Virus record (IMG/VR): IMGVR_UViG_3300036852_000070
Location: 1-44,461 of that record
Reading direction: 5' to 3' (one strand)
From: a virus
Length of the DNA stretch: 44,461 bases
This document shows, piece by piece, positions 1 to 44,461 of this stretch; the stretch's first letter is position 1, and every line of letters starts with the position of its first letter. Made by a program: the position numbers and the translations under genes. The notes beneath the pieces are model-generated. The model was not told where the DNA came from. It searched no databases and worked only from the letters and a program-made list of their open reading frames with translations.

Positions 1-98
1 CCCTCCGCCAGCAGGCCACAGTACGTGGTCGGCACCGTGAAGGAATGAGCCGGGCGTAGCACATGCCAGCGCCGGAACTGGACGAATTGAAAGTCCAC
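1..98 (-). CDS. small zinc-binding-type protein, left-end copy (truncated by window edge)
   Basis: First 32 codons of the minus-strand gene seen complete at 43828-44025. A GTG start at 98 follows a strong AGGAGG ribosome site. Against the right-hand copy the coding part has four differences. Three are synonymous (an Ala, a His and a Ser codon) and one changes Pro to Leu. Mostly silent change means both copies have evolved as working coding sequence, so this is an allele rather than debris. The rest of the gene lies beyond the window start. Function unknown. Confidence 0.6.
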   Translation of the reverse strand, partial: MDFQFVQFRRWHVLRPAHSFTVPTTYCGLLAE

Positions 99-188
99 GC
101 GGTCCTCCTGTTCATAACGGCGTTGACCCCCGCGCAGGTAAGCATACGCGCTCTGAAAGGTACGCGCTCGCGAGGAGTTGAGCACGAT
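99..188. promoter_or_regulatory. divergent control region, left part
   Basis: Non-coding DNA between the minus-strand gene starting at 98 and the inserted HNH gene. It carries the AGGAGG ribosome site of the minus-strand gene and ends with TTGAGCACGAT (178-188), the left half of a palindrome that is intact in the right copy. A promoter for the minus-strand genes is expected here; TATGCT, read on the minus strand, lies within it, but no convincing -35 box was found. Confidence 0.4.
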
Positions 189-630
189 GAGGAGGCGCTA
201 ACATTCAGGCCATGGCCAAGCAACCGCGCTGTTCAGCCGCCCGGCGTCGGCAATGGCAGGACCCAGTTTACCGCGCCCGGATGGCTGAGGAACGGAAGCG
301 CCGTTGGGACGATCCGGTTCGCCGTGCCGCGATGACAGCCAAGCGCATCGCCAGCCGCACAGCCAACAAGACTCGCCGCCGGACAGAGAACCTCGCTGCC
401 GCCCGCGAGAAGCGCCGCACCGCTGGCTGGCTCGACCGCGTCCGTGGGAAGTGCGTCTATTGTGGCGCTGAGGCTCGGACCACGGACCATGTCATCCCTC
501 GCGGGCGGATTGGCTGGGGCGAGCCCGACAACGTTGTGCCCTGTTGCGGCAAGTGCAACCGCTCGAAAGGATCGCGGACCCCGCTGGAGTGGCTAAGTTC
601 GGGGCTCTACAAGTCCTGATTGAGCACGAT
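189..630 (+). mobile_element. HNH endonuclease insertion flanked by an 11-bp direct repeat
   Basis: TTGAGCACGAT occurs at 178-188 and again at 620-630, immediately after the HNH stop codon at 617-619. Removing 189-630 would restore the palindrome AGCACGATCCGTGCT, close to the intact AGCACGATTCGTGCT at 44108-44122 in the other copy. The segment is therefore a 442-bp insertion with a target-site-like duplication, and the right end shows the empty site. The 11-bp repeat resembles a duplication made by repair of a staggered cut, but that mechanism is inference. Confidence 0.75.
212..619 (+). CDS. HNH homing-type endonuclease with basic N-terminal repeats
   Basis: A 135-residue predicted DNA endonuclease. 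The C-terminal part has the HNH fold pattern: CVYC (about 81-84), TTDHVIPRG (about 90-98), then N and CCGKCNRSKG, giving two zinc-knuckle CxxC pairs around the catalytic His. The N-terminal 60 residues are very basic and hold two copies of a W-x-DP-V-x-R-A motif, like the modular DNA-binding repeats of homing endonucleases. The same architecture occurs in the HNH protein at 15497. It sits alone inside a control region, flanked by an 11-bp direct repeat, and is absent from the other copy of this locus. Homing-type mobility is inferred from this context. Confidence 0.85.
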   Translation: MAKQPRCSAARRRQWQDPVYRARMAEERKRRWDDPVRRAAMTAKRIASRTANKTRRRTENLAAAREKRRTAGWLDRVRGKCVYCGAEARTTDHVIPRGRIGWGEPDNVVPCCGKCNRSKGSRTPLEWLSSGLYKS

Positions 631-734
631 CCGTGCTTAGCAAAGACAATCGTGCTGAAAATCGTCTGAAATCGTGACGCATTTGAGCACGGTTTGTCTT
701 TGGAAATCTGGCCGGTTTGTCTTTGCATAGGGGC
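620..734. promoter_or_regulatory. cluster of repeated operator-like sites upstream of promoter 1
   Basis: Two motifs recur here in both orientations. AGCACG or its complement CGTGCT occurs at 623, 632, 651 and 686. TTGTCTTTG or its complement CAAAGACAA occurs at 641-649, 694-702 and 717-725. The pair is fused as AGCACG-R-TT-(T)-GTCTTTG at 686-702 (forward) and 641-656 (reverse). The 623-637 pair is nearly palindromic. The right copy has a shorter version with two AGCACG sites and one TCTTTG. These are likely binding sites for a regulator of promoter 1; replication iterons are an alternative. Confidence 0.55.
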
Positions 735-763
735 TTTACAACCGCGGGGCGCGCCGCTAAGAT
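735..763 (+). promoter_or_regulatory. promoter 1 (early rightward)
   Basis: TTTACA at 735-740, a 17-bp spacer, and TAAGAT at 758-763, followed by GAGCGC. The same architecture with the same flanks (GGGC before the -35, GARCGC after the -10) recurs at 5502, 12021 and 44154. The -35 and -10 boxes fit a housekeeping sigma factor. It reads into the leader and the hammerhead-containing early operon. Confidence 0.85.
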
Positions 764-924
764 GAGCGCAGCGAAAGGAGACAAGAGAATACCCGACCTC
801 CTACCGGAGGAACCGCGAGTCCAAGATCCGACCCCCGCAACGGCGGGGACAACCGGGGAGACGAGTCCGGAGCCGGTGAAAGGACTGAGGAAGTAGCCGA
901 GAGGCGAACCCCCGAACGATTCAA
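764..924 (+). ncRNA. structured 5' leader of the early transcript
   Basis: Untranslated RNA ahead of the first ribozyme. Two clear hairpins are visible: CCTCC (797-801) with GGAGG (806-810), and a 6-bp stem 833-838/843-848. Bases 758-880 are identical in the right-end copy although the DNA on either side has diverged, which argues for selection on the RNA or DNA sequence. I cannot match it to a known riboswitch class. Confidence 0.5.
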
Positions 925-1078
925 GCCGAAACCCGACCAACCTAACCTGCTGATACGAGCGTACTCGACGGCGGGCGTTGCGAGAGCCGATGAATGCCGG
1001 TCCCTTGACGGGGCCAACGGGCACGGGCAGACGCCTCTGGGTTGGTCGGGTCTGCCAGACCACTGGCACTGATGAGGC
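925..1078 (+). ncRNA. type II hammerhead ribozyme 1 (enlarged stem III)
   Basis: Core elements in type II order: GCC (925-927, stem II 5' strand), GAA (928-930), stem III ACCCGACCAACC (931-942) with GGTTGGTCGGGT (1040-1051), cleavage nucleotide C1052 after GGGU, stem I TGCCAG (1053-1058) with CTGGCA (1063-1068), CTGATGA (1069-1075), and GGC (1076-1078, stem II 3' strand). Stem III is closed by a 97-nt insert that is identical in the right-end copy. Cleavage would leave a 5' hairpin directly before the AAGGAG ribosome site of the next gene. Confidence 0.9.
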
Positions 1079-1091
1079 AAGGAGAACTACG

Positions 1092-1304
1092 ATGGCTGGA
1101 ACCTTCGACCGCAAGAACAACAACGGCACGGCGCGCTGCGTCGAGTGCGGTACCCTCCGCCAGAAGGCCAACGGCGAGTACGCTGGTGGAACCTTCCACT
1201 GCAACCCCTGCTACGAGCGCGCTGGCGACGAGAACAGCGTTGCCGATGGCTGGATGACCGAGGCCGACTTCGTGGCCAAGTACGGCCAGCCGTCAGGGTA
1301 CTAA
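1092..1304 (+). CDS. small zinc-ribbon protein, first early gene
   Basis: A 70-residue protein of unknown function with two knuckles, CVEC (about 16-19) and CNPC (about 37-40), spaced as in a treble-clef or zinc-ribbon fold, and an acidic C-terminal tail. The start at 1092 lies 7 nt after AAGGAG. It is the first protein gene after promoter 1 and lies between hammerheads 1 and 2, so it should be made from its own processed mRNA. Proteins of this type are common among early phage genes and can be nucleic-acid binding or host-directed. Neither role can be decided from sequence. Confidence 0.75.
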   Translation: MAGTFDRKNNNGTARCVECGTLRQKANGEYAGGTFHCNPCYERAGDENSVADGWMTEADFVAKYGQPSGY

Positions 1305-1358
1305 GCCGAAACGCCCGCGAGGGCGTCCGCCGGGGTGACCACCCGGCGCTGATGAGGC
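1305..1358 (+). ncRNA. type II hammerhead ribozyme 2 (compact)
   Basis: A 54-nt unit starting right after the previous stop codon: GCC (1305-1307), GAA, stem III ACGCCC/GGGCGT (1311-1316/1321-1326) capped by GCGA, cleavage C1327 in GUC, stem I CGCCGGG/CCCGGCG (1328-1334/1342-1348), CTGATGA (1349-1355), GGC (1356-1358). Every conserved core position is present. The closing stem II is only 3 bp. Confidence 0.93.
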
Positions 1359-1378
1359 AGGTCACCGAGGAGAACAAG

Positions 1379-1678
1379 ATGACTCACTTCCGCAAGCAGC
1401 CCAACGGCTCATGGGCCTTCGACTCGCCGATCACAGGCACCACTTACTACGCCTACCGCAACGAGGCCGGGTTCGCCGGACGCGACTGGTACGTCACCCG
1501 GTTGGACAGCACCGCCGACGGGACCATCGAGGTCACGGTTGAGGACATGCTCGCCAGCCGCAAGGAGTGCGTTCAGGTCGCTGAGATGGACGCGAAGGAT
1601 CAGGACCGGCGCGCGGGCTACCGCGCACAGGTGGACGCGGCTCTCGCCGCTGGTCACGACCTGTTCGGTCAGTCATAG
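1379..1678 (+). CDS. early protein of unknown function
   Basis: A 99-residue soluble protein I do not recognise. The N-terminal half is aromatic-rich with alternating polar and hydrophobic residues suggesting beta strands. The C-terminal half is helical and charged. ATG at 1379 follows GAGGAG by a short spacer. It lies between hammerheads 2 and 3. The stop codon directly abuts the GCC strand of the next ribozyme, as in several other genes here. Confidence 0.75.
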   Translation: MTHFRKQPNGSWAFDSPITGTTYYAYRNEAGFAGRDWYVTRLDSTADGTIEVTVEDMLASRKECVQVAEMDAKDQDRRAGYRAQVDAALAAGHDLFGQS

Positions 1679-1730
1679 CCGAAACCCGGTTCGCCGGGTC
1701 CGGTGGGCGCCATCCCACCGCTGATGAGGC
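1678..1730 (+). ncRNA. type II hammerhead ribozyme 3 (compact, UUCG-capped)
   Basis: GCC (1678-1680), GAA (1681-1683), stem III ACCCGG/CCGGGT (1684-1689/1694-1699) closed by a UUCG tetraloop, cleavage C1700, stem I CGGTGGG/CCCACCG (1701-1707/1714-1720), CTGATGA (1721-1727), GGC (1728-1730). Stem II can extend by an A-T pair (1677/1731). This is the cleanest member of the series and differs from its neighbours in nearly every paired position, with pairing kept. Confidence 0.94.
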
Positions 1731-1748
1731 TGGCACAAGGAGAACACC

Positions 1749-1967
1749 ATGGCAACCCACAAGCAACTGTTCGAGGCCGGTGCCAAGTACCGCTCGATCG
1801 ACGTTTACGCGCACGATGCCAAGGAGGCCATCGAGGCCGCCAAGGTCATCGGCGAGGACTACGGAATCAAGTTCCTGAAGATCCGCTCCGTCGAGGAGAA
1901 GGACGAGCCGACCGCCACCGAGTCGCGGTCAATCTACCTCGTGAGCGGCTGGGCGGTTCGGTCATGA
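1749..1967 (+). CDS. early protein of unknown function
   Basis: A 72-residue protein, not recognised. It has an Ala/Glu/Lys-rich helical middle (HDAKEAIEAAKVIGEDYG) and a C-terminal strand region. The helix followed by a K-F-L-K-I-R strand suggests a small alpha/beta fold. Start at 1749 follows AAGGAG. Its stop overlaps the start of the next gene (ATGA at 1964), and no ribozyme separates these two, so they probably share one processed mRNA. Confidence 0.72.
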   Translation: MATHKQLFEAGAKYRSIDVYAHDAKEAIEAAKVIGEDYGIKFLKIRSVEEKDEPTATESRSIYLVSGWAVRS

Positions 1968-2188
1968 GCAAGCAGGAATGGCTGGTCTACACGGACGGCC
2001 AGCCAAACGCTTACGCCTTCACCCGCGGCGCCAAGACCGCTGCGCGCCGGGCCATGGAGATCTCCGCCGACTACCGTGTCCGGGTGATCGTCACCCACCA
2101 CGGCAAGCAGGCGGGCATCTACACTGGCGCACTCTGGGTGCAGGTCACCGACCAGCGCCTGAACAACGCCATCGAGGCGATGGGTTGA
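1964..2188 (+). CDS. early protein of unknown function
   Basis: A 74-residue protein translated from an ATGA overlap with the preceding gene. Residue pattern (LVYTDGQPNAYAFTRGAKTA near the start, then helices and a V-R-V-I-V-T strand) resembles the previous small protein in layout: strand, charged helix, strand. The two may be diverged duplicates, but this is weak. No catalytic motif is visible. Followed immediately by hammerhead 4. Confidence 0.72.
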   Translation: MSKQEWLVYTDGQPNAYAFTRGAKTAARRAMEISADYRVRVIVTHHGKQAGIYTGALWVQVTDQRLNNAIEAMG

Positions 2189-2189
2189 A

Positions 2190-2247
2190 GCCGAAACCGG
2201 CCCGCTGGCCGGTCGCTGTGGGATGGCTGCCCACGGCCTGATGAGGC
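2190..2247 (+). ncRNA. type II hammerhead ribozyme 4 (compact)
   Basis: GCC (2190-2192), GAA, stem III ACCGGCC/GGCCGGT (2196-2202/2207-2213) with loop CGCT, cleavage C2214 in GUC, stem I GCTGTGGG/CCCACGGC (2215-2222/2230-2237, one U-G wobble), CTGATGA (2238-2244), GGC (2245-2247). It starts just after the stop codon of the upstream gene and ends before AAGGAG of the next. Confidence 0.93.
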
Positions 2248-2267
2248 AAGCCAACAAGGAGAACCCC

Positions 2268-2906
2268 ATGAGCGCTGAATTCACCCCCAAATGCAAGGCT
2301 GATTCCAAGTCGTCCTCCTACCACTACTACGCTTGCGGCAAGCCCGCGATCGCGATCGGTGTGGGCGGCTGGGGCGGAGCCACCAAACTGACCCCGCTGT
2401 GCAAGAAGCACGTCGGGATCGAGAAGCGGCGGACCTACAAGGACTTCCGCGAAGTCCGCGACATCACCGCCGAAGACCTCGTGACCCTCGCGGCAGAGGC
2501 TGCCACCGCGGCGATCGTCGCCAAGGAGGAGCGCGAGCGGAAGGCCATCGAGCAGGCCGCTCGGACAAAGGCCGCTCAGGAGCGCGCCGCTGCCGAGGCC
2601 GCCAAGGTCGTCGCGTGGAAGCGCGCCGACAAGGACGGCGAACTGGACTGGGAGGCCAGTCGCGCCGCGCGCGAAGCCGACCCAGAGGCCGACATGGTCC
2701 TCGGGCCATCCATCCCGCGCTGGATCGGCCAGCCCGCGGGCGGGTTCGGGTCCTTCGAGATCGTGTTCGACCAGCGGCCCGGCTTCCCGCTCACGATGGA
2801 CATCCGCCACAGCAGCAACCTGACGGTCAACGAGGCCGAGGCGCTGCGCGATATGCTGAACGCGGCCATCGATCTGGCCCGCGGCGGTCTCTACCCCAAC
2901 AAGTAG
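2268..2906 (+). CDS. early protein with Ala/Glu/Arg-rich coiled coil
   Basis: A 212-residue protein of unknown function. The N-terminal 50 residues contain two Cys and several His that could bind metal. Residues about 65-130 are a long Ala/Glu/Lys/Arg-rich helix typical of a coiled coil. The C-terminal part looks globular, with a helical end. ATG at 2268 is preceded by AAGGAG. Nothing identifies its partner. It is the largest protein of the hammerhead-separated part of the operon. Confidence 0.75.
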   Translation: MSAEFTPKCKADSKSSSYHYYACGKPAIAIGVGGWGGATKLTPLCKKHVGIEKRRTYKDFREVRDITAEDLVTLAAEAATAAIVAKEERERKAIEQAARTKAAQERAAAEAAKVVAWKRADKDGELDWEASRAAREADPEADMVLGPSIPRWIGQPAGGFGSFEIVFDQRPGFPLTMDIRHSSNLTVNEAEALRDMLNAAIDLARGGLYPNK

Positions 2907-2908
2907 TC

Positions 2909-3095
2909 GCCGAAACCGGGCGCTGCCCGTGATGATCGCCGAGCGGAGGCGATACGCGCAGGAACCTCGAGTTCGCTGCGGGCAGCAAGCCGACTGGTGG
3001 AGCACGAGCCGCGCTCGCCTCCCACGGTATCCCTCGTGGGAGCCGGTCGGTCCCGGTCGGGGTGGGGAGCCTCATCCCCCACCCCCTGATGAGGC
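2909..3095 (+). ncRNA. type II hammerhead ribozyme 5 (large branched stem III insert)
   Basis: GCC (2909-2911), GAA (2912-2914), stem III ACCGGG (2915-2920) with CCCGGT (3052-3057), cleavage C3058, stem I GGGGTGGGG/CCCCACCCC (3059-3067/3077-3085), CTGATGA (3086-3092), GGC (3093-3095). About 130 nt lie inside stem III and contain their own hairpins, such as CTGCCCG with CGGGCAG and CCCACG with CGTGGG. The core is intact, so the insert is tolerated or functional. No open reading frame in the insert looks real. Confidence 0.88.
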
Positions 3096-3119
3096 AAGAG
3101 AGGCAAGGAGAAACCGATC

Positions 3120-3506
3120 ATGCCAGAACGCCGGACGCTCATCCGTCGCCGGGCCGATGCGGCTCAGGCGGGGGTCCTTCAGGGCAAGGTCAGCCCGTAT
3201 ATGGGGGAGGTCGTGGGGTTGAGTGCCGCTGTGGACTCCCGGGATCCGATGACTGGCGAGATCCGACCCGCGCTGATGGGAGTGTGCCCCGTCTGCAACT
3301 GCGCCATCCTCGCGGATCAGGGACCGACTGAGGTCCGCATGATCGAGGGCGGGCAGCAGCGCTGGATCCACGGGTCCTTCGACTGCATGGATCAGCCGGT
3401 CTGCACCGAGGTCGTCCGTGGGAACATGCCGGGGACCGGCGAGTGGTCGATCCACTGCCTGCTCCCGGCCAATCACCCCGGTGATTGCTACTGGTCAGAA
3501 GCGTGA
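3120..3506 (+). CDS. Cys/His-rich early protein
   Basis: A 128-residue protein with an arginine-rich N-terminus and a region containing CPVCNC (about 57-62), then HGSFDC, C, HC and HPGDC. The spacing suggests one or two zinc sites, and a W-x-HGSFDC segment followed by a C-terminal H-PGDC is also seen in small phage and actinobacterial proteins of unknown role. Start at 3120 follows AAGGAG. It lies between hammerheads 5 and 6. Function unknown. Confidence 0.72.
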   Translation: MPERRTLIRRRADAAQAGVLQGKVSPYMGEVVGLSAAVDSRDPMTGEIRPALMGVCPVCNCAILADQGPTEVRMIEGGQQRWIHGSFDCMDQPVCTEVVRGNMPGTGEWSIHCLLPANHPGDCYWSEA

Positions 3507-3507
3507 A

Positions 3508-3635
3508 GCCGAAACCCGGCGGGTACGGCTGTGAAGTCGGACGATGCCATCCGTTGAGGATGTTCGGTCGGGGCCGTGAACACAGGACCAACGCCGGGTC
3601 GCGGACGTCCGGTCCCACCGTCCGCCTGATGAGGC
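3508..3635 (+). ncRNA. type II hammerhead ribozyme 6 (medium stem III insert)
   Basis: GCC (3508-3510), GAA, stem III ACCCGGCG (3514-3521) with CGCCGGGT (3592-3599), cleavage C3600 in GUC, stem I GCGGACG/CGTCCGC (3601-3607/3619-3625), CTGATGA (3626-3632), GGC (3633-3635). Stem III holds a 70-nt insert. It follows the upstream stop codon by one base and lies before AGAAGGAG of the next gene. Confidence 0.9.
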
Positions 3636-3656
3636 ACGGGGCCAGAAGGAGAACCG

Positions 3657-3848
3657 ATGGGCGAGAACGCCCGACCCACCGTCACCCTCTCCGATCTTCA
3701 GAGGCTCAGTGAGCAGGACGCACGTCCGAACAAACTGACCGCCGATGAGGTAGAGGACTTCGCCGTGGCCGCGCTGATTGTCCTCCGGGGCATGCGCCGC
3801 GGCGACAAGATCCGGGTGCTTGCCAAGGCACGCCGGTTGCTGGGGTAG
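3657..3848 (+). CDS. small helical early protein
   Basis: A 63-residue protein with an acidic N-terminal half and a basic C-terminal helix (GMRRGDKIRVLAKARRLLG), possibly a short nucleic-acid or protein-binding helix. Start at 3657 follows AAGGAG. It is the last gene separated from its upstream neighbour by a hammerhead. The next gene follows after only 2 nt. Not recognised. Confidence 0.7.
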   Translation: MGENARPTVTLSDLQRLSEQDARPNKLTADEVEDFAVAALIVLRGMRRGDKIRVLAKARRLLG

Positions 3849-3850
3849 CC

Positions 3851-4531
3851 GTGGCTACCATCAAGGAGCAGTTGCTGGCGACCATGCAGCAACACGCGGA
3901 TAGCCGGGGCCGCGTCTCTCTCACCCCGGATGCGCTCGGGAAACGGCACGGCCTGAGTGGCCACGACCTAGTGAAGAACCTCGAGCAACTCAAACAGGAA
4001 GGCCTGCTCACGATCACGTGGAAGGCCGACCGCGTGCAGCGGTTGCAACTACGGCGTGGGGCACTCAACGAGAGCCTGCTGAGGCAGAGGAAGCCCGCGT
4101 TGTCAGGCAAGGACCGCGTTACCAACTGGCTGCTGGGGCAGCCGACTGGACCGGGCGGCTGGGTTGAGACCAATCCCGGTGCCATCCAAGCGGCGCTCGG
4201 CGTCAACGGCCACGGCATCCCAGTAGCCATCTCCGAGATGCAACGGAGCGGACGGCTACAAGTCCGTAAGGCGGGCGCGCGGATCGTGGCTATACGGTTC
4301 GCCAGCCTTGGCGCCAGCGGACCTCAGCGCCCGGCTGAGGAGCCGTCAACTCCTGTTCCAACGGCGTTGCCGGACACGCCGCTGTTGCGGCAGTACATCC
4401 AAGCCCGGCGGTTTGCCAACTTGGCGCCGACGGCTAACCCCTACATCAGCGTGGACTTCAAGGAGGACCCCATGGCCGAGGAGGCCATCTTGCTCCTGAA
4501 GGCGCTGGAAGGAGAACCCAACCGTGACTGA
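3851..4531 (+). CDS. tandem winged-helix DNA-binding protein
   Basis: A 226-residue predicted DNA-binding protein. Two helix-turn-helix-like units are visible: residues about 20-60 (LTPDALGKRHGLSGHDLVKNLEQL then a wing) and about 85-145 (KDRVTNWLLG, then GAIQAALGVNGHGIPVAISEM followed by a basic strand). This fits a protein with two winged helices, such as a phage transcription regulator or replication-origin binder. GTG at 3851 is chosen because it follows the previous stop by 2 nt. It overlaps the next gene by 8 nt. The operator-like repeats at both ends of the window are an obvious candidate target, but that link is inference. Confidence 0.65.
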   Translation: MATIKEQLLATMQQHADSRGRVSLTPDALGKRHGLSGHDLVKNLEQLKQEGLLTITWKADRVQRLQLRRGALNESLLRQRKPALSGKDRVTNWLLGQPTGPGGWVETNPGAIQAALGVNGHGIPVAISEMQRSGRLQVRKAGARIVAIRFASLGASGPQRPAEEPSTPVPTALPDTPLLRQYIQARRFANLAPTANPYISVDFKEDPMAEEAILLLKALEGEPNRD

Positions 4532-5498
4532 CGCAGTCGAGACCATGGCCTACGCCAAGGACCGCGGGCTTCCGTGGCATGGCAAGGGCACCCCGGCGGA
4601 CGGGCTCATGACCGCAGCCGAACTGCTCGAGAAGGCAGGTCTGCTGTGGGAGGTTGAGCAGGAGCCGCTGTACATCTCCGGCCCGGATGGCGGGCTGGCG
4701 GAGATGCAACTCGTCAAGACGCACGTGGCCAACGTGCGATCCTCCGACCACTCGATCCTCGGGATCGTCGGCAACCGCTACCGCCCCGTGCAGAATGCCG
4801 AGGCGCTGTCCATCATGGACGACATCGTGGACTCCGGAGAGGCCAAGTACGACACCGCCGGTTCCCTGTGGGACGGGCGGCGCGTGTTCGTCTCGATGGA
4901 GTTGCCCAAGCACATGAAGGTGACGGGCGACGACTCGGACTACGTTCCCTACCTCGGCCTGATCAACGGCCACGATGGGGGACAGTCCTTCCAGATCATC
5001 CGGACCCAGATCCGCATGGTCTGCTGGAACACCGTGGAAGCGGCCAAGGCCAGCGCGGTTGCGCGCTATGCCGCCCGCCATACCCCCGGTGTCGGCGCTC
5101 GGGTCGGCGAGATCCGGGACATCCTGCGGCTCACCTTCGCAGAGATGGCCACCTTCGAGGAACTGGCCAACGCCATGGCCAAGGTGCGGATCAGTCAGGT
5201 CCGCGCCAAGGAAGTGCTCCTGAAGGTGTTCCCGCTGGCGCAGGCCAAGGATGAGAAGGCCGATCTGGCCGACAGCGACTTCGCTGCGGCGCTGGCCAAC
5301 TGGCAGTCCACCGAGACGCTCAACGACAAGTTGCGCGGAACGGCGTGGGGCCTGTACAACGCCATCGTCGAATACGCCGACTTTGGCCTCAAGTACCACA
5401 AGGACGACAACCGGGCCAACGACCTGATGACCGGCGGCGGACGCCCCGGTGAGATCAAGAAGGTCGCGATGGCCCTGCTCAGCAAGCCCGGCAATTAG
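4524..5498 (+). CDS. DUF932 phage/plasmid-like protein
   Basis: A 324-residue member of the DUF932 (phage/plasmid-like TIGR03299) family. Typical features are present: W-H-G-x-G near the N-terminus, the central VGNRY-x-PVQN segment (about 85-94), a GHDGGQSF-like block, and R-I-VCWNT. Family members are widespread in phages and plasmids next to replication or recombination genes; their biochemical role is not established. GTG at 4524 overlaps the previous gene and follows GGAG. It is the last gene before promoter 2, so it probably ends the first early unit. Confidence 0.85.
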   Translation: MTDAVETMAYAKDRGLPWHGKGTPADGLMTAAELLEKAGLLWEVEQEPLYISGPDGGLAEMQLVKTHVANVRSSDHSILGIVGNRYRPVQNAEALSIMDDIVDSGEAKYDTAGSLWDGRRVFVSMELPKHMKVTGDDSDYVPYLGLINGHDGGQSFQIIRTQIRMVCWNTVEAAKASAVARYAARHTPGVGARVGEIRDILRLTFAEMATFEELANAMAKVRISQVRAKEVLLKVFPLAQAKDEKADLADSDFAAALANWQSTETLNDKLRGTAWGLYNAIVEYADFGLKYHKDDNRANDLMTGGGRPGEIKKVAMALLSKPGN

Positions 5499-5501
5499 GG
5501 C

Positions 5502-5530
5502 TTTACATTGGCGCGCAAAGCCGCCACAAT
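5502..5530 (+). promoter_or_regulatory. promoter 2
   Basis: TTTACA at 5502-5507, 17-bp spacer, CACAAT at 5525-5530, then GAACGCC. Same flanks as promoters 1, 3 and 4. It starts 3 nt after the DUF932 stop codon, marking a new transcription unit. Confidence 0.8.
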
Positions 5531-5603
5531 GAACGCCGCCGGGGGTGGGGTGCCTTCAAGAAGGCGTTCCGGCCCCACTCTCGGCGACAGGAAGGAGAAC
5601 CTC
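5531..5603 (+). promoter_or_regulatory. 5' leader with nested hairpin
   Basis: A hairpin with outer stem GTGGGG/CCCCAC (5545-5550/5573-5578) and inner stem GCCTT/AAGGC (5552-5556/5561-5565) lies between promoter 2 and the AAGGAG (5592-5597) of the first gene. It could stabilise the 5' end of the mRNA, much as stem I would in the ribozyme-processed mRNAs. No CTGATGA or GAAA core is present, so it is not a hammerhead. Confidence 0.5.
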
Positions 5604-5732
5604 TTGTTCACTCGAATCTTTATCGCGCTGCTGCCGTGGCTGGCGGTGGCGTTGTTCATCGTGATGGTGGCCATGGCTGTCGGACTCGGCAACATGTTCG
5701 GCCACGGCATCACGGAATGGCACCTGCCATGA
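5604..5732 (+). CDS. small single-pass membrane protein
   Basis: A 42-residue protein that is almost entirely one hydrophobic segment (residues about 5-30, rich in Leu, Val, Ala and Ile) followed by a short polar tail. TTG at 5604 is chosen because AAGGAG lies 6 nt upstream. It is the first gene of unit 2. Small early phage membrane proteins can act in superinfection exclusion or as host inhibitors; nothing here decides between these. Confidence 0.65.
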   Translation: MFTRIFIALLPWLAVALFIVMVAMAVGLGNMFGHGITEWHLP

Positions 5733-5864
5733 GCCTGAAGCGCAGTCGGACGCTGCGCGGTGAGGGTCGGGCTATTCCCCCCGGCTCGGCCTTCACCGCG
5801 GAGCGCCCGAACGTTCCATCCCCTTCTAGGCCCGCCCATGGCGGGAGGTATCTGGAGACTCTCA

Positions 5865-6113
5865 GTGACCGACACCACCAACCTGCTGACGGCTCCTCAA
5901 GCCGCCGCGCGGCTGGGGATGCACCGTCACTCGATCGATCGCGTGATTCGCAGCGGACGACTGCACGCCATCCGCATCGGGCGGGAGTACCTGCTCGACG
6001 TAGAGGACGTGGAGGCCTTCGCCCGGACGTACAGCGGGCGGACTGGCCGACCGGCGGGCCGCAAGGACGGCTACCAGCGGACGCGCCGCTGGGGGAAGGC
6101 TCCGGCGGAGTGA
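5865..6113 (+). CDS. excisionase/MerR-type helix-turn-helix protein
   Basis: An 82-residue DNA-binding protein of the excisionase/BldC HTH_17 type: LLTAPQAAARLGMHRHSIDR (about 7-26), then R-S-G-R-L-HAIRIGREYLLDVEDVEAF, the classic recognition helix plus wing. GTG at 5865 follows GGAGA. The 132 nt upstream hold no convincing gene but two hairpins (GCGCAG/CTGCGC and CCCGCC/GGCGGG), so this gene may be separately controlled. With no integrase present, a transcription-regulator or DNA-architecture role is more likely than excision. Confidence 0.8.
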   Translation: MTDTTNLLTAPQAAARLGMHRHSIDRVIRSGRLHAIRIGREYLLDVEDVEAFARTYSGRTGRPAGRKDGYQRTRRWGKAPAE

Positions 6114-6457
6114 CCTACTGCACCATCTGCCGGGAGAATCCTTGCCGCGCCACGGTCGCCCGAGCCATCATGACCGCAGTGCCGATCGCCACGCAGCGGA
6201 TGATGTGGAACCGGCAACTCGAGCAGACATGCCCGACCTGCGGCTGGGAGGAGCCCGCCGGGTTGACCTGCTCGCAGTGCCACCAGCGGACCCTGCCGGA
6301 GGACTGGCACAAGTCCATCCCCGCGCCGGGCCGGACAACCCGCGGGCTTCAGGAGTTCAGGAGAAGCCAGCAGCGTCAGCAAGCCCGAAACAGGACGGAC
6401 CTAACGCCGGGCCTCCCGATGACATCGGATCGCCATCTGGAGGATTCAGGGACGTGA
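6110..6457 (+). CDS. zinc-finger protein with four CxxC-type knuckles
   Basis: A 115-residue protein of unknown function. Cys pairs: CTIC (4-7) with a nearby C, CPTC (about 41-44) and CSQC (about 55-58), suggesting one or two zinc sites. The C-terminal third is basic and Gln/Arg-rich. GTG at 6110 overlaps the upstream stop as GTGA. The frame upstream of this start is also open but is out of frame with the HTH gene and reads as an Arg/Pro-rich shadow, so I place the start here. Confidence 0.65.
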   Translation: MTYCTICRENPCRATVARAIMTAVPIATQRMMWNRQLEQTCPTCGWEEPAGLTCSQCHQRTLPEDWHKSIPAPGRTTRGLQEFRRSQQRQQARNRTDLTPGLPMTSDRHLEDSGT

Positions 6458-6729
6458 GGCCGCTGCTGTCGCTGGTCATCCGTACCGACATCGCCCCGGC
6501 CCTGGACCCGGAGCAGATCGCCGACATGATCAACTTCGCCATGGACCGCGAGTTCACGGGCGGGGTGGTCAACGTCCGGGTGCTGCGGACCGTGGAGGAT
6601 CTGCAAGCCTACGAGAGTGGCCAGATGGTCATGTACCGCAAGCCCGCCCGCAAGGTGGGCAACAAGATCGTGTATGAGCGGGATGGGGTCCGCCATGAAC
6701 TGGAGCAAGAGACACTGTTCGGCGGATAA
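6454..6729 (+). CDS. small protein of unknown function
   Basis: A 91-residue protein starting at GTG 6454 in a GTGA overlap. Layout: a hydrophobic strand, a helix (EQIADMINFAMD), a second strand pair, and a charged C-terminal strand pair. Compact alpha/beta proteins like this are common before phage recombination genes. No motif is recognisable. Its stop codon TAA lies within a TAAGAT box that precedes a strong hairpin. Confidence 0.65.
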   Translation: MRPLLSLVIRTDIAPALDPEQIADMINFAMDREFTGGVVNVRVLRTVEDLQAYESGQMVMYRKPARKVGNKIVYERDGVRHELEQETLFGG

Positions 6730-6733
6730 GATG

Positions 6734-6764
6734 AGTGCCCGGCGGCGCTGACTCGCCGGGCACT
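6734..6764 (+). terminator. strong intergenic hairpin
   Basis: An 11-bp perfect stem, AGTGCCCGGCG (6734-6744) with CGCCGGGCACT (6754-6764), and a 9-nt loop. No U-tract follows. It could be a terminator or attenuator, an mRNA-end protector, or an operator. It lies between TAAGAT (6727-6732) and the ribosome site of the exonuclease. Confidence 0.45.
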
Positions 6765-6782
6765 CGCGCCCCAAGGAGAACC

Positions 6783-7808
6783 GTGGACAAGCATACCGCG
6801 AAAGGCAAGCGACCGGGCCAGAGCCTGAGGCAACTGAAGACTCGGCAGGCGGTGCTAGGCGGTACGGACGCCGCGGCCATCCTTGGGCTGAGCCGCTACC
6901 GCGGCCCATGGGACGTGTTCGCTGAGAAGGCAGGGCTGATCAAGCCGGACCCCACCATGACCGAGGACGCACTCTGGGGACTGCTGCTGGAGCCCGCCAT
7001 CCTGCTGGAGTACCAGCGCCGCACCGATGTTACCATCCTCCCCGCCAAGCGGCTGCGCCGTCACCCGGAGCGCCGCTGGCAGGGTGGCCACGTGGACGGA
7101 CTGGGCAAGGACCGGGTCCTCGAGATGAAGACCCGCGCCAGCGACAACGGCTGGGGTGAGCCGGGCACCGACGAGGTTCCGCCGGACGTGAAGGTACAGG
7201 CAGAGCACTACCTGGCCGTGACGGGCAAGCCGCGAGTGGACATCGCGGTCCTGTTCCGCGGCAGCCGCATGGCCATCTACACCATCTGGGCGGACCAGTC
7301 CATCCTGACGGACCTGACCGAGGAGGAGGCCGAGTGGTGGCATCATCACGTGATCCTTGGCGAGGAGCCCGACTTCGACGGCTCTGCCGCCACCACCGCG
7401 GCGCTCCGCGCCCTGCATCCGTTCGACAGCGGCGAGACACTGGTAGCCCTGCCTCACCAGTACGGGCTCCTGAAGGAGTTCAGTAAGGTACGGGCTCGGT
7501 TGAAGTTCTACCAGCGAGAGGAGGCCACCTTCAAGCAAACGATCATGGCAGCCATGGGTGATGCGGGCACCCTGCTGGCTCCAAACCTGCGCGTCCGTTG
7601 GACCCGTCCGGGGCCGCGCCAAGAGGTAGACTTCCAACGCTACGCGGAGTCGCTGGAGGGTCTGGTAGAGGGTCTGGTATTGGGCACAGTGCCGATCACC
7701 GAGGACCCCCTGGCGACCCGCGCAGCGCTGAAGTCCCTCTACACAACCGAGAAGCCCGGTGTCCCCCAACTCCGGGTCTACGAGAGCAAGGAGAGCCAAC
7801 TTGAGTAA
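6783..7808 (+). CDS. YqaJ-type (lambda-exonuclease-like) recombinase exonuclease
   Basis: A 341-residue predicted 5'-3' double-strand DNA exonuclease of the YqaJ/lambda-exo family. Motifs in order: GGTDAAAILGLS (26-37), GLLLEP (66-71), active-site D105 in GGHVDG, E114-x-K116 in LEMKT, and Q139 in VKVQAEHYL. These form the metal-binding PD-(D/E)xK core. GTG at 6783 is chosen for AAGGAG just upstream. The stop overlaps the RecT start. Exonuclease plus annealing protein is the standard phage homologous-recombination pair, used for concatemer formation and repair. Confidence 0.9.
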   Translation: MDKHTAKGKRPGQSLRQLKTRQAVLGGTDAAAILGLSRYRGPWDVFAEKAGLIKPDPTMTEDALWGLLLEPAILLEYQRRTDVTILPAKRLRRHPERRWQGGHVDGLGKDRVLEMKTRASDNGWGEPGTDEVPPDVKVQAEHYLAVTGKPRVDIAVLFRGSRMAIYTIWADQSILTDLTEEEAEWWHHHVILGEEPDFDGSAATTAALRALHPFDSGETLVALPHQYGLLKEFSKVRARLKFYQREEATFKQTIMAAMGDAGTLLAPNLRVRWTRPGPRQEVDFQRYAESLEGLVEGLVLGTVPITEDPLATRAALKSLYTTEKPGVPQLRVYESKESQLE

Positions 7809-8721
7809 CACGGCCATCGTCCCCCGCGACTACGAGACGCTGCTGGCGCGGAAGGAGGACCGCATCCGGGCGCTGCTGGCAGGCAGCGACCTGACCCCGG
7901 AAGCGTTCATCGGCATGACGGTGCAGGCACTGGCGCGTGACCCGTCCCTGATGGCGCCGGACGTTGATCGCGACAGCCTGATGCTGGCCATCCTGACCAC
8001 CGCGGAGATGGGCCTGACGCCAACCGGGGCGGGCGGTACGCATCTGGTGGCGTACCGCAACAAGCAGACGGGCAAGAAGGACATCCAGCCCATCACGGAC
8101 TGGCGCGGCTTCATCAAGATGGCCATGCGCTCTGGGCAGGTCACCAGCGTGAAGGCCGAGTTGGTCTACGAGGGGGATCAGTTCGAGGTTCAGTTGGGCG
8201 ACGAGCCGCGGCTGTTCCATACCCCCACCCTGGGCACTCCCGGCGAGCCCGAGCGCGGCAACGTCACCCACGTCTACGCGGTGGCGCATCTCGCCAATGG
8301 CGACCGGGTCTTCGAGGTCATGACCGCAGCGGAGGTCAACGCCGTTCGGGACCGAACCCGCGTGTCCGACAAGTCCCCATGGGTGACGGATCCCGGCGAG
8401 ATGGCCCGCAAGACCGTCATCCGCCGCCTGTTCAAGTACCTGCCGGTGGCGGTCAACCCCGTCATGCTGGCGGCGCTGGAACGGGAGGATGCGCTCGAGG
8501 CGCAACTGCCCGCGGTCACAGTGGCGCGGCCTACCAATCGCCAGCAGCGGCTCCTGACACACGCTACGGGCGCAGCGGTTACTGAGGTCCTCGCTGAGGG
8601 CGACGGCAAGGGCGAGGAGGCACCGGGAGAGGCGACCCCTCCAGCGGACTCCAGCGCGGATTCAGGGAGCCCTGAGGCGGTAGTTGACGATGGGCTGCCG
8701 CCGATGGCGCCCAAGTCATGA
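7801..8721 (+). CDS. recT: RecT-type single-strand annealing protein
   Basis: A 306-residue RecT-family protein that coats single-stranded DNA and anneals complementary strands, acting with the upstream exonuclease. Recognisable blocks: LMLAILTTAEMGLTPTG (about 59-75), the HLVAYRNK-TGKKDIQPITDWRGF segment, and MARKTVIRRLFKYLPV (about 201-216). The C-terminal 50 residues are Ala/Gly/Glu-rich and disordered, common in the family. TTG at 7801 lies inside the last codons of the exonuclease gene, so translation is probably coupled. Confidence 0.92.
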   Translation: MSNTAIVPRDYETLLARKEDRIRALLAGSDLTPEAFIGMTVQALARDPSLMAPDVDRDSLMLAILTTAEMGLTPTGAGGTHLVAYRNKQTGKKDIQPITDWRGFIKMAMRSGQVTSVKAELVYEGDQFEVQLGDEPRLFHTPTLGTPGEPERGNVTHVYAVAHLANGDRVFEVMTAAEVNAVRDRTRVSDKSPWVTDPGEMARKTVIRRLFKYLPVAVNPVMLAALEREDALEAQLPAVTVARPTNRQQRLLTHATGAAVTEVLAEGDGKGEEAPGEATPPADSSADSGSPEAVVDDGLPPMAPKS

Positions 8722-9002
8722 CGGGGCCGTGGGGCAAGGCGCTGTTCGACAACGCCGATCGCGGCCTGAAGGCGATGACGGACGATGAGCGCGACATGAT
8801 CAGCGAGATGCTGCAAGCCACCGGCCAGGCCCTGCTGACAATGGCCGAGTCTGTCCGCGCCAAGGAGGACGACAAGGTGGGGGAGTTGCTGGAGGCGGCG
8901 CTGCCGGTCATGGAGATGATGGTGGCGGCGCGGGTCATCGCCCACGCGCAAGTCCACGGTGCCGATGTCTTGGACGAGACGTTCAAGGTGAGCGACAACT
9001 GA
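8718..9002 (+). CDS. small acidic helical protein
   Basis: A 94-residue protein, mainly amphipathic helices rich in Glu, Met and Ala, starting in an ATGA overlap with recT. It ends in a TGATG overlap with the HNH gene. No family recognised. Its place between RecT and an HNH nuclease suggests a DNA-metabolism accessory, but this is context only. Confidence 0.65.
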   Translation: MTGPWGKALFDNADRGLKAMTDDERDMISEMLQATGQALLTMAESVRAKEDDKVGELLEAALPVMEMMVAARVIAHAQVHGADVLDETFKVSDN

Positions 9003-9328
9003 TGCGCGCCGACGGCGTCACCCCCGCTCTGCGGCAGGAGGTCCTGGAGCGCGATGGTTTCCGCTGCGTGGCACCGCGCATCGCTGGGGTGGCAGCGGGC
9101 TACTGCCGCAACCGCTGGAACGACACGGTCATCACCTCTGGGCGCTACCCGGAGTTCGCTCTGACTCTGGACCACGTCAAGGACCAGCCCCGGATGGGCA
9201 AGCGGGCACCCAGCGACCGCAAGCATCTGGTGACCCTGTGCTGGCACCACCACCTCAACGGCTGGGCCACCGCCCACCGGCCAGAACTGCGCGCCTACAT
9301 CGCGCTGGCAGAAGGAGCCGCGACGTGA
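9002..9328 (+). CDS. HNH endonuclease (compact, non-mobile type)
   Basis: A 108-residue HNH-like nuclease. It begins with the VLERDGFRCVAP block typical of HNH folds, has LTLDHVKDQPRMG (catalytic His region, about 57-69), and ends with LVTLCWHHHLNG. It lacks the basic DNA-binding repeats of the three insertion-type HNH proteins here and is embedded in overlapping genes (TGATG upstream, GTGA downstream). It looks like a resident nuclease of the recombination/replication module rather than an insertion. Confidence 0.75.
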   Translation: MRADGVTPALRQEVLERDGFRCVAPRIAGVAAGYCRNRWNDTVITSGRYPEFALTLDHVKDQPRMGKRAPSDRKHLVTLCWHHHLNGWATAHRPELRAYIALAEGAAT

Positions 9329-9600
9329 ACGACGAGGAAGAGACCCCCACCAATGGGGACGAGCCGCTGGCGGAGATCACGCTGTCCCCGACCACCCTGG
9401 ACATCGTGGAGACCGGGCGGCTGATGATCAACGTGGAAGGCGCAGGAGCCACCATCCCGCGGCTGATGATCTACAACGTCCCCGAGCAGGTGTGGATTCC
9501 CATTCTGCTGGCCGCGGGCGAGTGGGTCCTGTACCAGCCTGCCAAGCACAAGACCATGCCGCGGTTGGTGGTGCCGCCCGGCTACGGGAACCCATCATGA
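9325..9600 (+). CDS. small protein of unknown function
   Basis: A 91-residue protein starting at GTG 9325 in a GTGA overlap. After an acidic N-terminus it is mostly short beta strands (EITLSPTTLDIVETGRL and following), ending with a Pro/Gly-rich tail. It resembles a small beta-barrel or sandwich but I cannot name it. It overlaps the next gene as ATGA. Confidence 0.65.
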   Translation: MNDEEETPTNGDEPLAEITLSPTTLDIVETGRLMINVEGAGATIPRLMIYNVPEQVWIPILLAAGEWVLYQPAKHKTMPRLVVPPGYGNPS

Positions 9601-9911
9601 TTGATGTCTATGGGCACTGCACCAACTGCCACCGTGAATTCGAACCGCGGGAAGGCAATACGCTCTGTCCGGATTGTGCGCGAGCATATGTGGCAGGGAT
9701 CCGCCGGGCTGGCGGGGATGACCTAACGGGAGCGTGGCAGCGCGGAAGGGAGCGCGGCAGGTTCGAAGTCTCGGGCGGGGACTGGGGTGAATGGGGCCGC
9801 GAGCATGAGAATCGTCGTCTGCGGGACCTGTTCTTCAACCGCTTGGACCATGGGTTTGAGACATTCGCCGATGTCGTCAATGCGCTCTGGCCAGATGGTG
9901 GTGACCCATGA
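9597..9911 (+). CDS. zinc-ribbon protein
   Basis: A 104-residue protein beginning with a clear zinc ribbon: CTNC (8-11) and CPDC (24-27). The remainder is charged, with Trp-Gly-Glu-rich and helical segments. The ATG at 9597 overlaps the upstream stop codon and places the ribbon at the extreme N-terminus. Likely nucleic-acid binding. No catalytic motif. Confidence 0.7.
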   Translation: MIDVYGHCTNCHREFEPREGNTLCPDCARAYVAGIRRAGGDDLTGAWQRGRERGRFEVSGGDWGEWGREHENRRLRDLFFNRLDHGFETFADVVNALWPDGGDP

Positions 9912-10471
9912 GAAGCGCCATGGTCAAGCCTGAGTTCTGGTCTGACGAGGTGACCGGCGAACTGGTGGACCCCGGAGACCCGGCCCTGTTCTACATCGGC
10001 CTGTGGCAGATGTGCGACGACACGGGCTACTTCAAGTGGACGGCCAAGGAAGCCGCGGCCTTCCTCTACCCGTTCTTGGGAGTCAGGGAGCGCATGGCGG
10101 CTGTCGAGGCCAACATGGCCAGGTTGGTGAAGGCCAAGCGGGTCCGGCTGTTCAAGTGTGGCCACGGAGTCATTCCGTCCTACACGCGCCACCAGCGCTT
10201 TGTGGCGGCCTACCGCAAGTCATCCAGGATCCAATCCGAGCATGTCGCCCATCGTGCTGGACCGCGGTCGCCCGCGGTTGACCGCTTCCGACCGCAACCT
10301 CAACCCCACTCAACCCCAGCCTCAACCCCACTCATCTCAAATGCGCACGCGCAGGAGAACGAGAACGGAACGTTGTCCAGGGAGCAGATCCAAGCGTTCA
10401 TCGATGACCCCACCATCAGCGAGGCGGCACGCAAGGCGTACCGGAAGGCGCTGTCGAAGGTGGAGCCATGA
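9908..10471 (+). CDS. replication initiator / organiser-like protein
   Basis: A 187-residue protein whose N-terminus, VKPEFWSDEVTGEL followed by ALFYIGLWQMCDDTGYFK, matches the pattern of phage replisome-organiser or initiator proteins with a winged-helix DNA-binding domain. The middle is a Pro/Gln/Ser-rich linker (about 125-150). The C-terminal 35 residues form a helix with a S-R-E-Q-I-QAFID motif. Such proteins bind the phage origin and recruit host helicase. No phage helicase or polymerase is visible, which fits dependence on the host replisome. Confidence 0.65.
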   Translation: MRSAMVKPEFWSDEVTGELVDPGDPALFYIGLWQMCDDTGYFKWTAKEAAAFLYPFLGVRERMAAVEANMARLVKAKRVRLFKCGHGVIPSYTRHQRFVAAYRKSSRIQSEHVAHRAGPRSPAVDRFRPQPQPHSTPASTPLISNAHAQENENGTLSREQIQAFIDDPTISEAARKAYRKALSKVEP

Positions 10472-10815
10472 GGCAGCCCGAATGGCAGGCAGCCTTGTCG
10501 GAGATCCAGTTCCAGAATCAGGTGACCGCGCTGGCGGAGATCTACGGTTGGAACTGGGTGCACTTCCGCCCCGGCAAGACCCCCGGCGGCTGGCGCACCC
10601 CCAGCCAAGGCACCATGGCACGGGGCTGGCCGGACCTGTTCATGGTCCGGGTGCGCAACGGCGAGAAGCGGACCATGGTGGTGGAGTTGAAGCGCGAAGG
10701 CGGTAAGCCGACCGTGGACCAACTGCGGGTGTTCGCCATCCTCGACGCGGCGGGTTACGACTGCCGAGTGTGGGAGCCCAAGGACTGGCCGCACATCGAG
10801 GCAGCGCTGAAGTGA
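10468..10815 (+). CDS. VRR-NUC domain nuclease
   Basis: A 115-residue stand-alone VRR-NUC nuclease of the PD-(D/E)xK superfamily. Motifs: E12 region EIQFQNQV, the GWPDLFMVR block (active-site Asp, about 53-61), and VVELKREGGKPTVDQ (Glu-x-Lys, about 71-85). Phage members cut branched DNA or act in Holliday-junction resolution; that activity is family knowledge. ATG at 10468 overlaps the upstream stop as ATGA. Confidence 0.88.
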   Translation: MRQPEWQAALSEIQFQNQVTALAEIYGWNWVHFRPGKTPGGWRTPSQGTMARGWPDLFMVRVRNGEKRTMVVELKREGGKPTVDQLRVFAILDAAGYDCRVWEPKDWPHIEAALK

Positions 10816-11015
10816 TGGGTTGGCTAGACGGCATGAGCAACGAGGAACGCCGCAGGCACCACAAGGCGCAGGACCCGGACCAGCCGCACCGCTTCCGTGG
10901 GCGGAAGTTGACCACCGCCAAAGCCGCCGACGACTACATCCGCTGGTACGCCAAACTAGAGCCCCGGCCCTGCCACATCTGCGGCGGCAGCAGCGGCGAC
11001 TGGAAGCACCTATGA
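10815..11015 (+). CDS. small protein with C-terminal CxxC
   Basis: A 66-residue basic protein. The N-terminus is Arg/His-rich, followed by a helical segment, and the end carries CHICGG. Start at 10815 is set by a TGATG overlap and end by an ATGA overlap with the next gene. Not recognised. Confidence 0.62.
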   Translation: MGWLDGMSNEERRRHHKAQDPDQPHRFRGRKLTTAKAADDYIRWYAKLEPRPCHICGGSSGDWKHL

Positions 11016-11221
11016 GCGATCCCGAGTGGCTGGTCAGCCTGCGGGCCGCGGCACAAGGCCCGGACCGACCGTTCCGCGGCGGACCAGTGCCCCACCAATG
11101 CCCCGGCTACCCCGGCGGCACCTGCCTGACGGTGATACCGGGCGAGCGGTCGCTCTGTCAGTTCTGCAAGCGGACACTGCGCCGCCAGACGCAGGCCATC
11201 ATCGAGAGGAGAACCCGTTGA
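11012..11221 (+). CDS. small Cys-containing protein
   Basis: A 69-residue protein with four Cys (CPGYPGGTC, then CQFC) arranged as a possible zinc site, followed by a basic C-terminal helix. ATG at 11012 overlaps the stop of the previous gene. The stop at 11219-11221 overlaps the TTG start of the ParB-like gene. Possibly a nucleic-acid-binding accessory. Confidence 0.62.
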   Translation: MSDPEWLVSLRAAAQGPDRPFRGGPVPHQCPGYPGGTCLTVIPGERSLCQFCKRTLRRQTQAIIERRTR

Positions 11222-12012
11222 ACGACATCGCGATCATTGAGCGCCGTCCGATCGAGTCCCTGAAGAGGCACCCGGACAACCCGCGGCTGGGGGACGTGGA
11301 CGCCATCAAGGAATCCATCCGGGTGAACGGCTGGCACGGCGCAGTCGTTATCCAGCATGGTACGGACTACATCCTCGCCGGGAATCACCGGACGGAGGCC
11401 GCGCTGGAGTTGTACAAGGGCAACTTCGAGCCGTCCGACGACCAGTCCGAGCAGGACTACGAGAACGAGAAGGCCAAGTGGAAGGCGCTGCTGGCGCGGC
11501 TCCCGGTCCACGTGATGGAAGTGACCGAGGATACCGCCCGGCGGATCCTGCTGGCGGACAACAAGACCAGCGACCTTGCCACCTACGATGACCTGAAGTT
11601 GCTGCGGCTGACCGCGCAGGTGGGCGATCCGGAGACCGCCATCCAGATCATCACGGACCCGAACTCCAACGCTGACGAGGTCGCGGAGGCGCTGCGGGTG
11701 CTGGCGACCAAACCCAAGAAGGGCGCGCTGAGGGGCACCGGCTACAAGCAGGAGGACGTTGAGCAACTGGCGCTGGCGCTGGAAGGCGGGATGCCGCAGG
11801 AGTGGGGCAGTCAGGGCACCGCGGCGGAAGCCAAGGAACGCTACGAGGCTTCCGGGCTGCGGCAGTTCGTCCTGATTATGAGCGCTGAGGAGTACGATAG
11901 GGTCCTGCCGCTGCTGCGGGAGATCGGCGACAAGCACGGCCTCGAGACCAACACCGATGTGTTCATGTGGCTGCTGGAACGGTACGGTCAGCCCACCGCA
12001 GCCACCGCTTGA
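11218..12012 (+). CDS. ParB-like (ParB/Srx superfamily) protein
   Basis: A 264-residue protein with an N-terminal ParB/sulfiredoxin-type domain: ...SLKRHPDNPRLGD (about 14-26), I-x-E-S-I-R-x-NGW (about 30-39) and the diagnostic AGNHRTEAA (54-62). The C-terminal half is helical with an acidic insert. ParB-like domains bind nucleotide and DNA, and in phages often accompany DNA methylation or base-modification genes. TTG at 11218 follows AGGAG. It is the last gene before promoter 3 and adjoins the hypermodification cassette. A role in DNA partition, transcription or modification targeting cannot be separated from sequence. Confidence 0.8.
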   Translation: MNDIAIIERRPIESLKRHPDNPRLGDVDAIKESIRVNGWHGAVVIQHGTDYILAGNHRTEAALELYKGNFEPSDDQSEQDYENEKAKWKALLARLPVHVMEVTEDTARRILLADNKTSDLATYDDLKLLRLTAQVGDPETAIQIITDPNSNADEVAEALRVLATKPKKGALRGTGYKQEDVEQLALALEGGMPQEWGSQGTAAEAKERYEASGLRQFVLIMSAEEYDRVLPLLREIGDKHGLETNTDVFMWLLERYGQPTAATA

Positions 12013-12020
12013 AGAGGGGC

Positions 12021-12049
12021 TTTACAACCGCCGCGCGAACCGCCATACT
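12021..12049 (+). promoter_or_regulatory. promoter 3 (hypermodification unit)
   Basis: TTTACA at 12021-12026, 17-bp spacer, CATACT at 12044-12049, then GAACGC. It shares the flanks of promoters 1, 2 and 4 and lies 8 nt after the ParB-like gene. The following gene has AAGGAG before its ATG at 12072. Confidence 0.82.
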
Positions 12050-12071
12050 GAACGCTTCGAAGGAGAACCGA

Positions 12072-12554
12072 ATGACCATCGCAACCGACCAGTGGCACTG
12101 CGTGAAGTGCAAGAACCCCCGCCTGATCGAACATGCGCTGCCGCCGCTGAAGCCGAGCCTGACCGGGCGCTACATGGTGGGCAAGTGCCGCACCTGTCGC
12201 AGCATGGCGTTCTTCGAGCAGGGTCCAGCCCGCGTGGCCCGCGACCCGCAACTGGGAGAGCGGCTGAAGGAGCACGGCATGAAGGCCGCGGCCTCCTATC
12301 AGGCCAGCCTCAACCCGGAGTGGAGCGCCAAGGTGGACGCCACCATCACGGCGCTGGCGCTGTCCCGCCGGGAGTTCACCAGCGAGGACATCACCGCCAA
12401 CGTGGGCATGCCGCCCAGCGGCTCCGGATCCGCGGTGGGCGCGCGGGTCAACGCCGCGGCCCGCAGCGGGCGCATCGTCTGGACGGGTAAGATGGCAAAG
12501 GCGCAGCGGCCAAATCAACATGCGGCCCTCCTCAAGTTGTGGCGAGGCGCGTAA
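12072..12554 (+). CDS. zinc-ribbon plus winged-helix protein with a replaced 3' end
   Basis: A 160-residue predicted DNA-binding protein. An N-terminal zinc ribbon (CVKC at 10-13, CRTC near 39-42) is followed by a helical linker and a C-terminal winged helix (FTSEDITANVGMP, VGARVNAAARSGRIVWTG). The last ten residues read AALLKLWRGA. Nearly the same peptide, AALLKVWRGA, ends the inserted HNH gene just downstream, with different codons at almost every degenerate position. I infer that this 3' end came with the HNH insertion and that the original end now lies at 13026-13058. First gene after promoter 3, so possibly a regulator of the cassette. Confidence 0.7.
   Translation: MTIATDQWHCVKCKNPRLIEHALPPLKPSLTGRYMVGKCRTCRSMAFFEQGPARVARDPQLGERLKEHGMKAAASYQASLNPEWSAKVDATITALALSRREFTSEDITANVGMPPSGSGSAVGARVNAAARSGRIVWTGKMAKAQRPNQHAALLKLWRGA
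12522..12554 (+). other. recoded copy of a gene 3' end
   Basis: Codons for AALLKLWRGA plus stop. Compared with 13026-13058, nine of ten residues are the same. Six of the eight degenerate codons of those residues differ: two Ala, two Leu, one Arg and one Gly; one Lys and the final Ala are unchanged. The stop also differs, TAA against TGA. Confidence 0.75.
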
Positions 12555-13058
12555 ATGCCAAGAGGATGGAAGAAAGGTAAGGCGTTGAGCGCCGACCATC
12601 GGGCCGCGATTGGCCGCGCGATGATCGGGAAGCGCAATGCGGCTGGCGCAGTCCGGAGCCCAGACCACCTGGCTGCCCTGGCAGCCGCAAACAATGGCCG
12701 CCTGATGACCTTTGAGCAGCGTCTTGCGCACCGTGTTCGCCAGCACCGCGGCGAGATAGAACGGTTCGCTCGCCACGTTGAGTGGCGCGGGGCCTGCCTT
12801 ATCTGGACGGGCAGCGTGCACAGCGGCGGGTACGGCCAGTTCAAGAATGACCACGGTAAGATGGTCGCCGCCCACCGATGGATCTACATCTGGTGGATGG
12901 GGCCGATCGCGGAAGGGTTGGAAGTGGACCATCTGTGCGAGCACAAGTTGTGCGTGCTACCATTGCACCTGGAGGCGGTCACGCCAAAGGAGAACATCCG
13001 GCGCTACTGGGCTAACCGCCGTGACGCCGCGCTGCTGAAGGTCTGGAGGGGAGCGTGA
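12555..13058 (+). CDS. HNH endonuclease inserted at a gene 3' end
   Basis: A 167-residue HNH nuclease. The N-terminal 60 residues are basic with repeated LSADHRAAIGRAM / RSPDHLAALAAAN motifs, like modular homing-nuclease DNA-binding repeats. The nuclease core has RGACLIWTG (about 76-84), GYGQF, AHRWIYIWWMG, then VDHLCEHKLCVLPLHLEAVTPKEN (about 119-142), the HNH_3-type catalytic block. The last ten residues (AALLKVWRGA) are not nuclease sequence but the displaced end of the upstream gene fused in frame. The GTGA overlap with the dioxygenase gene is carried by this fused tail. Confidence 0.85.
   Translation: MPRGWKKGKALSADHRAAIGRAMIGKRNAAGAVRSPDHLAALAAANNGRLMTFEQRLAHRVRQHRGEIERFARHVEWRGACLIWTGSVHSGGYGQFKNDHGKMVAAHRWIYIWWMGPIAEGLEVDHLCEHKLCVLPLHLEAVTPKENIRRYWANRRDAALLKVWRGA
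13026..13058 (+). other. displaced native 3' end fused to the HNH gene
   Basis: Codes AALLKVWRGA and a TGA that overlaps the next start as GTGA, the usual junction in this genome. Its Leu codons are CTG, the common choice here, whereas the upstream copy uses CTC. Both points suggest this is the original end of the winged-helix gene. Confidence 0.65.
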
Positions 13059-14005
13059 GCGCAGAGCCGTTCTACACTCAGGCGATCGTTGGGCCCACCC
13101 ACTGGTGGAGCCCGAACCCGGCGGACAACCCGGCCATCGCCAAGGTGCGCAAGCGGGAGATCGACCACGACTCCTACAAGATCGACACCCCCAAGGGCCG
13201 GGGCTACCGGAACGCCTTCATCGGTGACGTGAGCCGCCTGTACCATGGCAACTGGCTGTTCTTCGACGAGGACCTGGAGCGGGTGGTGATGGCGTACCTG
13301 ACCATCCCGGAGGACTGCTCCCCGCTGATCCCGTTCCTCAAGCGCATTGACTTCACTGTGTCCAACCGCAACGATGGCACCCCCACCATCGCCAAGACGG
13401 TGGGCTGGCTGGAGCGCCGCCCAACCCGCCAGCAGGACTTCTGCCGGTTGGCCGGGCTGCGGAATGAGGACCCGGCGGCGCACGAGGCCATCCTGTCCTA
13501 CGCGGAGATCGCCACCCGCCACTACCAGACCCTGAACCCCGAACTGTACGGGGAGCACATGGGCCGGGCGGAGGCGCTGCTGGATGAGTACCGCGTGGCG
13601 GGCACCCCGTTCACTAGCGGCATCGTCAACAAGGACAACGTCCTGCCGTACCACTTCGACCGGGGCAACATCACGGACGTGTGGAGCCTGATGCTTGGCT
13701 TCAAGAAGGATGTCGGCCCGACCGTGGATGGGGACGCGGGCTTCCTCGTGGTGCCCGAGTACGATCTGGCGCTGGAGATCGCGGACAACACCCTGAGCGG
13801 CTTCGACGGGCAGGTGGCGCTGCATGGCGTGACCCCGTTCCGTAAGTTGAGCCGCGGCGCGTACCGCTTCACCATCGTCTACTACGCCAAGGCGGGGATC
13901 TGGCAGTGCCTGAGCCTCGACGAGGAACTCCAGCGCGGCAAGCGCATGCGGACCAAGAAGGAGACCGATCGATGGGAACGCGCGCCCAGAAGCAGCGAGT
14001 CGTGA
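13055..14005 (+). CDS. TET/JBP-type 2-oxoglutarate/Fe(II) DNA base dioxygenase
   Basis: A 316-residue predicted dioxygenase that would oxidise the methyl group of thymine or 5-methylcytosine inside DNA. The C-terminal double-stranded beta-helix has the iron ligands H200-x-D202 (in YHFDRGN) and H257 (in LHGV), and R271 in YRFTIVYY, the position that binds 2-oxoglutarate. The spacing and the R-x-T-I-V-Y-Y ending are typical of the TET/JBP family rather than of AlkB. The first 190 residues are family-specific and unassigned. GTG at 13055 sits in a GTGA overlap. Neighbours are a transferase and a kinase of thymine-hypermodification type, so conversion of T to 5-hydroxymethyl-U is the likely role. 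No cytosine-C5 methyltransferase is visible, which also argues for thymine. Confidence 0.78.
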   Translation: MSAEPFYTQAIVGPTHWWSPNPADNPAIAKVRKREIDHDSYKIDTPKGRGYRNAFIGDVSRLYHGNWLFFDEDLERVVMAYLTIPEDCSPLIPFLKRIDFTVSNRNDGTPTIAKTVGWLERRPTRQQDFCRLAGLRNEDPAAHEAILSYAEIATRHYQTLNPELYGEHMGRAEALLDEYRVAGTPFTSGIVNKDNVLPYHFDRGNITDVWSLMLGFKKDVGPTVDGDAGFLVVPEYDLALEIADNTLSGFDGQVALHGVTPFRKLSRGAYRFTIVYYAKAGIWQCLSLDEELQRGKRMRTKKETDRWERAPRSSES

Positions 14006-14214
14006 GCGAAGTGCAGACCCGGCAAGTGCTGGAAGACGGCAACTGGCACTCCGCTGAGACGGTCATGCGCACGGCGCTGCCAGCGGTCACCTATGGGGAC
14101 CCGGAGCACTGGCGCTGCCCAGACTGCGGCCACCCTTGCTCCTGCTCCCCGGAGTTCCGGGCCATCCCTCACGTGCGGTGTGGCCTGACCACCGATTGGG
14201 GCGTCCCGCAGTGA
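13972..14214 (+). CDS. small Cys-rich protein
   Basis: An 80-residue protein overlapping the dioxygenase gene by 34 nt. ATG at 13972 is chosen because AAGGAG lies just upstream. The C-terminal half holds CPDC, CSC and a further Cys, possibly one zinc site. The N-terminal half contains a helix that could be part of a small winged-helix. Unknown, but its overlap with the dioxygenase suggests a shared function. Confidence 0.65.
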   Translation: MGTRAQKQRVVSEVQTRQVLEDGNWHSAETVMRTALPAVTYGDPEHWRCPDCGHPCSCSPEFRAIPHVRCGLTTDWGVPQ

Positions 14215-14534
14215 ACTTCCGGGAAGTGGTCCGTAAGGCGCTCTGGCGCTGGCTGTCCGACAAGCACCTTCAGAAGATCAGCCGCGAGGACATCAACATG
14301 GACTGGGAGGCGGAGAACCTAGCCCGCCACATCGTTGACATCCTGCGGGAACATGGCCTCGCCATCCACAAAGAGTTGTCCTGCATCCGGCTGCCCGGCC
14401 CGCCGCCGGGACGCGAGATGACCCCAGAGGAGATGGTCTCCACTGGTATGAGCAAGGACTACGTGGGGCTAACGGATACCCCTGAAGGTAGGGCTGCCGT
14501 GGGGCTGCCGCCGGGGGTCGTCGATGGATCCTGA
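14211..14534 (+). CDS. protein of unknown function
   Basis: A 107-residue protein starting at GTG 14211 in a GTGA overlap. Helical N-terminal half with many charged and Trp residues; C-terminal half Pro/Gly-rich with EMTPEEMVSTG. It overlaps the following transferase gene by 11 nt. No motif recognised. Confidence 0.65.
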   Translation: MNFREVVRKALWRWLSDKHLQKISREDINMDWEAENLARHIVDILREHGLAIHKELSCIRLPGPPPGREMTPEEMVSTGMSKDYVGLTDTPEGRAAVGLPPGVVDGS

Positions 14535-15543
14535 GCAGATGAGCAACTTCGCCCGGTTCTGCGCCTTCGAGAAGGAAGCGGGTGGTCCGGATCCGCACGC
14601 CAAACTGCTGGCCGCCATGGTGGATCCTGCCACTCAGTGGTGGGCGGCAGGCTGCTACGGCGGGCCGTACAACGTGGCTGGCGCGTGGGCCATCTACTCC
14701 TACTGGTCGCCGCGGGCCGTCCTGAAGGAGCCTGAGCGCTTGGAGCGGTGGCTGCGGACCAACTGGGCGGGCATCCCCATGCGGCGGGAGCGCAAGGCCA
14801 TCCGCAGCCCGGCCAAGATGGCGCGCTATCTCGAGTCCTACGCGGATTGGATGCGCACCGGCCCGGAGTGGGTGCGACCCGTGGGTGACCCGGCGCAGCG
14901 GTACGAGGAAGCCTTCCGGGACATCAACGAGAACGTCTACGGCGTGGGCCGCTACATCGCCCTCAAGATGCTGGAGTACTTGACCCGCCACGCGGGCGCT
15001 CCCATCGAGGCGGTTGGAATCCACGCCAAGGGCGGCTGGAGTCCGCGAGAAGGGCTGGCGCTGCTCTACCCGGAACTGGGCCTCCGGATCAAGACGGATG
15101 ACCATGCTGCGGAGGACAGCGCGGCGATGGCCCTGATGACGCTGGAACTGGAGTACGATGTCGTCTTGACATGGTCTGAGTTGCAGGCGCTGCTCTGCGA
15201 CTACAAGCAGTGCATCATCGGCAAGCGCCAGTACCCCGGCAGGAGCGTGGACAGCGAACTGAAGTATGCCGCGGTGGTGAAAGACGCCTTCCCGGACCTC
15301 GACTTCGCCCCGTTCGACCGGGGCCGTGCTATGCTGTTCCCGGCATGGGCATTGGGGGAGCGACAGGGCTGGAACGGTCCGCGCAATGAGTTGGGCCGGG
15401 TCCTTGCGGAGCACGGCTATATGTGGACCGATAGTAGGCTATGCTATACCTGTAGTCGAGATCGGTTGGCGGATCCCGTAACTTGGGACCAGAACTGTGA
15501 ACACACGAGGCGATTGGCTCCGCAAGCAATGGGGGAAGCCTGA
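14524..15543 (+). CDS. amino acid:DNA transferase-like protein (former aGPT-pyrophosphorylase clade 2)
   Basis: A 339-residue helical protein resembling the phage thymidine-hypermodification transferases (AADT, first described as alpha-glutamyl/putrescinyl thymine pyrophosphorylase). The diagnostic-looking block is WW-x-x-GCYGGPYN (39-50) followed by hydrophobic helices, W-x-x-x-N-W-x-GIP-x-RRERKA, then a helical core with NVYGVGRYIALKMLEYL and KTDDHAAEDS. In this family the enzyme replaces the phosphate on 5-phosphomethyl-uracil in DNA with an amino acid. The kinase needed before it is encoded at 16582. The last 40 residues look foreign: the native tail seems to have been displaced by the HNH insertion starting at 15497. 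Identification is by motif memory. Confidence 0.62.
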   Translation: MDPEQMSNFARFCAFEKEAGGPDPHAKLLAAMVDPATQWWAAGCYGGPYNVAGAWAIYSYWSPRAVLKEPERLERWLRTNWAGIPMRRERKAIRSPAKMARYLESYADWMRTGPEWVRPVGDPAQRYEEAFRDINENVYGVGRYIALKMLEYLTRHAGAPIEAVGIHAKGGWSPREGLALLYPELGLRIKTDDHAAEDSAAMALMTLELEYDVVLTWSELQALLCDYKQCIIGKRQYPGRSVDSELKYAAVVKDAFPDLDFAPFDRGRAMLFPAWALGERQGWNGPRNELGRVLAEHGYMWTDSRLCYTCSRDRLADPVTWDQNCEHTRRLAPQAMGEA

Positions 15544-15940
15544 GTGGCGCGCCAAAATGAATCGTGCGGTGCGCAACAAGACGCCCGAGGCACGGGCGAT
15601 CTCTTCGGCTCACATGAAGCGGCTCTGGGAGCAGCCCGAGTTCCGAGCCCGCATGTCAGAGCGCTCGAAGCAGATGCTGCAAGACCCCGCCTTCCGGGCA
15701 CGGTTCCTCCAGAAACCCGGCACGCCTTGGCGCGGCGACCGAATCAAAGGCGATTGCCACTACTGCGGCGCTCCGGCTGGGTGCAGGGACCACCGGATCC
15801 CCAAGAGTCGCGGCGGTACGGACGATCCAGCGAATATCGTTCTGGCGTGTCGGCGATGCAACACCAGCAAGGGCCGCTTGACGGAGCAGGAGTTCATGGA
15901 AGCCCGCCGCCTGATGCGCCTCCGCTCCGAGCCAAAGTGA
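15497..15940 (+). CDS. HNH homing-type endonuclease inserted at the transferase 3' end
   Basis: A 147-residue HNH nuclease overlapping the transferase gene by 47 nt. The N-terminal 75 residues are basic, with repeats such as WGKPEWRAKM, WEQPEFRARM and LQDPAFRARF, matching the repeats of the HNH protein at 212. The nuclease block is CHYC (about 89-92), RDHRIPKSRGG (about 98-108), then N and CRRCNTSKG. Start GTG 15497. The downstream 60 nt carry the displaced end of the transferase gene. The resemblance to the gene at 212 suggests both belong to one mobile family. Confidence 0.87.
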   Translation: MNTRGDWLRKQWGKPEWRAKMNRAVRNKTPEARAISSAHMKRLWEQPEFRARMSERSKQMLQDPAFRARFLQKPGTPWRGDRIKGDCHYCGAPAGCRDHRIPKSRGGTDDPANIVLACRRCNTSKGRLTEQEFMEARRLMRLRSEPK

Positions 15941-15999
15941 CCGACCGTGCCTTCGATTACGCCCGGACCACGGATCTAGCCAATCCGGTGCTGCGATGA
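15940..15999 (+). pseudogene. displaced native 3' end of the transferase gene
   Basis: In the same frame as the transferase, this stretch reads TDRAFDYARTTDLANPVLR then TGA. The transferase, at the point where the HNH element begins (15427 on), reads TDSRLCYTCSRDRLADPV. With one gap 8 of 17 positions agree (T, D, Y, D, L, A, P, V). The TGA overlaps the start of the phosphatase gene as ATGA, the usual junction here. So this is probably the original end of the transferase gene, left stranded after the HNH gene inserted. Confidence 0.68.
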
Positions 16000-16427
16000 T
16001 CCACGAGATCCTTCCCGGCCAGTTGTACCAGAGCGCCAACCTCTTGAAGATGGACGAGGGCGCCAAGCGGGAGACGATCAGGGCGCTCAAGATCAGCATG
16101 GTGGCGAACCTGTGGCGCTGGCCGGATCCGGTCCTCGCCACCATGTGGGGTGTCGGCTACTACCACGTCCCTATGGGGGATGGGAAGGTCATCGACCGCG
16201 AGACGTTGGAGGCGCTGGCTGCCAACGCGGTGGCCCACATCCGGGCTGGTGGCCGGGTCCTCACCCAGTGCCACGCCGGGCGCAACCGCAGCGGTATGCT
16301 GAGTGCGCTCATCGTTCGCGAACTGCTCGGTGTCAGCGGGCCTGAGGCAGTTGAGATCGTCCGCAAAGCGCGGCCACGGGCCATTGCCAACCCGCATCAA
16401 GAGGACTACTTGGAGAACCTGCCGTGA
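15996..16427 (+). CDS. dual-specificity/tyrosine-type phosphatase
   Basis: A 143-residue cysteine-dependent phosphatase. The signature C-x5-R loop is C92-HAGRN-R98 followed by SG, in the QCHAGRNRSGM segment. D65 upstream is a possible general acid. It is about the size of a minimal dual-specificity domain. It lies between the transferase and the kinase that would phosphorylate hydroxymethyl-U in DNA, so it might reverse or edit that phosphate, hydrolyse a nucleotide by-product, or act on host protein. The location favours a link to the modification pathway, but that is inference. Confidence 0.82.
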   Translation: MIHEILPGQLYQSANLLKMDEGAKRETIRALKISMVANLWRWPDPVLATMWGVGYYHVPMGDGKVIDRETLEALAANAVAHIRAGGRVLTQCHAGRNRSGMLSALIVRELLGVSGPEAVEIVRKARPRAIANPHQEDYLENLP

Positions 16428-16585
16428 GACCGACTGCTCAGACCCTGCGCCGCTGGGCCCAGATGATCCCCCTGCCGGACCCTTCCGGCGCGGGCTATTG
16501 CGACCGCTGCGGCGTGCCGATCCAACTGCACCCGGCGGATGAGTACGGCGACGACATCGTCGCGTGCCCGGATCAGATGCCATGA
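16424..16585 (+). CDS. 53-residue zinc-ribbon protein
   Basis: A short gene bounded by a GTGA overlap with the phosphatase and an ATGA overlap with the kinase, which supports it despite its size. It has CDRC (26-29) and a third Cys at 48. No function assignable. Possibly a helper subunit of the modification enzymes. Confidence 0.6.
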   Translation: MRPTAQTLRRWAQMIPLPDPSGAGYCDRCGVPIQLHPADEYGDDIVACPDQMP

Positions 16586-17160
16586 GGACGTTCACCTACC
16601 TCATCGGCGAACCGGGTGTTGGCAAGTCCACGCTGATGGACTCCATCCTCTACGGCCACCGTGCCTACCCCATGAAGGACCCGGTGCCTCACATCGTCTA
16701 TGATGACGGCTCCGTGGCCCAGATCGGCGCACAGCGCGCCAAGTTCAGCGGTACGGATGCGCTGTCCATGAGCATTCAGCCTGCTGTGACGGAGTGGCTG
16801 ATGCAGCGCCCGTATCAGACGTTGCTGGCGGAGGGGGACCGGCTGGCCAACGACAAGTTCTTCCGGGCAGTGAAGGCCGCGGGCTACGAGTTGCGGCTGA
16901 TCTGCCTGACCGCCACGCCGGGGCGCTTGTCTGTCCGGCGCGCCAGCCGCATGGTGGAGTTGGGGCTCCAGAATGCCCAGAGCCCCGCATGGCTGGCGGG
17001 CCGTGCCACCAAGATCCGCAACCTGATCCCAAAGTGGGAGCCACTAGTCATCCAGTTGGACACCATCCAGCAGGCCGAACAGGAGATCGTGGACTTTGGC
17101 TGGCACCCGTTCATCCACGAGGATGAAGAGATCGTGGGAAGGATCGAGGCAACGCCATGA
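16582..17160 (+). CDS. P-loop kinase, candidate 5-hydroxymethyl-dU DNA kinase
   Basis: A 192-residue P-loop kinase. Walker A is GEPGVGKST (9-17). FSGTDALSMS (55-64) and AEGDRLAN (83-90) are likely substrate and Walker B-like segments; this combination is familiar from small phage kinases near DNA-modification genes. A helical C-terminus follows. In thymidine-hypermodifying phages such a kinase phosphorylates 5-hydroxymethyl-U in DNA and the product feeds the amino acid:DNA transferase. Both partner genes (dioxygenase at 13055, transferase at 14524) lie just upstream. A free-nucleotide kinase is the main alternative. The stop overlaps the next gene as ATGA. Confidence 0.7.
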   Translation: MRTFTYLIGEPGVGKSTLMDSILYGHRAYPMKDPVPHIVYDDGSVAQIGAQRAKFSGTDALSMSIQPAVTEWLMQRPYQTLLAEGDRLANDKFFRAVKAAGYELRLICLTATPGRLSVRRASRMVELGLQNAQSPAWLAGRATKIRNLIPKWEPLVIQLDTIQQAEQEIVDFGWHPFIHEDEEIVGRIEATP

Positions 17161-17972
17161 CCCCGCGCAACGAGGCGGCGGAGCGGCTACGCCAGAGCAT
17201 GTATGACCTCGCTGTGACCGCTGACCATGAGGCATTCCTTATTGACTTCGACCGTGCCCTCGCCGCCGAGCGCAAGTCCCTGCTGGCGGCGCTGCGGGCG
17301 CTGGTGGAGGCGGCAGACCCGATGGTGCCTGCTACGAGGGTCACTGCGGGCGAGTGGCATCGCTTCTATGAGGCTCGTGAGCAGGCGCGCGCCCTCATCG
17401 AGAAGTACGGGACACGGGAAGGTAGCGCAACAGCAGAGCAGCCACACGACGCCGCAGGTGGAGCCATGACCTCCGAGGCGCGACCGGTGACGTCGGTGTG
17501 GATCGTAGCCCGCAAGAGCGATGGTGAGGCGATGACGGTCTACGCCAACGAGGCTGACGCCAATGAGGACGTAGCGATGCGGCATCGTCGCCACCGCGAC
17601 CACTACAAGGTCGAGGCGTGGCAAGTGCTTGGAATCCCCGCCGCCGCGCCAGCGGAGGGGTTGCCACCCGAGGCTATTGATTGGGCGAGGCAACTGCTCG
17701 CGCAGGGCTACGTTGACGAGCACATCGTTGACTTCACCGAGTCGGGCTACGGGTTGCAGCATCCGATCCGCTGCCGCCCCAACCTGATCGGCTGCCAGTT
17801 CAACGAGTGGCTTGCGACCCAGATGGCACCTGATGAGGAACCGGGGCGCTACCTGATGACATGGCGCAAGAACGGACCGCACTACGCCGCCCTCGCCCGC
17901 CAAGACCCCGCATTAGACGCGAAGGCAGCAGCGATTCTGCGACGTGCCGGTGGGAAGGAGCCCCAGCCATGA
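17157..17972 (+). CDS. two-module protein of a local gene family (apparent fusion)
   Basis: A 271-residue protein of unknown function that looks like two genes joined in frame. Residues 1-103 start with MTPRNEAAERL and end near ARALIEKYG; the same start and end peptides bound the separate gene at 18541-19014. Residue 104 (ATG at 17466) begins MTSEARPVTS, which resembles the starts of the genes at 17969, 19157 and 19411. The second module is alpha/beta with several Trp and His. Loss of a stop codon between two neighbours is the simplest origin. Confidence 0.65.
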   Translation: MTPRNEAAERLRQSMYDLAVTADHEAFLIDFDRALAAERKSLLAALRALVEAADPMVPATRVTAGEWHRFYEAREQARALIEKYGTREGSATAEQPHDAAGGAMTSEARPVTSVWIVARKSDGEAMTVYANEADANEDVAMRHRRHRDHYKVEAWQVLGIPAAAPAEGLPPEAIDWARQLLAQGYVDEHIVDFTESGYGLQHPIRCRPNLIGCQFNEWLATQMAPDEEPGRYLMTWRKNGPHYAALARQDPALDAKAAAILRRAGGKEPQP

Positions 17973-18544
17973 TCTCCGAGGCGCGACTGGTGACCCAGGC
18001 TGATCTGGCAGCGGCGCTACCGACTGCGATGCCGAAGCGATATCAGCAGTATTGGAACCGGCCATCGCCCGCGAAAGATGCCGACGCCATCTTCGCCGCC
18101 CTCCCCGCCGCCGCGCCAGCGTCGGCGTCCGCAGAGGCCGACGGTTCAGCGGAGGGGCTGCGGGAGGCGCTGAAGATCACACTGCTGGACTTTGGCTACG
18201 ACGTTCCCGGCAACATGCCAGATCGCCTCGCCAAGTACGCGTTGGATCGTTTCGCCGCCATCGCTCGGCAAGATGAAGCTGACGCGCTGGCGCTGCTACG
18301 GGAAGTGGATGCGCTGTCATCGCACCTGATCTGGGAGAGCGGGCTGGGAGACCGCATCCGCGCCGTCCTCGCCCGCCACGAGTCGGCAGGGCTGCCGCAA
18401 TCGGAATGGGAACCCGACGATGAACTGGCAGCGGAACCTGTTGCGCCACTGCACTTCCATCAGGGTCGAGTAGGTGGTGGCTCCGCCGAGCGATACGCCT
18501 GCCATGAGTTCCATGCCCGCCACGAGTCGGAGCCCCAGCCATGA
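17969..18544 (+). CDS. protein of unknown function, member of the local family
   Basis: A 191-residue protein beginning MISEARLVTQ, close to the internal MTSEARPVTS of the previous gene. Ala-rich helical middle (about 45-60) and charged helices, then a His-rich C-terminus (LHFHQGR, CHEFHARHE). The end EPQP also matches the end of the previous gene. These repeated starts and ends point to duplication and shuffling of one ancestral unit. ATGA overlaps on both sides. Confidence 0.62.
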   Translation: MISEARLVTQADLAAALPTAMPKRYQQYWNRPSPAKDADAIFAALPAAAPASASAEADGSAEGLREALKITLLDFGYDVPGNMPDRLAKYALDRFAAIARQDEADALALLREVDALSSHLIWESGLGDRIRAVLARHESAGLPQSEWEPDDELAAEPVAPLHFHQGRVGGGSAERYACHEFHARHESEPQP

Positions 18545-19014
18545 CCCCGACGCGCAACGAGGCGGCGGAGCGGCTGCAAATATCGGTCCACACCTACGAT
18601 CCTGACGATCGGGCTCGCACGTTCAACGAAGGCTTTGACGAGGGCTGGGGGCAATCCCGCGAGGACCTCGTAAACGCCCTGAGTGTCCTAGAAAACTATG
18701 GCGATCACCACGAATGGTGCCCGCGTACCCCATGCGACTGCGGCTTCGAGCGCGAATTGCATGAGCTCAGAGGTCTACGGGATCAGGTCAAGGAACCGAA
18801 TCGCGCCGCCGAGCGCGAGCCCCTGCTGGCGGCGGTCAAGGACGCGGAACGGATGCTCCTGTTGGATGTGAGGTCGTTCCTCGCTGGTCCTGATCCGGTG
18901 GGGAAGAACAAGCGGGACCCGTATCGGGCGGACCTCCTCGCCGAGTTCGATGAATGGGTCGCCAACCGTGCAGCGGCCCGCGCCCTCATCGAGAAGTACG
19001 GGGGTGGGGGATGA
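18541..19014 (+). CDS. protein of unknown function, member of the local family
   Basis: A 157-residue protein starting MTPTRNEAAERL and ending ARALIEKYGGGG, so it repeats the boundaries of the first module of the gene at 17157. The interior differs and includes HHEWCPRTPCDC, a possible metal site, and Leu-rich helices. This shared frame with a different interior is typical of fast-evolving phage accessory genes. Confidence 0.65.
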   Translation: MTPTRNEAAERLQISVHTYDPDDRARTFNEGFDEGWGQSREDLVNALSVLENYGDHHEWCPRTPCDCGFERELHELRGLRDQVKEPNRAAEREPLLAAVKDAERMLLLDVRSFLAGPDPVGKNKRDPYRADLLAEFDEWVANRAAARALIEKYGGGG

Positions 19015-19160
19015 GCGGCTGGCTATGGCGTCTGTTGCCACTGCGCTGGCGGGCGCGGTGGAGTCCTTATGACAACTGGCTGCGCGGTTACACCGCAGGC
19101 ATGGAAGCCGGTCTACTGCGCGCTGAGGCTCGTCAGAAGCGAGGGGAACGAATCAGATGA
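19011..19160 (+). CDS. 49-residue Trp/Arg-rich protein
   Basis: A short basic protein with a Trp- and Leu-rich first 20 residues (WLWRLLPLRWRARW) and an Arg/Glu-rich tail. It could sit on a membrane surface. Supported by ATGA overlaps with both neighbours. No family known to me. Confidence 0.55.
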   Translation: MSGWLWRLLPLRWRARWSPYDNWLRGYTAGMEAGLLRAEARQKRGERIR

Positions 19161-19414
19161 CCTCCGAGACAGCGCCCCCCTACGACATCCGCAAGGCGAC
19201 GGACTGCCACTGCGTGCCGGGTCACTACTGCGACTGCACCGAGGCTCGGGTCCATGCAGCTGAACTGACGGCGACGTTCAACCTCCGCTGGAAGGCTGAC
19301 ATGCGGGCCATCAAGCGGTGGCAGGCGGAGAACCCCGGCAATGACCTGACGTGGCCAGACCATGCCGATCTTGTCGTCTGGCTCATGGGCCAGTTGAGCA
19401 AGAGGCAGCCATGA
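19157..19414 (+). CDS. small Cys-rich protein of the local family
   Basis: An 85-residue protein starting MTSETAPP, like its neighbours. CHC and CDC near the N-terminus with a His between give a possible zinc site; this segment is also common in small phage proteins that carry DC-HC-VPGHYC. The C-terminal half is helical with several Trp. Function unknown. Confidence 0.6.
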   Translation: MTSETAPPYDIRKATDCHCVPGHYCDCTEARVHAAELTATFNLRWKADMRAIKRWQAENPGNDLTWPDHADLVVWLMGQLSKRQP

Positions 19415-19635
19415 CCTCCGAGGCAGCGCCCCGGACGGCAAAGGAGATTGCGATGAATCGTTGTGACCGAGTTGTGGACAACGGCTTTGGAGAGCCGACC
19501 GAATGTGGACGCACCTTGCCGTGCGAGTACCACCCTACAAGGCGATTTGGCCGGAAGTACGGAGAAGGTGGACGTGGCCCGAAGCCGCAGGGTGCCGGTC
19601 AGCCTCCCAGCACCCTGCCACACGCGAAGCCATGA
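19411..19635 (+). CDS. small protein of the local family
   Basis: A 74-residue protein starting MTSEAAPR in an ATGA overlap. Contains a CGRTLPCEYH segment, then a basic Gly/Pro-rich tail. The conserved first few codons (ATGACCTCCGAGG) are shared at the nucleotide level with 17466 and 19157, so the 5' end has been duplicated while the rest differs. Confidence 0.58.
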   Translation: MTSEAAPRTAKEIAMNRCDRVVDNGFGEPTECGRTLPCEYHPTRRFGRKYGEGGRGPKPQGAGQPPSTLPHAKP

Positions 19636-19928
19636 CTGAACCGCGAACGGATGCCGGAAAGGCGCTACTGGAGTGGGCAGCTAACGCCATGCCCGCCCAA
19701 CGGCAGGACATCTGGCGTGAGCATGTCCGCGCCATCGAGGCCGAGGCGGCTGCCGGGACTGCGCTGGACGCCGACCTCATTCAGCGGGTCATGTTCCGAC
19801 TGGTCGGTACATCCCACGTCCCCGACTTGGACAAGGGAGGGGTCGTCTTTCTCGCTCACCGAGAGTTCGCTGAACTGTTCGCCGCCGAGTACGCCCGCCT
19901 CGCCGGGGTGGAGGAAGGTAGCAAGTGA
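19632..19928 (+). CDS. helical protein of unknown function
   Basis: A 98-residue soluble protein, mainly amphipathic helices rich in Ala and Glu (KALLEWAANAMPAQRQDIWREH, then a second helix) and a final helix EFAELFAAEYARLAG. ATGA overlap upstream, GTGA overlap downstream. Not recognised. Confidence 0.62.
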   Translation: MTEPRTDAGKALLEWAANAMPAQRQDIWREHVRAIEAEAAAGTALDADLIQRVMFRLVGTSHVPDLDKGGVVFLAHREFAELFAAEYARLAGVEEGSK

Positions 19929-20185
19929 AGCCGCGTCTCACGGTTGAGGAACTGGACCTCGCGGCTCAGGGCTACCTGTTCGGTGACTCGATAGCCCAGA
20001 TCGCTGCTGCTCACACCCCACCCATCAGCCGTACCACTCTGTGGGGTCGGCTCGGGATCATCCGTCACGAGACTGCATTACCGATTGGGCGGCTGTCTAC
20101 CCAGCAGGCCTGCCAGCGCTGGCTTGCCACGACGAGGTATGCTTCTCACCGTGCACGTATGTACGGGCTGCCTGACCCCCACTGA
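19925..20185 (+). CDS. small helix-turn-helix protein
   Basis: An 86-residue basic protein. The segment LTVEELDLAAQGYLFGDSIAQIAAAH followed by ISRTTLWGRLG looks like a resolvase- or sigma-4-type helix-turn-helix. It overlaps the following HNH gene by 47 nt. As the last regulator-like gene before the terminase it could control late genes, but no further evidence exists. Confidence 0.55.
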   Translation: MKPRLTVEELDLAAQGYLFGDSIAQIAAAHTPPISRTTLWGRLGIIRHETALPIGRLSTQQACQRWLATTRYASHRARMYGLPDPH

Positions 20186-20615
20186 CACCCCCGGCAAGTG
20201 CCCCACCTGCGCCAGCCGGAGGGACGCCATCCGCTTCCAGGAACGGCGCTACTACTGGTCCAAGCCATGGCGACGGCTGCGTGCCAAGCAACTCAATCGC
20301 TTCCCGTTCTGCCAGTGGCGCCTCTCCCCCAGCGCCACCCCACTCTGCGGAGCCATCGCCACGGAGGTTGACCACATCGTTCCCCGCAGTGCAGGGGGTG
20401 AGGACAAGCCCGAGAACCTTCAGTCCTTGTGCAAGCCGCACCACACAGCCAAGACTTGGAGAGAGCAGCACTCGGGTGGGTGGGGGCACCCCGTTGCAGA
20501 ATCCTCTTTGGCGACAGCCCCAGCTAAGCAGCGTGCGCACAATGGATCATTCCCGACCCCTTCACGGCCCATCGTGGATGCTCGGGCCAAGATTGCGCGG
20601 GTGCACGACCTGTGA
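20139..20615 (+). CDS. HNH endonuclease next to the terminase genes
   Basis: A 158-residue HNH nuclease. CTGC and CPTC form an N-terminal zinc ribbon, followed by RRYYWSKPWRRLRAKQLNR, typical of terminase-associated HNH proteins, and TEVDHIVPRSAGGEDKPENLQSLCKPHH, the catalytic block. Such proteins stimulate terminase cutting in HK97-like phages and are usually resident rather than mobile. Start is ATG 20139, or possibly GTG 20151. The last 55 residues are low-complexity. Confidence 0.88.
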   Translation: MLLTVHVCTGCLTPTDTPGKCPTCASRRDAIRFQERRYYWSKPWRRLRAKQLNRFPFCQWRLSPSATPLCGAIATEVDHIVPRSAGGEDKPENLQSLCKPHHTAKTWREQHSGGWGHPVAESSLATAPAKQRAHNGSFPTPSRPIVDARAKIARVHDL

Positions 20616-20836
20616 CCGCCTGCCAGGTGATGCTGTGCAAAGACAAAGCCAAGGGGTTGGTGCGCCTGAATGTCCTGCAAGCAGACTTCCCTACCACCAA
20701 GAATGTGCCAATGTGCGAGCCCTGCGCCGACGCACTTGGGATCGCCCTGGAGCGTGGCCGCCGCCCGGCCCTTACCCCCGATGGGCACGTATACCTCGAT
20801 GACCTGCGCGAGTTGCTAGGACGCCGCAACGCATGA
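20612..20836 (+). CDS. small Cys-containing protein
   Basis: A 74-residue protein starting at GTG 20612 in a GTGA overlap. It contains C4, C9 and CEPC, consistent with one zinc site, and ends in a helical segment with YLDDLRELLGRR. It lies between the HNH and small-terminase genes. Function unknown. Confidence 0.62.
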   Translation: MTACQVMLCKDKAKGLVRLNVLQADFPTTKNVPMCEPCADALGIALERGRRPALTPDGHVYLDDLRELLGRRNA

Positions 20837-20922
20837 ACTGGCAATTGCTGGTGGCCGGATGGATCTTCTTGGGGCTGCTGGCTTACGTGCTCATCAACTG
20901 GGATACGGAGGATGACGATTGA
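20833..20922 (+). CDS. 29-residue transmembrane miniprotein
   Basis: A very short gene with an ATGA overlap upstream and a TTGA overlap with the small terminase gene, which supports translation. Residues 3-22 form one hydrophobic helix (LLVAGWIFLGLLAYVLI), with a short acidic tail, so an inner-membrane orientation with the acidic end in the cytoplasm is possible. Function unknown. Confidence 0.5.
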   Translation: MNWQLLVAGWIFLGLLAYVLINWDTEDDD

Positions 20923-21431
20923 CAACCGGACCCAAGGTCATCCCCGCCGAGAAGCGCCGCGCCCGCGGTGAGGCTGGACGGGCCATGCCGCTCATCGTGG
21001 GTGGCCGCGAACGGCCAGATCCGCCGCCGTACATGACCAACAACATGCTGGAGTGCTGGAACTACATCGTGGAGGACCTGCTGAAGGCCGACATGCTCGA
21101 CCATGCAGACGCGGGCGTGGTGGAGGCGGCGGCGGTGTTCTGGGGTCGAGCGCGGGACAGCCGGATGCTGAACAAGATGGAGATGGAGAAGTCCCGCCGC
21201 AACAACGGCCTGACCGAGCGCACCCCGCAAGGGCGCGTGGAGAACCGGCTGATCCAGATCGAGCGCAACAGTTGGAAGGAGTTCCGGGCGCTGGCGGACG
21301 TGTTGCCGCTGTCGCCGTGGGGCCGCGCCCGGCTCGGCATGAAGATGAAGGCGGGCGGGCAGTCCATCGAGGACGACATCGGTCCCCCGCCCCGACTGCG
21401 CGCCATGGTGGGCGGGGCGGAGGAGGAGTAA
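20919..21431 (+). CDS. terS: terminase small subunit (P27-like)
   Basis: A 170-residue protein resembling P27-family small terminases: basic N-terminus, a helical core (MLECWNYIVEDLLKADMLDHADAGVVEAAA), and a conserved segment near 105-140 (GRVENRLIQIERNSWKEFRALADVLPLSPWGRARLG). It recognises packaging sites and regulates the large subunit. TTG at 20919 is chosen for its overlap with the upstream miniprotein; an ATG 20 codons downstream is also possible. Terminase large subunit follows after two short genes. Confidence 0.85.
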   Translation: MTTGPKVIPAEKRRARGEAGRAMPLIVGGRERPDPPPYMTNNMLECWNYIVEDLLKADMLDHADAGVVEAAAVFWGRARDSRMLNKMEMEKSRRNNGLTERTPQGRVENRLIQIERNSWKEFRALADVLPLSPWGRARLGMKMKAGGQSIEDDIGPPPRLRAMVGGAEEE

Positions 21432-21613
21432 TGCCGTACACCGTGAGCAAGGGTCATGGCTGCCCGGATTCCAAGCCGTGGGCCGTGGTCAAGGAGACGG
21501 ACGGGTCCCGGATGGGCTGCCATCCCAGCGCGGAAGCCGCCCGCAAGCAACAGGCGGCGCTGTACGCCAACGAGAACATCAACGCCAGCCTGCGCCGCGC
21601 CGCCGGGAAGTGA
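21431..21613 (+). CDS. small conserved phage head-region protein
   Basis: A 60-residue protein in a TAATG overlap. The pattern CPDSKPWAVVKETDGSRMGCHPSAEAARKQQAALYANE is a recurring phage motif, found alone or fused to prohead proteases and portal-region proteins. Two Cys may bind metal. It does not carry protease motifs itself. Confidence 0.65.
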   Translation: MPYTVSKGHGCPDSKPWAVVKETDGSRMGCHPSAEAARKQQAALYANENINASLRRAAGK

Positions 21614-21684
21614 TCCCTGTGGCTCCCTCAGTCCGCGCTGAGGTCCGCGCGCAAGCCAACCTAACGCCGGGTGCCCGGACGTGA
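21610..21684 (+). CDS. 24-residue mini-gene bridging to the large terminase
   Basis: GTG at 21610 overlaps the upstream stop and its TGA (21682-21684) overlaps the GTG of the large terminase, so it completes an unbroken chain of overlaps. Its product would be short and basic. It may exist only to couple translation. The alternative is plain spacer DNA. Confidence 0.35.
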   Translation: MIPVAPSVRAEVRAQANLTPGART

Positions 21685-23204
21685 TACCGGACGAGTTGAG
21701 CGGCGGGCCACACTTCGCGGACTTCTGCGCCAACTACATCCGCCATACCAAGGGCCGCTGGGCCGGGCAGCCCCTGATCTTCGAGGACTGGCAGCGCGAG
21801 TTCTGGTGGGAGGCGCTGGAGTTGGACCCGACTACCGGGCTGCGGGTGTACAGCGAGGTGGGCCTCGGCCTTCCCCGCAAGAACGGCAAGAGCGCCATGG
21901 CTTCCGCCATGGGCCTGTACCTGTTGGTGGCGGACGGGGAGGCAGAGCCAGAGATCTACGCCGCAGCAGCGGCCCGCCAACAGGCCACCATCGTGATGGG
22001 CCAGAGCCGCCGCATGGCCATGCAGAGCCAGCGCTTGCTGGACTACGTGAAAGTGTACCGCTACCTGATCGAGTGCCCGCGCAACGGCGGCATCATGCGC
22101 ACCGTCTCCAGCGACGCAGGGCTCCAGCATGGGCTCAACTCCAGCGGCAACATCGTGGACGAGTTGCATGCCCACGAATCTGGGGACCTGTACACGGCGC
22201 TGGTGACAGGAACCGGAGCACGCCTCCAGCCGCTGACGCTGTGGATCAGCACCGCGGGCGTGGCTGGGGAAGGCATCCTTGGCCAGATCTACAACTCGAT
22301 GTTCAGTGGCGTAGGCGAACTGGAGGTTCGCGGCAGCCTGCGGATCTACCGCAACAAGCCCGCGGGCACCCTGATCTACTGGTACGGCGCGCCCGACGAT
22401 GCGGACATCGAGGACCCAGCAGTGTGGCGGTCCTGCAACCCGGCGTCTTGGATGCAGGACCTGAAGGTGCTGACCAAAGAGTTCAACAGCATGAAGTCCA
22501 AGGGTGAACTGCTCCAGTTCCGCCGCCTGCACGCCAATCAGATGGTGAACGTAGAGGAGGCATGGCTGCCGGTGGGTGCGTGGGAAGCCTGCTTGGACAC
22601 GGAATCCTTCCTCGACCCGGCGCTGCCGGTGGGTATCGGCATCGACAAGGGCCAGACCAGCGACTCCAGCGCCATCGTGGTGGCGCAGCGGCAGGGCGAC
22701 CGGGTGGTGCTGCGGCTGAAGATCTTCCCGCCCGAACCGGGAACAGGGCGGGTGTCCACGGAGGCCATGCGGCAGTACCTGCGCCAACAGCGGGAGACAT
22801 ACCCGCGGCCTCAGATGCGCAATCCCAAGACCCGCATCCCGATCCGCGGCCCGGCGGCAGCCTTCGACCGCTGGGCCTTCAGCGAGAGCGCCGAGATGCT
22901 AGAGGCAGACGGTCTCAACATGGTGGACTTCCCGCAGTGGGCCAGCACCATGGGACCCGCCAGCACCCAGATGTACGAGTTGATCACAACCCGCCGCATC
23001 TCCCATGACGGCGACCCGGTTCTGGCCGAGCACATCCGCAACACCACCGCCGTGCTGACGGAGCGCGGCATGAAGGTGGCCAAGCCGAAGAAACCCGATG
23101 CCCGCAAGAATGACGCGGCCATCGCGGCGGTGATGGCGGTGGCGATGGCGATGCAGGAGGCACCCGCTCCGTTGAAGGCGGCGCAGCAAGCGGTAGGGTT
23201 CTAG
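21681..23204 (+). CDS. terL: terminase large subunit
   Basis: A 507-residue packaging motor. ATPase: Walker A-like GLPRKNGKSAM (63-73) and Walker B IVDE (158-161) followed by LHAH; the adenine-binding region starts near QREFWW. Nuclease: D322 in GIGIDKG-x-TSDSSAIVV, and a C-terminal K-x-ND-x-A-x-A motif (RKNDAAIAA). It pumps DNA into the prohead and cuts concatemers. Length and the PRK-x-GKS form of Walker A match the HK97-like (terminase_1) family. Confidence 0.95.
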   Translation: MIPDELSGGPHFADFCANYIRHTKGRWAGQPLIFEDWQREFWWEALELDPTTGLRVYSEVGLGLPRKNGKSAMASAMGLYLLVADGEAEPEIYAAAAARQQATIVMGQSRRMAMQSQRLLDYVKVYRYLIECPRNGGIMRTVSSDAGLQHGLNSSGNIVDELHAHESGDLYTALVTGTGARLQPLTLWISTAGVAGEGILGQIYNSMFSGVGELEVRGSLRIYRNKPAGTLIYWYGAPDDADIEDPAVWRSCNPASWMQDLKVLTKEFNSMKSKGELLQFRRLHANQMVNVEEAWLPVGAWEACLDTESFLDPALPVGIGIDKGQTSDSSAIVVAQRQGDRVVLRLKIFPPEPGTGRVSTEAMRQYLRQQRETYPRPQMRNPKTRIPIRGPAAAFDRWAFSESAEMLEADGLNMVDFPQWASTMGPASTQMYELITTRRISHDGDPVLAEHIRNTTAVLTERGMKVAKPKKPDARKNDAAIAAVMAVAMAMQEAPAPLKAAQQAVGF

Positions 23205-23211
23205 CGCGAGG

Positions 23212-23225
23212 TATAGTTCGCCGGA
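23212..23225 (+). promoter_or_regulatory. TATAGT box immediately before the portal start
   Basis: GAGGTATAGTTCNCC occurs here and again before the scaffold gene. TATAGT (23212-23217) ends 8 nt before the ATG, the spacing expected if transcription starts at the start codon and the mRNA is leaderless. No good -35 box is visible. A ribosome site is poorly placed (GAGG about 14 nt from ATG), which favours a promoter. Confidence 0.4.
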
Positions 23226-24743
23226 ATGGCAGAGATCGACGGGCCAGATCCGTTCAGCCCGACCCTCGTCAACCTGAGGGATCCTGTGCCCCAGTCGCCC
23301 GAGTGGTGGCTGTTGCGCTTGCTCAAGCGGCTCGATCTCCGCGGCCCGGTAATGCGGCGGTATGCCGAGTACTACGATGGCATCCAGCCGTTGGCTTTCG
23401 CCAGCGAGAAGTTCCGGTCGGCCTTTGGCACCCGGCTGCGCGCGTTCAGCAGCAACTTCATGGCGCTGGTGGTGGACGGCACCGTGGAGCGCATGCAGGT
23501 GCAAGGCTTCCGATTCAAGGATGAGACCGGCGACGACGACCTATGGGACATCTGGCAAGAGAACGACATGGACGGCCAGAGCCTGATCGCCCATACGGAG
23601 GCGCTGATCAAGGGCTTGGCCTATGCCCTGGTGGAGCCTGCGGTCAGCCGTAAGAGCCCACCCCTGATCACCGTGGAGGATGCGCGCAACTGCATCGTCG
23701 AGCATGACCCGCGCAACCGCCGGGAACGGCGGGCGGGCTTGAAGCGCTGGCTGGATGACGAGAACCGGCTGGTCATATTCCTGTACCTCCCGACAGAGAT
23801 CTACAAGTTCATCAGCGAGAAGCCGATGAAGGAGTACGATTGGCCCAACAAGGACAACGTGGCTCCGGCCCGGCTGCGGCTGATGCCGATGGTGGTGGAC
23901 GGTGAGGACTGGCCGTTGAAGAACACCATCGGGCAGGTGCCGCTGGTGACGTTGCCGAACCGCCCGCGGCTTGGACTGGAAGGACAGAGCGAGATTGCTC
24001 CGGTCATCAACAATCAGGACGCCATCAACAAGTACCGGGCGGACGCGCTGGTAGCCGCAGAGTTCGCCGCCTTCCGGCAGCGCTGGGTCATCGGCATGGA
24101 CATCCCTGTGGACCCGGACACCGGCAAACCCGTCGAGCCGTTCAAGTCTGCCATTGACCGCCTGTGGATGGTGCCGCCCGCGGACCCCGAGAATCCCAAC
24201 CCACCGGAGGTGAAGTTCGGCGAGTTCGAGGCGACGGACCTTGCCCCGTACAAGATGATGATCGAGTCCGAGGTTGGAGCCGTCTCCAGCATCGCCCGCA
24301 TGCCGTATCACTACCTGCTCGGCCAGCCGCAGGCTATCCCGCCCAGCGGCGAGAGCCTGAAGTCCAGCGAGGCGGGGCTGGTGGCCAAGGTCAAGCGCGC
24401 AGAGATCTACCTCGGCGAGGGTTGGGAGGAAGTCATGCGCCTGTCCTTGCGGGCCATGAACGACAAGCGTGCTACTCTTCGCACCGCTGAGACCATCTGG
24501 ATGGACCCCGAAACCCGACAGGAATCCAGCCGCGTGGACGGCGCCATCAAGTTGCGCCAGCAGGGTGTCCTCGACGACGACGGAGTGCTCGAGTACATCG
24601 GCATGTCACCGCAGGCCATCGCCCGTGCCGCCAAGCGGCGCGAGGCCGCCAAGTTGGAAGGCGTGCCCGGCCCGGTGCCGTACCCGCCAGCACCACCAGC
24701 GGAGGGAGAACCCCCCGTGCCCGCGGCATCAGTCGCCGGGTAA
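23226..24743 (+). CDS. portal protein
   Basis: A 505-residue portal of the SPP1-gp6-like type. It has the usual start with a helical segment (WWLLRLLKRLDLRGPVMRRYAEYYDGIQPL), a FRSAFGTRLRAFSSNFMALVVDGTVERM block (about 60-88), a central region with RPRLGLEGQSEI, the long helix near 330-380 with GESLKSSEAGLVAKVKRAEIYLGEGWEEV, and a Pro-rich tail. It forms the dodecameric DNA gate at the head vertex. It follows the large terminase directly, with a possible leaderless promoter between. Confidence 0.92.
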   Translation: MAEIDGPDPFSPTLVNLRDPVPQSPEWWLLRLLKRLDLRGPVMRRYAEYYDGIQPLAFASEKFRSAFGTRLRAFSSNFMALVVDGTVERMQVQGFRFKDETGDDDLWDIWQENDMDGQSLIAHTEALIKGLAYALVEPAVSRKSPPLITVEDARNCIVEHDPRNRRERRAGLKRWLDDENRLVIFLYLPTEIYKFISEKPMKEYDWPNKDNVAPARLRLMPMVVDGEDWPLKNTIGQVPLVTLPNRPRLGLEGQSEIAPVINNQDAINKYRADALVAAEFAAFRQRWVIGMDIPVDPDTGKPVEPFKSAIDRLWMVPPADPENPNPPEVKFGEFEATDLAPYKMMIESEVGAVSSIARMPYHYLLGQPQAIPPSGESLKSSEAGLVAKVKRAEIYLGEGWEEVMRLSLRAMNDKRATLRTAETIWMDPETRQESSRVDGAIKLRQQGVLDDDGVLEYIGMSPQAIARAAKRREAAKLEGVPGPVPYPPAPPAEGEPPVPAASVAG

Positions 24744-24766
24744 GCGTGAGGGTATACAGCAGGAGG

Positions 24767-24779
24767 TATAGTTCACCCC
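24767..24779 (+). promoter_or_regulatory. TATAGT box immediately before the scaffold start
   Basis: AGGAGGTATAGTTCACC: TATAGT (24767-24772) ends 7 nt before the ATG at 24780. Bases upstream also resemble those before the portal gene (AAGCG about 25 nt upstream). The AGGAGG is 13 nt from the start, long for a ribosome site. Capsid assembly proteins are needed in high amounts, so an extra promoter here makes sense. Confidence 0.42.
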
Positions 24780-25367
24780 ATGACTGACGCGCAGGGCGGC
24801 GCAGCGACTCAGGGAGACGCAGCGCCCACGGCTCAGGGAGCCACCGACTCGACCGCACAGGGTGCGGCCACCACTCCCCCGGCGGGGAACGGAGCAGCGA
24901 GCGGTTCAAGCGATCAGGGTCCGTCTGTCGAGCAACTGCTTCGCGAGAACAAGCAGTACCGCGACAAGATCAAGGCGGCAGAGGCTGCTGAAGAGGCCCG
25001 CAAGCAGGCGGCTCTCTCCGAAGAGGAGAAGGTCAAGTCCCGGCTGGCGGCGCTGGAGCAGCAGAACAAGGATCTGCTCGAACAGTCCCGGACGTCGGCT
25101 CTCCGAGCCAGCGTCGCTGAGACCGCAACCCGGCTGGGCTTCCGTAACCCGGAGGTCGCCTTCCGACTGCTCGACGCAACCGCGATCGACTACAAGGAAG
25201 ATGGCACTCCGCGGAATCTGGAGCGTCTGCTCAAGGATGTCCTCGAGAAGGACCCGTACCTTGGCAAGCCGACTGGGGCACCGGACTTTGGCGGCGGGCA
25301 GCGCGGCAAGACCCCGGCGGGCGGGACCGACATGAACTCGTGGCTGCGCCGTGAGGCTGGCCACTAA
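24780..25367 (+). CDS. scaffolding protein
   Basis: A 195-residue protein in the scaffold position between portal and capsid. Residues 1-55 are Ala/Gln/Gly/Thr-rich and disordered, residues about 58-112 form a charged coiled coil (VEQLLRENKQYRDKIKAAEAAEEARKQ and on), and the C-terminal part ends in a basic Gly-rich tail. Scaffolds guide capsid assembly and then leave or are degraded. No prohead protease gene is visible. Confidence 0.82.
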   Translation: MTDAQGGAATQGDAAPTAQGATDSTAQGAATTPPAGNGAASGSSDQGPSVEQLLRENKQYRDKIKAAEAAEEARKQAALSEEEKVKSRLAALEQQNKDLLEQSRTSALRASVAETATRLGFRNPEVAFRLLDATAIDYKEDGTPRNLERLLKDVLEKDPYLGKPTGAPDFGGGQRGKTPAGGTDMNSWLRREAGH

Positions 25368-25382
25368 GGAAGGAACCGCAAC

Positions 25383-26330
25383 TTGCCAGAAGTATACGAC
25401 TCCCTGATCGACCGCTCCGACGCCGGAGCGACCATCCCGGAGGACGTCTCGCGTCAGATCATCCAGTCCCTCCCCGAGGAGAGCGTGGCCTTGGGGTCGT
25501 TCCGGCGCGTGACCATGTCGCGTGGCCAGCAGCGGCTCCCGGTCCTGTCGGTTCTCCCCGTGGCGTACTGGGTGGACGGAGACACTGGTCTCAAGCAGAC
25601 CAGTGAAGTCAACTGGGACAACAAGTACCTCGATGCTCGGGAACTGGCCGTGATCATCCCGATCCCCGAGGCAGTCCTCGACGACAGCGACTACGATCTC
25701 TGGGCAGAGATCAAGCCGCGGCTGGTCGAGGCATTCGGTGCCAAGATCGACGCGGCGGCGCTGTTCGGCCTCGACAAGCCCTCGGGCTGGCCGGACGACA
25801 TCGTCACTGCCGCCATCGCTGCTGGGAACACCTACACCGAGGGCGACTCGACGGTTGACCTCGCGGAGGACATCAATCAGACGATGGCGCTGGTGGAGGA
25901 TGACGGGTTCGACGTCTCCGGCTTCTGGGCCAAGCGGCGGCTGCGTTCAGCGCTGCGTGGCCTGCGAGACGGGAACAACAACCCGATCTTCATCCCGAGC
26001 CTCGTTGGCGGCACTCCCGGCACCCTGTATGGGGAGCCCATCCGCTACGTCTCGAACGGGGCGTGGGACTCCTCGCTCGCCACTCTCATCGCAGGCGACA
26101 CCAACGCTGCCATCCTCGGCGTGCGGCAGGACATCACCTACAAGATGCTGACGGAGAGCGTGATCTCCGACGCGGACGGCAAGGTGATCCTGAACCTCGC
26201 GCAGCAGGACTCGGTGGCGCTGCGCTGCGTGATGCGCGTGGCCTTCCAGGTGGCGAACCCGATCACCCTGACCAACCCGACGTTGGACAGCGGCTATCCG
26301 TTCGCCGTCCTCCAGCCCGCCGCTTCGTAA
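25383..26330 (+). CDS. major capsid protein (HK97 fold)
   Basis: A 315-residue protein. N-terminal arm, then the E-loop/P-domain region with LPVLSVLPVAYWVDGDTGLKQTSEVNWDNK, a spine-like helix EIKPRLVEAFGAKIDAAALFG, and an A-domain with GDTNAAILGVRQDITYKML. These are features of HK97-fold capsid proteins. TTG at 25383 follows AAGGAA. It builds the icosahedral head together with the scaffold. Confidence 0.92.
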   Translation: MPEVYDSLIDRSDAGATIPEDVSRQIIQSLPEESVALGSFRRVTMSRGQQRLPVLSVLPVAYWVDGDTGLKQTSEVNWDNKYLDARELAVIIPIPEAVLDDSDYDLWAEIKPRLVEAFGAKIDAAALFGLDKPSGWPDDIVTAAIAAGNTYTEGDSTVDLAEDINQTMALVEDDGFDVSGFWAKRRLRSALRGLRDGNNNPIFIPSLVGGTPGTLYGEPIRYVSNGAWDSSLATLIAGDTNAAILGVRQDITYKMLTESVISDADGKVILNLAQQDSVALRCVMRVAFQVANPITLTNPTLDSGYPFAVLQPAAS

Positions 26331-26336
26331 GGGCTG

Positions 26337-26522
26337 ATGTCTGAGGTAGGGGCGCGGACAAGTAGTGCCGCCGTTGGCGGTAAGAATGTCCGCGCTCTGC
26401 TTCAGGGATTGAATCTCAAACTGGTGTTCCGGGCTTCCGGGCACAAGAGTTCGGACGGTGACGGGCGGACCGCTGCCGACATCGAGCGCGAGTTGGCCGC
26501 AGTGGCCAGAAAGGACTCCTGA
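26337..26522 (+). CDS. small protein after the capsid gene
   Basis: A 61-residue basic protein, not recognised. The position just after the capsid gene is often used by decoration or head-completion proteins. ATG at 26337 lies 6 nt after the capsid stop, with only a weak ribosome site. Confidence 0.5.
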   Translation: MSEVGARTSSAAVGGKNVRALLQGLNLKLVFRASGHKSSDGDGRTAADIERELAAVARKDS

Positions 26523-26523
26523 C

Positions 26524-26766
26524 GTGGGGCTCTCATCCACGGCTCTCAACGCGATGCTCGATCATCTGGCGTCGCTCATCACCTTCTACAGCCTGCACAC
26601 TGACGTTGTGGGTTCGGGTTCCGGCGGCGAAGTGACCGGCGGCTCACCGGCCTATGCACGCAAGGCCGCTACCTGGAATGCCGCTGCGGCGGGCGCATTG
26701 GACAACTCAGGCACCGCCGTCTTCGACGTCCCGGCCAGCACCACCGTCCGGCGGCTCAGCGGTTAG
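26524..26766 (+). CDS. head-fibre/tail-fibre-like N-terminal domain (frame ends at 26766)
   Basis: An 80-residue domain starting at GTG 26524 with a common phage pattern: a helix (STALNAMLDHLASLI), then HTD and GGSPAYARKAATWNAAAAGALDNSGTAVFDVPA. In related proteins this small beta domain continues past the point where this frame stops (TAG 26764-26766). The -1 frame is open from here to 27545 and encodes a Ser/Thr/Ala/Gly-rich chain with no start codon until 27015. I therefore read this as the first part of a frameshifted protein. Confidence 0.68.
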   Translation: MGLSSTALNAMLDHLASLITFYSLHTDVVGSGSGGEVTGGSPAYARKAATWNAAAAGALDNSGTAVFDVPASTTVRRLSG

Positions 26767-26768
26767 GT

Positions 26769-27545
26769 GTTGCCACCTCAAGTGCATCAGCGGGTACGAG
26801 TGGCGTTGGAGCGACGGCGCGATCCGGTGCCGCAACGGTCACAGCAACGTCCGCAACGTCCGGGACGGGTGCCACGGGTGCAGTCGCCAGTGCATCCAGC
26901 ACGACCAGTGCGTCTGGCGCAACTGGGCGAAGTGGGCCGGGAACAACCGCAGGCTCTTCCTCAGCCACGGCCTCGGGGCTGGCTGGCAGGAATGGGACGA
27001 CCTCGACCTCCAATGTGTCAGCGGCTTCCGCCGCAGGTCACCGAGGCGCACTCGGAACGGCCACTGTCAGCCACTCCTCAGCGACCAACGGGGTGGGGCA
27101 TGACTCGACTGACGAGCGTTCTGGAGCCGCCGCGCCAGCGGCCCATACGTCGGCTGCCACGGCCAGTGGTGAGAAGGGCGCAAGCGGCTCCGCGCAAGTC
27201 ACCGCCGGCAGCGCCGCGGCACTGGAAGCGTTCAGTGAACGTAACGGCTGGACGATCCTTGGACTCGCGAGCGGCACTACCGCCGCTGGCTTCACCGGGA
27301 GGTTCGGCTCCGCGGCGCTGGCTGTTAGTAGCACCACCCGCGCGCGGCCTCCCGCTCATGCTTCTTCCTACTGGCAGTTGTTACTCGTGGCAAGTGGTGG
27401 GCCATCTCCCTTGTCCAATGGCCATGCTAGTTCCTCGGTGGGGCCGGTGGCGTCGGCCACCTCAGCCGCATTGGGTTCGGCGGGCAACGGCGCGGGAGAG
27501 GTAGACTTACTGGCGAAGGCCACCTCAACCTTGGAGGAGTTGTAA
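26769..27545 (+). CDS. Ser/Thr/Ala/Gly-rich extension reached by apparent -1 frameshift
   Basis: A 258-residue low-complexity chain in the -1 frame relative to the preceding domain. The first 85 residues are almost only S, T, A, G and V, a stalk-like composition; the end (about 170-258) is more mixed. No ATG, GTG or TTG occurs in frame before 27015, so upstream residues can only be made by frameshifting from 26524 or if an indel is present. The other open frame starting at 26767 is Arg/Pro/Gln-rich and looks like a shadow. The stop precedes the next TTG by 4 nt. A fibre or stalk on the head is likely, and many Ser/Thr could be glycosylated by the transferases at 28858-31064. Confidence 0.6.
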   Translation, partial: VATSSASAGTSGVGATARSGAATVTATSATSGTGATGAVASASSTTSASGATGRSGPGTTAGSSSATASGLAGRNGTTSTSNVSAASAAGHRGALGTATVSHSSATNGVGHDSTDERSGAAAPAAHTSAATASGEKGASGSAQVTAGSAAALEAFSERNGWTILGLASGTTAAGFTGRFGSAALAVSSTTRARPPAHASSYWQLLLVASGGPSPLSNGHASSSVGPVASATSAALGSAGNGAGEVDLLAKATSTLEEL

Positions 27546-27549
27546 ACCG

Positions 27550-28446
27550 TTGGATGAGATTTTGGCCGGGACCCTAGTCCGGTTCTCATTCGCGCTGGAT
27601 GTTGGGGTCACGCCCACCGACCCAGAGACGCTCTCTCTCGTCCTTGAGTCCCGGGGTGGAGACGTGCTCGGGCCATTCTTGTGGACTGAAGCCGTACCCG
27701 GCCCTGACATCTCCCACGACTCAACCGGCAGGTTCCACCTGGACACTGCGGTAGAAGTGGTGGGGGTTTGGGACTGGCACTGGCAGGCGCTGGATTCTGA
27801 AGACGAGGAGTTGGCCGCCACTAACGGGACCTTCCGAGTGGTGGCGGGCACCATGCCAACCCTGGAGGACTTCCAGAACCTGTTCACCACGACCCTGTCG
27901 GAGGAGGCGCTGGCCGAGGTCATCGATGGGGAGCGGGCTTGGCTGGAGCGCAAGATCGGCCCGCTGGAAGGCGAGCGCACCGAGCGGTTCATCTTCTCGT
28001 GGGGCTCCAGTACTGCTGTGCTGAGGCTCCAACGCCGGGCGAGCCCCAACGGGCTGGTGGTGATGGACCGCGGGACAGCACTTGAAGCGACCGCCTACGA
28101 GCAGCGCCGCCGCGGGTTCCGGATCGCCCCGGTTGTCAGGCATTGGGTGTTCCCGGTGGAGGTGACTTACACCCCTAACGACCGCGAACTGGTGCGCCGC
28201 TCCTTCATCAACCTCGTCCAGATGGCGGCTGCGCTGAAGGAAGGCTCCAGCGCAGGACTCACGCAGGAGACGATCGGGTCGTACTCCTACACCCGCGCAG
28301 GTGGGGGAGCGGGAAGCATGGCCGCGATCCGGGCAGCCGCGGTGGCGGACATCCTTGAGCCTGCGGAGCCGTCCTCGGGGGTGATTCTGAGTTCCGTCCG
28401 GACAGACATCCGCGAGCACTACATCGGCCCGTACCTCTACCCGTGA
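27550..28446 (+). CDS. head-tail connector with N-terminal beta-sandwich domain
   Basis: A 298-residue protein that looks like a fusion. Residues 1-100 match small phage beta-sandwich proteins (ISHDSTGRFHLD, GVWDWHWQA, GTFRVV). Residues about 105-298 resemble a head-tail adaptor that binds under the portal, with a TPTLEDFQNL start and a helical end (AAIRAAAVADILEPA). TTG at 27550 is 4 nt after the previous stop, with GGAGG upstream. In many phages the two domains are separate genes. Confidence 0.68.
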   Translation: MDEILAGTLVRFSFALDVGVTPTDPETLSLVLESRGGDVLGPFLWTEAVPGPDISHDSTGRFHLDTAVEVVGVWDWHWQALDSEDEELAATNGTFRVVAGTMPTLEDFQNLFTTTLSEEALAEVIDGERAWLERKIGPLEGERTERFIFSWGSSTAVLRLQRRASPNGLVVMDRGTALEATAYEQRRRGFRIAPVVRHWVFPVEVTYTPNDRELVRRSFINLVQMAAALKEGSSAGLTQETIGSYSYTRAGGGAGSMAAIRAAAVADILEPAEPSSGVILSSVRTDIREHYIGPYLYP

Positions 28447-28856
28447 GTTTCACCAGCCTGCTCACCCACCGCCTGGCCGTAGAACGGCCTGCATCTGATC
28501 CAGAAGATCTAGACGACTACGGCCAGCCAGCGCGCGAGTTTGCATTCCTGCGGGAAACGCGCGGGCTAGTCCAGCCCAAGACCTTCCGGGAGGCGCTGAA
28601 GGAAGCAGACCTGATCAGCCATGCTGGGGTGGACATCGGGGAGTTCACCATCTTCTTGCCGGTGCAGGACATCACCACCATGGATCGGCTGTATTACTTG
28701 GATCCAGCCGACTGGTCCTTGGCGGGCTACTTTGGCGCAAGCGAGGATACGCGCCTGGAGATCCTCGCCATCCGCAACGCGGCTGGCCGGAATCATCATC
28801 TAGAAGTTGAGGCCAACGTGGTCACCGCTCCCCCGGTGGAGGTCATCGCGTCGTGA
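28443..28856 (+). CDS. head-tail stopper / head completion protein
   Basis: A 137-residue protein with the small-barrel pattern of phage head-closure proteins: short strands (HRLAVERPA...GQPAREFAFLRETRGLVQPKT) and a final strand pair. Position directly after the connector fits. GTG 28443 overlaps as GTGA. It would seal DNA in the head and join the tail. Confidence 0.75.
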   Translation: MSFTSLLTHRLAVERPASDPEDLDDYGQPAREFAFLRETRGLVQPKTFREALKEADLISHAGVDIGEFTIFLPVQDITTMDRLYYLDPADWSLAGYFGASEDTRLEILAIRNAAGRNHHLEVEANVVTAPPVEVIAS

Positions 28857-28857
28857 C

Positions 28858-29769
28858 GTGATCGACCTGCTGACCGGCGCTGCTCAATACCGCGCCCATC
28901 TCAGCCCGATCTTCGAAGCGTTGCCGGAGGAGATTCGCGGCCATGACCACCGTATCCACGGCCCGCTGAAGAACGGAATGCCGCGCGGGGAAGCGGTGCT
29001 GGTCGGAAGCGGGCGGGACCTGAGCATCGCGAGGGGGTTAGGGTACAAGCGGATCGCCTACGCGGAGCATGGCATCGGTCAGTCCTATGGTAACCGCAAC
29101 CCTTCTTACCCTGGTGGGGTCAAGCGTGATGCGGTGGGCCTGTTCCTATCGCCCAACGCCACCGCTGCCAAGGCCGACAGCAATGCCTACCCGGATGCAT
29201 GGGTGGCGCAGATCGGCGACCCCCGGCTCGACACCCTGCCTGCGGCAAACTCGAGTTTGGACGTGATCGCCTTCTCCTTCCACTGGAACTGTTTCGTAGC
29301 CAAGGAGACGCTGAGTACCCTGCGTTACTGGGGGCCTTACATCGCCACCCTGAAGCAGCGGTATCGGCTGGTGGGCCATGGCCATCCCCGCGCACCAGAG
29401 GTCGAGCGGTTCTGCCACAAGCAGGGCATCCCCTTCATCAAGGACTTCGACGATGTGGTGCGGCAGGCCAGCCTGTACATCTGCGACAACTCCTCCACCA
29501 TCTACGAGTTCGCATCTACAGGGCGCCCGGTGCTGTTGCTCAACGCCCCGTGGTACCGGCGCGAGGTAGAGTTCGGGCTACGCTTCTGGGAAGCGGCTGG
29601 CGTAGGGCTTCACGTGGACTCGCCGGAGGAACTCGCAGAGAAGGTACAGAGTGCCTTGGACGACCCTCCGGCGGTCCGCCACGAACGGGAGCGCGCACTG
29701 GACATGGCATACGCGGTTCGAACCGGCGCAGCCGATCGCGCAGCGCTGGCTCTTGCGAGTTGGCTGTGA
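28858..29769 (+). CDS. CDP-glycerol glycerophosphotransferase-like glycosyltransferase
   Basis: A 303-residue GT-B-type transferase resembling the TagB/CDP-glycerol glycerophosphotransferase family. Key segments: AYAEHGIGQSYG (68-78, candidate catalytic His), GHGHPRAPE (173-181), and DNSSTIYEFASTGRPVLLLNAPWYR, the donor-binding C-terminal motif (from 210). GTG at 28858 follows the previous stop by 1 nt. It lies in the virion-structural region, so its acceptor may be a virion protein such as the Ser/Thr-rich protein at 26769. DNA is the alternative acceptor, given the base-oxidation genes elsewhere. Confidence 0.75.
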   Translation: MIDLLTGAAQYRAHLSPIFEALPEEIRGHDHRIHGPLKNGMPRGEAVLVGSGRDLSIARGLGYKRIAYAEHGIGQSYGNRNPSYPGGVKRDAVGLFLSPNATAAKADSNAYPDAWVAQIGDPRLDTLPAANSSLDVIAFSFHWNCFVAKETLSTLRYWGPYIATLKQRYRLVGHGHPRAPEVERFCHKQGIPFIKDFDDVVRQASLYICDNSSTIYEFASTGRPVLLLNAPWYRREVEFGLRFWEAAGVGLHVDSPEELAEKVQSALDDPPAVRHERERALDMAYAVRTGAADRAALALASWL

Positions 29770-31064
29770 GGACGGTCATCCTCGTCCCGCGGCGGGAAGG
29801 CTTCAAGCAGCGCGATGCGCTGTGGGCATGGACTAAGGCGTGGTGGACGGATAAGTTCCCCGACCTCCCCATCATTGAAGGGCACCACACGGTGGGCCTG
29901 TTCAACCGCGCCGCCGCCCTGAATCTGGCCAGCCATGTGGCTGGCGACTGGGACGTGGCCGTCATCATCGACGCCGACGTCATCTGCGACCCCGAACACG
30001 TGCGGCTGGCGATTCAGATGGCTATGGAGCAGGGCCGCATCGTGGTGCCATTCACGGTGCGCCATAACCTGAACCCGCTGGGCAGCAACAAGATCATGCA
30101 GGGCTATGACGGGCCATGGGAGCGGTTCATCGCTCGCAACTACTACGACCAGCACTCTTCCGTGATCGCGGTGCCGCGAACCGTGTGGGACACGGTGGGT
30201 GGCTTCGACGAGACCTTCAGCGGCTGGGGCATGGAGGACACCGCCTTCGCGATCAGCGCCACTACGCTGGTGGGTCCGCTGATCCACATGGAGGGCGACT
30301 GCTGGCACCTTTGGCACCCCTCCGCCCCAGAGGGTCACGTCAACACCCCGAGCGCCAACGCCAACCGCGCCCGTGGCGCGCGCTATCAGAGCGCACTGGG
30401 TAACCCCGACGCCATCCGAGAACTGCTCAACGAGCCGAAGAATGCGATCGAGGAGCCAGGAATCCCACGCATCTTCCATCGTGTGGTCCCCGAGCAGACC
30501 TCGCAGGAGGTTGAAGAGTGGTGGGCGGCACTCCAGAGCCTCCACCCAGACTGGCGCTTCATGACTCATCGCGACCCGCTAAATCCAGAAGAGTGGCCGG
30601 AGACCGCCAAGCACTGGCGCTTCTGCCGGAATGGGGCCAGCCTTGCAGACCTTGTCCGGCTGGAGGCACTGCTCCGTTGGGGAGGCATCTATCTCGACTC
30701 GGACGTGGAGCCGTACCGTTCCTTCGAGGCGCTCCAGCCGCTGTCCGCATTTGCCGCGTGGGAGGACGCACGGGTGGTGCCCAACGCAGTCCTCGGGGCG
30801 CGCCGTGAGCATCCAGCCATCCGGCAGTGTCTCACGATGGCTCTGCGGGAAGTGCGCCGCGGCACATGGGAGGCAGGTCCGGGCACCACCACCAAGATCC
30901 TGCCGAATCGTCCCGACGTTCTGCTGCTGCCGCCGGGCTCCTTCTACCCATACCATTACAAGGAGAAGGAGCGGCGCGGCGAGAATCACAAGAAGGACCA
31001 GCCATGGGCCTTCGCCGCCCACCACTGGTCGGGGTCTTGGCTGAAGGAGAAGAAGGCCGGATGA
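29766..31064 (+). CDS. bifunctional glycosyltransferase (GT2/GT27-like plus GT32-like)
   Basis: A 432-residue fusion of two GT-A transferases. Domain 1 (about 1-215) has DAD (69-71) in IIDADVIC, and GGFDETFSGWGMEDTAF (145-161), the acceptor/catalytic motif of GT2/GT27-type enzymes. Domain 2 (about 233-432) starts IPRIFHRV and contains LVRLEALLRWGGIYLDSDVEP with DSD at 311-313, the DXD-type motif of GT32 sugar transferases. Both domains keep their metal-binding Asp residues, so two successive sugars may be added. GTGA overlap upstream, ATGA downstream. Confidence 0.82.
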   Translation: MRTVILVPRREGFKQRDALWAWTKAWWTDKFPDLPIIEGHHTVGLFNRAAALNLASHVAGDWDVAVIIDADVICDPEHVRLAIQMAMEQGRIVVPFTVRHNLNPLGSNKIMQGYDGPWERFIARNYYDQHSSVIAVPRTVWDTVGGFDETFSGWGMEDTAFAISATTLVGPLIHMEGDCWHLWHPSAPEGHVNTPSANANRARGARYQSALGNPDAIRELLNEPKNAIEEPGIPRIFHRVVPEQTSQEVEEWWAALQSLHPDWRFMTHRDPLNPEEWPETAKHWRFCRNGASLADLVRLEALLRWGGIYLDSDVEPYRSFEALQPLSAFAAWEDARVVPNAVLGARREHPAIRQCLTMALREVRRGTWEAGPGTTTKILPNRPDVLLLPPGSFYPYHYKEKERRGENHKKDQPWAFAAHHWSGSWLKEKKAG

Positions 31065-31654
31065 CGGAGTTCTCGCGTGTCTACCGCGACAACACCTGGA
31101 ACGGAGTTGAGACGCGCTCAGGTCCCGGTTCTGGGTCCGCTGCTACCATGCGTATAGCCGTGGCCATTCAGGAGTTGTGTGCCCGTTTGGGAGTCTCCAG
31201 CGTTGCGGACGTTGCATGCGGGGAGGGGTTCTGGCAGCCATCCCTGCCGGGATACGCGGGCTACGACATCGCGCCCGAGGCGATTCAGGCAGCGCGCAAG
31301 TTCCACCCCGACCGCGACTACGCCATCGCGGACCTGCGACTGGACTGTCCTTACGCGGAACTGATCATCTGCCGGGACGCCATCCAGCACATGACCATCC
31401 GCGACGGAGTGAAGGCGCTGGAGAACATCAAAGCCAGCGGCGCCAAGTGGCTACTGGCGAGCACCTATGTGGAAGGGGCCAACTCCATCGATCGCGGCGG
31501 GCGCTACCTGTACCACGAGCCTAACCTGGAAGCGCCACCGTACAACATGCCGCCCGCCATGCTGTTCATCCGGGACGGGTACGACTACGAACAGGGCCAG
31601 GCCATCCGGGATTGGCGCAAGATGCTCGCGCTGTGGGATCTCAAGTCGAGGTAA
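31061..31654 (+). CDS. class I SAM-dependent methyltransferase
   Basis: A 197-residue methyltransferase. The SAM-binding motif I is VADVACGEGFW (48-58), followed by an acidic YDIAPEAI strand end and ADLRLDCPYAELIICRDAIQHM (motif IV-like region). It lacks DNA-methyltransferase motifs (no PC, no NPPY/DPPY), so a sugar or small-molecule target is more likely. It overlaps the glycosyltransferase as ATGA, and may cap sugars attached by the two transferases. Similar methyltransferases occur with sugar-nucleotide genes. Confidence 0.78.
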   Translation: MTEFSRVYRDNTWNGVETRSGPGSGSAATMRIAVAIQELCARLGVSSVADVACGEGFWQPSLPGYAGYDIAPEAIQAARKFHPDRDYAIADLRLDCPYAELIICRDAIQHMTIRDGVKALENIKASGAKWLLASTYVEGANSIDRGGRYLYHEPNLEAPPYNMPPAMLFIRDGYDYEQGQAIRDWRKMLALWDLKSR

Positions 31655-31663
31655 GATAGGCCC
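31652..31663 (+). promoter_or_regulatory. TAAGAT box before the tail-completion start
   Basis: GAGGTAAGAT ends 6 nt before the GTG at 31664, giving the same near-leaderless layout as the TATAGT boxes at 23212 and 24767. The TAA is also the stop of the methyltransferase gene, so chance is possible. Confidence 0.3.
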
Positions 31664-32077
31664 GTGCAGGACGTCATCGGTAAGGTCATCATCGAACTCC
31701 GGGACGATGAAGCCGTGTCCGATATCGTTGACGATCGCGTCCGCGGCACGGAGCCCGCACCGGGCGATGCCGACAAGCCGTACAAGGCATTCGTGGTGGT
31801 ATCCATGCTTGCCCCTAACCGTTACCGCCGGGTGCCTATCCAACGGCCCGCGGTGAGCGTAAGATGTTACGGCAAGACGCCGATACAGGCAGCACAACTG
31901 TACGGAGCCTGCTCCGACGCGGTCCATGGTAGAGGCCCGCGGGTCCACGGAGAGATCGGAATCTACCTGAGCGAGGATGCCATCGGAGGAGGGTCACCGG
32001 GGAAGGATCCAGATACCAAGCAGCCTTACATCGACTTCACAATAGACCTCTTCGCAACGACTCAGGCCGTCGCGTAA
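31664..32077 (+). CDS. tail completion / minor tail protein
   Basis: A 137-residue protein with the layout of phage tail-terminator or completion proteins: N-terminal helix, a strand pair around FVVVSMLAPNRYRRVPIQRPAVSVRCYG, a helix (AAQLYGACSDAVHG), and an ending strand rich in polar residues (YIDFTIDLFATT). It caps the tail tube at the head side. Position after connector genes and before the gp10-like protein supports this. Confidence 0.7.
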   Translation: MQDVIGKVIIELRDDEAVSDIVDDRVRGTEPAPGDADKPYKAFVVVSMLAPNRYRRVPIQRPAVSVRCYGKTPIQAAQLYGACSDAVHGRGPRVHGEIGIYLSEDAIGGGSPGKDPDTKQPYIDFTIDLFATTQAVA

Positions 32078-32132
32078 GAGCCCGGAGTCCGGCCCTGTCC
32101 GGCTCTTGGCCAAGGAGGAGCGTTTCTTCGGT

Positions 32133-32555
32133 ATGGCGAACAAGCCGTCGGTTCGGGTGGTCCTCAACCGCTCAGCCATGAGCAAGATTGAACTGGCGGT
32201 AGCCGATGGCGTGTACGCGGTCGGGCTGGCTATGCTGGCCGCAGCCGACCCCCCAGACGCCACTCCGTATGGCGTGGGGCTGGTCCGTAACGGTGGAGTC
32301 CTGGGATTCATCGGGCGCAAGAAGATCGCTGGCTTTGGACTGGATGGTCGCCAGCCAACTAAGCCCCGTGCAGTCCGCCTGATCGACCGCCGAACGCAAG
32401 TGGTGGTGGGATTCGGCTTCCCGGGTCGCTTCCAAGAACTCGGCACCATCCGCCAGCCAGCCCGCCCGTTCCTTGCCCCAGTTGTGGAACAGGTGGCACC
32501 CAGCGCTCCTTCCATCATGGCGCGCGTGGTCGGTCCGCGGCTCAGGAGGATCTGA
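32133..32555 (+). CDS. HK97 gp10-like head-tail/tail component
   Basis: A 140-residue protein with the family C-terminal pattern FPGRFQELGTIRQPARPFLAPVVEQ (about 93-117), seen in HK97 gp10-type proteins that link tail terminator and tube. ATG at 32133 is chosen with AAGGAGGAG upstream; a TTG nine codons earlier is less likely. It contains unusually many Ala and Val near the centre. Confidence 0.78.
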   Translation: MANKPSVRVVLNRSAMSKIELAVADGVYAVGLAMLAAADPPDATPYGVGLVRNGGVLGFIGRKKIAGFGLDGRQPTKPRAVRLIDRRTQVVVGFGFPGRFQELGTIRQPARPFLAPVVEQVAPSAPSIMARVVGPRLRRI

Positions 32556-32941
32556 TGAGTCGCGTGCTGATGATCGAGGGTCGTCGGGCGCTGGTGGTGG
32601 TCCGTAATCCGCCGCTCCCGCCCACGCTGGACAAACTCCTGCGCACCATGCTCTTCACATTCCGCTCTCCGGTCAAGATCACTGGTGCACTGGCCGACTG
32701 TGCTGGCGACCAGCAGCATCGCCTGTTCTTGATGGCGGAGGGCAGCCACGTCGGGCTGGATCGGGTCAAGCGTGACCTGCGCTTGTTCCAGTGCGGCGAT
32801 TGCGAAGGCGTCCAGGTTCGGGACGTCACCATGGACCGGCTGGCCGGTCTACCTATCGGTCGGTTGGCTCCGCGCCGACGCGACCACATCCTAGGCTGGT
32901 ACTCAGGCGCTCGCCGGAGCCAGCGGGTCTACTTAGGCTAG
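32555..32941 (+). CDS. tail-region protein with a CxxC pair
   Basis: A 128-residue basic protein of unknown function in a TGATG overlap. CGDC near position 88 could bind metal with other residues. The location between the gp10-like protein and the major tail protein suggests a structural or assembly role in the tail. Confidence 0.62.
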   Translation: MSRVLMIEGRRALVVVRNPPLPPTLDKLLRTMLFTFRSPVKITGALADCAGDQQHRLFLMAEGSHVGLDRVKRDLRLFQCGDCEGVQVRDVTMDRLAGLPIGRLAPRRRDHILGWYSGARRSQRVYLG

Positions 32942-32952
32942 AAGGAGCCACA

Positions 32953-33480
32953 ATGCCGATTACCTCAGATACCCCTACCAACCTGGTCGTCGGCGCGGGC
33001 GAGGTCTATCGCAACGATGCGAGCCTTGGCGCGTCGGTTGACAACAACGTATTCCGTATCGAGCGGGAACTCTTCACGCCGGATCTCAACGGCAGCAAGG
33101 GTGCCCTGCTTGGCACGGACTACATCACCCGGAGCGAGGCAGCACTGGAGTGCACCGTTCCGGAGGTGAGCGCCGAGGTGCTTGCAGCCGGGTGGCCCGG
33201 AAGCCAGTCGGACACTGTCGGCGACGTCACCACCATCGATGAGGATGGGACCCGGCGTATCCCGGAGGCGGATTACGCCAACTGGGAACTCCAGGTGGAG
33301 CGGCTCGGCGGGGGGGAGTTCCAGTTCGAAGTGGACAATGCGATTGCCACGACCAACTACGAGGGTGAACTGACCGACGATGGTCTGTTTGCCCCGCGGT
33401 ACACGGTCATGGGGCGCTGGGATCCTGCCGATCTGGATGTCTCTCCGCACCGCATCCGGATCCTCGCGGTCGCATCATGA
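32953..33480 (+). CDS. major tail tube protein
   Basis: A 175-residue protein with beta-rich sequence, the usual position before the tail assembly chaperones, and a good ribosome site (AAGGAG before ATG 32953). Segments LVVGAGEVYRND and ALLGTDYITRSEA, then a second sandwich half with GEFQFEVDNAIATTNYEGEL, fit tail tube proteins of siphoviruses, which form the hexameric rings of the tail. Confidence 0.85.
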   Translation: MPITSDTPTNLVVGAGEVYRNDASLGASVDNNVFRIERELFTPDLNGSKGALLGTDYITRSEAALECTVPEVSAEVLAAGWPGSQSDTVGDVTTIDEDGTRRIPEADYANWELQVERLGGGEFQFEVDNAIATTNYEGELTDDGLFAPRYTVMGRWDPADLDVSPHRIRILAVAS

Positions 33481-34046
33481 CCGTAAGCGGAACTCCCCGC
33501 GGGGCCGACGTCCCGCGGGGACTCCCCGCCTTGCCTAGCGAGCAGGGCTTGGCCGACGCGCTGAAGGGCCTCTTGCCGGAGCGCTCCGCAGAAGATCGTG
33601 CCAGCGGGGAGATCACTATTCAAGTCGGACGGGGGAAGGGCAAGCCCATCCGGGTGCCTGCGTTGTTCGCACGCGCCAACCGGGAATGGAAGGACACGTT
33701 TGCGGCTGCCGCAAAGAAGGTGCTGGCGGACCTAGAGGAGGACGCCACCGGGGAGGCCGTCCTCAACCTGCTGACCGGGCTGACGGACACCCAACTCGAC
33801 CTGCTGGCGGCCTACTGCCCTGACAAACTCGGGCGCGAGTGGCTCGAAGACCACGCCACCGAGGAGCAGATCCTCGATGCATTCTTGCAGGTGACCGCAG
33901 CCGCCTTCCCTTTCCCAGTGAAGATCGCGCACGCCGTGCTAGGCAGCCGCGATCTCCAGTCGATGGTGCGGCTAATGTACGCCGCGCCTACGAATTCATC
34001 GCCTCCGAATACGGATGGACCCCCACCACCGTCCAAGATCAACTGA
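33477..34046 (+). CDS. tail assembly chaperone, short form (gpG-like)
   Basis: A 189-residue protein in an ATGA overlap with the major tail gene. N-terminal Gly/Pro-rich region, then a helical core with LTGLTDTQLDLLAAYCPDKLGREWLEDHATEEQILDAFLQV (about 100-140), and a Pro-rich end. Tail chaperones help load the tube protein onto the tape measure. The open -1 frame downstream supplies the long form. Confidence 0.78.
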   Translation: MTVSGTPRGADVPRGLPALPSEQGLADALKGLLPERSAEDRASGEITIQVGRGKGKPIRVPALFARANREWKDTFAAAAKKVLADLEEDATGEAVLNLLTGLTDTQLDLLAAYCPDKLGREWLEDHATEEQILDAFLQVTAAAFPFPVKIAHAVLGSRDLQSMVRLMYAAPTNSSPPNTDGPPPPSKIN

Positions 34047-34300
34047 CCGATGAGCAGATCCTCGATCTCCTCCAAGCCGCCGAGCCCCGCATTCAGGAGC
34101 GGTTCGACAACGCAGTGGAGGCTGTCCGGATCGGCTACGTCATCGCTCAGGACAAGCGGGCTAACGCGCGGTGGAAGGCCATGAAGAACCGGCAGACTCT
34201 GGATGGCAAAGGTGGCGGGCTCACCGGGCTGGCGCTTGAAGGTGCGGTGCGGAGTCTGGCCATGACCAACCCGGAGTATGTTGTCGTGGAGGCCACGTGA
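33477..34300 (+). CDS. tail assembly chaperone, long form by -1 frameshift (gpGT-like)
   Basis: A -1 shift near the 3' end of the short form would join it to an open frame ending at 34300. That frame carries YEFIASEYGWTPTTVQDQLTDEQILDLL (from about 33985), the typical T-domain helix of siphovirus chaperones, then a basic helix with RWKAMKNRQ. Frame relations (first frame, then minus one) match the conserved scheme. No perfect slippery heptamer is visible. Candidates are A-CCC-CCA in the GGACCCCCAC run at 34017-34026, or a site just before 33980. Confidence 0.65.
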
Positions 34301-34632
34301 ATCGCGCAGCGCGCCGTGAGATGGCAAGAAGGCTGCGCGCGCAGGGCCGAGACATGGTCACGCTGAAGGGCGGGCCGATGGACGGTTGGGTCGTAGCGCC
34401 AGATGCTGCGGTCATGCGCGAGGACTGGCGTCCCAAGTTCCTCGAGGAGGAGGCGCGCCGCCTGTACATGATCTCGCAGGAGCACCGGCCCGCCATCCTG
34501 CGAAAGCCATGGGAACGGCTATCTCCGGAGGCGCAGCAGATCTTCCGGGAGGAAGCCAAGACAGCCCACGGGGACGGCTACTACCACTTGACGCAAGCCA
34601 CCATGTCCGCAGTGTGGGTGGCCGATGGCTAG
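34297..34632 (+). CDS. protein of unknown function before the tape measure
   Basis: A 111-residue basic protein starting at GTG 34297 in a GTGA overlap. Features: GGPMDGWVVAP, and a C-terminal segment GDGYYHL, a common motif in small phage and actinobacterial proteins that interact with DNA or chaperones. It overlaps the tape measure gene by 8 nt. Confidence 0.62.
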   Translation: MNRAARREMARRLRAQGRDMVTLKGGPMDGWVVAPDAAVMREDWRPKFLEEEARRLYMISQEHRPAILRKPWERLSPEAQQIFREEAKTAHGDGYYHLTQATMSAVWVADG

Positions 34633-37498
34633 TATCGGGGACATCTTCCTGCGGCTCCTGCTCGACGATGCCGATTTCCAGAAGCAAGTCGTCAAGCGGG
34701 CTGAGAAGGCCGGGCAACAGGCTGGGATGTCGATGGGCGCCCAGATGGCGGCGGGCCTGAGTAAGGGTGCCACGGCCATCGGGCAGTCGCTGTCGAAGAT
34801 CGGCGCTGGGCTGACTAAGACGGGCCGCGCCATGTTCACCAACCTGACCCTGCCACTCCTCGGGGCTGGGGCCGCGGTGACACACTTCGCGCTCGACTTC
34901 GATACCAAGATGCGGCAGATCGTGGCGCTGTCGGACGTCACACAGGAGGAGATCGGCGGGATCCGCGAAGAGATCCTGAAGATGGCGGGCGAGGTAGGCC
35001 GCAGCCCGCAGGAGTTGGCGAACTCCTTCTACTACCTCGCCTCCTCAGGGCTGAGTGGCGCCACCGCCCTCAAGACTCTTGAGACGGCTGGCAAGGCTGC
35101 CGCCACCGGGATGGGCCGCACTGAGGATATTGCCAAGGTGCTGGCGAGCACCATCAATGCCTACGGCGCGGAGAACATTACCGCGGCCCGCGCAGGAGAC
35201 GTCCTGACTGCCGCCGTCCGGGATGGAGCAGCGGAGGCAAGCGACTTCGCGGGGGTCGTCGGGCGAGTGGTGCCGTTGGCAGCGGCATTGGGAGTGTCAT
35301 TCGATCAGGTGACCGCGGCGTTGGCCGGTATGACGTTGGTCGGGGTAGATGCCGACGAGGCCGCGACCTCGCTGGTGCAGATCTTCAGTTCGCTCCTCAA
35401 GCCAACGGTGCAGGCGGAGGGAGCCATGAAGGACCTCGGCCTCACCTCTGCCGGGTTGCGGCAGGAACTCAAGGAGAAGGGGCTGATCGCGACTCTCCGG
35501 ACGTTGGAGGCAGCCTTCGCTGGCAACGAGACGGCTTCCTCTCTGGTGTTCGGCAACATCCGTGCACTGCGTGGTATCACGGCCCTCCTGACTCTGGACG
35601 AGGACCAGTTGAACAAGGTGTTCGCGGATACCTCCGGCGCATTGGGCGACCTGGATCAAGCCTACAAAGAGACGGAAGGGCCGCAGCGCCGCCTGGACCG
35701 CGCCATGGCAGACATGCAGGCCACCGCCATCGCCCTTGGGGAGGACGTTCTTCCGCAGGTGGTGGAAGTGGTCGAATCGATCGCCGACGGCCTGCGGCGG
35801 CTGGGTCGCTGGTGGAAGAGTCTCGACGCCGACACCCGTAAGAACATCATCCAGTGGCTTGCCTGGGTGGCGGTGGCTGGCCCTGCACTGCTCATCATTG
35901 GGAAGTTGGCCACGGGACTGGGCACGCTGCTGAAGGTGGTCGGCTTCTTGGCTGGCGCCAAGGGCATTCCGGGGCTGGTCGGCGGTATCACAAAAGCCCG
36001 TATCGGCCTTGGATTGTGGCTGGTGGCCATCTTGGCGGTGACCGAGGCGCTCGATGCGGCCAGTGGCCCAATCTCCGACTTCTTCGACACGCTGGTCTCC
36101 GGCAAGAAGGCCAACAAGGTACTCCACGAACTGAACGATCTGACGGGCGATATGCTCAAGGCTCAGGTGCTGCGGGCGATGGGGATCGATGCCAAAGAGT
36201 TCGCGGAGGCGATCGAGAAGGCGGGGGGAGATGTGCAGGTTGCCTTCGATGCCATCAAGGATGCGGGCGGTGATCTCGGTAAGGCGCTTTGGCGGCTGGG
36301 CCTCGACGCTGAACCGACGGCGCTCTTCCACGGCTGGGGTACGCGCGATCCGACCAAGATCCAGGCGGCGCTCGATGCGGCCAGACAGAACGCCGATGGC
36401 CTCCCAGAGGACCTGGCAGTGGCGCTGGTGGACGGCCAGTATGTTGTGCAGGAAGCAGCCGACACTGGGATCGAGGACCCGATCGCTCAGGCCATGGAGG
36501 ACGCGCGGGCTAAGTCCGCCGAGCAGACGAGGGGCCTGCTGGATGATCTGGCTGGCATTCTGGCGACCGGGCCTGAAGAGATCAAGGATGAGGTGCAGGA
36601 TCTTGTTGACGCGCTGGTCAATCCTTTCACCCGTGCGGAGCGGAGCCTCTCCTACGCCGGGGCGTTGGCGAAGAATGCCTTCCGGATCGCCTTTACCAAG
36701 GACGACCCCAAACTCGAGGTTGACACCTTCAACAAGATCAACGATCTGCTGGCGCAGTACGACCTGCTGAAGCCCGGCGTGTTCGACATCGGTAAGGAGG
36801 TCCCCAAGAGTCTTCAGGCTGGCGTCACCTCCACCATCGACGCTGCGGTCTCCTACTTCAAGACCAAGATCCGCCCGGACCTGATCAAGCCGTTCGACAT
36901 CGCAGACGATATGGACCGGCAGGGATACCATGTGCTGGCAGAGTACGTCCGCGGCCAGGAGCGCGCTCGGTTGGAGAAGGTCTCAATTCAAGCCGGGAAG
37001 ATCCTGCGCGATACCAAGATGGGCATGGCGGACGACTTCTACATCGAGGGCTACAACGCCGGGGCCACTTACGCTGCGGGGTTGAAGGCTGGCGGCGCGC
37101 TGGCCGTGGAGACGGTGTCGCGCTTCGCCGGCAAGATCGAGAGCCTGATCAAACTGGCAGGATCGCCTGACTACACCCACTCGAAGGAGGCTGGGGAAGG
37201 GGTCGCCAAGACCTACATGCAGCGGATGGTGGCCAGTATCCGTGGAGCCTTGCCCAAACTGGCATCCACCATAGGCACGCTGGCCTCCACGCTGGCGACT
37301 TCCTTCTACGGGGTTCCGATGGGGCTGTCCGCCGCGGGAGTGCCGTCGGTTGGCGGCATGTCGTCCATGGCCATGCCACCAGCACCCCCCGCCGCTCCCG
37401 TCACCTACAACCTAAACGTGACCGGCAGGATTCCGGTGGATGATGCGCAGGATGCTGTCTGGGAGATGCGGCGACTAGCGGGTATCAAGAAGCCATGA
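34625..37498 (+). CDS. tape measure protein
   Basis: A 957-residue protein of the TP901-like tape measure type. The core around residues 70-330 contains FALDFDTKMRQIV, the ALSDVTQEEIG segment, SPQELANSFYYLASSGLSG, and VPLAAALGVSFDQVTAALAGMTLVGVDADEAATSL, typical of the family. Hydrophobic helices follow at about 410-475. It sets tail length and may form a channel in the host membrane. By the usual 1.5 angstrom per residue, the tail would be about 140 nm. ATG at 34625. Confidence 0.93.
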   Translation: MASIGDIFLRLLLDDADFQKQVVKRAEKAGQQAGMSMGAQMAAGLSKGATAIGQSLSKIGAGLTKTGRAMFTNLTLPLLGAGAAVTHFALDFDTKMRQIVALSDVTQEEIGGIREEILKMAGEVGRSPQELANSFYYLASSGLSGATALKTLETAGKAAATGMGRTEDIAKVLASTINAYGAENITAARAGDVLTAAVRDGAAEASDFAGVVGRVVPLAAALGVSFDQVTAALAGMTLVGVDADEAATSLVQIFSSLLKPTVQAEGAMKDLGLTSAGLRQELKEKGLIATLRTLEAAFAGNETASSLVFGNIRALRGITALLTLDEDQLNKVFADTSGALGDLDQAYKETEGPQRRLDRAMADMQATAIALGEDVLPQVVEVVESIADGLRRLGRWWKSLDADTRKNIIQWLAWVAVAGPALLIIGKLATGLGTLLKVVGFLAGAKGIPGLVGGITKARIGLGLWLVAILAVTEALDAASGPISDFFDTLVSGKKANKVLHELNDLTGDMLKAQVLRAMGIDAKEFAEAIEKAGGDVQVAFDAIKDAGGDLGKALWRLGLDAEPTALFHGWGTRDPTKIQAALDAARQNADGLPEDLAVALVDGQYVVQEAADTGIEDPIAQAMEDARAKSAEQTRGLLDDLAGILATGPEEIKDEVQDLVDALVNPFTRAERSLSYAGALAKNAFRIAFTKDDPKLEVDTFNKINDLLAQYDLLKPGVFDIGKEVPKSLQAGVTSTIDAAVSYFKTKIRPDLIKPFDIADDMDRQGYHVLAEYVRGQERARLEKVSIQAGKILRDTKMGMADDFYIEGYNAGATYAAGLKAGGALAVETVSRFAGKIESLIKLAGSPDYTHSKEAGEGVAKTYMQRMVASIRGALPKLASTIGTLASTLATSFYGVPMGLSAAGVPSVGGMSSMAMPPAPPAAPVTYNLNVTGRIPVDDAQDAVWEMRRLAGIKKP

Positions 37499-37935
37499 CC
37501 ACGCTGACCTATCGCAGCGAGGAACTGCGGGATCTTTCGGTGGCGCATCGTTACTTCTCGATCACGGGCGGCTGGCGCGACGGGCTGGAGGTGCGCGGGA
37601 AGGACGCCACCATTGTCGGCGCGCCCGGCATGTATGAACTCAACCGCATTGCCAATCTACGGGTGATCCAACTGGTCGGCTTTGTGCTGGCCGAGGATGA
37701 AAGCGACTGGGATTCTGAGATGGCAGCATTGGAGGACATCTTCAGCCCGCTGCTGTCGTCGGACGACCTCGAAGTTACGAGCCCGTACATGGGGCTGGCA
37801 GGTGGCACTCGGACCATCTCAGCGCGGGTGGCGAACTACATCACTGTGGATGTCGTGCCGCAGTTGGTGACCCGCTGGGACGTGACCCTGCATGCCATCG
37901 GCAACCCGCCGAACTGGACTGAAGCAGGCTCGTGA
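37495..37935 (+). CDS. distal tail protein
   Basis: A 146-residue protein in an ATGA overlap, positioned between the tape measure and the tail-tip protein as in other siphoviruses. Beta-rich with a PGMYELNRIANLRVIQLVGFV segment and SPYMGLAGGTRTISARV. It likely forms the ring at the base of the tail. Confidence 0.72.
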   Translation: MTTLTYRSEELRDLSVAHRYFSITGGWRDGLEVRGKDATIVGAPGMYELNRIANLRVIQLVGFVLAEDESDWDSEMAALEDIFSPLLSSDDLEVTSPYMGLAGGTRTISARVANYITVDVVPQLVTRWDVTLHAIGNPPNWTEAGS

Positions 37936-40892
37936 ACCTCGCCTTCAAGATCAGCGCCGCCGCTACTCCGCTGGGCAGCACCCTGTTGACCCTGACTAAG
38001 GACGACCTAGAATCGGGAAGCGGCTTCCGTGTTGAACTGGCGGGGATCGGCTCCGGCAGGATCGTCATGAATCGGAACCGCCCGGAGGTGACGGAGGCCA
38101 ACTTCGCGCAGGACAACTACGTCCGCGTGTACGACACGGACATCAGCAGCACCATCCCGCTGGGCGGCTTCTTCCTCGACGACCGACAGATCCAGATCCT
38201 CTCGCTGGACGAGGAGGGCGGGGAGGCCATCCAGTTCGGTGGGCCGGGAGCGCTGTCTTACTTCGGACGGGGCATCCTCTGGAACATCAACTATGTGAGT
38301 TTCGGGGATGATGCGCACTACGGCCCGCGCAGCGACGGCCTGTGGTACTGGTACAACGACCAGTACGGGGACATCCTCAAGCGGATGATCGACGAGGCTC
38401 AGGACAGCGACCGTCCCGCCGAGGGTCACGTCATCGACGACCTGACCTACGACTTCAACTCGTCCACCGATTCGGCTGGCGACGGCTGGGACTCCTTCAC
38501 CGGCAACTTCAGCCTGCCCGCGGGGACCAACTACCTCGACATCGTGCAGCGCTTCCGGGACGTGGGCCTGACCATTCAAGTCAGCGGCGACCTGCTGATG
38601 CAGGCCTACCAAGGGTTCTACGGCACTGATCGCCACTCTGCCTCATTCGCCGATGGCAAGATCCGCTTTGTGAATGTGGACGGGGCAGCCGGAGCCAACA
38701 TCGTGGAGGAACTGGCTCGCCAGAGCCGCCCGAGCCTGCAACTGAGTAGAGTGCTGGTGAAGGGCGACAGCGGAGAGCCCGCTACCATGCGCGCCGTCGA
38801 TGCGGCATCTTACAACGTGGCGCGCGAGGGATTCGTGGACTATCCAAGCAGCCACGCACCAGACACGCTGGATGCAGTTGGCGAGCAGGCGCTCCAACTG
38901 CGTAGCGACAGCAGCGACGTGCCCAACTTCCGGCACATCCCCGGCTGCGACCCAATCGCCGGGCTATACAGCCCGTTCCCAGAGACCGTGATTGTCGAAG
39001 TTGGTACGGATCTGCTGCTGGGGCTCAGCAACTCTCACCTCAAGGCATCGAAGACCCAGGGGGTCAGTCAAAAGCGGTATGCGATTGACGGTGACCTCAC
39101 CACTCGCTGGACTCCTCCAGCCGGTTATGGGCCGTGTGCTGGCCACTGGTGGGCCGCTGATCGACTGACCGCCGCCGATGCCGCTGCGTTCCGGTACTAC
39201 CTTGAACCCGGCCATGAGGATGACTGGGCCACAGCCGGTAACGTCTACGGCTCTAATGATGCCGCTGCGTGGGCATGGCTGGTCAACGGCAGCGAGCACA
39301 TGGTGGACGACCCGGAAGACAACGGCTGGGCCCTGCTGGGTGGCTGGAGTGGAGCCGCGTCCCCTGATACTGGCGTCATTGCCCTCGATAGTCCGGGGTC
39401 GTACCGCTATTACCTGGTCTTGGCAACGGACGGTGGCTTAGGGTCCAACAACGAGTTCGACATCTCTGCAATCCAAATCACGGGACCCACTGCCGGGGTC
39501 GAGGGCTGTCACTACTGGCTGGGGGATCTGGTCACGCTGCACACCGGCACCGAGATGGGTGACTACAACGAGGTCACGCTGCGGGTGTATGCCATCAACT
39601 GGGAACTGGACGACGATGAGTGGTGGCCGCGGCCCGAGTTGGGAGGGCTGCTCCAGTTGGCGATGGACACCACGCCATCAGCCACCCCCGCCGGGTCCGG
39701 TGGCAGCAGCGGTGGGGTCGTGACGGTGACGTCGCCCTCCACGCCACCCGCGTCGCTAAGGAAGGAACTGCTCAACAAGAGTGGCGGGCTGGTGGAACAT
39801 GGCGATGTGGTCGTCATCGACGCCGACAACGACGAGGCATTCGAGACCACAACGGTCGCTGCCGAGACGCGAGTAGTCGGCATCGCGCAGGAGGACATCG
39901 CCGCCGACGCGCGGGGCTGGGTGCTGCTGGCGGGCTACGCGGAGATCGTGAACACGGTGGCCAGCGTGACCCGCGGGCACTACGGCTTCACCAGCACCAC
40001 CGCCAAGCAGGCCAGCGGTGCCACCCCGAGAGCATCTGGAGCTTTCTGCCAGTTCCTAAAGGGCGGTACTGAGCCGTCTGCCATCCTGTTCGGGGAGCCG
40101 GACTCTGGCGGAGGCGGCGCGGGGCACACCATCCAAGAGGACGCCACTCCTCTCACCGCGCGTTCCGGCCTCAACTTTGGAGAGGGCATCGTCGCCACCG
40201 ACGATGCTGGCAACAACCGGACCAACGTCAACCTCGATTGGGCTGAGGATGCGGACGTCTCCACGCAAGCGTTCGGCGATGCCGCCGCAACCGGCTCCAG
40301 CGTTGAGGTCGCACGGGCAGGTCATAAGCACGCGATGCCAGCCGACCCGGTCACCGCTCACGCAGCGGCGAGCGACCCGCACACCGGCTACGTCCTGGAG
40401 TCGCTGCCGTCAGCCAAGGGTGAAGTGTTTGGTGCTTCCGCGAACGACACGCCTGCGATGATCGCGGCCAGTACCGAGGGGCAGGTCCTCGTTGGGCGCG
40501 CGGCGGAGACCGCTGGAAACAAGTTCGAGACCCAGTACGCCCAGCTGGGCGTCACCATCGGCAACGGGGTCAATGTGCTGACGACCGGTGTGAAGGGCTA
40601 CAAGCGCGTGCCGTTCGCCTGCGAGATCGTCCGGGCCAGCCTCGGGTCCGACATCTCCGGGAGTGTGGTCGTCGATATCTGGGTCGACACCCACGCCAAC
40701 TTCCCGCCGACCGTTGCTGATACGATCACCGCCTCGGCCAAGCCCACCCTGTCGAGCGCGACCAAATATGAGGACACAACACTCACCGGCTGGACTAAGA
40801 CCCTCGCGGAGGGATCGTGGATCGGGTTCAACATCGATTCGGCAACGAGCATCAAGCAACTCGAAGTGGAGTTGCGGGTGAAGCGGACCTAG
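37932..40892 (+). CDS. tail tip / fibre protein with discoidin-like domain
   Basis: A 986-residue protein, probably the host-contact hub. Residues 1-340 resemble Gp37-like siphovirus tail proteins (ESGSGFRVELAGIGSGRIVMNR; DDRQIQILS; FGRGILWNINY). Residues about 380-517 look like an F5/8 type C (discoidin) sugar-binding domain (RYAIDGDLTTRW, SYRYYLVLATDGG). The C-terminal part (from about 790) has AGHKHAMPADPV and ASDPHTGYVLES, a typical fibre collar, then a beta-rich tip. GTG at 37932 follows an overlap. Binding a host surface sugar is likely. Confidence 0.82.
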   Translation: MNLAFKISAAATPLGSTLLTLTKDDLESGSGFRVELAGIGSGRIVMNRNRPEVTEANFAQDNYVRVYDTDISSTIPLGGFFLDDRQIQILSLDEEGGEAIQFGGPGALSYFGRGILWNINYVSFGDDAHYGPRSDGLWYWYNDQYGDILKRMIDEAQDSDRPAEGHVIDDLTYDFNSSTDSAGDGWDSFTGNFSLPAGTNYLDIVQRFRDVGLTIQVSGDLLMQAYQGFYGTDRHSASFADGKIRFVNVDGAAGANIVEELARQSRPSLQLSRVLVKGDSGEPATMRAVDAASYNVAREGFVDYPSSHAPDTLDAVGEQALQLRSDSSDVPNFRHIPGCDPIAGLYSPFPETVIVEVGTDLLLGLSNSHLKASKTQGVSQKRYAIDGDLTTRWTPPAGYGPCAGHWWAADRLTAADAAAFRYYLEPGHEDDWATAGNVYGSNDAAAWAWLVNGSEHMVDDPEDNGWALLGGWSGAASPDTGVIALDSPGSYRYYLVLATDGGLGSNNEFDISAIQITGPTAGVEGCHYWLGDLVTLHTGTEMGDYNEVTLRVYAINWELDDDEWWPRPELGGLLQLAMDTTPSATPAGSGGSSGGVVTVTSPSTPPASLRKELLNKSGGLVEHGDVVVIDADNDEAFETTTVAAETRVVGIAQEDIAADARGWVLLAGYAEIVNTVASVTRGHYGFTSTTAKQASGATPRASGAFCQFLKGGTEPSAILFGEPDSGGGGAGHTIQEDATPLTARSGLNFGEGIVATDDAGNNRTNVNLDWAEDADVSTQAFGDAAATGSSVEVARAGHKHAMPADPVTAHAAASDPHTGYVLESLPSAKGEVFGASANDTPAMIAASTEGQVLVGRAAETAGNKFETQYAQLGVTIGNGVNVLTTGVKGYKRVPFACEIVRASLGSDISGSVVVDIWVDTHANFPPTVADTITASAKPTLSSATKYEDTTLTGWTKTLAEGSWIGFNIDSATSIKQLEVELRVKRT

Positions 40893-40893
40893 C

Positions 40894-42180
40894 ATGGCCT
40901 CGCCTACTATCGCGAGCGTCGGCAGCAGCGCGCAGACCACTGACCAGACCTCACACACGATGGCGATGCCAGCGAGCATCAGTGCGGGAGACTTGCTGTT
41001 GGCGATCTTTGAGCATGACGGCTCGGCAGCGACCACCGGGGGCTGGCCCGCGGGGTGGACTGTGTTCCCGGAACTCCCTCAGTCAAACGGAACACTCGCT
41101 AGTCAGATCGCCTACAAGTATGCTGCTGGCGGGGAGTCGAACTTCACCCTGACGACCAGCGGTGCCGAGGCGTCTAACTCCCGCTGTTACCGGATTACCG
41201 GCCACGCCGGTACAACCCGACCGCCGCTCTGTAGCGCATGGCTCGGCGCTGGAGCGGCGGGAACAAACGCAGCCCCGGTGTCCCCCTACGAGTGGAAGCA
41301 GCCACAGGACATCCTTGCCATCATCGCCCTGGGGTGGGAGAACACGACTCCCACGCCGACCCCCTCCGGCTACACCAACGAGGTCAATGCCAGTGGCGGC
41401 GGTGCCGGAATCCGCTGCGAGACACGAGCGATCAGCGGCTTCTCCGGGACGGAAGACCCCGCTGCCTACACGACGGGCAGCGGTGGCCGGGCGGGCTGGA
41501 CCATCCTCATTCCGTCAGACGCTGATGATCCTGACTTCTCCTTCCCGATCGTCCGTACTTGGATTGACGGCAAGGGCGTGGCTGGCACCTCTACTGTCAA
41601 CGTGATCCTCCCGCTCCAGCGTGAGGTCGGGGACATCTTAGTTGTCGCCATCGGCCTTATCACGAACGTCACCATTTCCAGTGGGCTGCCTTCCGGCTGG
41701 ACAACCGAGGTGAGCGTTGCCGGGGGCGGGGCGGGAGGCGAGCGGCTGTACGTCCTGTGGAAGCGTTGCGAGGCGAGTGACGTGGACTTCGATCTGACCC
41801 TGAGCGCAGCCTCATCATGGGACCTCGTATCCTGCGCCATCCTCAACATGGCAGACGACACGGACGTTATTTCGGGAACGGCCACCGGGGGGTCTAACGC
41901 CAACCCTGACCCGCCCGACCTGTCTGCCACGGCGGACCTGTGGTGTGCGGTCGAGGAGACGGAGGGCAGAACAGTCACTGCTTATCCGACTAACTACACG
42001 CACCGACAAGCAACGCACACCGGAGGCGGAGGTGGCATCGGCATAGCCTTCCGTCAACTGGCGGCGTCGAGTGAGAATCCCGGCACCTTCACCATGAGCG
42101 GCAACTCCTTCTGGGCTGCCGCCACGCTGGCGTTTGGCAAGGCTGGCCCGCGTTACTTCCAGGGCCAGTGGGTCGCATAA
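40894..42180 (+). CDS. tail protein with tandem repeated domain
   Basis: A 428-residue beta-rich protein with two copies of a domain. In copy 1 SISAGDLLLAIFEHDG...GGWPAGWT (about 29-55) corresponds to copy 2 REVGDILVVAIG...SSGLPSGWTTEV (about 243-270). Likewise GYTNEVNASGGGAGIR corresponds to NYTHRQATHTGGGGGIG. So each half itself holds two related segments. This suggests four related beta units. Likely a receptor-binding or fibre protein assisting the tail-tip protein. It follows it by 1 nt. Confidence 0.68.
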   Translation: MASPTIASVGSSAQTTDQTSHTMAMPASISAGDLLLAIFEHDGSAATTGGWPAGWTVFPELPQSNGTLASQIAYKYAAGGESNFTLTTSGAEASNSRCYRITGHAGTTRPPLCSAWLGAGAAGTNAAPVSPYEWKQPQDILAIIALGWENTTPTPTPSGYTNEVNASGGGAGIRCETRAISGFSGTEDPAAYTTGSGGRAGWTILIPSDADDPDFSFPIVRTWIDGKGVAGTSTVNVILPLQREVGDILVVAIGLITNVTISSGLPSGWTTEVSVAGGGAGGERLYVLWKRCEASDVDFDLTLSAASSWDLVSCAILNMADDTDVISGTATGGSNANPDPPDLSATADLWCAVEETEGRTVTAYPTNYTHRQATHTGGGGGIGIAFRQLAASSENPGTFTMSGNSFWAAATLAFGKAGPRYFQGQWVA

Positions 42181-42185
42181 CAGGC

Positions 42186-42237
42186 TATCTTTACCTCCAT
42201 GAATGAGCCTGACACCCTCGGGGTGAGCCGCTGTTGA
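42186..42237 (+). promoter_or_regulatory. TATCTT box and 12-codon leader reading frame
   Basis: ATG at 42199 opens a 12-residue frame whose TGA (42235-42237) overlaps the TTG start of the next gene, so it could couple translation. TATCTT (42186-42191) ends 7 nt before this ATG, the same spacing as the TATAGT boxes before portal and scaffold. Both observations are weak by themselves. Confidence 0.35.
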
Positions 42238-42674
42238 CCCCGCAAGACGAGCGCGCCGAGGCGCACGCCGAACTCGCCAAGGAGCGATGGGAAGCCCACG
42301 CCGCGAAGCACGCTGGCGAGAAGGAACTGGCCGAGCAGAAATGGGATGCTCACGCTAATCAGCACGACTCGATCGCCCGCAACTTGACCGAATACAAGGC
42401 TCAGTCCAACGAGTGGCGTGGCTCCCTCAACGACCTTCGCCAGACCTACCTGCCCAGATCCGAATACGAATCCGCTCACCACGCCCTAGAGGCGGTGGTG
42501 GAAGCCTTGGAGAAGGCTCTTGCCAACGAGCGCGAGGAGCGTCGGGACCAGCAGAACCTGCGGGTCGGCCAGCAGGAGGGCATCAGCCGCACGGCAGCCA
42601 TCGCGGTGACGGCGATCGGCATCGTGGGCACCCTGTTGGGCGGGTTTGCCGTTCTGCTCAACATCCTGAAATGA
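42234..42674 (+). CDS. coiled-coil protein with C-terminal membrane segment
   Basis: A 146-residue protein. The first 115 residues are charged helices with a duplicated piece (AKERWEAHAAKHAGEK, then LAEQKWDAHANQHDS), ending with a coiled coil. Residues about 122-143 form one hydrophobic helix (AIAVTAIGIVGTLLGGFAVLLNIL). Such tail-anchored proteins next to lysis genes can be holins, antiholins or spanin-like, but a virion-linked role is possible. TTG at 42234 is uncertain but the frame is well supported. Confidence 0.62.
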   Translation: MTPQDERAEAHAELAKERWEAHAAKHAGEKELAEQKWDAHANQHDSIARNLTEYKAQSNEWRGSLNDLRQTYLPRSEYESAHHALEAVVEALEKALANEREERRDQQNLRVGQQEGISRTAAIAVTAIGIVGTLLGGFAVLLNILK

Positions 42675-42923
42675 AAGCCTTCAGCGGCCCTAAATCGGTG
42701 GGTTGGAGGCGCTTTACTTTCCGAAGCGGTTCGGACCCGTTTGGGGGCCTGCGCGGGGCGCGGTAGGAGTTGAGGGCTCCCTCAATCCTTACAGTGGCGC
42801 GGTTTGTGAGCGGTGAGGCACTTCTTTAGCCCACCTGCGTTTCGTAACTTTGTGCTCAACTCCGAATGGGGCAGAACCCCGGCTGCCGACCACTGCAACC
42901 GGGGTTCCGCGGGGGTTGACGGA
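42675..42923. terminator. convergent intergenic region with two hairpins
   Basis: Rightward late genes end at 42674 and leftward lysis genes end at 42924. Hairpin 1: TTGAGG/CCTCAA (42770-42775/42780-42785). Hairpin 2: GAACCCCGG/CCGGGGTTC (42874-42882/42899-42907) with an inner 3-bp extension TGC/GCA, giving a long stable stem. Both would form on either strand and suit bidirectional termination, though neither has a long U-tract. No gene is visible in the gap. Confidence 0.6.
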
Positions 42924-43292
42924 CTAACTGCCGGGCGGGAATCCGTTCCCATCTGAAGGGCCAACGGTGACGGTTGTTGGCGGATCGCCGCTGGTCACTG
43001 TGGTCTGCGGTGCGGGCGGTTGAGTCAGCGCCGCGTTGACGCCAGCCGTAGTTGCGTCCCGCGACTGTCGTCCGGAGATACGACCCACCTCCGCCTGGAA
43101 GATGGACTGAGCAGTAAGCGTTAGGATGCTCACGATGCCGCCCACGATGATGCCCAGTGTGCCGGCATCAACCGCAGCGAGGTTCGGGTCGGCCAAGTTC
43201 TTGAGCAGCCGGTCGAGGAAGATGAACCCGCCGCCCAACACAATCCACGCGGTGATGAACGTGCCTGCGGTGCGGACGATGTCACTACCCAT
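42924..43292 (-). CDS. holin-like membrane protein
   Basis: A 122-residue protein with two membrane segments (residues about 9-26, TAWIVLGGGFIFLD, and about 46-64, LGIIVGGIVSILTLTA), then a polar Pro/Thr-rich tail. It lies 8 nt downstream of the endopeptidase on the minus strand. Size and topology fit a two-helix phage holin. ATG at 43292 follows GGAGA. Confidence 0.72.
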   Translation of the reverse strand: MGSDIVRTAGTFITAWIVLGGGFIFLDRLLKNLADPNLAAVDAGTLGIIVGGIVSILTLTAQSIFQAEVGRISGRQSRDATTAGVNAALTQPPAPQTTVTSGDPPTTVTVGPSDGNGFPPGS

Positions 43293-43300
43293 GCATTCTC

Positions 43301-43828
43301 CTAGTAGTACGGCTTGATGCGGGCGTCATACTGATTGGCGCCACCGGGGAAGAACAGCCGCGGGTCGTAGATCATGGACTGGCTGGTGCCGGGGACCTTG
43401 GACTGGACACCAAAGTGGACGTGGTCGCCAGTCGCGATGCCGGAGTGCCCGACGGTGCCGATGACCTGCCCGCGCAGGATCTTGTCACCCACCCGCCAGT
43501 CGCGACCGGCGCCGGGCTTGCTGGCGACATCGTTCATGTGGCCGCCAACGTAGATCGTTCCGGGGCGAATCTGCACGTTGTAGCGCAGCCCGCTGCTGCC
43601 GTTGTACCCGATCGCGATGATGATGCCCACCTCGCTGGCGGCGATGGGCGTTCCCAGCGGTGCATGCAGATCGATGCCGGGGTGGAAGTGGGGGTAGTAC
43701 TTGAAGGCGTCGTAGGGGTTCCACCAGAAGCGTCCGAGTTGCGCGTAACCCGCGGGCTCGTAGGTTGCGGTGGAGGGGTGCCAGTTGTTTCCCCCGGTGT
43801 AGGACTTGAGCGGTACGAGGAGTGCCAT
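43301..43828 (-). CDS. M23 family endopeptidase (endolysin)
   Basis: A 175-residue peptidoglycan endopeptidase of the lysostaphin (M23) type. Zinc ligands are in HPGIDLHAP (H-x3-D, about 49-57) and HVHFG (about 137-141), with a further GHM segment. The N-terminus is aromatic-rich (GRFWWNPYDAFKYYPHF). ATG at 43828 is chosen because it forms a TGATG overlap with the upstream gene. It probably cuts peptide cross-bridges to release virions, together with the holin-like protein. Confidence 0.9.
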   Translation of the reverse strand: MALLVPLKSYTGGNNWHPSTATYEPAGYAQLGRFWWNPYDAFKYYPHFHPGIDLHAPLGTPIAASEVGIIIAIGYNGSSGLRYNVQIRPGTIYVGGHMNDVASKPGAGRDWRVGDKILRGQVIGTVGHSGIATGDHVHFGVQSKVPGTSQSMIYDPRLFFPGGANQYDARIKPYY

Positions 43829-44025
43829 CAGACGGCCTGCCGATGATCGTCGGCGATCTTCAGCGCGGTCTTGTCGCACTTGGCGCAGGCCAGGCGGGTT
43901 GGCGGTCGCACGTCCACGGCTTCCTTCCCCTCCGCCGGCAGGCCACAGTACGTGGTCGGCACCGTGAACGAGTGCGCCGGGCGTAGCACATGCCAGCGCC
44001 GGAACTGGACGAATTGAAAGTCCAC
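43828..44025 (-). CDS. small zinc-binding-type protein (complete copy)
   Basis: A 65-residue protein from a GTG at 44025 preceded by AGGAGG 5-6 nt upstream. The single CAKC knuckle with another Cys gives a possible metal site; it resembles small actinophage proteins with a TVPTTYCGL start to the zinc region. It is translationally coupled to the endopeptidase. The left-end copy at 1-98 differs by mostly synonymous changes. A lysis or packaging accessory is possible. Confidence 0.7.
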   Translation of the reverse strand: MDFQFVQFRRWHVLRPAHSFTVPTTYCGLPAEGKEAVDVRPPTRLACAKCDKTALKIADDHRQAV

Positions 44026-44107
44026 GCGGTCCTCCTGTTCATAACGGCGTTGACCCCCGCGCAAGCAAGCATACGCGGTCTGAAAGGTACGCGCTCGCGA
44101 GGAGTTG

Positions 44108-44142
44108 AGCACGATTCGTGCTGGACGTCTTTGCTGAGCACG
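44108..44142. promoter_or_regulatory. intact palindromic operator and half site
   Basis: AGCACGATTCGTGCT (44108-44122) is a perfect 15-nt palindrome around a central T. A second AGCACG lies at 44137-44142 after a TCTTTG (44128-44133). The site is 32 bp upstream of the -35 box of promoter 4. In the left copy this palindrome is split by the HNH insertion. Likely the binding site of a dimeric regulator. Confidence 0.6.
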
Positions 44143-44153
44143 AAAATAGGGGC

Positions 44154-44182
44154 TTTACAACCGCGGGGATAGCCGCTAAGAT
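44154..44182 (+). promoter_or_regulatory. promoter 4 (right-end copy of promoter 1)
   Basis: TTTACA (44154-44159), 17-bp spacer, TAAGAT (44177-44182). The spacer differs from promoter 1 at three positions, but boxes and flanks are unchanged, which supports function. Confidence 0.82.
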
Positions 44183-44461
44183 GAGCGCAGCGAAAGGAGA
44201 CAAGAGAATACCCGACCTCCTACCGGAGGAACCGCGAGTCCAAGATCCGACCCCCGCAACGGCGGGGACAACCGGGGAGACGAGTCCGGAGCCGGTGAAG
44301 GGAGCGAGAAGTAGCGGAGACGCGAACCTCAAGAGATTCAAGCCGAAACCCGACCAACCTAACCTGCTGATACGAGCGTACTCGACGGCGGGCGTTGCGA
44401 GAGCCGATGAATGCCGGTCCCTTGACGGGGCCAACGGGCACGGGCAGACGCCTCTGGGTTG
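44183..44461 (+). ncRNA. right-end leader and partial hammerhead 1 copy
   Basis: Leader 44183-44299 is identical to the left copy. After a diverged linker, GCC (44342-44344), GAA and the 5' strand of stem III (44348-44359) start the ribozyme copy. The window stops 5 nt into the returning strand (GGTTG, 44457-44461), so the rest (cleavage site, stem I, CTGATGA) is missing here. Confidence 0.75.

Follow-up and report, generated by a model that had tools for sequence, protein, structure and literature searches.

Natural type II hammerhead ribozymes were discovered by Perreault et al. in 2011 (PMC3088659), in a report where several hammerheads are described as often flanking genes in prophages and where it is proposed that they cut long phage transcripts to operon or single-gene length. 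In the experiments described there three tandem arrangements gave in vitro products of the expected sizes and a triple hammerhead from Agrobacterium was found to cleave in E. coli; 4 of 18 RNAs matching the consensus showed no cleavage, and stem II commonly has as few as two pairs. The same source describes HHphage of the haloviruses HF1 and HF2, which sits immediately before a start codon on a polycistronic early transcript, with a mapped 5' end at most 3 nt from the cleavage site. In a 2017 review (PMC6155905) the biological function of hammerheads in prokaryotes is described as open.

Here we describe six type II hammerheads in a 44,461 bp viral contig (IMGVR_UViG_3300036852_000070, positions 1 to 44,461; the window in what follows). 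The series resembles the prophage clusters (PMC3088659; RF02276), as these are portrayed in that report, in its permutation, core, short stem II, pseudoknot, gene-flanking position and proposed function in processing, and it differs from the clusters described there in that six units fall within one run of genes, with a stop codon within -1 to +2 nt, and in that three of the units carry stem III inserts of 70-131 nt. With HHphage it shares the location just upstream of a start codon, whereas HHphage, by the same account, is a single, core-variant ribozyme. The initial annotation knew of no six-member intergenic series, but the uniqueness that this suggests is not supported: clustered prophage hammerheads were already published in the 2011 report, and, because other phages carry 9-13 units (see below), a six-member series is not exceptional in number. 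The window series is a further case of a known arrangement, with unusual stem III inserts in half of its units.

Gene neighborhood and the six units

The contig encodes a tailed phage, with terminase, portal, major head protein and tape measure downstream of the ribozyme block and with RecE-like, RecT-like, ParB-like, replication-initiation and HNH proteins encoded between the block and the structural genes. The genes surrounding the ribozymes had been called early, which is plausible from their position and from the RecE-like, RecT-like and replication-initiation matches downstream and may be kept in that sense only. No close relatives of the phage were found, the relatives of its DUF932 protein in viral contigs being only 29-34% identical, and the single match to the array region spans 58 bases, in phage Pablito. 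Genes A to I (1092-5498), most of them without a known family, all lie on the + strand and are listed here together with a promoter-like match.

735-763, + strand: sigma-70-like promoter match TTTACA-17-TAAGAT upstream of the series, a consensus match only
1092-1304, + strand: gene A, 70 aa, with at most a very weak zinc-finger-like match
1379-1678, + strand: gene B, 99 aa, no match in Pfam or PHROGs
1749-1967, + strand: gene C, overlapping D
1964-2188, + strand: gene D, overlapping C
2268-2906, + strand: gene E, 212 aa, no confident family match in profile databases and no tblastn match among phages
3120-3506, + strand: gene F, 128 aa
3657-3848, + strand: gene G, packed close to H
3851-4531, + strand: gene H, overlapping I
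4524-5498, + strand: gene I, DUF932

The promoter-like match at 735-763 is a candidate for the point at which the transcript starts; two sigma-70-like matches occur in the region 600-5700, compared with 0.5 expected. The promoter-like sites at 735-763 and 5502-5530 have the TTTACA hexamer in common and bracket the gene block A to I. A possible leader ORF of 44 codons (762-896) lies upstream of unit 1, and at 13055-14002 the window encodes a protein resembling the phage queuine tRNA-ribosyltransferase family (phrog_6059), which is possibly tied to DNA or tRNA base modification.

A strict scan of the window with a type II grammar (C-GAA-A, stem III of at least 5 bp, U-H, stem I of at least 4 bp, CUGANGA-G, stem II of at least 2 bp, span up to 320) returned six motifs on the + strand and none on the - strand. 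The six are those of the initial annotation, at the same coordinates, with the same sequence elements (GCC, GAA, a stem III with an A-U closure, GUC, stem I, CTGATGA and GGC) and with the same predicted cleavage positions. They are given below along with their scores under the covariance model R1, described further on.

925-1078, + strand: unit 1, cleavage predicted after C1052; stem III of 14 bp with a structured insert of 93 nt; 19.9 bits
1305-1358, + strand: unit 2, cleavage predicted after C1327; directly after the stop codon of A; 67.2 bits
1678-1730, + strand: unit 3, cleavage predicted after C1700; shares one base with the TAG stop of B; 57.9 bits
2190-2247, + strand: unit 4, cleavage predicted after C2214; 61.5 bits
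2909-3095, + strand: unit 5, cleavage predicted after C3058; stem III with a branched insert of 131 nt; 16.3 bits
3508-3635, + strand: unit 6, cleavage predicted after C3600; stem III with an insert of 70 nt; 15.5 bits

When 200 dinucleotide shuffles were scanned on both strands, 198 contained no motif and 2 contained one. Six exact copies of CTGATGAGGC are present in the window, every one inside a unit. As had been claimed, all hammerhead core positions are present in each of the six (C3, U4, G5, A6, N7, G8, A9, G12, A13, A14, the A15.1-U16.1 pair and a position 17 other than G), and each has the type II arrangement, with stems I and III closed by loops, stem II open and a G10.1-C11.1 pair. 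The observation that stem sequences differ between units with pairing preserved is equally sound: over the 5 bp tested in each of stems I and III, pairing within units is 100%, compared with only 37% in stem I and 63% in stem III once strands are exchanged between units.

A search with hammerhead covariance models, by which it had been proposed that the units be checked, gave a divided answer. The gathering cut-off of the Rfam model RF02276 is reached by only two of the six, unit 2 (1304-1366, 55 bits) and unit 4 (2189-2255, 48.6 bits); unit 3 has no long stem III insert, yet it is missing from the RF02276 matches. Model R1, which was built from 44 ribozymes of other phages with the window sequence excluded, places the six units ahead of every other match in the window. 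Units 2, 4 and 3 score 57.9-67.2 bits and units 1, 5 and 6 score weakly, at 15.4-18.7 bits in this search and at the 15.5-19.9 bits listed above in another, because their stem III inserts (70-131 nt) are too long for the model; in these three the R1 alignment departs from the true stem III.

A pseudoknot between loop I and the 3' tail (the stretch separating stem II from the ribosome site), an interaction that speeds the hammerhead reaction, is possible in five of the six units and comprises 4-7 bp.

Unit 2, + strand, 3' strand of the pseudoknot at 1360-1366: 7 bp, GGTGACC/GGTCACC
Unit 3, + strand: 4 bp, GCCA/TGGC
Unit 4, + strand: 5 bp, TGGCT/AGCCA
Unit 5, + strand: 5 bp, GCCTC/GAGGC
Unit 6, + strand: 6 bp, GGTCCC/GGGGCC, including one G-U

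The total tail-loop complementarity of the true assignment is reached by only 2 of 720 assignments, the true one included. No such pairing is possible in unit 1, because there the ribosome site directly follows stem II.

Placement, relatives and series in other phages

Counted from the stop codons of genes A, B, D, E and F, the ribozymes start at 0, -1, +1, +2 and +1 nt, respectively; in most units the stop codon abuts the 5' strand of stem II. The start codon that follows, preceded in each case by a ribosome site, lies 13-24 nt beyond stem II. From A to I, a ribozyme occupies each intergenic gap exceeding 2 nt. There is none between C and D, which overlap by 4 nt, nor among the closely packed genes G, H and I (3657-5498), where G and H are separated by 2 nt and H and I overlap. 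The statement that each unit sits between a stop codon and the next ribosome site is correct for five of them; unit 1 is preceded by the possible leader and not by a confident gene.

Among the 158 relatives listed, whose frequencies describe matches retrieved by pattern and do not extend to phages in general, a stop codon lies at most about 40 nt upstream in 92%, mostly within 5 nt, versus 31% of random positions, and 76% have a ribosome site plus start codon downstream, versus 16% of random positions. A stem II of 3-4 bp is usual among the same 158 relatives listed, so that its shortness, entered as a caveat in the initial annotation, is not a weakness. The covariation score in the relatives is 0.607, compared with 0.152 for shuffled data and at most 0.126 when slid; covariation is strong in stems I and III and weaker in the pseudoknot, where 60% of cells are paired. 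Conservation of the core among these relatives is imposed in part by the retrieval pattern, which fixes some of the core positions.

For 84 ribozymes from eight Streptomyces phages and one contig, in an alignment fitted to the model, the covariation score is 0.659 versus 0.156. Positions C3, G5, A6, G8, A9, G12, A13, A14, A15.1 and U16.1 are invariant in this set, U4 is kept in 83 of the 84 and position 7 varies. By the known hammerhead rule position 17 is not G, and here it is C, U or A in every case. Compensatory changes between syntenic ribozymes were also counted and were set aside as evidence, since the scanner itself demands pairing.

Longer series than that of the window recur in other phages. 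Among sampled viral contigs R1 finds 13, 11 and 9 units on single contigs (G005, G001 and G004, respectively), and 9-12 type II units are found with the same model in each of eight Arquatrovirinae Streptomyces phages (R4, with nine, Pablito, Hank144, Diane, Salutena, Omar, Alvy and SqueakyClean), which were chosen by a match to one Pablito ribozyme. These phages are like the window in having a type II series, located in Pablito between genes of one strand, and unlike it in that they show no close sequence relation to the window phage beyond the 58-base Pablito match; in addition, no stem III loop of more than 30 nt was seen in Pablito. No report of a hammerhead series in Streptomyces phages, Arquatrovirinae or actinophages was found in the open-access literature. 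A link to the aminoglycoside sensitivity of Streptomyces phages (PMC9239200) was considered and dropped, phage Alderaan having no match to the model.

Six ribozymes also surround the DUF932 gene of a distant DUF932 relative (L128), at 4497, 4801, 4886, 5914, 6990 and 7785. All six have CTGATGATG in place of the CTGATGAG of the others, as though a single U were inserted between A9 and G10.1. Two of the L128 ribozymes stand back to back, with a ribosome site between them but no gene, and a tRNA gene at 7860-7949 (tRNA-Gly, anticodon acc, according to ARAGORN) directly follows the ribozyme at 7785-7860.

Predicted transcript cleavage and alternative readings

The spacing and orientation of the genes point to one common transcript, and from the sequence we consider it likely that the six type II hammerheads punctuate this polycistronic phage transcript, cutting it between stems III and I. 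The core and the stems, the pseudoknot and the succession of stop codon, ribozyme and start codon are all as expected for such transcript cutting, which the initial annotation proposed; the uniqueness suggested along with it is not supported. Each unit would fold into stem III, a GUC site, stem I, the CUGAUGA core and a stem II of ~3 bp, with the pairing of loop I to the bases just 3' of stem II holding the fold in five of the six, and would then cut itself once, between stems III and I, converting the transcript into a leader and the messages A, B, C-D, E, F and G-H-I. At each cut the upstream piece would end in the stem III hairpin, carrying a 2',3'-cyclic phosphate and adjoining the stop codon, and the downstream piece would open with the stem I hairpin, bearing a 5'-hydroxyl, and continue through the core strand and the ribosome site to the start codon. 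Type II is the only one of the three hammerhead permutations that leaves a hairpin on both new ends, types I and III leaving one on one new end only, and the likely benefit would therefore be that messages are both freed and protected at their two ends, by which the lifetime of each message could be set gene by gene. Several findings count against this reading: the low model scores of units 1, 5 and 6, the missing pseudoknot of unit 1, the 4 of 18 consensus RNAs that did not cleave in the 2011 experiments, and a lowest-energy fold for unit 6, predicted with pseudoknots ignored, that is not the hammerhead.

Alternatively, the units might be regulated switches, in which the stem III inserts of units 1, 5 and 6 or terminating ribosomes tune cleavage and the array controls expression rather than being cut constitutively, a reading that we regard as unlikely. 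The stem III loops of these units comprise 93, 131 and 70 nt, respectively, and in units 1 and 5 the stem III region does fold better than shuffled sequences (z = -4.6 and -3.5), while a ribosome terminating at the stop codons next to stem II would cover that stem. A stem III loop of more than 30 nt is found only once among the 133 scanned relatives listed, and there a shorter alternative reading is available, but these relatives were retrieved by a pattern that disfavors long stem III loops. Against regulation through the inserts, the stem III region of unit 6 is not unusually stable (z = -1.5), and the three inserts have no 9-mer in common and no convincing match to an Rfam family.

It is very improbable that the elements are non-catalytic hairpins that protect mRNA ends or slow the polymerase, with a core that is decorative or decayed. 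Stable hairpins are indeed present, and the three units with large inserts score low with the model, but core bases that are useless to a hairpin are invariant or nearly so in the 84 ribozymes, positions 7 and 17 varying as the chemistry allows, the core is intact in all six window units, and a terminator scan of 600-5700 gave no + strand site in these gaps. Chance look-alikes can be dismissed almost entirely: the motif is simple and arises by chance in large collections, with 72 of 119 pattern matches from a bacterial and archaeal genome search failing the structural grammar, but this reading is contradicted both by the occurrence of six units in 2.7 kb, on one strand and all intergenic, versus at most one per 44 kb in the 200 shuffles, and by an independent model that puts the same six first.

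For ribozymes that cut a common transcript, concrete predictions follow from the placement rule (stop codon, ribozyme, ribosome site) and from the two-ended hairpins, and in Streptomyces phages that can be cultured, R4 among them, the long series would open the role of the hammerheads to direct testing. More tentatively, and with considerable doubt, ribozyme-punctuated operons may be a regular and selected way in which some phage groups express their genes, type II hammerheads lying against stop codons so as to give every message hairpin ends, with the three structured stem III domains of the window tuning cleavage. In R4 (L278, JX182370) three of the ribozymes coincide with annotated tiny ORFs.

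41762-41845: gp60.1, coinciding with the ribozyme at 41772-41839
44125-44217: gp67.1, coinciding with the ribozyme at 44140-44207
47073-47174: gp75.1, coinciding with the ribozyme at 47092-47159

Judging from these positions, the three ORFs are probably misannotated ribozymes.
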